Shown here: piece by piece, positions 1 through 31,745 of the stretch | How positions within the stretch are numbered: position 1 is the first letter of the stretch | Layout of the letters: every line of letters starts with the position of its first letter | DNA from: a virus | Strand: one strand, 5' to 3' | DNA length: 31,745 bases | IMG/VR virus record: IMGVR_UViG_3300028392_000208 | Coordinates: 1 to 31,745 of that record | Translations under genes and position numbers: made by a program | Notes under the pieces: model-generated | Told to the model about the DNA's origin: nothing | The model's input: the letters and a program-made list of their open reading frames with translations, nothing else | Databases searched by the model: none

Positions 1-35
1 CCGCAATACCGAGACACTAATTAGGAGAATACCCC

Positions 36-404
36 GTGGCAACACAAAAGAAACCGGCAGACTTTACAGGTCGCCAAAGAGACGCCCTTGTCGCACAGCA
101 GCTAGAAGATCAAGCAGCTCGTTCAAACGAGATTGCTATGGCTACTGCAGAAGCTGCTCGTAAAGTAGAGACTGAAGTCATCGACGCTACTAAGCCTAAT
201 CAACCACAACCAATTGTGCTTGACCAGGTTGTAAAGAGCGAAGATAAGGCTGCAACAGTCACTATCAGAGTATCCGATGATATCGAAGGCATGACTTTCG
301 GTCCTGGAAACTACTACACCTTTAAGGCTGGACAGAAGTATGAAGTTACTCCTGAACTAGCGGCTCACCTAGAGCTAAAGGGTTACGTATCCGCAAGATA
401 CTAA
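36..404 (+). CDS. Small phage structural-region protein of unknown function
   Basis: A 122-residue protein I cannot assign to a named family. It starts at GTG, with an AGGAG ribosome site about 8 bases upstream. The first half (residues 1-60) is charged and Ala/Gln-rich, probably helical. The second half, from about residue 65, looks like a compact beta domain (VTIRVSDDIEGMTFGPG, then YEVTPELAAHLELKGYV). It is followed directly by a strong terminator and then by the fibre genes, so it is probably the last gene of a head operon. A minor head or head-tail component is the natural guess, but nothing in the sequence proves it. The gene itself is clearly real from its start signal and intact frame. 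Confidence 0.75.
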   Translation: MATQKKPADFTGRQRDALVAQQLEDQAARSNEIAMATAEAARKVETEVIDATKPNQPQPIVLDQVVKSEDKAATVTIRVSDDIEGMTFGPGNYYTFKAGQKYEVTPELAAHLELKGYVSARY

Positions 405-422
405 ACACTACTTCAGACGGGG

Positions 423-453
423 CAGCGGGCTTTTATGCCCGCTGTTTCGTTTA
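423..453 (+). terminator. Rho-independent terminator after the first gene
   Basis: A perfect 8-bp stem, CAGCGGGC pairing with GCCCGCTG around a TTTTAT loop, is followed by a T-rich tail (TTTCGTTTA). It sits 18 bases after the stop codon of the upstream gene and ends that transcription unit. Confidence 0.85.
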
Positions 454-476
454 TCCAGACTTTTTGCACGTTCTAC

Positions 477-493
477 GTCATTATAGAAATGAC
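477..493 (+). promoter_or_regulatory. Small hairpin in the leader before the fibre cassette
   Basis: GTCATT and AATGAC form a 6-bp inverted repeat around ATAGA, 24 bases before the next start codon. It could be an operator or a leader hairpin, or chance. The same gap has no convincing promoter: TTGCAC at 464 has only a 12-base spacer to TATAGA. Confidence 0.25.
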
Positions 494-517
494 TACTTTT
501 GTTAGGTTGGGCTTGAT

Positions 518-1576
518 ATGGCAACTCTTACAGACCTCATCTCTAAGGTCCGTACTGAAATTAACGACCAAGCTAAACAGTTTACTAAAACTTTTACTGG
601 CGACGGCGTTACTACTACCTTTAATCTGGGTGTTAAGCCTGTTGATGACGCCACCTTGTTAGTCAAGGACAATACCACTACGCTTACAAACCCTACGGGG
701 TATACAGTAGAAACTGTGTATGGTGTTATCCACACCACCTCTGCGCCCGCTTCTGGACACACGCTTACTGTGACCGGAAACGTATGGCGTTACTTCTCTG
801 ACTCAGAGATTACAAACTTTATTAACACCGCTGTCTTACAGCACACAAATAACCGCACAAACAGCTTTGGAAGCGCTATAACCCTCGCTACCTTACCTGA
901 GCTCGAAGTTTACCCTTTGGTCGTCCTATGCACCGTAGAAGCCCTATTTGCCCTAGCTACGGACGCGTCCTATGACATTAATATTAATGCTCCAGATGGC
1001 GTAAGCATTCCCCGCGGACAGCGCTTTCAGCAAATGACCGCGCTTATTAATCAACGTATGGAGCACTACAAAAGCATCTGTGCTGCGCTTAACATCGGTC
1101 TATGGCGTATTGAAATTGGTACTCTACGCAGAGTAAGCCGTACTACTAATAAACTTGTTCCAATTTATGTTCCTCAAGAGATTGATGACTCAACTAGCCC
1201 TGAGCGCGTTTACATGCAAAATGACCTTAATGGCCGTACCGTAGTTCCTAGCACTATTCCTATTTACGACATGGTTATGTACCAAGGCGACGACTTCTCT
1301 GTCATTCTTGATTTTCCTGATACTATGAGCTTTACTAATTTAACATTTAAAGCTCAGATTAGAACTTATCCTGGTTCACCTACGCTATGGGCTACATTTA
1401 CCGTTGCGGTATATGACGCTAACTTAAAGAAACTCAAGTTGTCTTTGCCTGGAACTACTACCGCTAACTTGCCTTTACGTTGTTTCTGGGATATTCAAGC
1501 TACATCATCAACTGACTCAAGCGTTATTACCTATCTTCGTGGACAGGTATTTACTTATCCGCAGGTGACTCAATAA
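518..1576 (+). CDS. Head-tail adaptor-like protein with C-terminal BppU-like domain
   Basis: A 352-residue protein in two parts. Residues 1 to about 230 contain helical stretches (SDSEITNFINTAVLQH; RFQQMTALINQRMEHY) of the sort seen in small head-tail adaptor proteins, around an inserted beta region (TFTGDGVTTTFNLG). Residues about 250-352 start with MYQGDDFSVILDFPD and continue as a beta sandwich with a TLWATFTV / LKLSLPG pattern. This resembles the N-terminal domain of BppU, the baseplate upper protein of lactococcal phages. The gene opens the fibre cassette after a terminator, and its stop codon overlaps the next ATG by one base. The domain calls are pattern recognition. An adaptor that also anchors fibres or decorates the neck would fit both parts. 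The ribosome site is weak. Confidence 0.7.
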   Translation: MATLTDLISKVRTEINDQAKQFTKTFTGDGVTTTFNLGVKPVDDATLLVKDNTTTLTNPTGYTVETVYGVIHTTSAPASGHTLTVTGNVWRYFSDSEITNFINTAVLQHTNNRTNSFGSAITLATLPELEVYPLVVLCTVEALFALATDASYDININAPDGVSIPRGQRFQQMTALINQRMEHYKSICAALNIGLWRIEIGTLRRVSRTTNKLVPIYVPQEIDDSTSPERVYMQNDLNGRTVVPSTIPIYDMVMYQGDDFSVILDFPDTMSFTNLTFKAQIRTYPGSPTLWATFTVAVYDANLKKLKLSLPGTTTANLPLRCFWDIQATSSTDSSVITYLRGQVFTYPQVTQ

Positions 1577-1935
1577 TGACTGACACTATTATTGTTACGC
1601 CACCAGCGGCCATAGAAGTAACTGTAACTCCTGCTTCAACTAGTTCAAGCACCCCAGACACAATAAATGTTTACACAAGCACTCCTGGACCTACTGGACC
1701 TAAAGGCGATACTGGAGCTACTGGGCCGCAGGGTATTTCTGGCGGTTCACTAACTTTTACACAAAACTCCGTTTCTACGACTTGGACTATAACCCACAGT
1801 CTTGGATATTACCCAGCAGTTACAACAACCGATTCAGCAGGAACAGTAGTAGAAGGAACAATCTCTTACCCATCTCTAACGTCTGTAGTAGTGACCTTTG
1901 GTATCGCTATCAGCGGATTTGCTTATCTATCTTAG
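1576..1935 (+). CDS. Short fibre protein with collagen-like repeat
   Basis: A 119-residue virion protein. The N-terminus is Thr/Ser/Pro-rich. Residues about 36-54 are Gly-X-Y triplets (GPTGPKGDTGATGPQG), a collagen-like trimer-forming rod common in phage fibres. From residue 60 comes a C-terminal beta domain (TTWTITHSLGYYPAVTTTDSAG ending in GFAYLS). I recognise this as a recurring fibre-end domain whose hallmark is a central T.TI.H.LG motif and a final aromatic-L-S. The start overlaps the previous stop (TAATG), so the two are translated together. It probably forms a trimeric spike or short fibre with a role in surface binding. Family-level function is inferred, but the repeat is plain in the sequence. 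Confidence 0.8.
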   Translation: MTDTIIVTPPAAIEVTVTPASTSSSTPDTINVYTSTPGPTGPKGDTGATGPQGISGGSLTFTQNSVSTTWTITHSLGYYPAVTTTDSAGTVVEGTISYPSLTSVVVTFGIAISGFAYLS

Positions 1936-1943
1936 GAAAATAA

Positions 1944-3746
1944 ATGGCTAGAAAATTTTTAACCCCAATTGACCTCACTAAACTTGAGATTCAAAATGTG
2001 GCTTTGCAGAATCTTGGTTCAGACCCAGGTACGCCAGCTACTGGTCAAATTTATTTCAACACCGGTGGAACCGTTAAGGTGTACAACGGTACATCTTGGC
2101 TGTCTCTAAGCACTGCAGGTGGAACCGTAACTTCTGTAACAGGTACTTCTCCGGTCGTTTCTAGCGGTGGAACTACTCCTGCCATTTCTTTAGCCACCGC
2201 ATATGGTGATACTTTAAATCCATACGGAACTAAAACTAATAACTATGTTTTGGCGGGCGCTGCTTCTGGCGGATCAACCGCACCTACTTTCCGTGCACTA
2301 GCTGCTTCTGATATCCCAAACACATTAAACTCGACCACATTTAGTGGAACTGTTAGCTTAGGAAGCACGACTGGTTCTGATGGGTATTCAATTACAGGTC
2401 TTAAAAACCCATCGGGTAACTATGATGCGGTAAACAAACTTTATGTAGATAACGTAGCTTCTGGCGTTAATGCTCACGATGCTGTGGCATATGCAACTAC
2501 TGGTGCGCTTGGTTCTTCGAACAACATACCTGCTACAAGCATTGTATACAATAACGGCACTTCTGGAGTTGGTGCGACGTTAACAGTGTCTGCACCGTCT
2601 GGGGTCTGGTCTTCTTTGTCAATTGATAGCCAAACCGTCACTGTAGGTGACCGCGTGCTTATTAAAGACCAAGGTGTTGGTGCAGCGGACCAAAATGGTG
2701 TTTACACTGTCACCTCAGTTACCGCTACTATTGGCGGAAGCACAGGTAGCGTAGTATTTACTCGCGCTACTGATTACAACTCTACACCTAACGTATCTGC
2801 TGGTGACTTTATGTTTGTTACTAGTGGTCCTGTAAATGGTAAGTTCTCATTTGTTCAAACAAGCAAACCTACTGCTATTAGCGGTAACGGAACTACAGCT
2901 AACGCTATAAACTTTTCAGTATTTTCTAACGGTAACCTTAGTAGCACTGTAGCAGTTAACCAGGGAGGTACTGGTGTACAAAGCCTTACTTCTAATGGTG
3001 TTATTTTAGGTAACGGAACTAGCGCAGTAAACGTTACAACCGCCGGTGCTGCAGATACTGTACTTCGTGTACCAAGCGCTGGTGGAGCACCTGCTTTTGG
3101 AGCTATTGACGTAAGCAAATCTGCTGCTGTAACAGGTATTCTGGCTGGAGCAAACGGTGGAACGGGTGTTGCTAATACAGGTAAGACCATTACTATTAGC
3201 GGTAACGTTACTATTGGTTCTAGCACAGATACTGTTCAATTTACTACTGCGGGTAACACTAACGTAACTTTGCCTACTACCGGTACTTTGCTTACCGCAG
3301 CAAGCGCTGTTACTTCTGTAAATGGCTCTGTAGGAGCAGTAGCTAACATAGCAGTAACTAATGCTGCTAACACCTTTACTGGAACTCAAACTGTTCAAGC
3401 CGCTGCTACACAGGATTCTGTAAAGGTTGCTGGACGTGCGGGCGGTACCTCAAGCTATGCAGTTACCCTAACCCCGGCAACGCTAAATGGTAGCGTCACA
3501 CTTACCTTACCTAGCTCACAGGCTGCTCAAGGGTTCACTCTAGCCCGTACATTAACAGGAACTGTTACAGTAGCATCGGGTACTGGTACAATTACACACA
3601 ATATGAATAACCAATATGTTCTTGTTCAGATTTTTGATAACAGTACTAACGCTCTTGTAGATATGGACGTCACATTAGCTACCGCAAATACAGTTACCGT
3701 AGCAGCTACCACAGATGCAACATACCGTTACGTAATTATTGGATAA
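1944..3746 (+). CDS. Long tail fibre protein
   Basis: A 600-residue, very Gly/Ser/Thr/Val/Asn-rich protein with almost no Cys, Trp or Met, typical of a trimeric beta-structured fibre. Residues about 1-55 (KFLTPIDLTKLEIQNV, then GQIYFNTGG and VYNGTSW) match the usual virion-anchor start of such fibres. The middle (about 190-330) is a globular insert with VGDRVLIKDQG and QNGVYTVTSV. Repeated NQGGTGV / GANGGTGVAN segments follow, each a short shaft unit. The C-terminal region (about 480-600) ends in DMDVTLATANTVTVAATTDATYRYVIIG, a common fibre-tip layout. It lies between the collagen-repeat protein and another fibre-like gene with 3-8 base gaps. Role: host attachment by inference. Whether it sits on the neck or the baseplate cannot be told. 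Confidence 0.85.
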   Translation: MARKFLTPIDLTKLEIQNVALQNLGSDPGTPATGQIYFNTGGTVKVYNGTSWLSLSTAGGTVTSVTGTSPVVSSGGTTPAISLATAYGDTLNPYGTKTNNYVLAGAASGGSTAPTFRALAASDIPNTLNSTTFSGTVSLGSTTGSDGYSITGLKNPSGNYDAVNKLYVDNVASGVNAHDAVAYATTGALGSSNNIPATSIVYNNGTSGVGATLTVSAPSGVWSSLSIDSQTVTVGDRVLIKDQGVGAADQNGVYTVTSVTATIGGSTGSVVFTRATDYNSTPNVSAGDFMFVTSGPVNGKFSFVQTSKPTAISGNGTTANAINFSVFSNGNLSSTVAVNQGGTGVQSLTSNGVILGNGTSAVNVTTAGAADTVLRVPSAGGAPAFGAIDVSKSAAVTGILAGANGGTGVANTGKTITISGNVTIGSSTDTVQFTTAGNTNVTLPTTGTLLTAASAVTSVNGSVGAVANIAVTNAANTFTGTQTVQAAATQDSVKVAGRAGGTSSYAVTLTPATLNGSVTLTLPSSQAAQGFTLARTLTGTVTVASGTGTITHNMNNQYVLVQIFDNSTNALVDMDVTLATANTVTVAATTDATYRYVIIG

Positions 3747-3749
3747 TAA

Positions 3750-4463
3750 ATGACTAAAAAGATACTAACTGATTTAGATGCTACTGGGCGTACAATAACT
3801 GCTGGAACACTTACGGCAGGTGGGTTAACTTCTGGGCTTATGGTTAAAACAACAACTGGCGGACAGTTGACAACGTTAGCCGCAGGTTCAACAGGTCAGT
3901 ATTTGCAGTATGACGGCACTTGGAATAATCCATTCTTGCTTTACACTTCAAACGCAACTAAGACTTATGACTTCTCGGTAGCAACTACTGCGCAAAGTAT
4001 GTTAGGCACAACAGGTTCTTCACAAGGTTTTGTTTTAGCGGCAGACACAAGTTGGGAGTTTTCATTTATTGGCAACATTCAAGCGTCAGTTTTTGGTGCT
4101 GCACAAACGCCAAGCGTTAACATAACTGGCGTAACTGTAACGCTTTCGCCAACAATGACTTTTATTGCTGATTGGTATTATGGAAACAATACTTCAAGCT
4201 TTACAGGAACAAATACTCCTGTTTCTACCCGTTACACAGCGGCTATGTCTTTAGGAACTTCTGGAACTACAGGTTCAAAATACTGGACTGTTACAGGTTC
4301 AGGAACAATTCGTGTTACAGGCACAGGCACAATGCGTGTCTATCCGTCACTAGCATTGAACGCAACAAACCCAGACAACGCATGGAACACACAAGCAGGT
4401 TTAGTGTTTAAATTAACACAAATCGGTAACGGAACAGCAACTACAGTTGGAACTCTAGGCTAA
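3750..4463 (+). CDS. Tail fibre or distal receptor-binding protein
   Basis: A 237-residue protein that begins like a fibre subunit (TKKILTDLDATGRTI, then GQLTTLAAGSTGQYLQYDGTW). From about residue 65 it becomes a beta-rich domain with many Thr, Ser and aromatic residues (YTSNATKTYDFSVATT; WEFSFIGNIQA; ADWYYGNNTSSF; TGSGTIRVTGTGTMRVYPS). That is the look of a C1q/TNF-like jelly roll often found at fibre tips. It follows the long fibre with a 3-base gap and is the last gene of the fibre cassette. A distal fibre or receptor-binding role is inferred from composition and position. No catalytic motif was seen. Confidence 0.75.
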   Translation: MTKKILTDLDATGRTITAGTLTAGGLTSGLMVKTTTGGQLTTLAAGSTGQYLQYDGTWNNPFLLYTSNATKTYDFSVATTAQSMLGTTGSSQGFVLAADTSWEFSFIGNIQASVFGAAQTPSVNITGVTVTLSPTMTFIADWYYGNNTSSFTGTNTPVSTRYTAAMSLGTSGTTGSKYWTVTGSGTIRVTGTGTMRVYPSLALNATNPDNAWNTQAGLVFKLTQIGNGTATTVGTLG

Positions 4464-4480
4464 TAAGGTAAATTAATAAT

Positions 4481-5014
4481 ATGCGCTCACATACTCCAGG
4501 CGGCCGATTTGATTCTGATTTTGAATCGGACCAAATTAGCGAAGGCATAACCGCTGACCTTACTAACCCAGCCGGAACGTCCGCTGAATGGTGGAAGTTT
4601 GACTCTACCAACTCTACAAAAGACTCTATTTATGACGTAGAGCCTATTGGTTCTGGCCGTGTTTGGACAGGCCCAGCTATTCTTCCAGTTATCAGGGCTA
4701 CTGTTACTGAAGGTTCTTCAGCCCTCAATGAGCGCGGTTTCTATAACGCAGATACTATGCACCTTACTCTTAACATTGATGATGTTTATGCCGTGTCTCC
4801 TGAGCTATTCTACGATAGAGGTTTGATTAAGGCAACAATTGACCTAGTGGATAAGTATAGAATTGTATTTAAGAATCAAGTATTTAGGCCAATTAAGACT
4901 CAGCCAGCTGGTTTAGTAGCTAATCGCCACACCTTGATTATTATAGAGCTTACCCAGCTTGCGCCAGATGAGTTAGTAAATGACTCTCAATTCTTGGCGT
5001 ACGCCCAACCATAG
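4481..5014 (+). CDS. Head-closure (stopper-like) candidate
   Basis: A 177-residue structural protein with no signal peptide. Two regions stand out. Residues about 60-115 contain a beta-rich stretch (AILPVIRATVTEGSSALNERGFY; MHLTLNIDDVYAVSPELFYDR). Residues about 118-177 contain DKYRIVFKNQVFRPIKTQPAG, then LIIIELTQLAPDELVND. The second resembles small neck proteins in which a beta barrel carries a 'needs to be known before X, dEl.nD' ending, as in head-closure proteins. The call is tentative. It lies between the fibre cassette and the basic-protein cluster, well before the sheath, which fits a neck protein. An unassigned virion protein is the fallback. Confidence 0.6.
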   Translation: MRSHTPGGRFDSDFESDQISEGITADLTNPAGTSAEWWKFDSTNSTKDSIYDVEPIGSGRVWTGPAILPVIRATVTEGSSALNERGFYNADTMHLTLNIDDVYAVSPELFYDRGLIKATIDLVDKYRIVFKNQVFRPIKTQPAGLVANRHTLIIIELTQLAPDELVNDSQFLAYAQP

Positions 5015-5022
5015 GAGATAAA

Positions 5023-5406
5023 ATGGCTAAAAAAGAAGAGCAACCGGAATCTTATTTCGTTAATCAAGTAAAAGACGTTAATGGAGAGTTTCACGACTAT
5101 GACGTCACTAAAGATGGTGACTTGGCTATGACTACTCACAAGCTTATGTCTAAGCATTTCCCTCACTATGAGCCAAGATTAGTTACTACAACTGACTCAG
5201 ATTACGGCAAGAAAATGACTGTAGCGGCTCAAGAGGGTAGAAATACTAACTTCAAAAAGGTGTCTGGTGCACTTGATAGCAAAAAGACTGCTGTTAAGCC
5301 AGCAGCTAAAAAGCCTGCTGCTAAGGCGGCTGCTAAGCCAGCTGCAAAGAAGCCTGCTGCTAAGACAGCTGCTCCTAAGAAAGCCGCTCCTAAGAAAACT
5401 AAGTAA
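5023..5406 (+). CDS. Small protein with histone H1-like Lys/Ala/Pro tail
   Basis: A 127-residue protein. The N-terminal 85 residues are mixed and probably folded (SYFVNQVKDVNGEFHDYDVTK; LMSKHFPHYEPRLV). The last 40 residues are near-perfect AAKKPAAK-type repeats, like the tail of histone H1 or of bacterial histone-like proteins, and should bind nucleic acid or acidic surfaces non-specifically. The repeats run at DNA level too (AAGCCAGCTGC variants). The start has a GGAG site about 7 bases upstream. It heads a run of very basic small genes, and its stop overlaps the next start (TAATG). Packaged-DNA condensation or head-internal protein is a guess. Confidence 0.8.
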   Translation: MAKKEEQPESYFVNQVKDVNGEFHDYDVTKDGDLAMTTHKLMSKHFPHYEPRLVTTTDSDYGKKMTVAAQEGRNTNFKKVSGALDSKKTAVKPAAKKPAAKAAAKPAAKKPAAKTAAPKKAAPKKTK

Positions 5407-5546
5407 TGCCTTTTAAGTCTAAAGCTCAAGAGAAGTGGATGTTCTCTAAATACCCACAGATGGCTAAGCAATGGGCAGCAATTACTAATCAAAAAGCTTT
5501 ACCTGAAAAAGTAAAATCAAAGAAGAAGAAGAAAAATGGCAAATAA
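5406..5546 (+). CDS. Small basic phage protein (46 residues), KSKAQEKWM family
   Basis: The frame starts in the TAATG overlap with the previous gene. It encodes MPFKSKAQEKWMFSKYPQ, then a short helix and a C-terminal run of lysines. The pattern MPFKSKAQ.[KR]WM(F/Y)...P.MA..W recurs in many phages and prophages as a tiny conserved protein of unknown role, which makes this more than a chance frame. It overlaps the next start by eleven bases. Its job is unknown. The conserved N-terminal motif suggests an interaction segment rather than simple charge. Confidence 0.75.
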   Translation: MPFKSKAQEKWMFSKYPQMAKQWAAITNQKALPEKVKSKKKKKNGK

Positions 5547-5706
5547 GAAGCCTGTTTGGGACACTCCGGACCCTACTAAAAAAGATAAAAAACTAACCAA
5601 GCCTAAGAAGGCAGCTGCTAAAGCCCGCGCTAAGGCTGCGGGTAGGCCTTATCCTAATCTTGTAGACAACATGGCTGCGGCTAAAGCAAGAAAGAAGAAG
5701 AAATAA
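5536..5706 (+). CDS. Small basic protein (56 residues), GRPYPNLVDN motif
   Basis: Starts at an ATG inside the end of the previous gene, behind an A/G-rich stretch (AGAAGAAGAA) that can serve as ribosome site. The product has an N-terminal WDTPDPTKKDKK segment, an Ala/Lys helix, then GRPYPNLVDNMAAAKA and a poly-Lys end. GRPYPNLVDN is a motif I have seen in other small phage proteins. Function unknown. Its stop overlaps the next ATG by one base, so four consecutive genes are translationally chained here. Confidence 0.7.
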   Translation: MANKKPVWDTPDPTKKDKKLTKPKKAAAKARAKAAGRPYPNLVDNMAAAKARKKKK

Positions 5707-6020
5707 TGGCAAGTGAAGCATGGCAAAAAAAGTCTGGTAAAAACGCAAAAGGTGGTCTTAATGAAAAGGGCCGTAAATCTTACGAAAGAGCTAATCCTGG
5801 GTCTAATCTAAAGGCTCCAGTAAAATCTGGCGATAACCCTCGCCGCGCGTCTTTCCTAGCGCGTATGGCTGGTAACCCAGGCCCGGAGCGTAAACCAAAC
5901 GGAGAGCCTACCCGTCTGCTATTATCATTACAGGCATGGGGAGCATCCTCAAAAGCTGACGCTAGAAAAAAAGCAGCAGCTATGTCCAAGCGTCTTGAAT
6001 CCAAAAAAGGAAAAAAGTAA
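5706..6020 (+). CDS. Conserved small phage protein, GGLNEKGRKSY family (DUF6321-like)
   Basis: A 104-residue basic protein with the order KGGLNEKGRKSYERANPGSNLKAPV, then DNPRRASFLARMAGNPGPER, then GEPTRLLLSLQAWGASS. This three-block pattern (GGLt.KGR, GSnLKAPV, RR.SF..R..G..GP, G.PTR..l.l..W) is widespread in myovirus and cyanophage genomes as a small protein of unknown function. I connect it with the family named DUF6321 from memory, so the accession should be treated as unverified. The arrangement of conserved Gly, Pro and Arg is not what a charge-only DNA condenser would need, so it may bind a specific partner. It belongs to the chained run of small basic genes. Confidence 0.75.
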   Translation: MASEAWQKKSGKNAKGGLNEKGRKSYERANPGSNLKAPVKSGDNPRRASFLARMAGNPGPERKPNGEPTRLLLSLQAWGASSKADARKKAAAMSKRLESKKGKK

Positions 6021-6335
6021 ATGGCATTATCTCAAACTTTAAACACCGTTGGTGGTACCGCGGTAAAGATTAGTCCTACTGTAGATGGAAGCTGGGTTGC
6101 AGCTACTCTAATCGTACAGAACAACAGCACTACAGATACTGTCTATTTGGGCACATCTAGCGTTACTACTAGCGCTTATGGATATGTTTTGCCTGCAGGT
6201 ACAACTAACGTAAAGAACTCAGTCACTATCGGCCTTAACACTGGTGACGTGCTTTACGCAGTATCTAGCGGAACTACTACCCCAGTACCTGTTCTTTCTC
6301 TAATCAATACCTTTACTAAACAGGCTCTTGTTTAA
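6021..6335 (+). CDS. Small beta-rich virion protein (decoration-like)
   Basis: A 104-residue protein quite unlike its basic neighbours: almost no charge, rich in Val, Thr, Ser and Gly. The pattern (ATLIVQNNSTTDTVYLGTSS; GYVLPAGTTNVKNSVTIGL; GDVLYAVSSGTTTPVPVL) reads as an eight-strand beta sandwich. This domain is common in phages, alone or fused to capsid or fibre proteins, with N.....vylG.s.vt.......l.ag and dlYa...g as signatures. A head decoration or surface protein is the best inference. It starts immediately after the previous stop. Confidence 0.75.
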   Translation: MALSQTLNTVGGTAVKISPTVDGSWVAATLIVQNNSTTDTVYLGTSSVTTSAYGYVLPAGTTNVKNSVTIGLNTGDVLYAVSSGTTTPVPVLSLINTFTKQALV

Positions 6336-6344
6336 TATTTAACA

Positions 6345-6527
6345 ATGGTCCCTAAAAAGAAACAAGGTTTAAATAAAGCCGCCGCTGCTAGACGTAAGGT
6401 AGAGTCAGCTGAGCTGTATAAAAATATGGGCAAGTTTAAAACTGGTGAGCATCAAAACCCTGCCACTAAACGAATCAGAACTAGATCAGCGGCTAATAAA
6501 AAAGCCGTTGACGATTTTAAGGAGTAA
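6345..6527 (+). CDS. Small basic protein (60 residues)
   Basis: A 60-residue Lys/Arg/Ala-rich product (QGLNKAAAARRKVESAELYK, then GEHQNPATKRIRTRSAANKK). It is probably helical with basic and acidic residues interleaved. The start has no clear ribosome site, and the codons before it are A/T-rich, so the exact start is uncertain. I do not recognise a family. It is kept as a gene because it lies in the same frame-tight run of small genes and is followed by a good GGAG site for the next frame. Confidence 0.55.
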   Translation: MVPKKKQGLNKAAAARRKVESAELYKNMGKFKTGEHQNPATKRIRTRSAANKKAVDDFKE

Positions 6528-6535
6528 ACAGAATA

Positions 6536-6592
6536 ATGCCCGAGTGTAAGTGCGATAATTGTAAGTGTCGAAAGGACCAACCAAATGGCTAA
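6536..6592 (+). CDS. Cys-rich micro-ORF (18 residues)
   Basis: An 18-codon frame encodes MPECKCDNCKCRKDQPNG, with four cysteines in a C-x-C-x2-C-x-C arrangement, a metallothionein-like or zinc-knuckle-like metal site. An AAGGAG site lies 11 bases before the ATG, and the frame overlaps the next start by eight bases, the same coupling used by its neighbours. The size makes it easy to miss. It is supported by the site, the coupling and the non-random cysteine pattern, but not proven. Confidence 0.45.
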   Translation: MPECKCDNCKCRKDQPNG

Positions 6593-6797
6593 AGCTAAAA
6601 AGAAAAAACAAGCCCCTGCCGGTGAAGGCGGTCGTTTCAAAGCCCTAGAAGAAAAAGCAAAGAAGTCTGGTGCTAAAAACCCTGCTGCTGTTGCCGCTGC
6701 TGCTGGAGCTAAAAAGTGGGGAAAAACAGATATGGCCAAAATGGCCGCTGCTGGTAAAAAAGGCAGAATTCACAAACCTAAGATGGGTGGAAAGTAA
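6585..6797 (+). CDS. Small basic protein, GGRFKAL...AAAGAKKWG family
   Basis: A 70-residue protein in two parts: a poly-Lys N-terminus, then GEGGRFKALEEKAKKSGAKNPAAVAAAAGAKKWGK and DMAKMAAAGKKGR. The FKAL..K....GAKNPAA..AA.G.KKWGK..M.KMAA.G pattern recurs in phage and prophage small proteins, so this is a conserved family of unknown function, not a random basic frame. An AAAGGA site is upstream. It starts inside the Cys-rich micro-ORF. Confidence 0.7.
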   Translation: MAKAKKKKQAPAGEGGRFKALEEKAKKSGAKNPAAVAAAAGAKKWGKTDMAKMAAAGKKGRIHKPKMGGK

Positions 6798-6799
6798 TT

Positions 6800-7039
6800 A
6801 TGGCAATGATGAAGAAGTTTACTAAGGACAAGGGTAAGAACCCATGGACTGGTTCAAAGGCTGATGAAAAGGCTGACAAGAAGACCATGAAGGGTATGAC
6901 CCCTAAGCAGAAGGCTGCCTTTGAAAAGGGCGACAAGAAGATGGACGCAAAGAAGCCATCTAAGGCTGCTGACATGAAGATGGACAAGGCTCTAGCCGCT
7001 AAGGTAAAGAAGACCGTTCCAGCTAAAAAGAAGAAGTAG
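6800..7039 (+). CDS. Extremely Lys-rich small protein (79 residues)
   Basis: By my count 27 of 79 residues are lysine, with frequent Lys-Lys pairs, and the C-terminus is KVKKTVPAKKKK. Asp, Met and Ala fill most of the rest, so the chain is probably one or more charged helices, not a globular domain. Codon choice differs from the neighbours: AAG greatly outnumbers AAA here, while the flanking genes use both. That hints at selection for expression or a different origin. Family unknown. DNA or RNA binding is inferred from charge alone. Confidence 0.65.
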   Translation: MAMMKKFTKDKGKNPWTGSKADEKADKKTMKGMTPKQKAAFEKGDKKMDAKKPSKAADMKMDKALAAKVKKTVPAKKKK

Positions 7040-7041
7040 CC

Positions 7042-7398
7042 ATGGCGGTAGGCACAGGTTCCGGAAATAAAAAGATTGCCAAGAATACAAAAAAGTTCGT
7101 TAAGCAGTCAGTGCAGTATAGTGCAACTAAAACAGTGGCAGGCCAAAACGGTGTTGTAAATGAAAATGGGCGCCCAAAGTATGCAGGCATGAAAAACCCA
7201 AGTAAAGTTACCGATACTCAGAAACAAGCTAGAAGAAGCTTTGCAAAAGCCTCTGGTAAACTGGGTAAGGGTGTAGGAAACAAAGTTAATCCTATTAGCA
7301 AAAATAAGGAAACCAAGTCCATCCCTAAGAGAGTCAATCAATCGATTGTTGCTCGCGGAGGAAAGCCTGTTAGTACCTATAAAAAGAAAGATAAGTAA
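7042..7398 (+). CDS. Basic protein of unknown function (118 residues)
   Basis: A Lys/Asn/Ser/Val-rich protein without obvious domains (GSGNKKIAKNTKKFVKQSVQ; GVVNENGRPKYAGMKNPS; KQARRSFAKASGKLGKG; KRVNQSIVARGGKPVSTYKK). The Gly-Lys and Asn-rich turns make it look unstructured until bound. It starts 3 bases after the previous stop with no strong ribosome site, so coupling by re-initiation is likely. No homologue is recognised. The position in the basic cluster suggests the same role as its neighbours. Confidence 0.6.
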   Translation: MAVGTGSGNKKIAKNTKKFVKQSVQYSATKTVAGQNGVVNENGRPKYAGMKNPSKVTDTQKQARRSFAKASGKLGKGVGNKVNPISKNKETKSIPKRVNQSIVARGGKPVSTYKKKDK

Positions 7399-7400
7399 TC

Positions 7401-7679
7401 ATGGCTAATACTCCAAAACCAGTTCGTAAGGCAATCCAGAAACTAAAGCCTGTTGCTAGAGAAAACGGTAAGAATGCTGCTAGAGGCGGTAGTCAAACTA
7501 AGCCTGCTGCTAAGCCTTTAGCGGTTGCTACTAAAGCTAAGGGAGCTCGTTTCGTCAGTAAGACGCTTAATAAGGCTCACGTAGAGACTAGAGCAAAGAC
7601 TATGGCTAAGGATTCAAAAGACCCTAAAGTCGCTAACCAAGGCGCAGCTGCTCGCAAAGAGTCTAAAAACTCGAAGTAA
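7401..7679 (+). CDS. Basic protein of unknown function (92 residues), last of the cluster
   Basis: A Lys/Ala/Arg-rich chain (PVRKAIQKLKPVARENGKNA; KPAAKPLAVATKAKGARFVS; NKAHVETRAKTMAKDSKDPK). The KPAAK element echoes the repeat tail of the first gene of the cluster. It begins two bases after the previous stop and is followed within 15 bases by a terminator, so it closes the operon of small basic genes. Function unknown. Nucleic-acid binding is inferred from charge only. Confidence 0.6.
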   Translation: MANTPKPVRKAIQKLKPVARENGKNAARGGSQTKPAAKPLAVATKAKGARFVSKTLNKAHVETRAKTMAKDSKDPKVANQGAAARKESKNSK

Positions 7680-7692
7680 TTTAAAAAAGTTT

Positions 7693-7720
7693 AGCCCCCA
7701 GCAATGGGGGTTTTCTTTTA
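7693..7720 (+). terminator. Rho-independent terminator closing the basic-protein operon
   Basis: CCCCCA and TGGGGG form a 6-bp GC stem around a stable GCAA (GNRA) tetraloop, followed by TTTTCTTTTA. Flanking A-T and G-T pairs extend the stem. It ends transcription 14 bases after the last stop codon. Confidence 0.85.
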
Positions 7721-7731
7721 TCCTAGAAGTG

Positions 7732-7746
7732 ACCCCATGCGGGGGT
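7732..7746 (+). promoter_or_regulatory. Second small hairpin between operons
   Basis: ACCCC pairs with GGGGT around ATGCG just after the terminator, followed by an AT-rich stretch. It could be a back-up terminator, an operator or part of a leader. No promoter could be fixed: TTGATT at 7746 has only a 13-base spacer to TATTTT. The 113-base gap before the next gene holds only these elements. Confidence 0.3.
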
Positions 7747-7792
7747 TGATTTAAATTTGCGCTGTATTTTGCTTACTCCAATGGAGATTAAC

Positions 7793-7939
7793 ATGTCAGG
7801 TATTGACAAGGACAAGAAGTCCAAGGTATCTAAGCCTTCGGATAAAAAGTTCTTTTTAGGTGTTTTAGACGCCTATCCAATTCACAGCGTACCGGTGTTT
7901 GCAGCCATTTTGAGTAAAGCGATACGGCGTAAAAAATGA
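7793..7939 (+). CDS. Small protein of unknown function (48 residues)
   Basis: I place the start at ATG 7793, not at an upstream TTG, because a TGGAGA ribosome site lies 5-6 bases before it. The product (MSGIDKDKKSKVSKPSDKKF, then FLGVLDAYPIHSVPVFAAIL and a KAIRRKK end) has a basic N-terminus and a hydrophobic centre of about 20 residues. A Pro and a His within it make a true membrane helix doubtful. It overlaps the next gene by ATGA, so the two are co-translated. Family unknown. Confidence 0.6.
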   Translation: MSGIDKDKKSKVSKPSDKKFFLGVLDAYPIHSVPVFAAILSKAIRRKK

Positions 7940-8262
7940 CCGCAAATTTTGTAACCTATTCAAAGACGTCCCTTAAGGGAATAAATAAAGAGCTTACCGA
8001 GTTATTAAAGGTAGATGCTAAAAACGCCGGTTGGCCGAACAACATTGTTAAGCAGCTTAAAGCTGTTGTAGAAGACCTAAAGATTGTTGTTTATTACCCT
8101 GAGATGTATGCTCAGCAAGTTGATGACTTAGAATACGGTAACGGTACAGATAGCCCGCAGCCTGTATTTAGGCGTTTCATGGCTAAAAACTCAAACCTTT
8201 TAAGCGCAGACTTTGCTGATTCATCTTTAAACTATTTAGCTGAGCAGGGGATTATTCCATGA
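7936..8262 (+). CDS. Tail-completion or neck protein candidate (HK97 gp10-like)
   Basis: A 108-residue protein. After a helical N-terminus comes YYPEMYAQQVDDLEYGNGTDSPQPVFRRFM, then a helical end. The EYG.....P.PV.R.FM pattern is the usual core of HK97 gp10-type neck/tail-completion proteins, although this one is short. It is joined by ATGA overlaps to genes on both sides and sits two genes before the sheath, which is where such proteins lie. The assignment rests on the motif and the order. An unrelated neck protein cannot be excluded. Confidence 0.6.
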   Translation: MTANFVTYSKTSLKGINKELTELLKVDAKNAGWPNNIVKQLKAVVEDLKIVVYYPEMYAQQVDDLEYGNGTDSPQPVFRRFMAKNSNLLSADFADSSLNYLAEQGIIP

Positions 8263-8876
8263 GTTTTATCCTAAGTGAAGACCTTGCCCTTAAATCTCTA
8301 CTCACTGGTATTACGGTAGTAGACGATAAGAACGCTAGTCGCCCTGTAGGCGTATGGTTTGCCAATCCTGACGTAGAATCTCGTAGCCAAAGCTATCCGT
8401 ATATGACTATTGAACTACTGGATTTTGACCCTGCTACCTATCGTCAGCACTCTGGGTTATCCCAGGACAATGACTTACAGGGAACAATTGCCCCTAGCGG
8501 CAATATCGTATATAACTACGAAATCCCTATTGCCTGGGACCTAGTCTATCAAATAACTAGTTATGCCCGCCATCCACGTCACGACAGGGCTATTATTGCT
8601 TATTTACTTAATCAGGTATTTCCGTCAAAACGTGGTTATTTAGCTGTTCCAAATGACCTAGGAACTGAAACAGGTTATAGGCATTTAATGCTAGAAGAGT
8701 TTGTTAAGCGTGATACCATAGAAGATAACCGCCGGTTATACAGAAATGTGTTCACGGTAACAGTAAGTAGCGAAGGTACTGTGGCTTCGTACGTAGCAAC
8801 ATCAAACACAGTGTCTACCGTAAATATCAACAAAAAGACAACAGCCGACATCCCATCCGGACAACAACCCGTTTAA
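8259..8876 (+). CDS. Tail-terminator-like protein
   Basis: A 205-residue protein placed directly before the sheath, where myoviruses encode the protein that caps the tail tube. It opens with helices (EDLALKSLLTGITVV), has strands around SYPYMTIELLDFDP and IPIAWDLVYQITSYARHPRHDRAII, then LLNQVF and LFRNVF-like strands (RRLYRNVFTVTVSSEG). The alternation of strand, helix (ARHPRHDRAIIAYLL) and strand matches the tail-terminator fold. The last 30 residues are a Thr/Ser/Asn tail of low complexity. No residue-level signature proves it. A baseplate-wedge protein is the alternative. Confidence 0.55.
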   Translation: MSFILSEDLALKSLLTGITVVDDKNASRPVGVWFANPDVESRSQSYPYMTIELLDFDPATYRQHSGLSQDNDLQGTIAPSGNIVYNYEIPIAWDLVYQITSYARHPRHDRAIIAYLLNQVFPSKRGYLAVPNDLGTETGYRHLMLEEFVKRDTIEDNRRLYRNVFTVTVSSEGTVASYVATSNTVSTVNINKKTTADIPSGQQPV

Positions 8877-8915
8877 TACCTGTTTACCCTCAACTAAACC
8901 CAAGGAGAAAATCTT

Positions 8916-11201
8916 ATGGCGACTTATAACCGCCCCGGAGTATACCTAGAAGAAGTTTCATCTTCTGTAGCGCTATCCTCTACACCTACCGCCACAGTAG
9001 CCACCTTTATGGGCTATTTTGCAAAGGGACCGCTTAACGCTACCCTAGTATCATCATGGAGCCAATTTACTTCTTTGTATGGTGACATTGCTGCTAACTC
9101 AACAGACACAGATGCAGCTACAGCTGTTTATCTATTTTTTGCTAATGGTGGAAGCCAGTGCTACGTACAGCGTGTAGTAGTAACTGTAGCCGCTGTTTCA
9201 AACACCGCTACTTCAGCCAGCACTACTTTGACTATCGTATCAGCAAGCAGCCTTTCTACCTCAGACGGCGGGTCTTCTGGAACAATTACTGCCGCTAACG
9301 CTATTGGCGCAACTATTACTGGTAACGGTATTTCAGCAGGAACAATCATTACTAACGTGTCTTCAACAACTTTGACACTAAGCCAAAATGCTACAGTGCC
9401 TGCTAGCACAGCCCTTACAATTACAACTACAATTGCTTCTTCTGTATCCATCAAGGGAAATACCACAGTCGCTATCGCTACTGGTTCTACCGTTGCTCAA
9501 AGCGGTACAACAACTACTTACACAAGCGCTGCTCACAGCCTAAAGGTTGGGCAGACAGTTGTGATTGCTGGAGTACTAGCCTCTACTGCTACGCCAACTA
9601 ACGTATATCAAGGTACTTTCGTAGTAACTTCTGTTCCTAGCTCAACTACCTTTAGCGTAACTAACGCTGCTGCGCCTGCTTCTGCTGTAGCACTTACAAC
9701 AGCTGGTACAGTTACTGCTCAAAGCTCGACTACGGAACTTACGCTTACTGCTAAGAACCCGGGCGCATGGAGCAACAACCTTTACTATGAAATCTCTAGC
9801 TCTACTTCAAGCACTACCTATCCTGGTAAGTACTTTAACTTGGCTATTTATTCAGGCGGAACTTCATCGGGGTACATTGTAGAACGCTTTAGCGATCTTA
9901 CTCTGCTTGCTACAGATCCAGCATACGCAGTTACTATCATTAACGCCTCTTCTAATTACGTAATTGCTTCTGACCCTAACGCAGCTAACCACACCGCTGT
10001 TAACTTTGCTACTACAAACACTCCAGTTACAACAGCTCTTATAGCTGTTACTGGTGTAGGTAGCACATCTGGCTCTAGCACAACGCTTACACTAACTGGA
10101 ACTATTCCGACTGTTAGCGTAGGTATGACTGTAGTTGGTAACGGTGTTACAAGCGGAACTACAGTTACTGCTTTTAGCAGCCCTACTGTTACGCTAAGCT
10201 CTGCTATGACTGTGCCGGCAGCTACCTCACTTACTTTTGTAAACGCTGCTCTGACTGGTGGTAGTGATGGTTCTTCTGTGACTAACACGGCCATTGCTGC
10301 TACTACATCCCTAGCAAAATTAGACGCAATTACTCAGCCTATTTTGCTAAACGCACCTGGTGTTACTGAAGCAACTAACGTAAACGCACTTCTTACATAC
10401 GCGTACAACCGCGGAGATGTGTTTGTAATCATTGACCCTACACAGGCTACTTTGGATGTTACGAGCCAGCTTACTTTGGCTAACTCATACACAGGCGGTA
10501 CTGCGGGTACAGCTGCTCTTGGTTTTGGTGCGGTTTACTATCCCAACCTAACAATCCCAAACCCTACGTCTAGTACTCCTGGCTCAATCGCTACTGCCTA
10601 TCCTGGTGGAGCAATTGCTGCTAAGTATGCTACAACTGATAGCTCACGCGGCGTGTTTAAGTCACCTGCTGGTTTAGAGGCTCGTTTGTCTGGCGTTGTA
10701 TCAGTTACCTCTTTAACAAATACAGAGTTGGATTATCTGAACAATGGAACAACCAACCCTAGCACATTTGCTAATGCTACTCCTGTAAATGCTATCCGCT
10801 ACATTCCGGGTTCTGGAATTGTAGTTATGGGTGCTCGTACACTTAGCAGCACTTACAACAACCGCTACGTCTCGGTCCGTAGAAGCCTTATTTACTTACG
10901 CAAGATTCTTACTGACTCAACCGCATTCGCTTTGTTTGAGTCAAATGATGAGCGTCTATGGAACCGTTTGCAAACTACTTGTGAGGCAATCCTAATTAGC
11001 TTCTGGCAATCCGGAGGTCTAAAGGGAGCTACAGCATTGGACGCTTTCTACGTAAAGGCAGACAGCTCCATCAACACCGTATCCAGCATTGCTGCTGGTG
11101 AGGTTCACTTAGAAATCGGTGTAGCACTTCAGCGACCTGCTGAATTTGTGGTAATCCGTATTAGCCAGTACGACAGTGGTTCTGTTGTAACAGTCCTTTA
11201 G
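8916..11201 (+). CDS. Contractile tail sheath protein with inserted beta modules
   Basis: A 761-residue sheath protein, longer than the 400-660 residues usual for the family. The N-terminus MATYNRPGVYLEEVSS and the early FANGGSQCYVQRV match the sheath family. So does the C-terminal region: RYVSVRRSLIYLRKIL, then FEsNDERLWNRLQTTCEAIL and VHLEIGVALQRPAEFVVIRI, the part that forms the conserved sheath core and the arm that links neighbours. Between residues about 100-270 and 377-444 are extra Thr/Ser/Gly-rich modules of two kinds that also occur in the baseplate genes. A strong AAGGAG site precedes the start. During infection the sheath contracts around the tube. The inserts probably protrude from the sheath surface, by analogy with variable sheath domains. 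Confidence 0.95.
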   Translation: MATYNRPGVYLEEVSSSVALSSTPTATVATFMGYFAKGPLNATLVSSWSQFTSLYGDIAANSTDTDAATAVYLFFANGGSQCYVQRVVVTVAAVSNTATSASTTLTIVSASSLSTSDGGSSGTITAANAIGATITGNGISAGTIITNVSSTTLTLSQNATVPASTALTITTTIASSVSIKGNTTVAIATGSTVAQSGTTTTYTSAAHSLKVGQTVVIAGVLASTATPTNVYQGTFVVTSVPSSTTFSVTNAAAPASAVALTTAGTVTAQSSTTELTLTAKNPGAWSNNLYYEISSSTSSTTYPGKYFNLAIYSGGTSSGYIVERFSDLTLLATDPAYAVTIINASSNYVIASDPNAANHTAVNFATTNTPVTTALIAVTGVGSTSGSSTTLTLTGTIPTVSVGMTVVGNGVTSGTTVTAFSSPTVTLSSAMTVPAATSLTFVNAALTGGSDGSSVTNTAIAATTSLAKLDAITQPILLNAPGVTEATNVNALLTYAYNRGDVFVIIDPTQATLDVTSQLTLANSYTGGTAGTAALGFGAVYYPNLTIPNPTSSTPGSIATAYPGGAIAAKYATTDSSRGVFKSPAGLEARLSGVVSVTSLTNTELDYLNNGTTNPSTFANATPVNAIRYIPGSGIVVMGARTLSSTYNNRYVSVRRSLIYLRKILTDSTAFALFESNDERLWNRLQTTCEAILISFWQSGGLKGATALDAFYVKADSSINTVSSIAAGEVHLEIGVALQRPAEFVVIRISQYDSGSVVTVL
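9216..9428 (+). repeat. Module A, copy 1, in the sheath gene
   Basis: Protein-level repeat: a Thr/Ser strand, then ATITGNGISAGTIITNVSST, a strand, and TVPASTALTI. It resembles the second copy at 10045-10250 and one copy each in the J-like and gpI-like genes. At DNA level copies share only islands such as GGTAACGGT and GTGCC. Confidence 0.7.
9501..9720 (+). repeat. Module B in the sheath gene
   Basis: Protein-level repeat: AAHSLKVGQTVVIAGV, then VYQGTFVVTSVPSSTTFSV. The core is a hydrophobic strand after VGQ, a Gly-Thr turn and a TSV.STTF strand. Related copies lie at 20215-20390, 20980-21130 and 23572-23757. Confidence 0.65.
10045..10250 (+). repeat. Module A, copy 2, in the sheath gene
   Basis: STTLTLTGTIPTVSVGMTVV, then GNGVTSGTTVTAFSSPTVTL and TVPAATSLTF. 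This follows the order of copy 1 block by block, so it is an internal duplication or a second insertion of the same module. Confidence 0.7.
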
Positions 11202-11213
11202 GAGGAAATATAA

Positions 11214-11843
11214 ATGGCAACTAGCGCAATTTCTCGCTTTTCCAAACTACAAACTGACCCTTTAAGAAATTTTAGGTTCCTAGTTGACTTCCGTATAAAC
11301 GGAGATACCGGTGCTCCTGGCTCATCTGCTCCAGGTGTAAACAGCTTCTTGAAGTTCAAGGGCGGATTTACTTCCGTATCAGGGTTAGGTATGAGCATCG
11401 ATGCAATTACTTATCGTGAAGGTGGTATGAACACCTCTCTACACGCCCTTCCTGGCCGTGTAACTTTCCAGCCAATTACGCTTTCACGCGGTGTAATCTT
11501 GGGCCAAAGCGAAGGCATTAACTGGTTTAAGCAATTGTTTGCTGCCAGCTCTGGTGAAGGTATTGCTGGAGTTGACGGCTCTTCATTCCGCTGTGACATG
11601 GACATCTATGTACTAGACCACCCGGCTACTGGTTCACCATCTATCACTACATCTGACATTATTAGCAAGTCTGCTTACAAGATGAAGTTTATTGTGCACA
11701 ACGCATGGATTTCAGGACTTAATTACTCAGACCTAAATGCTGGTGATAATTCATTGATGTACGAGACAATGACACTAGTTCACGAAGGTCTATCAGTTCA
11801 GCTAGCTAACTTCGGATCAAACGTGTCAGCGACACTGACATAA
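11214..11843 (+). CDS. Tail tube protein (T4 gp19-like)
   Basis: A 209-residue protein directly after the sheath, with a very good AGGAGG site. The opening DPLRNFRFLVDFRING, the central FTSVSGLGMSIDAITYREGG with LPGRVTFQPITLSRGV, and the closing KFIVHNAWISGLNYSDLNAG are the standard marks of the gp19-type tube family. The NF.F.V.F strand, the V.GL...I..i.YREGG loop and the P....LsRGv turn match in order. A glycine/proline insert sits at residues about 30-42 (GAPGSSAPG). Six copies per ring are expected from the family. It forms the rigid channel inside the sheath through which DNA passes. Confidence 0.93.
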   Translation: MATSAISRFSKLQTDPLRNFRFLVDFRINGDTGAPGSSAPGVNSFLKFKGGFTSVSGLGMSIDAITYREGGMNTSLHALPGRVTFQPITLSRGVILGQSEGINWFKQLFAASSGEGIAGVDGSSFRCDMDIYVLDHPATGSPSITTSDIISKSAYKMKFIVHNAWISGLNYSDLNAGDNSLMYETMTLVHEGLSVQLANFGSNVSATLT

Positions 11844-11859
11844 TTTAATATTTAAAGTC

Positions 11860-11868
11860 TGGTAAAAT
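11860..11868 (+). promoter_or_regulatory. Possible extended -10 promoter before the tail-chaperone gene
   Basis: TGGTAAAAT has the extended -10 form (TG, one base, then TAAAAT). No good -35 box lies at the right distance: CTGACA at 11835 is 22 bases away. The gap of 50 bases between tube and chaperone is long for this operon, which supports a signal here. A TTAGGAG ribosome site follows. Confidence 0.3.
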
Positions 11869-11893
11869 ATCTATATCTAATTAGGAGTATCAC

Positions 11894-12694
11894 ATGTCAA
11901 ACAATATCTCTACTGACCCAGCCCTTATCTCTCAGTACGCACAGGACTTAGAAAAAGGGCCCGAGGTCGAAATTAAAACCGTTGCACCGTCAAACTCAAA
12001 TGTAATTCTTCCGGGTGGGCTTTTGGCTAAGGATGGTTCTTTGATTAAATATGGCGAAGTTCGTGAGCTAAACGGCATGGACGAAGAAGCTATATCAAAG
12101 GCAGGTTCTGCTGGAAAAGCGCTTGCTGCAATGTTGCAGCGAGGCGTTATTTCCCTAGGAACTAATCCAGTAGACAAGGCAGACCTTGACCAATTACTTA
12201 GCGGTGACCGAGACGCTTTATTAATTGGTATTCGCCGCGTTACTTTTGGCGATACCGTTGATTATGAGTTCCCTTGTCCGCATTGCAATACTGACCTAGA
12301 AGTAGCAGTTGACTTGGTTAAAGATGTTCCTGTTAAAGAACTCGATGACCCTATCAATGACCGTACTTTTACTTACATGTCTAAAAAGCATGGAGCAATA
12401 GTAGTGGGGCTTCCTACTGGGGCTGTTCAAAAGAAGCTTGTTGAAAACTCTGATAAGACAAATTCAGAACTTAACACTATTTTGCTTGCTGGATGTCTCA
12501 AATCAATTAATGGCGAACCTTCATTAGGAGCTAGCACTGCCCTTACGTTGGGTATGGCTGACCGTGATGAAGTAATTAATGAAATTATTAAGCGCAACCC
12601 GGGTCCACGCCTCGGGGAGGTGAAGACGACTTGCGAGGCTTGCGGCGAGGATATTCCTCTTCCATTGTCGTTAGCTGACTTGTTTCGTCTATAG
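11894..12694 (+). CDS. Tail assembly chaperone, short form, with zinc-ribbon-like Cys pairs
   Basis: A 266-residue protein between tube and tape measure, the standard place for the tail assembly chaperone that coats the tape measure during assembly. It carries YGEVRELNGMDEEAISKAG at residues about 53-71, a motif of T4-like baseplate/hub-assembly proteins (PF12322-type: REL.G.DEE). Two cysteine pairs follow, CPHC at 128-131 and CEAC at 247-250, spaced like a split zinc ribbon. The final PLSLADLF is followed by a stop. The next frame continues without its own start, so this is probably the short form of a frameshifted pair. The start has a good TTAGGAG site. Confidence 0.8.
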   Translation: MSNNISTDPALISQYAQDLEKGPEVEIKTVAPSNSNVILPGGLLAKDGSLIKYGEVRELNGMDEEAISKAGSAGKALAAMLQRGVISLGTNPVDKADLDQLLSGDRDALLIGIRRVTFGDTVDYEFPCPHCNTDLEVAVDLVKDVPVKELDDPINDRTFTYMSKKHGAIVVGLPTGAVQKKLVENSDKTNSELNTILLAGCLKSINGEPSLGASTALTLGMADRDEVINEIIKRNPGPRLGEVKTTCEACGEDIPLPLSLADLFRL

Positions 12695-12830
12695 AGAAAA
12701 AGATTACGAACAACTACTCGACCAATATGAAGCACTATCTAGAACATTTCCCGGCTGGACACTGTCTGACATCAGAAGTTTGTCTGTAAGAGAACGTAAA
12801 AATTGGCTGTCTAGGGCAGCTCGGAAATAA
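11894..12830 (+). CDS. Tail assembly chaperone, predicted +1 frameshift long form
   Basis: Reading +1 near the end of the short form gives about 311 residues and adds a 47-residue end containing VYREKDYEQLLDQYEAL, then FPGWTLSDIRSLSVRERKNWL. The W.L..IR.LS.RER..W pattern is typical of the second chaperone domain in many tailed phages. The +1 frame opens at 12675 and has no ATG or GTG in its first 30 codons and no ribosome site, so independent translation is unlikely. The likely slip point is TTT-C at 12683-12686, where a Phe tRNA could move from UUU to the better-pairing UUC. A -2 shift would give the same frame. This is inference until proteomics shows the fusion. Confidence 0.65.
12683..12686 (+). 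other. Candidate +1 frameshift site (TTT C)
   Basis: In the codons TTG TTT CGT CTA TAG, sliding one base forward turns TTT into TTC and leads into GTC TAT AGA GAA, joining the two chaperone frames. The 0-frame stop lies two codons later. Shifts at CGT or CTA would re-pair poorly. The exact base is inferred. Confidence 0.5.
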
Positions 12831-12839
12831 AGGTAGAAC

Positions 12840-14996
12840 ATGGCGAGTGTAAAAAACTCTTTTGGGCTAAACAGTGGCTCATCTAAATCACGCCTAGTCG
12901 CTGACCTTAACGACGAGTATAAGAAACTTAATACGACTCTTAAAGAAACTGAAAAACTTTCTAAGAGTATTGCTAGCAGTTTAAAGACCTCTTCTAGCTC
13001 TAACAACTCTAACCCTATGAGTCAGATGACTCCGCCGCCAGGTCCTAGCGGCCCTAGTGGTCCTAGCGGCCCTCCGGGCCCAGGCGGCCCAGGCGGTCCA
13101 GGCGGACCTTCAAACACTAATATTAGCAGCAGCTATAATTATGGGTCTGCTTTTCGAGCTATGGCTGGAAGTGCTGTAGACGCTCTTACACAAGGTGTTG
13201 ACGCCTCAAGCTATATTACAAATGATATAGCTCGCCGTAGATTTGGTTTTTTCTCTGGGGTATATAGTAATCAAAATGACAACATAGGTACTATAGCCGG
13301 TGCCAAGGCATTTGCTACTATGTCTAGTCGTGGTACCCCTACCAGCGCTTTAGATGCAGCTAATGCTGCTATGGCTGGTAACTCTAGCGGGTTAATGAGC
13401 GGTCTTAAGAACTATAACACCATTATTAATAGCACAGCCGGTATCTCTAACGTAATGCCGGGTGTAGGTCTTGAAGGCGGCATGGGAGCCGTTTCTGCCC
13501 TTAACCAGGGCTCTAGTGTTAATAAACTTCGTATGATTGGTATTAACGTACGTGACCAAAAAGGGTTTATGCGCGATGTAGAGGACATTGCCCGTGACCT
13601 ATGGAAAACAATTAATAATACTAAATCTGGTAACGGAACAATTACCGAATCTGATTTGTCTTATTCTTTGCAGTCCGGTAACTCTCTTGCTATGCTTCTT
13701 GACCAATACTTTGGAACTGATGCCGTACTTAAACAGTCAATTATTTCTTATTTGTTTCAGTTTGCTAAGAACAATGGTGCAAAAGTTGGTGGCGGATATC
13801 AAACCACTGAAGGTAAGGCAGCCCTTCTAAAGAGCGGTGCAAACCCTGGAATTACTCAAAGCATTGGTACAAGAAATGCTATTGGTGGCTCAAACATTAA
13901 CGCCTATACTACAGGCGGTGTTTTAGGTATTCAATCTGCCAATGATACTATTAATAACTTTACTAAGATGGCTACCACACTTGCCCCTGTACTACAAGCT
14001 TTTGTGACCGCAACCACCTTTACTCAAACTCTTACGAGCGCAGGTAACGGTGCCGGCGGTATTATTACTAAAGACCTTTTAGAAGGGGCAAAGGGAGTAG
14101 CCAAAGGAACCATAGATGCTGTTGGTCCTTTTTTAAAAAACCCTGTGGTACTTGCAGTATTCGCATCTATGTGGGCAACACTTAGCGGCATATCATCTGC
14201 GCAGCAGAAACAAGATGAGTACTTAGCCGATTTAATTGGAGAAGGTAAAGCCACTCCTGATACTAAAGGTACTAACAGCTTTGGTACTAAACAAGACCAG
14301 ATACTTAGAGATAATCCAGATTTAAATGCTTATTTAGGTAACCCTACAAAATATGACCTACCAAGCAGTACCGGTGTTGCAACTCCTAAAGTTACGGTAA
14401 AAGGTAGCGGTAAGGGAGTTAAGCCGGCAGCTGGTGTAGGTATTTATAAAATGAGTGATACTTCAGCAGGATGGTCTAAAAAACTATTAGCTAAACTTGG
14501 AGCTCCTGTAAGTAACTCAAACGTGGCAGCTATTCAAGAGTGGATGCAGCACGAAAACACCGCATCTAGCGGCTATCTCGGTGAACGAAACAGCCCTCTT
14601 AATATGGGATGGGACCCTACGGGCAAGTCAGTAGGTAAAGACCAATGGGGAAGGGCTGTTTATTCTTCAGAGTCTGCTGGAATAGATGCGACAGCTATGG
14701 CATTAACCAGCACGCCTAATCAAGGATATGAGCAAATTGTTAATCTTTTAAAAAGCGGTAGAGCCAGCGAAAAGGATATTTGGTCTGCGATTTCTGGGTC
14801 TAACTGGAACGGGGATAATCACTATGGCGCTTCAGGAAGAATGTTTTATAATGGGGCACCAATAAATATTAATATTTCAAATGCTGCCAATATGGACCCT
14901 GTTGCTTTAGCTAGGGCTATTCAAGATGCTTTAGATGAAGCAGCTACACAAGCCGCAGCTAGCGGCTCATCTAACGGCTCAGGAGGAAGACGTTAA
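12840..14996 (+). CDS. Tape measure protein with collagen-like segment and lysozyme-like domain
   Basis: A 718-residue protein following the chaperone, as expected for a tape measure. The N-terminus has a coiled-coil-like helix (NDEYKKLNTTLKETEKLSKS), then at about residues 67-92 a Gly-Pro-rich collagen-like run (GPSGPSGPSGPPGPG...). The middle is Ala/Gly/Ser-rich with hydrophobic stretches (VLQAFVTATTFTQTL; PVVLAVFASMWATLSG) that could be membrane-penetrating. Residues about 545-665 look like a lysozyme-like fold (WSKKLLAKLGAP, NVAAIQEWMQHENT, NSPLNMGW, GIDATAMALTSTPNQGYEQI, WSAISGSNWNGD), a layout common in actinophage peptidoglycan hydrolases. The Glu in EWMQHENT is the candidate catalytic acid. 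The end is disordered. It is short for a myovirus tape measure, which predicts a short tail. Confidence 0.85.
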   Translation: MASVKNSFGLNSGSSKSRLVADLNDEYKKLNTTLKETEKLSKSIASSLKTSSSSNNSNPMSQMTPPPGPSGPSGPSGPPGPGGPGGPGGPSNTNISSSYNYGSAFRAMAGSAVDALTQGVDASSYITNDIARRRFGFFSGVYSNQNDNIGTIAGAKAFATMSSRGTPTSALDAANAAMAGNSSGLMSGLKNYNTIINSTAGISNVMPGVGLEGGMGAVSALNQGSSVNKLRMIGINVRDQKGFMRDVEDIARDLWKTINNTKSGNGTITESDLSYSLQSGNSLAMLLDQYFGTDAVLKQSIISYLFQFAKNNGAKVGGGYQTTEGKAALLKSGANPGITQSIGTRNAIGGSNINAYTTGGVLGIQSANDTINNFTKMATTLAPVLQAFVTATTFTQTLTSAGNGAGGIITKDLLEGAKGVAKGTIDAVGPFLKNPVVLAVFASMWATLSGISSAQQKQDEYLADLIGEGKATPDTKGTNSFGTKQDQILRDNPDLNAYLGNPTKYDLPSSTGVATPKVTVKGSGKGVKPAAGVGIYKMSDTSAGWSKKLLAKLGAPVSNSNVAAIQEWMQHENTASSGYLGERNSPLNMGWDPTGKSVGKDQWGRAVYSSESAGIDATAMALTSTPNQGYEQIVNLLKSGRASEKDIWSAISGSNWNGDNHYGASGRMFYNGAPININISNAANMDPVALARAIQDALDEAATQAAASGSSNGSGGRR

Positions 14997-16339
14997 TGTC
15001 TGGAAATACTAGTAGTTCAGCAAGTGCGAGGTCAATGGGGTATGTATCTCCGGCCAGTGCTGATGGAGTTAATGCCGCTCCTACCGTAGTTAATGTTTAT
15101 GTAGACAGTGCTTCATACGCCGCAGGAGATACCTCTACTACGCAGCCAGCGGCTATTAACTATGAGGTTAGTCCTGGAATTACCACGTCTGTAAAGAAGT
15201 CCTATAAGTATGTACCGACTGTACCAAACGCTTCTGGCAAATTCTTTTTCGATTCGGTAACTCCTACGTTATCTACCAAAAGCGGTACCTCATATCAAAC
15301 TATCGGGTCTCCAATTAAACTTACTAAAGGAACAGACTCTCTTACTCCAGCAATTGCTTATGGAGATATTGCAAAAACAGTTCCTAAGTTTAATCAAAAA
15401 GCTAACGCTACTTCTGATAATAAATTTAATGTTAAAGTACCTGCGGCTCCGGCAAATCCCGGAGAGTATCAATGGAATTTACCTCCTCATAAATGGAGTA
15501 TGCCGCGCACCCCGCATAGTGACCCTCACAATATGCCTCCTGAAAATCGCAAGCCTACGTCTGATGACCGCTACCGTAGAGGCCGTATTTGGTGGAAAGC
15601 TAGCGATACTTCTTTAAGCACAACTGACGGTAATGGAAAAACTACAAAAATAGATAATTCTGACCGCAAGTATGGTTTTCAATTCCTATGGAACCCTACT
15701 TCTTTTGGAACTAGCGTTTCGGTCCAAATGGATGCTACCCCAAATGTGAACGACCGTTTTCTAAGTACAGTAGGAGCCTTTCCGGCTACTGAAAGCATTT
15801 CTTTTACTATTGAAATTAACCGCATAAATGACTTTGCGCACGCTAACGCTGTCTTTAAGCGCCCTAATAATATAGGTAGTTCTTTAGGAAATGCGGGTAC
15901 AAATAGCTTTATAACTACAACCGATGTTGCTCCATTTGTCCCTTACTACTCAAATAATGGAAGCTTTACTGCATCGTTGCTTAAAAATGGCCGTTTAAAG
16001 AGCGTAGAGCAAAAACTTGTAGATTTATTCCAAAGAGGAACATTGGCAGACATTGAATATTTATACACTGCTATCAACGGTCCTGGTCCTGGAAGTACTG
16101 CAGCTGGCGGAGACTACTGGAAAAATGGTCGTGGTATAATTACTGCAGACATCGGTTTCTTAATGCCAACGCTTTTAAATATTGATATTGGTCCATTGTC
16201 ATACCTTGGTTATGTTACAAGTATGTCAGTAAATCACTTAATGTTTACGCAGGATATGATTCCTGTTCAAAGCACTGTTCAAGTTTCATTTAATCTACTG
16301 GCTACTGCTGGTCTTGCTACAACTACGATTGGAGGATAA
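14996..16339 (+). CDS. Baseplate adaptor/CIS tube-like protein
   Basis: A 447-residue protein between tape measure and LysM-like gene. The first 200 residues are low-complexity, rich in Ser, Pro and Asn (SPASADGVNAAPTVVNV; NLPPHKWSMPRTPHSDPHNM). From about 225 a folded domain begins with YGFQFLWNPTSFGTSVSVQM and runs through FSATESISFTIEINRIND-like strands to GPLSYLGYVTSMSVNHLMF. The FQF.wNP.S pattern resembles the protein that links the tube to the hub in phages and contractile injection systems (CIS tube family). The start overlaps the previous stop behind an AGGAGG site. The family call is by pattern and order. The long disordered N-terminus is unusual and could thread into the hub or tail. 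Confidence 0.6.
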   Translation: MSGNTSSSASARSMGYVSPASADGVNAAPTVVNVYVDSASYAAGDTSTTQPAAINYEVSPGITTSVKKSYKYVPTVPNASGKFFFDSVTPTLSTKSGTSYQTIGSPIKLTKGTDSLTPAIAYGDIAKTVPKFNQKANATSDNKFNVKVPAAPANPGEYQWNLPPHKWSMPRTPHSDPHNMPPENRKPTSDDRYRRGRIWWKASDTSLSTTDGNGKTTKIDNSDRKYGFQFLWNPTSFGTSVSVQMDATPNVNDRFLSTVGAFPATESISFTIEINRINDFAHANAVFKRPNNIGSSLGNAGTNSFITTTDVAPFVPYYSNNGSFTASLLKNGRLKSVEQKLVDLFQRGTLADIEYLYTAINGPGPGSTAAGGDYWKNGRGIITADIGFLMPTLLNIDIGPLSYLGYVTSMSVNHLMFTQDMIPVQSTVQVSFNLLATAGLATTTIGG

Positions 16340-16341
16340 TA

Positions 16342-16626
16342 ATGGCTGCGCCCTCAAATGACTCAAGATATTATGACTCTACTGTAGACTACTTTACTAC
16401 AAAACCTAATGGGGAAAATGCTCCGGTGATGTTCTATGACTTTAGCGATTTTGGAACGTTAAACTATGTGGACTACACATGGCAAAACGGCGACCGGTTA
16501 GATAACCTGGCCACTAAATTCTTTTTGTTTCCTACTAGATGGTGGATTATTGCAGAATTTAATCCTAAAATTTCAGACTGGCTAAATGTACCTGCCGGAA
16601 CAAATGTAAGGATTCCGCGTGTCTAA
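16342..16626 (+). CDS. LysM-like baseplate protein (gp53-type)
   Basis: A 94-residue protein. Residues about 45-94 (YTWQNGDRLDNLATKFFLFPTRWWIIAEFNP...VPAGTNVRIPRV) follow the LysM plan: a strand, a GD.LD.LA.K helix, W.iI.e.NP, and a final strand with P.G..vriP. Such small proteins (gpX-like or gp53-like) join the hub to the wedges or tube. It is placed, as in many myoviruses, just before the gpD-like hub. The stop is overlapped by the next GTG start. Confidence in a LysM-like fold is high, in an exact T4 counterpart lower. Confidence 0.8.
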   Translation: MAAPSNDSRYYDSTVDYFTTKPNGENAPVMFYDFSDFGTLNYVDYTWQNGDRLDNLATKFFLFPTRWWIIAEFNPKISDWLNVPAGTNVRIPRV

Positions 16627-17935
16627 TTACGTTACAGTTACTTTTCCTACTAGTGCTATACAACCAAAAAAAGTGTATAGAGTAAAGCTTACTCAAGAAA
16701 TTTTTGCGCATGACTACGCGTCAATAGAGCTTAGAGACTGGAACGTAGACCCGCTAAATATTAAACCGGGTTCTCTAATGGTGCTTACTATTAAAGGCAA
16801 AGATCACCACGGGTATGTGCATGACCTGCAAGGTAACCAATCTGCTACAAAAAGTTTTACTAAAGTAGGGTTTATTGGCGCATCCTATGTAATGAAACAG
16901 GCTAGTCAAAAAATTTATCGCAATATGTCTGCTGACCAAATAGTTGCTGAAATTGCTAAGAAATATAATTTTGCTTATAAAGTTACCCCACATCCTCGTA
17001 TCTACCCCCAGGTAGCTCAAGCTGGTATGACTGACTGGGAGCTAATGGTAAGATTAGCTAAACAGTCCGGTTACTTCCTACGGGCTGAAAATACTGAAAT
17101 TTACTTTCAGCCTTTGACTGAGGACTTTACCAATCTTATTACAGAAGCCGTAACTTTTACAAAAGCTGATGGTGGATTTAAGCCTACTAACCCTATTTAT
17201 GGATTTAAACCTACTATTAGTGAAACTTTAAGACATTTTGGGTTTAAAAAAGCCGCTACCTCAGTAGCCGGTGTGGACCCTGTTACAGGGCAAACATTTA
17301 AAGTTACTACACAAACTTCATTTAACCCTAGCCGTCAGTTTTCTAATCAAGAGTTCTTTGATGACCACGCTACGGACGCGGTGGCTAATGACTATCAAAC
17401 TGCTACTCAATTAGCTCAAGCTTCAGATGAGTACAGCAGATTTCCTTATGCGGCTAAAGTAGAGACAATCGGCGTATCCTCTATGCGCCCTTGCTTGCCT
17501 GTTTATCTTAAAAATGTTGGGGCAGAATATTCTGGTTATTGGACAGTATTAAGTATTTCTCACGAAGTAGTAGAAGATAACTTAAATCAACAAATCTATA
17601 CGTGTGAGTTAACTGTGGCGTCTGACTCTTTGGGTAGAGCAGCTGACACTAGATTACCTGAAGTTCCTTCTACCAACCCAACAAGACGACTTATTCCTAA
17701 CCAAAAAAATACTAACGTTAAACCTAAGTCAATCATAAATCTTCCTGCAGTTACTACAAAGAGGTATCAACAAACTGAGTTGGTTACTCGTATTAACCGT
17801 ACTGCACAAACAGGGCCGTTCGTCGCAACCTCCCGCTGGGGCTCTACTCATCGTGATTTAAATTATAAAATAGTAGATGAACGTATGCCGGAAGCAGTAT
17901 GGGCAAAGTTGAGGTCAAATGCAAACGGACGTTAA
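16619..17935 (+). CDS. Baseplate hub protein, late-control gpD-like
   Basis: A 438-residue protein. It starts at GTG, 8 bases inside the LysM-like gene. The first 90 residues form the hub entry domain (VYRVKLTQEIFAHDYASIEL, then IKPGSLMVLTIKGKDHHGYVH). The next part (YRNMSADQIVAEIAKKYNFAY, MTDWELMVRLAKQSGYFLRAE) is the classic gpD middle with the 'tdwe...rlA...Gy.l' motif. Later strands include YSRFPYAAKVETIGVSSMRP and GYWTVLSISHEV. This trimeric hub surrounds the spike and joins the tube to the baseplate. The final 70 residues are basic and probably disordered. The order (LysM-like, gpD-like, spike, gp25-like) is canonical. Confidence 0.85.
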   Translation: MSNYVTVTFPTSAIQPKKVYRVKLTQEIFAHDYASIELRDWNVDPLNIKPGSLMVLTIKGKDHHGYVHDLQGNQSATKSFTKVGFIGASYVMKQASQKIYRNMSADQIVAEIAKKYNFAYKVTPHPRIYPQVAQAGMTDWELMVRLAKQSGYFLRAENTEIYFQPLTEDFTNLITEAVTFTKADGGFKPTNPIYGFKPTISETLRHFGFKKAATSVAGVDPVTGQTFKVTTQTSFNPSRQFSNQEFFDDHATDAVANDYQTATQLAQASDEYSRFPYAAKVETIGVSSMRPCLPVYLKNVGAEYSGYWTVLSISHEVVEDNLNQQIYTCELTVASDSLGRAADTRLPEVPSTNPTRRLIPNQKNTNVKPKSIINLPAVTTKRYQQTELVTRINRTAQTGPFVATSRWGSTHRDLNYKIVDERMPEAVWAKLRSNANGR

Positions 17936-18647
17936 ATACCAGGGAATTTATAGAGGAATTGTAGTTAGCAATAACGATCCTAATGGGCTTGGTCGCGTAA
18001 CTTTAATGGTGCCTCAAGTTTTGGGTATGGAAGTAACTAACTGGGCTTATCCTGTTGCAGGCATTGTTAAAAATAAAAAAACTCCTTATGGCTCTTGGAT
18101 TAGCACAATCACGCAAACAACAGCGGATAGCGCTGTAAATAATGTAATTGCTTTGGATACTGTAGAAGGAAGCTATGGTATAGATTTAATCAACCCTAGT
18201 ACTACGACCCCGGCCACTTCTGCAATTAAGTTTAGCTATGCTGGCACGTACAATATTCAGATATCTGCTCAGTTATACACCACTATCGGTGGAAATGGTT
18301 TTTTAAACGCGGATATGTGGATGAGACAGAATGGTGTAGATGTGCCAAATTCTGCGGGTTCTATATCTGTCGGTTCTAAAAACCCTTATACAGTTGCTAG
18401 CTGGAATTACATAATAGATATTTCTGCTGGTGATACTTTGCAGTGGATTTGGCACGTAAATACCTCTACGTCTACTTCTTTACTTGCTACTGCTGCGCAA
18501 GCGGGTCCTCCTGCTCAGCCTGAAACTCCTTCATTTACCGTGTCTGCTACGCATGTGAGTGGCCTTTTGCCTAATTCTGATGACCCTTGCTGGGTTATGT
18601 TTGAAGGCGGAGACCCAAATTATCCACTATGGTTAGGAACATTCTAA
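17919..18647 (+). CDS. Baseplate spike (gp5/gpV-like OB fold) with inserted jelly-roll domain
   Basis: A 242-residue protein. Residues 1-50 start an OB fold (YQGIYRGIVVSNNDPNGLGRV; VPQVLGMEVTNWAYPVAG), the standard start of spike proteins. The fold closes only at the C-terminus (DDPCWVMFEGGDPNYPLWLGTF, residues 219-242). Between them lie about 145 residues of another beta sandwich (GTYNIQISAQLYTTIGGNGF; DMWMRQNGVDVPNS; WNYIIDISAGDTLQWIW), similar to C1q/TNF-like domains of fibre tips. The inserted domain therefore sits on the side of the central spike. The gene starts 17 bases inside the hub gene. No long beta-helix spike follows, so another protein may provide the tip. Confidence 0.75.
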   Translation: MQTDVKYQGIYRGIVVSNNDPNGLGRVTLMVPQVLGMEVTNWAYPVAGIVKNKKTPYGSWISTITQTTADSAVNNVIALDTVEGSYGIDLINPSTTTPATSAIKFSYAGTYNIQISAQLYTTIGGNGFLNADMWMRQNGVDVPNSAGSISVGSKNPYTVASWNYIIDISAGDTLQWIWHVNTSTSTSLLATAAQAGPPAQPETPSFTVSATHVSGLLPNSDDPCWVMFEGGDPNYPLWLGTF

Positions 18648-19075
18648 TGTCTATTAAAATACTAAATTACCCATTTTCTTTTAGTAAAAATATAGCTGGT
18701 ACTAATATAACTTCAACTGCAGCCACTACTGATTTTAAAAAAATTTGGCAGCAAAGGGTGCTATTGGTACTTGGAACTAGGCCGGGAGAGCGCTTGATGC
18801 GCCCCGACTTTGGGTCTAATTTGCATACTGTTGTATTTGAACCAGAGTCTACTGCAGGTCAAATAGCTAAAGACAGTATTACTCAAGCATTCACTGCTTG
18901 GTTGCCTAGCTTAGAATTGCGCCAAATTTCACCAAAATTTGACCCTACTACCGGTACTTTAACCGTAAGTATTACCTATGGACTGCCCAATGGAGAGGCA
19001 GATAGTGTTACAATTAATACTGGAATATTCAACCGTTCTGGTGACTTGCTTCAGGAGATAAATAATGGCTATTAA
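18647..19075 (+). CDS. gp25-like baseplate wedge protein
   Basis: I choose ATG 18647 (142 residues) over an ATG 18 bases upstream. It overlaps the previous stop (TAATG) and has a TAGGA site at a proper distance. The family's core is plain: FKKIWQQRVLLVLGTRPGERLMRPDFGSNLH, then VFEPEST and helix AKDSITQAFTAWLPSLELRQI, then strands LTVSITYGLPNG. The TRPGER.MRP.FGS.LH motif is diagnostic of the T4 gp25/GPW family, which nucleates the baseplate wedge and touches the sheath base. Catalytic activity is not expected from current family knowledge. It lies directly before the J-like protein, as usual. Confidence 0.92.
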   Translation: MSIKILNYPFSFSKNIAGTNITSTAATTDFKKIWQQRVLLVLGTRPGERLMRPDFGSNLHTVVFEPESTAGQIAKDSITQAFTAWLPSLELRQISPKFDPTTGTLTVSITYGLPNGEADSVTINTGIFNRSGDLLQEINNGY

Positions 19076-21509
19076 TACTAGCGTTACTAAAAACTATATT
19101 CCGCAAATTGACTACGTCTCACGTGACTATACAGCAATTCTAGCGGACTTGACCGCTATTGCTAAGCAGTTTAACCCTACATGGGCAGTAAGCGACCCTA
19201 CTGACATTGGTGTTGCTCTTCTTGAAACGTTTGCTTATTTAGGTGACATCCTCAGTTTTTACACAGACCGCATGGCTTCTGAAGGCTTCCTAGGAACAGC
19301 TAGCCAACGCTCTAGCGTTCTACAAATTGCATCTATGCTTGGCTACACGCCTACACCAAGTAGTGCTGCCACAGTATCGTTATCTATTAAAAATAATAAC
19401 ACTAGTGGAACTTTATCAATTCCAGCCGGTACTCAGGTAGCATCTACAACTATAGTTAATGGACAAAATACTCAAGTAATTTTTGAACTTGACAACGCTG
19501 TTTCTGTAGGCTTTGGTAATACCGTCAGCACTACTGCTACGCAAGGAGTGACAACTACTGATGAGCCTTTAGGCACATCTAATGGAACTCCAAGTCAGGT
19601 ATTTAAAATTTCTCAAGCCGGAGTTATTATTAATAGCACTGGTAGTAACATCACAGTAAAGGTTGGCGGGCTTCAATATTCTTACAGCTCATCCCTAGTA
19701 GATAATAACCCATATGATTCAGTATTTACTACTACTATGGACGCAGACGGGTATACCTATATTGTATTTGGTGATGGTGTAGGCGGTCGTATTCCACCAG
19801 CCACTTATGATGTTAAAGTAACTTACCGTGTGGGCGTAGGGTCCGCTGGAAATATTGCTTTAAATTCTTTGTCGCAAAATACACTTACCGGTAGTTACAA
19901 CGTAACTATTACTCAACTTAGCATTGGTACTGGCGGTGCTGATCTTGAATCTACGGACTCTATCAGAATTAACGCTCCTAGAGCTTTGCGTACATTGCGC
20001 CGCGCAGTATCTTTAAAAGACTACGCTTACTTAGCTCTTCAAGTATCTGGAATTTCTAAGGCTAACGCTGACGCGGCCGTGTGGTCAAATGTTAACTTGT
20101 ATATTGCCCCGTTTAGCAGTAGTGCTGTTAATACGTATGGGCCGTTTACAAACATTACATCTATTGGTACATCTACCAGTATTGGTACGCAAACTCCTAC
20201 GGGCACAACTAACATAACTATTACAACAGGGTCTTCACTCGGTGCGGCTGTTGGACAGTCAGTTACTATCTCTGGCGTTACTCCTTCGGGCTATAACGGT
20301 ACATGGACTGTACAGGCTGGGTCAACTGGGACGACTTTGATTGTTAACATTGGTTCTAATCCAGGCGCAATTACTACAGCCGGTTCTGTAGCTTTACCGT
20401 CCGGATATCTTAGATATACAATAGCCACTACTGGCCTTGTAGCTAATCAAAGTTATGTAACTATTACAGGGTGTACTTTCCCTACGTATGACGTAGTAAC
20501 TCCTACACTAGTAAGTTACGTAGATAGTACAGTATTTACTATTCCAACTACCCTTACAATTTTCCCAGGTGTTGTTTCTATACCTGCAATAAGCCCAGGA
20601 CCTAATGCTGTTGTTAATGCCACAGGCGGAAACACTGCTGCGTTTGACACCCTTAAATCAACTGTGGTTAATTATTTTACAGATAAAGTTGCACCTAACG
20701 TTAGCTTAAATGTTCAGCCTCCTGTTTATGTCCCTGTAAACCTGAACATGACCTTGCATGTGCTACCTCAGTACACGCAGTCTGCCGTGGTAACTCAAGT
20801 TCAAAATGCCTTATCTAATTTAGTTTCTTATAATAACTCGTTCTTTGCTGATAGAATTCCTCCTCATTTTATTCTAAATGCTATTACAAATATTGACGGT
20901 GTTGATTACGCTACAGTAGACCACCTACGTAGAGTCGCTAACGAACAAAGATATTGGACTTACTATTACACAAGAACTGCTACTACTGCTACATTAACTT
21001 TTCCTAATGCTCATAGCATTACTGCTGGACAAGTGGTTACTATAAATGGTGTCGCGGCTTTTGATGGAACTTATGCAGTTAACTCTGTCACTAGCACTTC
21101 AATTACAGTTACAGTACCTACTGGAACTGCCACCCCTACAGGATTAAGCACCACATCTAGCTCTCCTTCAGGAGCAAATACTATTAACATCACTACTCCT
21201 GCAGCTAAGGGAATTGTGGTGGGCATGTATGTTACTGGAACCAACGTGCCGTCTGAATCCTATAATCCAGCTATGGTTACGGCGGTAAACGCAAACTCAA
21301 TTACTATTTCAGTGCTGATTACTACCACTATTACAAATGCTACGGCCCTGTCATTTAGCTGGCCACCCACTACTTATGCAAACTTAGTTTCAGTAACTGC
21401 AGTGGACTCTGTTATTTCAAACGGTATTACTACATACGGTATTGTATGTGCAGCTAACGAAATTCCTACTAAAGGAACATTTACTATTGCCGCTACTGGC
21501 GGAATTTAA
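19065..21509 (+). CDS. Baseplate J-like protein with inserted repeat modules
   Basis: An 814-residue protein; the family commonly has 300-600. The N-terminus (YIPQIDYVSRDYTAILADLT; PTDIGVALLETFAYLGDILSFYTDRMASE) is the classic start of gpJ/gp6 wedge proteins. The next part (IPAGTQVASTTIVNGQ; TTMDADGYTYIVFGDGVGGRIP) and RAVSLKDYAYLALQVSGISKANA also fit. A second core segment reappears at about residues 560-640 (VPVNLNMTLHVLPQYTQSAV; PPHFILNAITNIDGVDYATV). Two inserts, about 384-442 and 639-766, have the VGQ.V.I.G and GM.VTG forms seen in the sheath and the gpI-like gene. The AGGAG site precedes the start, which lies inside the gp25-like gene. Confidence 0.88.
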   Translation: MAINTSVTKNYIPQIDYVSRDYTAILADLTAIAKQFNPTWAVSDPTDIGVALLETFAYLGDILSFYTDRMASEGFLGTASQRSSVLQIASMLGYTPTPSSAATVSLSIKNNNTSGTLSIPAGTQVASTTIVNGQNTQVIFELDNAVSVGFGNTVSTTATQGVTTTDEPLGTSNGTPSQVFKISQAGVIINSTGSNITVKVGGLQYSYSSSLVDNNPYDSVFTTTMDADGYTYIVFGDGVGGRIPPATYDVKVTYRVGVGSAGNIALNSLSQNTLTGSYNVTITQLSIGTGGADLESTDSIRINAPRALRTLRRAVSLKDYAYLALQVSGISKANADAAVWSNVNLYIAPFSSSAVNTYGPFTNITSIGTSTSIGTQTPTGTTNITITTGSSLGAAVGQSVTISGVTPSGYNGTWTVQAGSTGTTLIVNIGSNPGAITTAGSVALPSGYLRYTIATTGLVANQSYVTITGCTFPTYDVVTPTLVSYVDSTVFTIPTTLTIFPGVVSIPAISPGPNAVVNATGGNTAAFDTLKSTVVNYFTDKVAPNVSLNVQPPVYVPVNLNMTLHVLPQYTQSAVVTQVQNALSNLVSYNNSFFADRIPPHFILNAITNIDGVDYATVDHLRRVANEQRYWTYYYTRTATTATLTFPNAHSITAGQVVTINGVAAFDGTYAVNSVTSTSITVTVPTGTATPTGLSTTSSSPSGANTINITTPAAKGIVVGMYVTGTNVPSESYNPAMVTAVNANSITISVLITTTITNATALSFSWPPTTYANLVSVTAVDSVISNGITTYGIVCAANEIPTKGTFTIAATGGI
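20215..20395 (+). repeat. Module B in the baseplate J-like gene, first copy
   Basis: GAAVGQSVTISGVTPSGYNG, then TWTVQAGSTGTTLIVNI. Same order as the sheath module B: VGQ.V.ISGV, a tyrosine-Gly turn, a TV strand and a T.L.V strand. Confidence 0.65.
20980..21365 (+). repeat. Module B then module A in the baseplate J-like gene
   Basis: A module B (HSITAGQVVTINGVAAFDGT, YAVNSVTSTSITV) is followed at once by a module A (SGANTINITTPAAKGIVVGM, YVTGTNVP...TAVNANSITI, NATALSFSW). The tandem arrangement shows the modules can combine freely. Confidence 0.65.
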
Positions 21510-21522
21510 GGAGAATAAATAA

Positions 21523-22239
21523 ATGGCAACTTATCCTGGCTCACTAAAAACTTATACTAATAAAGTAGACGGTGTTGATACAGTTCTAGCCGCTGATATT
21601 AACAGCGTTCAGTCTGAAATTCAAGCTATTGAAGCTGAACTAGGCACCACTCCAAAAACATCAATCATAGGTAACACCGCCGGTACTTATACTACTAACG
21701 GGTCAGGAATCACCACGGTATCCGCGCGACTAACTAACTTAGAAGCAGGCCTAACAGCAAATGCCGCTGATGGTTCTAGAATTGGTTATACGCAAATAGA
21801 CTCTAAAACGCTAACTGCAACGGGCTCTGGTGGCTCAGTCTCATTTACTTCTATTCCAGCAAGCTATCAAAAACTTGTAATTCAAGTTGATTTTACATCC
21901 GTTACTGCCGGAGCTGCATTAACCGCAACTTTAAACGGGTTAACTACATCTACTTACAACTACGGAAGAGTGCAGTATATTACCGGAACTACTACTTATA
22001 CTGCTGGTAGCCCTGATTCATCGTTTGGATTAGGTACAGTCTCTGTTGTTAATAATCAATGTGTTATTGAAATACCGAATTATTCTAGAAGCACTGCTGG
22101 AAAAGTTTTTAGCGCGCTGTTTGGTACTCTTAGCTTAACCGGATTTCAAACAACCGCTACAGCCGTTACTCGTGTAGATGTTATTTTGGCCAGCGCAGGT
22201 AACGCAACAGCTACTGTAACTCTTCTAGGCGTTAAGTAA
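21523..22239 (+). CDS. Tail fibre-like protein with N-terminal virion-anchor segment
   Basis: A 238-residue protein. The N-terminus (TYPGSLKTYTNKVDGVDTVL, then AADINSVQSEIQAIEAELGT) is a conserved start in many environmental phage fibre proteins. It comprises a short YPgslk strand, a ..tvlAaDIN.vq.EI.aiE..LG segment and a coiled-coil helix for trimerisation. The C-terminal half, from about residue 90 (SKTLTATGSGGSVSFTSIPA; YQKLVIQVDFTS; VVNNQCVIEIPNYSRS; VTLLGVK), is a beta sandwich that could bind a glycan. It lies between the J-like and gpI-like genes, so it probably attaches to the baseplate wedge. Start site: AAGGAG, 11 bases upstream. Receptor binding is inferred. Confidence 0.75.
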   Translation: MATYPGSLKTYTNKVDGVDTVLAADINSVQSEIQAIEAELGTTPKTSIIGNTAGTYTTNGSGITTVSARLTNLEAGLTANAADGSRIGYTQIDSKTLTATGSGGSVSFTSIPASYQKLVIQVDFTSVTAGAALTATLNGLTTSTYNYGRVQYITGTTTYTAGSPDSSFGLGTVSVVNNQCVIEIPNYSRSTAGKVFSALFGTLSLTGFQTTATAVTRVDVILASAGNATATVTLLGVK

Positions 22240-22250
22240 TAGGAAAATAA

Positions 22251-24848
22251 ATGACAGTTTATGGGTCTAAACTATATGGGGCGTTTCGGTATGGCGTAGG
22301 TGCTACTACCGATATAAGCGTCTACCCATTTACTACGCAGTCCTTAGATTACGGGACTATTAAGTTATCTTGGGTATATCCAACTACTGCCGCTACTTTT
22401 ACTACATTTATGATTGTAAGGAATCCTTCTGGATTTCCTATTACGCCTGATGGCGGAGATTTAATTTACAAAACAGACCAGTCAACTTTATCCGCAAATA
22501 ACTTACTCGGTACTACAGCGGTATTAACTGATATTGGTTCTTTTTATGACCCTATTACTGGAACAGCTACTAATACGTACACTGCTGTTACGACCGGCAA
22601 TACAGATGACAGTATTTATGTAAACTTAACTTCTGCTAATTCAAGCATTGCTGCGGGTCAATTAGTTACATACACCGCTTCTGGATATTTGACTGGAGCA
22701 AATGCGGGTAGTGGGCTTATTGGTAATACAACAGTAGTTGCTAAAAGTGTTGATGGGCTTACATTAACCCTAAGTAAGGCTGCGTCTATCCCGGATGGAA
22801 CTACTTTAACTTTTTCTTCTACGTTTCTTACTCCGGGAAAATCGTACTACTACTCAGCGTTTGTTTTGACAAACGAGTATTGGCAACGTGTTGGAACTGC
22901 TTTAGGCACGTCTATCAAAGACTACAATACTGCTAATGTCATTTATAATGCTTTGCCTTCAGTTTACGTAAAGTCCTCAACAACTGCTAATAAAAATATT
23001 GACTTATATAACTTATTACGTGTGATCGGTGTTCAGTACGACCTTATTAAAACTAAAGTAGATAACGCTAAAAATAGATACGACGTTGCCAACTTAGATG
23101 GCAAGTTGCTACCTGCCATGATGGACCAAATGGGCTTTACTTATGAAAGCGGATTAGGTATTCAACAAAGCAGAAGGCTGCTAAGTAATGCTGAATACAT
23201 TTATTTAAATAAAGGAACTAGCCAAGGTATCAAACAGTTTGTGACATCTTTTACTGGGTATCCTACTACTGTTAGCTCCTTTAAAAATCTATTTTTAACT
23301 TTAAACTGCTCTTCTTTTGAATCTTCCACGGGTTTTTGGGGGGCAAGCGGAAACGCGCTAACGGTGACTAATACTACCGCTGCTTTAGAAGGCGGTAGCC
23401 CTGCTCCATACTCTGAAACCTCTTCTCCTACGGGATATGCAAATAAACAACTTGGATATCTAAAAGCCACTGTGACGTCAGTAGCGGCAGCGTCGACTTG
23501 GGAAATTTCTTATGGAATGTCTTTAGATGATTTTACTATTTCAACGACCACCAGCAACAACGCTGTAGTTGGATATGGGTATATAACACTCACTACAACT
23601 GCTGAACACGGTTTTTCTACCGGGCAATCCGTGGTTATTCAGGGTATGACTCCGAACTATATAAATGATATTTGGACTGTTATTGCTGTCCCAAACGCTA
23701 AATCATTTACTATTTATAGTTCAGCAGCAGCAACTGCTGGGGCAATATCAGTTGCTCCAGCAAGCTCTACTGGAACTGTTAATTTATACGATCCTAGATT
23801 ATACGGTATACCGGTTACAGCAGGTAGTAGTTATTTACCTTCTATTTATGCTTATACACCAGCTGTGCGTAATATCCGTATAGGAGTCAGATGGTATGAC
23901 ATACGTGGTACACGCCTTACAGCTGCAACAACTTCAAGCGCTGATATAACCGGAGATACTCCAGGAGCATGGAAACGAATAAATGGTACTGGATTTACTG
24001 CCCCATCGGGTGCTGTTTATGCGGTACCTTATGTGCAGGTATTGTCTCCGTCAAATGGTGAGGTGTACTATTTTGACGCGGCTCAATTTGAACTAGCTGC
24101 ATCTTCTCCCTCTACTTACTCGGACGCAAGGCGTGTAGACCTATATCTATCTGCTCCTAGAATTAATCAAGTTATAAATCCTGGATTTGAATTAGCTACA
24201 ACTGGCTGGTCTACCACAGGTACTAGCACTTTTGCTACAGATGCTTCTAATGTTTATCCAACTAGCTCGGTCGGCCTAGGCACAGCAATTAGCACAAAGT
24301 CAGCAAAACTTACTTCTAATAACGCAGCCACTACTTTATCCCCAAGCACTGACATTTCAGTAACTTCCGGTAGTCCTTACTCGTTTAGTGCTTATATTAA
24401 AGGCCCAATTGCTGACACAGTGTCTCTAAATATTACTTGGAAAGCTACTGGTGGCTCAACTATTAGCACTTCAACTTCTTCAGCAACTACGTTAGCTACA
24501 ACATTTTCTAGAGTTTCATTAATTGCTTCGGCCCCAGCAACTGCAGTTACTGCCACTCTAACTTTTACATTTGCAGGAACAAGCGGCGATATTTACTACA
24601 TAGACTCTGTTTTATTTGAGATAGGGTCTTTTGTAAACGCGTATTTTGATGGCAGTACGGGATATAACGAGACTTATGATTTAGTGTGGGAACAAAACGC
24701 AGCTGGTACAGCTGGAACTGCAAGTACTGGTAGAAGCCTTTACTACCCAAATAGATTGTTAACACAGGCTCGATTAAACGCTGTAATAGAGGACTATCTT
24801 CCTATTGGAACAACCTATGCTGTGTTCATAGGTACCACCGCTACTTGA
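22251..24848 (+). CDS. gpI-like baseplate protein fused to carbohydrate-binding-like modules
   Basis: An 865-residue mosaic. Residues 1-110 and about 190-215 form an Fn3-like domain (TIKLSWVYP, MIVRNPSGFPITP, PGKSYYYSAFVLTNEYWQRVG), interrupted by a module A at about 112-189. Residues about 226-340 are tail protein I-like (NVIYNALPSVYVK, NLLRVIGVQYDLIKTKVDNA, AMMDQMGFTYESG, RRLLSNAEYIYLNKGTSQGI), the part that docks on the wedge. From about 352 comes a jelly roll of CBM4/9 type (SSFESSTGFWGASGNALTVT; IRIGVRWYDIRGT; YYFDAAQFELA), split by a module B at about 441-502. A second one follows at about 640-790 (NPGFELATTGWSTTG; YYIDSVLFEIGSF). A short helical end closes the chain. It probably carries the tail to a surface polysaccharide; substrate unknown. 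Confidence 0.8.
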   Translation: MTVYGSKLYGAFRYGVGATTDISVYPFTTQSLDYGTIKLSWVYPTTAATFTTFMIVRNPSGFPITPDGGDLIYKTDQSTLSANNLLGTTAVLTDIGSFYDPITGTATNTYTAVTTGNTDDSIYVNLTSANSSIAAGQLVTYTASGYLTGANAGSGLIGNTTVVAKSVDGLTLTLSKAASIPDGTTLTFSSTFLTPGKSYYYSAFVLTNEYWQRVGTALGTSIKDYNTANVIYNALPSVYVKSSTTANKNIDLYNLLRVIGVQYDLIKTKVDNAKNRYDVANLDGKLLPAMMDQMGFTYESGLGIQQSRRLLSNAEYIYLNKGTSQGIKQFVTSFTGYPTTVSSFKNLFLTLNCSSFESSTGFWGASGNALTVTNTTAALEGGSPAPYSETSSPTGYANKQLGYLKATVTSVAAASTWEISYGMSLDDFTISTTTSNNAVVGYGYITLTTTAEHGFSTGQSVVIQGMTPNYINDIWTVIAVPNAKSFTIYSSAAATAGAISVAPASSTGTVNLYDPRLYGIPVTAGSSYLPSIYAYTPAVRNIRIGVRWYDIRGTRLTAATTSSADITGDTPGAWKRINGTGFTAPSGAVYAVPYVQVLSPSNGEVYYFDAAQFELAASSPSTYSDARRVDLYLSAPRINQVINPGFELATTGWSTTGTSTFATDASNVYPTSSVGLGTAISTKSAKLTSNNAATTLSPSTDISVTSGSPYSFSAYIKGPIADTVSLNITWKATGGSTISTSTSSATTLATTFSRVSLIASAPATAVTATLTFTFAGTSGDIYYIDSVLFEIGSFVNAYFDGSTGYNETYDLVWEQNAAGTAGTASTGRSLYYPNRLLTQARLNAVIEDYLPIGTTYAVFIGTTAT
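22584..22820 (+). repeat. Module A in the gpI-like gene
   Basis: DDSIYVNLTSANSSIAAGQL, then GLIGNTTVVAKSVDGLTLTL and SIPDGTTLTF. It interrupts the Fn3-like domain: the strand before it (FYDPITG) and the one after (PGKSYYYS) belong together. Confidence 0.6.
23572..23760 (+). repeat. Module B in the gpI-like gene
   Basis: TTAEHGFSTGQSVVIQGMTP, then NYINDIWTVIAVPNAKSFTI. It interrupts a jelly-roll (CBM-like) domain, the same insertion habit as in the sheath. Confidence 0.65.
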
Positions 24849-24872
24849 CGCCTTTGAAATTTTGTGTATACT
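24845..24872 (+). promoter_or_regulatory. Strong sigma70-type promoter of the replication operon
   Basis: TTGACG (-35) and TATACT (-10) are separated by 16 bases. The -35 overlaps the stop codon of the last tail gene. Transcription should start near 24879, about 20 bases before the ATG, with AGGAGG (24888-24893) as ribosome site. It is the best promoter in the window and separates late tail from replication genes. Confidence 0.85.
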
Positions 24873-24898
24873 GATACTTCCGTTCATAGGAGGTAAAT

Positions 24899-25522
24899 AT
24901 GAGACGAGTAACCATCGCGGTTATAGGTAACGCAAAAACAACCAGAGCCAACGTAGAGGCTCTAATCAGTGACGTAGTAGATTCAGTTGATGAAGCCACT
25001 ATTGTCAGTGTATTTGACCAAGCCCCATCTGAGGGTATTCTTTGGGCAGAACAATGGGCTGTCGATAAAGGTATACCGGTAATTAAGTATCCGGGTAATG
25101 ATTATGAGACCTTGCTCAAGGACAATCCCGCCGAAGACCTAAAGTTTTTTATGCTTTGGGATGATGAAGATCCGGAATGTCAACTAGCCGCTTCAAGGGC
25201 TCAGGAAGCCCGTATACTGGCTTATGACCTTACAGACGGACTTATACTCATACCGCTCAATTCTGAGCCCATCTCGCGCCCGCAGGAGCCTAAAATACCT
25301 ATAGCAGAAACTGTTACTGTAACTACGCCAGAGCCTGCTGTAACTATTAAGGCTGCCCCTGACGTTGAAGTGGCTGAAGAAGACTACGAAGAAGAACTTG
25401 ATACTGTCGATTATGACAGCGAGTATGACCTAGAGGAAAACCTGGTTGTTCTTGTATCTGAGATGGGTAAGATATTTGCCCGTTCTTTTGCGCAAGAGTT
25501 TAAAAAGATTATCAAGGACTAG
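24899..25522 (+). CDS. Rossmann-like protein of unknown function, first gene of the replication operon
   Basis: A 207-residue protein in three parts. Residues 1-118 look like a Rossmann-type domain (RRVTIAVIGNAKTTRANVEALIS; ATIVSVFDQAPSEGILWAEQWAV; GIPVIKYPG; DLKFFMLWDDEDPE; ILAYDLTDGLILIPL). The strand-G-N and P.SEG...AE.WA..KGIPV pattern recalls SLOG/DUF2493-type nucleotide-binding proteins, but I cannot confirm this. Residues about 120-185 are a Pro/Thr-rich linker and then a very acidic stretch (EEDYEEELDTVDYDSEYDLE). The last 27 residues form an amphipathic helix (LVSEMGKIFARSFAQEFKKI). Promoter and AGGAGG site immediately upstream imply high early expression. Possible roles are nucleotide sensing or a partner of the initiator; none is proven. 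Confidence 0.7.
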   Translation: MRRVTIAVIGNAKTTRANVEALISDVVDSVDEATIVSVFDQAPSEGILWAEQWAVDKGIPVIKYPGNDYETLLKDNPAEDLKFFMLWDDEDPECQLAASRAQEARILAYDLTDGLILIPLNSEPISRPQEPKIPIAETVTVTTPEPAVTIKAAPDVEVAEEDYEEELDTVDYDSEYDLEENLVVLVSEMGKIFARSFAQEFKKIIKD

Positions 25523-25523
25523 C

Positions 25524-26396
25524 ATGTCAGTCGAACTTAGTAGGCAAGCTCAGGATTGCCTGGCTTTTCTATACCTGAATCCAACCGTAACAATAAATCA
25601 CCGTACCCTGATGGAGCACAAAGGCTTAAGCAGACGCAAGAGCCTATCTGTTCTTCAGGAGTTACGAGACGCAAACTGCCTCAAAATGACTAGACTAGTC
25701 GGAGGCGGAACTAAAACTAAAGTGGTAATGTCAGAAGTAACCAAATCGGTACTTTCTGGTTACCGCCATATAGCAGTACAGCTAGTAAGCAGTATTTACA
25801 ATAGCTATACAGCTAGTACTACTAATATAGCTACAAATAAATTCCTCGACGGGGTCGAGGGGAAGGAACAACAAGTGGGTTATGATTTCTTTGAAAAGAC
25901 TTCGTCTCCAGATGACGAGATGCTGGCGGAACGCGCAAAGCACATGGCTCAGCAAAAGGCCGAGTACGCGGCTGTTCGCGAGGTTAAGGCGCAAAAACGC
26001 AAAGACCAGCATCGTTCTAAAATCGATCCAATACACTGGACATGCAAAGACGTGGCCTACGAGTTTGCTGACCACATGGCGGACATCTGGTCCATCAAAC
26101 CTTTCAGTGTCACTCAGTCCCGGTTTGTACAGGCACTCTCGGTATTCCGGAAACAGCACGATACTAACGGTGAGATTGAACTCAGGATTATCGAGCTATT
26201 CTTCATCACACTTAAGCACGATAAGTACACAGACGGAAACCACCTCTGGCGAGCTTTCCTCTACAAAGCTCCCAGTTTGCTAACTCAGGCTCGTGAGAGT
26301 ATTATCACAACAGAGCAAATGGAAACGAATATTATTCGTGACCAAGAAGTAACTAACCGTAAGCTGGCTCTGCTGGACGAGGATGATGATGTATAA
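25524..26396 (+). CDS. Winged-helix replication initiator candidate (lambda O-like position)
   Basis: I start at ATG 25524 (290 residues), right after the previous stop; the frame stays open upstream but there inside the previous gene. Residues 1-75 form a winged helix-turn-helix (RQAQDCLAFLYLNPTVTINH; HKGLSRRKSLSVLQELRDAN; LKMTRLVGGGTKTKVVMSE). Residues about 82-120 are a Ser/Thr/Asn/Tyr linker. A Lys/Glu-rich helix and a second helical domain (CKDVAYEFADHMADIWSIKP; VTQSRFVQALSVFRKQHD; IIELFFITLKHDKY) follow. Its stop overlaps the DnaC-like loader start. A DNA-binding N-domain plus a C-domain next to a loader suggests an origin-binding initiator. A transcription regulator is the alternative. 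The linker's DNA contains repeats described separately. Confidence 0.7.
   Translation: MSVELSRQAQDCLAFLYLNPTVTINHRTLMEHKGLSRRKSLSVLQELRDANCLKMTRLVGGGTKTKVVMSEVTKSVLSGYRHIAVQLVSSIYNSYTASTTNIATNKFLDGVEGKEQQVGYDFFEKTSSPDDEMLAERAKHMAQQKAEYAAVREVKAQKRKDQHRSKIDPIHWTCKDVAYEFADHMADIWSIKPFSVTQSRFVQALSVFRKQHDTNGEIELRIIELFFITLKHDKYTDGNHLWRAFLYKAPSLLTQARESIITTEQMETNIIRDQEVTNRKLALLDEDDDV
25768..25860 (+). repeat. Direct-repeat cluster, AT-rich stretch and hairpin inside the initiator gene (putative origin)
   Basis: TACAGCTAGTA occurs exactly at 25777-25787 and 25808-25818 (31 bases apart). AGCAGTA occurs at 25772 and 25788, ATATAGC at 25768 and 25825, ATAGCTA at 25801 and 25827. An AT-rich run (CTACAAATAAATTC) and a perfect 7-bp hairpin, CCTCGAC/GTCGAGG with loop GGG (25844-25860), follow. 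No T-run follows the hairpin, so it is not a terminator. The repeats overlap the linker coding region of the initiator candidate. Interpretation as an origin is inference. Confidence 0.45.
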
Positions 26397-27075
26397 GCCA
26401 AACGATTTGCCGGCCCGTAGACGGACTTGGGTAAAGATTGCAAGCATTCCACCAGCCAAACTTGGTTGGACCTTGGAGGACTGCACAGCGGTTCCTACGG
26501 AGGTTATGACAGCCGTGACTAAGTGGACTGCTGCCGTTACTGCAGACAAGGTTATTAGAGCCGAGGGTAAAGCAACCTGTGGTCTAGGACTTATGCTTTA
26601 CGGTATGCCTGGACGTGGCAAGACCACTATGGCTAATACGCTATTACAGGAAATCTTACGCAAAGCCGCGCCTGAAACTTTGGGCATGGTACCGGGTAAG
26701 ATTGTTTCACGCCCTGCTTATTTCATTACGTACACCGGATTGCTAGACCTTAAGGGAGCAATCATGGAGGACCACGATAATGAAGATGAGTTGTTATACA
26801 ACGGCATTCTTGGCGAGGCATACGATGATGCTTATAACGTTCGCGTACTAGTCCTAGATGACGTAGGCAAGGAGCACGCTAGTGCATCAGGTTGGCAGAA
26901 GAACATGCTTCACCATGTGCTACGTACCAGATTCAACAACGGTCTTCCTACGATTGTCACAACCAATCTTAAGATTGATGACTGGGAGGCTCACTACGGT
27001 TCCGCTACGCAGTCTTTTGTTCACGAGTCATTTATCTATGTAAACATGGACTCGATTTCGGATTTGAGGAAATGA
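26383..27075 (+). CDS. DnaC/IstB-like AAA+ helicase loader
   Basis: A 230-residue AAA+ ATPase. Walker A is GMPGRGKT at residues 74-81. Walker B is VLVLDDVGKE with the two Asp at 159-160. A sensor-type Asn occurs in TIVTTNLKIDDW, the standard DnaC-family motif. The N-terminus (YKPNDLPARRRTWVKIASIP) may bind helicase or initiator. Three ATGs in a row (26383, 26386, 26389) make the exact start uncertain; a GACGAGG site fits the third best. The gene overlaps the initiator candidate and precedes DnaB-like and DnaG-like genes, so it should load the helicase. IstB-type transposition partners have the same core but no transposase lies nearby. Confidence 0.88.
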   Translation: MMMYKPNDLPARRRTWVKIASIPPAKLGWTLEDCTAVPTEVMTAVTKWTAAVTADKVIRAEGKATCGLGLMLYGMPGRGKTTMANTLLQEILRKAAPETLGMVPGKIVSRPAYFITYTGLLDLKGAIMEDHDNEDELLYNGILGEAYDDAYNVRVLVLDDVGKEHASASGWQKNMLHHVLRTRFNNGLPTIVTTNLKIDDWEAHYGSATQSFVHESFIYVNMDSISDLRK

Positions 27076-27076
27076 C

Positions 27077-27379
27077 ATGGGCTCAAATAGAAGATTGCTT
27101 CAGGTGTTTATAACCCACAGGTCAAACAATCCTGGACCAGGTATCTTTGAAGTAAGCACAGACCCCGATAAAAATTTGGAATGTAATTGCCCAGGCTTTG
27201 CGGTTAAAAATAACTGCAAGCATGTTGCTTTAATCGAAAGCCGAATAGAAGCAAACGAAGGCAAATACCCTTTTGATTTTTCTAGCAAAGTTACCGTGGA
27301 TGAAATTAAATCTGCTATGAAAACTGAAGAAGCTTTCCGCGAGTTCATTATTAAATACGCCAAAGTTGAGGTCTACTGA
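27077..27379 (+). CDS. SWIM zinc-finger protein
   Basis: A 100-residue protein with a clean SWIM motif: C36-x-C38, eight residues, C47-x-H49 (ECNCPGFAVKNNCKHVALIE), after a short strand (FEVSTDPDKNLE). SWIM domains bind zinc and usually DNA or proteins, and occur next to helicases. The rest is a helical end (VTVDEIKSAMKTEEAFREFI). It starts one base after the loader's stop and ends in the overlap TGATG with the next gene. As a stand-alone SWIM protein in a replication operon it may act with the SNF2-type helicase downstream; SWIM and SNF2 domains are often fused in bacteria. This partner link is inference. Confidence 0.8.
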   Translation: MGSNRRLLQVFITHRSNNPGPGIFEVSTDPDKNLECNCPGFAVKNNCKHVALIESRIEANEGKYPFDFSSKVTVDEIKSAMKTEEAFREFIIKYAKVEVY

Positions 27380-27786
27380 TGCAAGGAAATGACATTAGTA
27401 ATTCTTTACCACAACGTGTTATAGTAACGGCTGATGTTATAGTTGATGTTTACGAGGACCAGCAAAAGGTACTAGGATTTATACCAGTTAAAAAAAAGCG
27501 TAAGGAATATAACAGGATGGTACTTAGCCATTTGTACATGACTTCGCTTAAACGAGGTATAACGATGGAGCTAGTTAGTTTTAAGCACTCAGACGATGAG
27601 ATGACTGAGCTAATGCTTCATCTAGATAGTGTCGGAACGAATCCGTTTCGCTACGGCACCTCTTACAAATCGGTCGATATGTTAGTTAAAGAACTACCAT
27701 ACAGGCCAGAAGTTATCGGCGTAATTGATATCCCATCGCGACTACTTAGGTATGGTCGATGGGGGATGGACTTTCCTACACTATGA
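27379..27786 (+). CDS. Conserved-looking phage protein of unknown function
   Basis: A 135-residue protein I cannot name. It opens with strands (LPQRVIVTADVIVDVYEDQQKVLGF, basic VKKKRKEY), then a helix and strand (NRMVLSHLYMTSLKRGITMELVSF). The end is VDMLVKELPYRPEVIGVIDIPSRLLRYGRWGMDF. The last part (P.RP.ViGVIDIP.R..RYG..G.D) looks strongly constrained and has the style of a small alpha/beta enzyme or nucleotide-handling fold. No catalytic motif is assigned. The start overlaps the preceding stop, and its own stop overlaps the DnaB-like start by ATGA, so it is co-translated with the helicase. Confidence 0.65.
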   Translation: MQGNDISNSLPQRVIVTADVIVDVYEDQQKVLGFIPVKKKRKEYNRMVLSHLYMTSLKRGITMELVSFKHSDDEMTELMLHLDSVGTNPFRYGTSYKSVDMLVKELPYRPEVIGVIDIPSRLLRYGRWGMDFPTL

Positions 27787-29009
27787 GTACAGAATCAAAA
27801 CTAATCGGGGCGGCAATCCGCATCCGAGATTTAGCACCACTATTTGAACGCGGAGTATCAGACAATTGGTTCTCTAATGATGACGACAAACGCGTCTGGT
27901 CATTCATGCGTACGCACTTTGCTAAGTATGGCGAAAGCCCTAGCGAAGAAGTAATTGTTGCAAACTTTCCTACCTATCGAATTGCAGAACTAACCGACTC
28001 GATGGATTTTTTACTAGATGACCTAGTAGATAAAAGACGCAAGCTTTCTATCAGCAATACGCTACGCCTAGCTATTGACGCTATTCAAACTGAGAAAGAC
28101 CACGAAGCTGCTCTATTAGTTATGCAGAGCGGGCTTGTAAAGCTTGAAGAAGAGGGCCTGAACAAGACCTCAGATATTAACTTGATTACCACTACAGAGT
28201 CGCGTTGGGAAGACTACTTATTCCGTAAGAACAACCCTGGCCTACTGGGCGTCGCTACTGGGTTTCCTACCATTGACGCCGTTACTAATGGTCTACAGAA
28301 TGGTCAGCTAATTGTAGTAGTCGCTACTCCAAAGACCGGTAAGTCAACCCTTGCTCTGCAGATTGCAAACAATGTTCACAAGCAGGGACTAGCTCCGATG
28401 TTTCAGTCTTTTGAGATGACAAACCGTGAACAGCAAAACCGCTATGACTCTATGCGAGCATTGGTATCCCACAACAGACTTATCTCAGGTACCCTAACTA
28501 AGGATGAGGAAAAGAGATTCCAAACCGCTTTGGAAAGTATGGCAGAAGATGAGTCAGACTTCTGGCTGGTAGATGCCGCTCACGGTATTACCGTGTCAGC
28601 TATTCAGAGTAAGATTCAAACACTAAACCCAGATGTAGTATTCATTGACGGTGTTTACCTGATGATGGATGAGCAGACCGGCGAGTCAAACACGCCACAA
28701 GCTTTGACCGGCATTACTCGTTCGCTAAAGCGTCTAGCTCAGCGTACAAACAAACCAATCGTTATTACTACCCAGGCCCTTAACTGGAAGACTAAAAAGG
28801 GTAAAGTATCCACAGACTCTATTGGTTACTCATCATCATTCCTACAGGATGCTGACGTAGTATTCGGCCTTGAGCGTGAAGATGAAAACGTAGATGATAC
28901 TAGAACGCTAAAGGTTATGGCTGCTCGTAACAGCGGTAACGTAGAAGCCTCTTTGATGTGGGACTGGGCCAGCGGTCTATTCCGTGAGATGACAAGCGAC
29001 GACGTATGA
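27783..29009 (+). CDS. DnaB-like replicative helicase
   Basis: I start at ATG 27783, which overlaps the previous stop (ATGA); an in-frame ATG 24 bases upstream adds eight residues of no homology pattern. The 408-residue product is DnaB-like: an N-terminal helical domain (KLIGAAIRIRDLAPLFERGV), a linker, then RecA core with Walker A VVATPKTGKSTLALQ at about residue 180, Walker B DVVFIDGVYLM at about 284, and the C-terminal SYSSSFLQDADVVFGLERED. The N-domain is shorter than in bacterial DnaB, as in many phages. It unwinds the fork as a hexamer, with the loader upstream and primase downstream. Confidence 0.92.
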   Translation: MSTESKLIGAAIRIRDLAPLFERGVSDNWFSNDDDKRVWSFMRTHFAKYGESPSEEVIVANFPTYRIAELTDSMDFLLDDLVDKRRKLSISNTLRLAIDAIQTEKDHEAALLVMQSGLVKLEEEGLNKTSDINLITTTESRWEDYLFRKNNPGLLGVATGFPTIDAVTNGLQNGQLIVVVATPKTGKSTLALQIANNVHKQGLAPMFQSFEMTNREQQNRYDSMRALVSHNRLISGTLTKDEEKRFQTALESMAEDESDFWLVDAAHGITVSAIQSKIQTLNPDVVFIDGVYLMMDEQTGESNTPQALTGITRSLKRLAQRTNKPIVITTQALNWKTKKGKVSTDSIGYSSSFLQDADVVFGLEREDENVDDTRTLKVMAARNSGNVEASLMWDWASGLFREMTSDDV

Positions 29010-29953
29010 GACTAGAAGAAATGGAAACGGTACTACGCCGTTTAGATATTGAGCCTGTAAACGCACGCGGTTCGGAGATACTTGCGTTATGCCCAGGCCA
29101 CAAAGAGATTACTGGCAAAGAAGATCGTAGCCCGTCTTGGTGGATTAATGCTGACACAGGCGCTCACATTTGTTTCTCCTGTGGCTTTAAAGGTAATCTA
29201 TGGTCTTTGATTGCTACTGCACAAGGCTTACGGGATGCGAATGGCTTTCTTGATTACGCAGACGCTAAAGACTGGCTATACCTATCGTTCGATAATCTAC
29301 AGTTAGGCACACAGGAAATTGAAGAGCCAGAGACTGTATTCAAAGAAGTAACTAACATTACAGAGGCCAGACTTGCTTTATTTACTTATCCACCGCAGCA
29401 CGCATTGACTGCGCGCGGGTTTACTCTGCAGGCCGCTGAGAAACACCAGCTACTATGGGATACCGCACACTCAAACTGGATATCTGTAATCCGTGACCCC
29501 TATTCAAATAAATTGTTAGGTTGGCAGGAGAAAGGGTTTAGTCGTCGTTATTTCAGGAACTACCCTACCGGAGTAGAAAAGTCAACCACTCTATTTGGAT
29601 TTAACCGATATACTGGTGGTCGTATGATTGTTGTAGAATCTCCGCTAGATGTAGTACGCCTAGAATCTATTGGCGTTACCGGTGCAGTATCTACATACGG
29701 TTCAATGATTTCTAACACCCAGCTAGAACTTATCAAAGAAGCAGACGAAATCGTATTTGCTTTAGATAATGACGAGTCAGGCATGAACTCTACGAAAAAG
29801 ATGCTCGAACAAAATTTCGAAGCATGGTACTTTAACTATTCGAACACAGATATGAAAGACGTGGGAGCTATGAGCAGGCTTGAAATCCTAACGGGATTAG
29901 ATAATGCTAAGCACTCAGTACACGGACTAGGAGCGCTAGAATGGCTTTCGTAG
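29006..29953 (+). CDS. DnaG-like DNA primase (CHC2 zinc finger plus Toprim)
   Basis: A 315-residue primase. The zinc site C29-x2-H32...C56-x2-C59 (ALCPGHKEI; GAHICFSCGFKG) is the CHC2 type. The Toprim core has the catalytic Glu in IVVESPLDVVRL at about residue 211 and the Asp pair in FALDNDESGMNS at about 254-256. Between them is a linker with the GWQEKGFSRRYFRNYP strand. The protein is short: the C-terminal helicase-binding domain of bacterial DnaG is absent. The start overlaps the DnaB-like stop (ATGA). It makes RNA primers on the helicase-opened strand. Confidence 0.92.
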   Translation: MRLEEMETVLRRLDIEPVNARGSEILALCPGHKEITGKEDRSPSWWINADTGAHICFSCGFKGNLWSLIATAQGLRDANGFLDYADAKDWLYLSFDNLQLGTQEIEEPETVFKEVTNITEARLALFTYPPQHALTARGFTLQAAEKHQLLWDTAHSNWISVIRDPYSNKLLGWQEKGFSRRYFRNYPTGVEKSTTLFGFNRYTGGRMIVVESPLDVVRLESIGVTGAVSTYGSMISNTQLELIKEADEIVFALDNDESGMNSTKKMLEQNFEAWYFNYSNTDMKDVGAMSRLEILTGLDNAKHSVHGLGALEWLS

Positions 29954-31524
29954 GAGACCTGCTACCGTATCAGCCAGAGGCTGTAAATAAAATGGTTGAC
30001 CGCGGCAAGATGCTTGTGGCGTACGACCTAGGGCTCGGCAAGACTGTTATTACAATTGCAGCTATTGAACAGCTAATGGATGAGCGCAAAATAACAGAGC
30101 CGGGAATTATTATTTGTCTATCTAGTCTTAAGTACCAATGGGCTTCATCTATTACAAAATTCACTAACGGCTCAACTTCAATTGTAATTGACGGCAATCC
30201 AGAGCAACGTAAACGTCAGTATGAACGAGCGTTTAAATGGAAAAACACAGGCATTGATTATGTAATTATGAACTATGAACAAGTAGTTAATGACTGGGAG
30301 CTGGTTAAGAAACTACCAAAAGGTTTTGTAGTTTTAGACGAAGCCACCGCTATTAAGTCTTTTAAATCAAAGCGCGCTAAGGCTGTTAAGAAGTTAGCAA
30401 CTTGCGAATATAAGTTTGCTCTTACAGGTACTCCTATTGAAAACGGTAAACCTGAAGAACTATTTAGCATTATGCAATTTGTAGACGATAACGTACTAGG
30501 CCGCTTTGACAAGTTTGACATGACGTTTATTGTTCGTAATACCTGGGGCGGCGTAGATAGATACCGTAACTTGCCTACGTTGCACGAGCGCATGAAAGAG
30601 GCCTCTGTCCGTAAAGCACAGAAAGACCCAGATGTAGCACCATTTCTACCAGCCACTATTCATAAAGACCCTGTCTATGTGATGATGGATAGAAAAACAT
30701 CCAAGTTGTATAAGCGCATCTCAGACGACTTGCTATTAGATTTAGATAACGCACAGGAGCTATTTGGAAGCTCGTTTAATGTCATGTCTCACTACGGCTT
30801 TGAGAAGTCCTGGGGCGGACCTGCTGATGAGTTGCGTGGTCAAGTTATGTCTAAAATAGGTGCGTTAAAAATGCTTACCTGTTCACCGCAGTTACTAAAG
30901 ACAAGCGCTAAAAAATTCAGAGACGGCAACGGAGAAGGCTCAGCTTACGCAGATATCCTAGACCAAGAAGAATTGCTAGACGGGTTACCTAATACAAAAC
31001 TAGAATCATTTGTTTCTTATGCCAAAGATTTCCTAGAGCAAGACGAAAAGAATAAGCTAGTTGTATTTTGTTCTTATGTAGACATGGTTGATATAATTGC
31101 AGATAGATTAGGGCGCGACATTAGCGTTACTTACACCGGTCAACTAGACGCTAAAACTAAGGAGAAGCATAAGAATGCGCTTAACAATGACCCTAATATT
31201 CGTGTGTTCATTAGTTCTGATGCCGGTGGTTATGGCGTTGACCTTCCGGCTGCGAACATGCTCATTAACTATGATTTACCTTGGTCTTCTGGTCTGGCTA
31301 CTCAGCGTAACGGGCGCATTCGTAGAGCTTCTTCTGAGTGGAAAACCATAGTTATTCAAGACTTTTTAGTTACCGGCTCTGTAGAAGTTAGGCAATATGC
31401 AGCTCTTCAACAGAAAAATGCAATCGCTTCTGCCGTTATTGATGGCGAAGGCATTAATGATAAAGGAGGGGTGGACTTCACCATTGGAACTCTTCGCGGG
31501 TTCTTACTGGACACGTCCGTATAA
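29941..31524 (+). CDS. SNF2-type superfamily 2 helicase/ATPase
   Basis: A 527-residue two-lobe SF2 ATPase. Motifs in order: LLPYQPEAVNKMVDRG (Q/entry), Walker A DLGLGKT at residues 29-35, motif II VVLDEAT with D133-E134, motif III ALTGTPIEN, and in the second lobe KLVVFCSYVDMVDIIADRLG, FISSDAGGYGVDLP and motif VI ATQRNGRIRR near residue 455. These are the SNF2-family forms (DEAT box, TGTPIEN, QRnGRi.R). Such phage proteins act in replication restart, recombination or removal of bound proteins from DNA. The start lies inside the primase gene. No nuclease domain is fused. Confidence 0.9.
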   Translation: MAFVGDLLPYQPEAVNKMVDRGKMLVAYDLGLGKTVITIAAIEQLMDERKITEPGIIICLSSLKYQWASSITKFTNGSTSIVIDGNPEQRKRQYERAFKWKNTGIDYVIMNYEQVVNDWELVKKLPKGFVVLDEATAIKSFKSKRAKAVKKLATCEYKFALTGTPIENGKPEELFSIMQFVDDNVLGRFDKFDMTFIVRNTWGGVDRYRNLPTLHERMKEASVRKAQKDPDVAPFLPATIHKDPVYVMMDRKTSKLYKRISDDLLLDLDNAQELFGSSFNVMSHYGFEKSWGGPADELRGQVMSKIGALKMLTCSPQLLKTSAKKFRDGNGEGSAYADILDQEELLDGLPNTKLESFVSYAKDFLEQDEKNKLVVFCSYVDMVDIIADRLGRDISVTYTGQLDAKTKEKHKNALNNDPNIRVFISSDAGGYGVDLPAANMLINYDLPWSSGLATQRNGRIRRASSEWKTIVIQDFLVTGSVEVRQYAALQQKNAIASAVIDGEGINDKGGVDFTIGTLRGFLLDTSV

Positions 31525-31525
31525 T

Positions 31526-31702
31526 ATGCCTAGTTATAGTTTTAAATGCCCTACTTGCGAAGCTACGGTTACAGTTACGCAAGATGTAAGCGATAATCCA
31601 AAAGTGCCTAAATGTCTTAACTGTGAAATAGACATGACAAGAGTATACGGCGGCCTTTCTGTACAGTTCAGAGGCGGCGGCTGGGGAAGTAGTAGAGGAT
31701 GA
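31526..31702 (+). CDS. FmdB-like zinc-ribbon protein
   Basis: A 58-residue protein starting at ATG just after the helicase stop. Cysteines at 8, 11, 30 and 33 (SYSFKCPTCEATV; VPKCLNCEIDM) form a zinc ribbon, and the end GGLSVQFRGGGWGSSRG matches the FmdB-like pattern (a GG.. fkGGGw tail). The family is small, found in bacteria and phages, of uncertain role, possibly regulatory. It is joined to the next gene by an ATGA overlap. Confidence 0.8.
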   Translation: MPSYSFKCPTCEATVTVTQDVSDNPKVPKCLNCEIDMTRVYGGLSVQFRGGGWGSSRG

Positions 31703-31745
31703 CATTTGACGAGTGGTTACAATATGGCCTTACACAAGGCTGGTG
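31699..31745 (+). CDS. Start of a small phage gene, cut by the window end
   Basis: The ATG overlaps the previous stop (ATGA), and the 15 readable residues (MTFDEWLQYGLTQGW) match the opening of a small actinophage-style protein I have seen elsewhere (T..EWL.YG...G). Only the start is inside the window, so no function can be given. Confidence 0.55.
   Translation, partial: MTFDEWLQYGLTQGW

Follow-up and report, generated by a model that had tools for sequence, protein, structure and literature searches.

Results

An initiator gene at the head of a replication cassette

Does a phage represented by an uncultured viral contig carry its replication origin inside the gene for its own initiator? The question is raised by one locus in a stretch of DNA of 31,745 bases (IMG/VR virus record IMGVR_UViG_3300028392_000208, positions 1 to 31,745; referred to as the window herein), for which a sequence-only reading had proposed a lambda-like, self-contained pairing of initiator and origin. 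The initiator (O-like) gene lies at 25524-26396 on the plus strand, starts with an ATG at 25524 and encodes 290 amino acids, as supported by the open reading frame, an AlphaFold (AF2) model and 24 relatives. A DnaC-like loader gene had been claimed to stand directly after it, and this was borne out: the gene at 26383-27075 (+) encodes a DnaC-like AAA+ helicase loader (PHROG 50, E 2e-27; Pfam IstB, E 2e-6), and its start overlaps the end of the initiator gene (26383 versus 26396). Farther downstream follow genes for a small SWIM zinc-finger protein (27077-27376, +), which every lineage examined keeps between loader and helicase, an unknown protein, a DnaB-like replicative helicase (27759-29009, +; Pfam DnaB_C, E 3e-34; PHROG 19), a DnaG-like primase (29006-29953, +; Zn_ribbon_DnaG and Toprim; PHROG 47) and a SNF2-type helicase. 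The order initiator, loader, helicase, primase is constant across all lineages examined, with the loader gene overlapping or coming after the initiator gene in every one of them.

Three further observations concern the surroundings of this cassette. The gene directly upstream of the initiator (24899-25519, +) encodes a protein with an acidic C-terminal part that gave no significant match in Pfam or PHROG; every lineage examined, L025 and L029 included, has this gene upstream of the initiator. Among the virion structure genes of the window, seven small, lysine/alanine-rich ORFs stand in a run at 5023-7679 (+) and resemble histone H1-type tails. Lastly, record G006 (87,293 bases; loci L086-L090) has identical 114-base termini, is classed as linear and is probably a complete genome of ∼87.2 kb.

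The AlphaFold model of the initiator has a winged helix at residues 7-67, a low-confidence linker at residues 81-124 and a helical C-terminal part. Residues 1-114 match MarR-type winged-helix domains with VIA-align Z scores of up to 10.0. The linker coincides with the DNA element described below, and the model would therefore place this cis element in the linker-encoding part of the gene; both this position and the N-terminal winged helix agree with the sequence-only reading. The protein gave no significant replication-family match in Pfam, PHROGs or NCBIfam, and no family match to any named replisome organizer in Pfam or PHROGs. The 'O-like' PHROG 678 reached an E value of 0.03 at best against the initiator family, and in two of 12 members only. 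Structure searches with the C-terminal domain (pLDDT 72) returned nothing above noise; a DnaD chain appeared among unrelated rows at Z 5.3, which is below a meaningful level. No relative of the initiator was found by tblastn of 50,697 phage records or in GTDB genome contigs.

Synonymous sites are frozen within the initiator gene

Relatives of the initiator were found at 24 loci in viral contigs, and more were recovered when a distant relative served as query. The close set consists of 16 distinct relatives with 80 to 92% protein identity. Across these 16, codons 82-109 (25767 to about 25850) show zero synonymous differences, whereas the rate of the gene itself would predict ∼470 to 490 pairwise synonymous differences per 15-codon window. 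In the same codons, amino acids vary as they do elsewhere in the gene, and the remaining gene drifts freely. When 28 more diverse genes were analyzed, the best 24-codon window had 0.14 of the expected synonymous change; among 20,000 column permutations of these genes none was as low (0/20,000) and none fell below 0.39. The same scan of seven neighboring genes gave no comparable stretch and no window below 0.43. This conservation among relatives is the decisive fact for the element.

Two repeats, a weak duplex and a covarying hairpin

The element, a putative origin, occupies ∼95 bases at 25767-25860 (+). From left to right it consists of two imperfect-dyad repeats, followed by the gene's weakest duplex and then by a 17-nt hairpin; every part that the sequence-only reading had listed could be located. 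The exact 11-base direct repeat TACAGCTAGTA occurs at 25777-25787 and again, 31 bp away, at 25808-25818. It is nested in an 18-bp repeat with 89% identity between its copies (25770-25787 versus 25801-25818). Copy 1 of this iteron-like repeat (25770-25787, +) reads ATAGCAGTACAGCTAGTA and contains the imperfect dyad TAGCAGTACAGCTA, while copy 2 (25801-25818, +) reads ATAGCTATACAGCTAGTA and contains the imperfect dyad TAGCTATACAGCTA. The dyad arms of copy 2 are complementary at six of seven positions in most relatives; in L033, L052, and L063 the arms differ, and complementarity is kept through paired changes. Judged from a single sequence, the pair of 11-mers stands out only moderately, given that 0.8% of dinucleotide shuffles of the gene contain two identical 11-mers within 60 nt. 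Three 7-mer repeat pairs are also present, namely ATATAGC (25768 and 25825), AGCAGTA (25772 and 25788) and ATAGCTA (25801 and 25827). An additional repeat-like stretch (AACAGCTATATAGCAG / AATAGCTATATAGCAG) was seen to the left of copy 1 in two relatives (L048:3166-3294 and L050:4226-4354) and is perhaps a third site. The recognition helix and the repeat sequence were compared for coordinated changes, and none was evident.

To the right of the repeats, 25819-25843 forms an AT-rich run of 80% A+T, and of all 30-bp windows in the gene, the one at 25814-25843 (+) is thermodynamically the weakest and is likely the unwinding element. In nearly all relatives, the weakest 30-bp duplex of the gene is likewise 3′ of repeat 2 and just before the hairpin. 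The hairpin itself, CCTCGAC-GGG-GTCGAGG, is perfect and lies at 25844-25860 (+), with a 7-bp stem and a 3-nt loop. Among relatives, 168 of 168 cells of the stem are paired, three pairs are doubly changed and no G-U/G-T pair occurs. As single-stranded DNA it folds with −6.7 kcal/mol (z −3.5). The hairpin is thus a conserved, covarying part of the element, which refines the earlier description of it.

The sequence-only reading had further expected the positions of the repeats to be kept among relatives while the protein drifts, and this is what we observed. In the window's lineage the spacing of the repeats is 31 bp and copy 1 is translated in another frame, as VQLV; in L032, L035, L037 and others the spacing is 30 bp and both copies give SYTAS. 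Since the repeat is kept though its reading frame differs between lineages, selection acts on the DNA and not on the peptide. Two distant lineages, L025/L026 and L029/L070, have 30 to 47% identity in the C-terminal part. Their linker DNA is different, yet each carries a 17-nt hairpin in the linker, with another sequence, and synonymous change in these linkers is again slight or absent. In these distant lineages, the repeats of L025 and L029 are less clear; L033, L052, and L063 have degenerate repeats.

The repeat is confined to the element, and GC skew switches nearby

The 31.7-kb window contains exactly two copies of the 11-mer. Seven related contigs (37 to 88 kb) likewise have exactly two copies each, 30 or 31 bp apart and only at the element; four more distant contigs lack the 11-mer. 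A scan of four large contigs returned no good partial match to the repeat outside the element. Accordingly, copies at a promoter or elsewhere, which would have pointed to another site of action for the protein, were found neither upstream of the gene nor in the genomes searched.

A switch in GC skew, as anticipated from the sequence, was seen close to the initiator gene. The global minimum of the cumulative curve falls 406 to 1441 bp upstream of the element in seven of nine related contigs, among them G009 and G010 of a distant lineage. For G001 the minimum is local and the 8-kb switch is strongest at −1.2 kb; for G011, which is too short on one side, the 5-kb switch is strongest at −0.5 kb. 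Third-codon-position skew of same-strand genes shifts in the same sense between upstream and downstream. The signal resides in the 5- to 10-kb scale and the cumulative curve, skew differences at the 2-kb scale being not distinctive. Because the switch, which lies upstream of the element by ∼1 kb, coincides with the border between the late and early gene modules, it does not serve as independent proof.

Comparison with lambda ori and SPP1 oriL

The lambda origin lies in the middle of gene O and contains 18- to 19-bp imperfect inverted repeats, bound by O dimers, beside an AT-rich stretch (PMC7466680, PMC5043065, PMC6022878); two iterons and the AT-rich stretch make up its minimal unwinding unit (PMC7466680, PMC5043065). 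The oriL of SPP1, made up of direct repeats and an AT-rich DUE, is situated within initiator gene 38; the loader gp39 and the DnaB-type helicase gp40 take part in initiation (PMC6316719).

When lambda O and nine relatives were put through the same scan, synonymous change was low over the known origin and beyond it, and parts of the C-terminal half were low as well; this is expected of mosaic lambda O alleles and leaves lambda as only a rough yardstick. By the same calculation as used here, the weakest duplex of lambda O is at 39131, just right of iteron 4. In lambda as in our phage, the origin or candidate origin is in the linker region of the initiator gene, dyad-containing repeats stand to the left with an AT-rich weakest duplex just to their right, and the loader gene overlaps the end of the initiator gene. 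Beyond the AT-rich part, lambda (NC_001416, locus L091) has a 7-bp inverted repeat at 39162-39189 (GTCAGAG/CTCTGAC, at 39162 and 39183), which may correspond to the hairpin of our element. That hairpin, however, is tight, 17 nt long with a loop of 3 to 5 nt, whereas the lambda inverted repeat has a 14-nt loop. The repeats also differ in number and spacing, with two at 30 to 31 bp here and four at about 20 to 24 bp in lambda. Moreover, the loader here is DnaC-like and the phage has its own helicase and primase, unlike lambda.

At the level of sequence, we found no homology between the initiator and lambda O (hhalign probability 0.3%) and no similarity between the loader and lambda P. Membership in the lambda O family was rejected on these grounds, as there was no significant match to an O-family profile and the loader is not a homologue of lambda P. 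The likeness to lambda is therefore architectural: the system would be lambda-like in working and architecture and, as judged from its sequences, stands outside the lambda O family. SPP1 resembles our phage in that direct repeats and an AT-rich DUE lie in the initiator gene and that a loader works alongside a DnaB-type helicase encoded by the phage itself. Our repeat search found no second site, whereas SPP1 has another origin, oriR, besides oriL.

Discussion

We propose that the element at 25767-25860 is the replication origin of this phage, placed inside its own initiator gene, and we put the probability of this reading at roughly 0.84. Four of the results bear on what an embedded origin is expected to look like. 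There is DNA-level constraint inside the initiator coding sequence; repeated, spaced sites adjoin an AT-rich stretch suited to unwinding; the initiator has a predicted DNA-binding domain and the adjacent gene encodes a loader; and strand composition switches at the site, a property that is expected of an origin and not strictly defining. Conservation, anatomy, uniqueness, and skew together lend support to the earlier proposal that a lambda-like, self-contained initiator/origin could be built from different sequences.

Other functions could account for some of these features. It is possible, though unlikely, that the hairpin is an intrinsic terminator of leftward (antisense) transcripts that adjoins the repeats by chance. 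Read on the minus strand, the stem has AATTTATTTG after it and fits a loose terminator pattern, and 32 of 35 sequences pass a loose T count. However, the tail begins with AA in the main lineage, the longest T run is 2 to 3 in 34 of 35 sequences, and L019, L038, and L040 fail yet keep the stem. An A-rich plus strand beside the stem is, moreover, expected of an unwinding element and itself gives the T richness. A terminator would in any case cover the hairpin alone and is compatible with an origin. We give still less weight to a purely regulatory site, at which the initiator would bind repeats in its own gene to regulate how the early operon is transcribed. A MarR-type winged helix with imperfect-dyad sites suits such a role; proteins of the MarR type usually act as repressors. 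Against this, the element is ∼245 bp inside the gene, promoter-like matches were found only at 24845, 25014, and 26277 (+) and 25065 (−), none of them in the element, and the sequence upstream of the gene contains no good match to the repeat. Regulation alone also leaves the weakest duplex, the covarying hairpin, and the skew switch unexplained; an initiator may do both, regulation and initiation.

Low synonymous change is also a mark of RNA elements and overlapping genes, but either seems very improbable as the source of the conservation here. No alternative reading frame stays open through the element in every relative, and the spacing of the repeats shifts the frame between lineages. An RNA element had no Rfam match, the absence of any G-U pair from the 168 stem cells speaks against one, and repeats with an AT-rich stretch do not characterize a folded RNA. 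Packaging (pac/cos) or recombination sites can be conserved within genes as well, and we hold such a site to be the most remote of these alternatives: contig ends do not cluster at the element, which is near the middle of four 79- to 89-kb contigs, and its location in the initiator and replication cassette as well as the weak duplex favor replication. An internal promoter, an overlapping ORF, and a pac/cos site were put aside, as scan matches, frames, and contig ends were all against them.

If the element is an origin, initiation could proceed as follows. The winged-helix domain of the initiator would most likely bind the two dyad repeats, whose spacing of 30 to 31 bp would correspond to about three helical turns. 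The bound initiator might then bend or wrap the DNA and open the AT-rich stretch beside repeat 2, and its C-terminal part would recruit the DnaC-like loader encoded by the next gene. The opened strand would then receive the phage's DnaB-like helicase from the loader, and the phage primase would join. The hairpin could bound the opened region and, as a single strand, may mark the place or the strand for helicase or primase. More tentatively, the 17-nt hairpin may be an obligate part of this class of origins, acting as a folded single DNA strand or an extruded cruciform that sets the place or strand of the loader-helicase complex, with a sequence that drifts while pairing and position stay constant. 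We regard this as a possibility somewhat short of even odds. Were it true, two repeats plus a structural hairpin would constitute a distinct origin design, used by an initiator unrelated to lambda O.

The origin proposed here predicts where replication starts, without any isolate, for a group of uncultured tailed phages. It suggests that an origin within the initiator gene, in the linker between the DNA-binding and the presumed loader-contacting parts, arises with unrelated proteins, and hence a compact design that is common to unrelated phages. The covarying hairpin raises the concrete question of how helicase loading gets directed. Lastly, a scan for synonymous constraint could find such hidden origins in many viral contigs.
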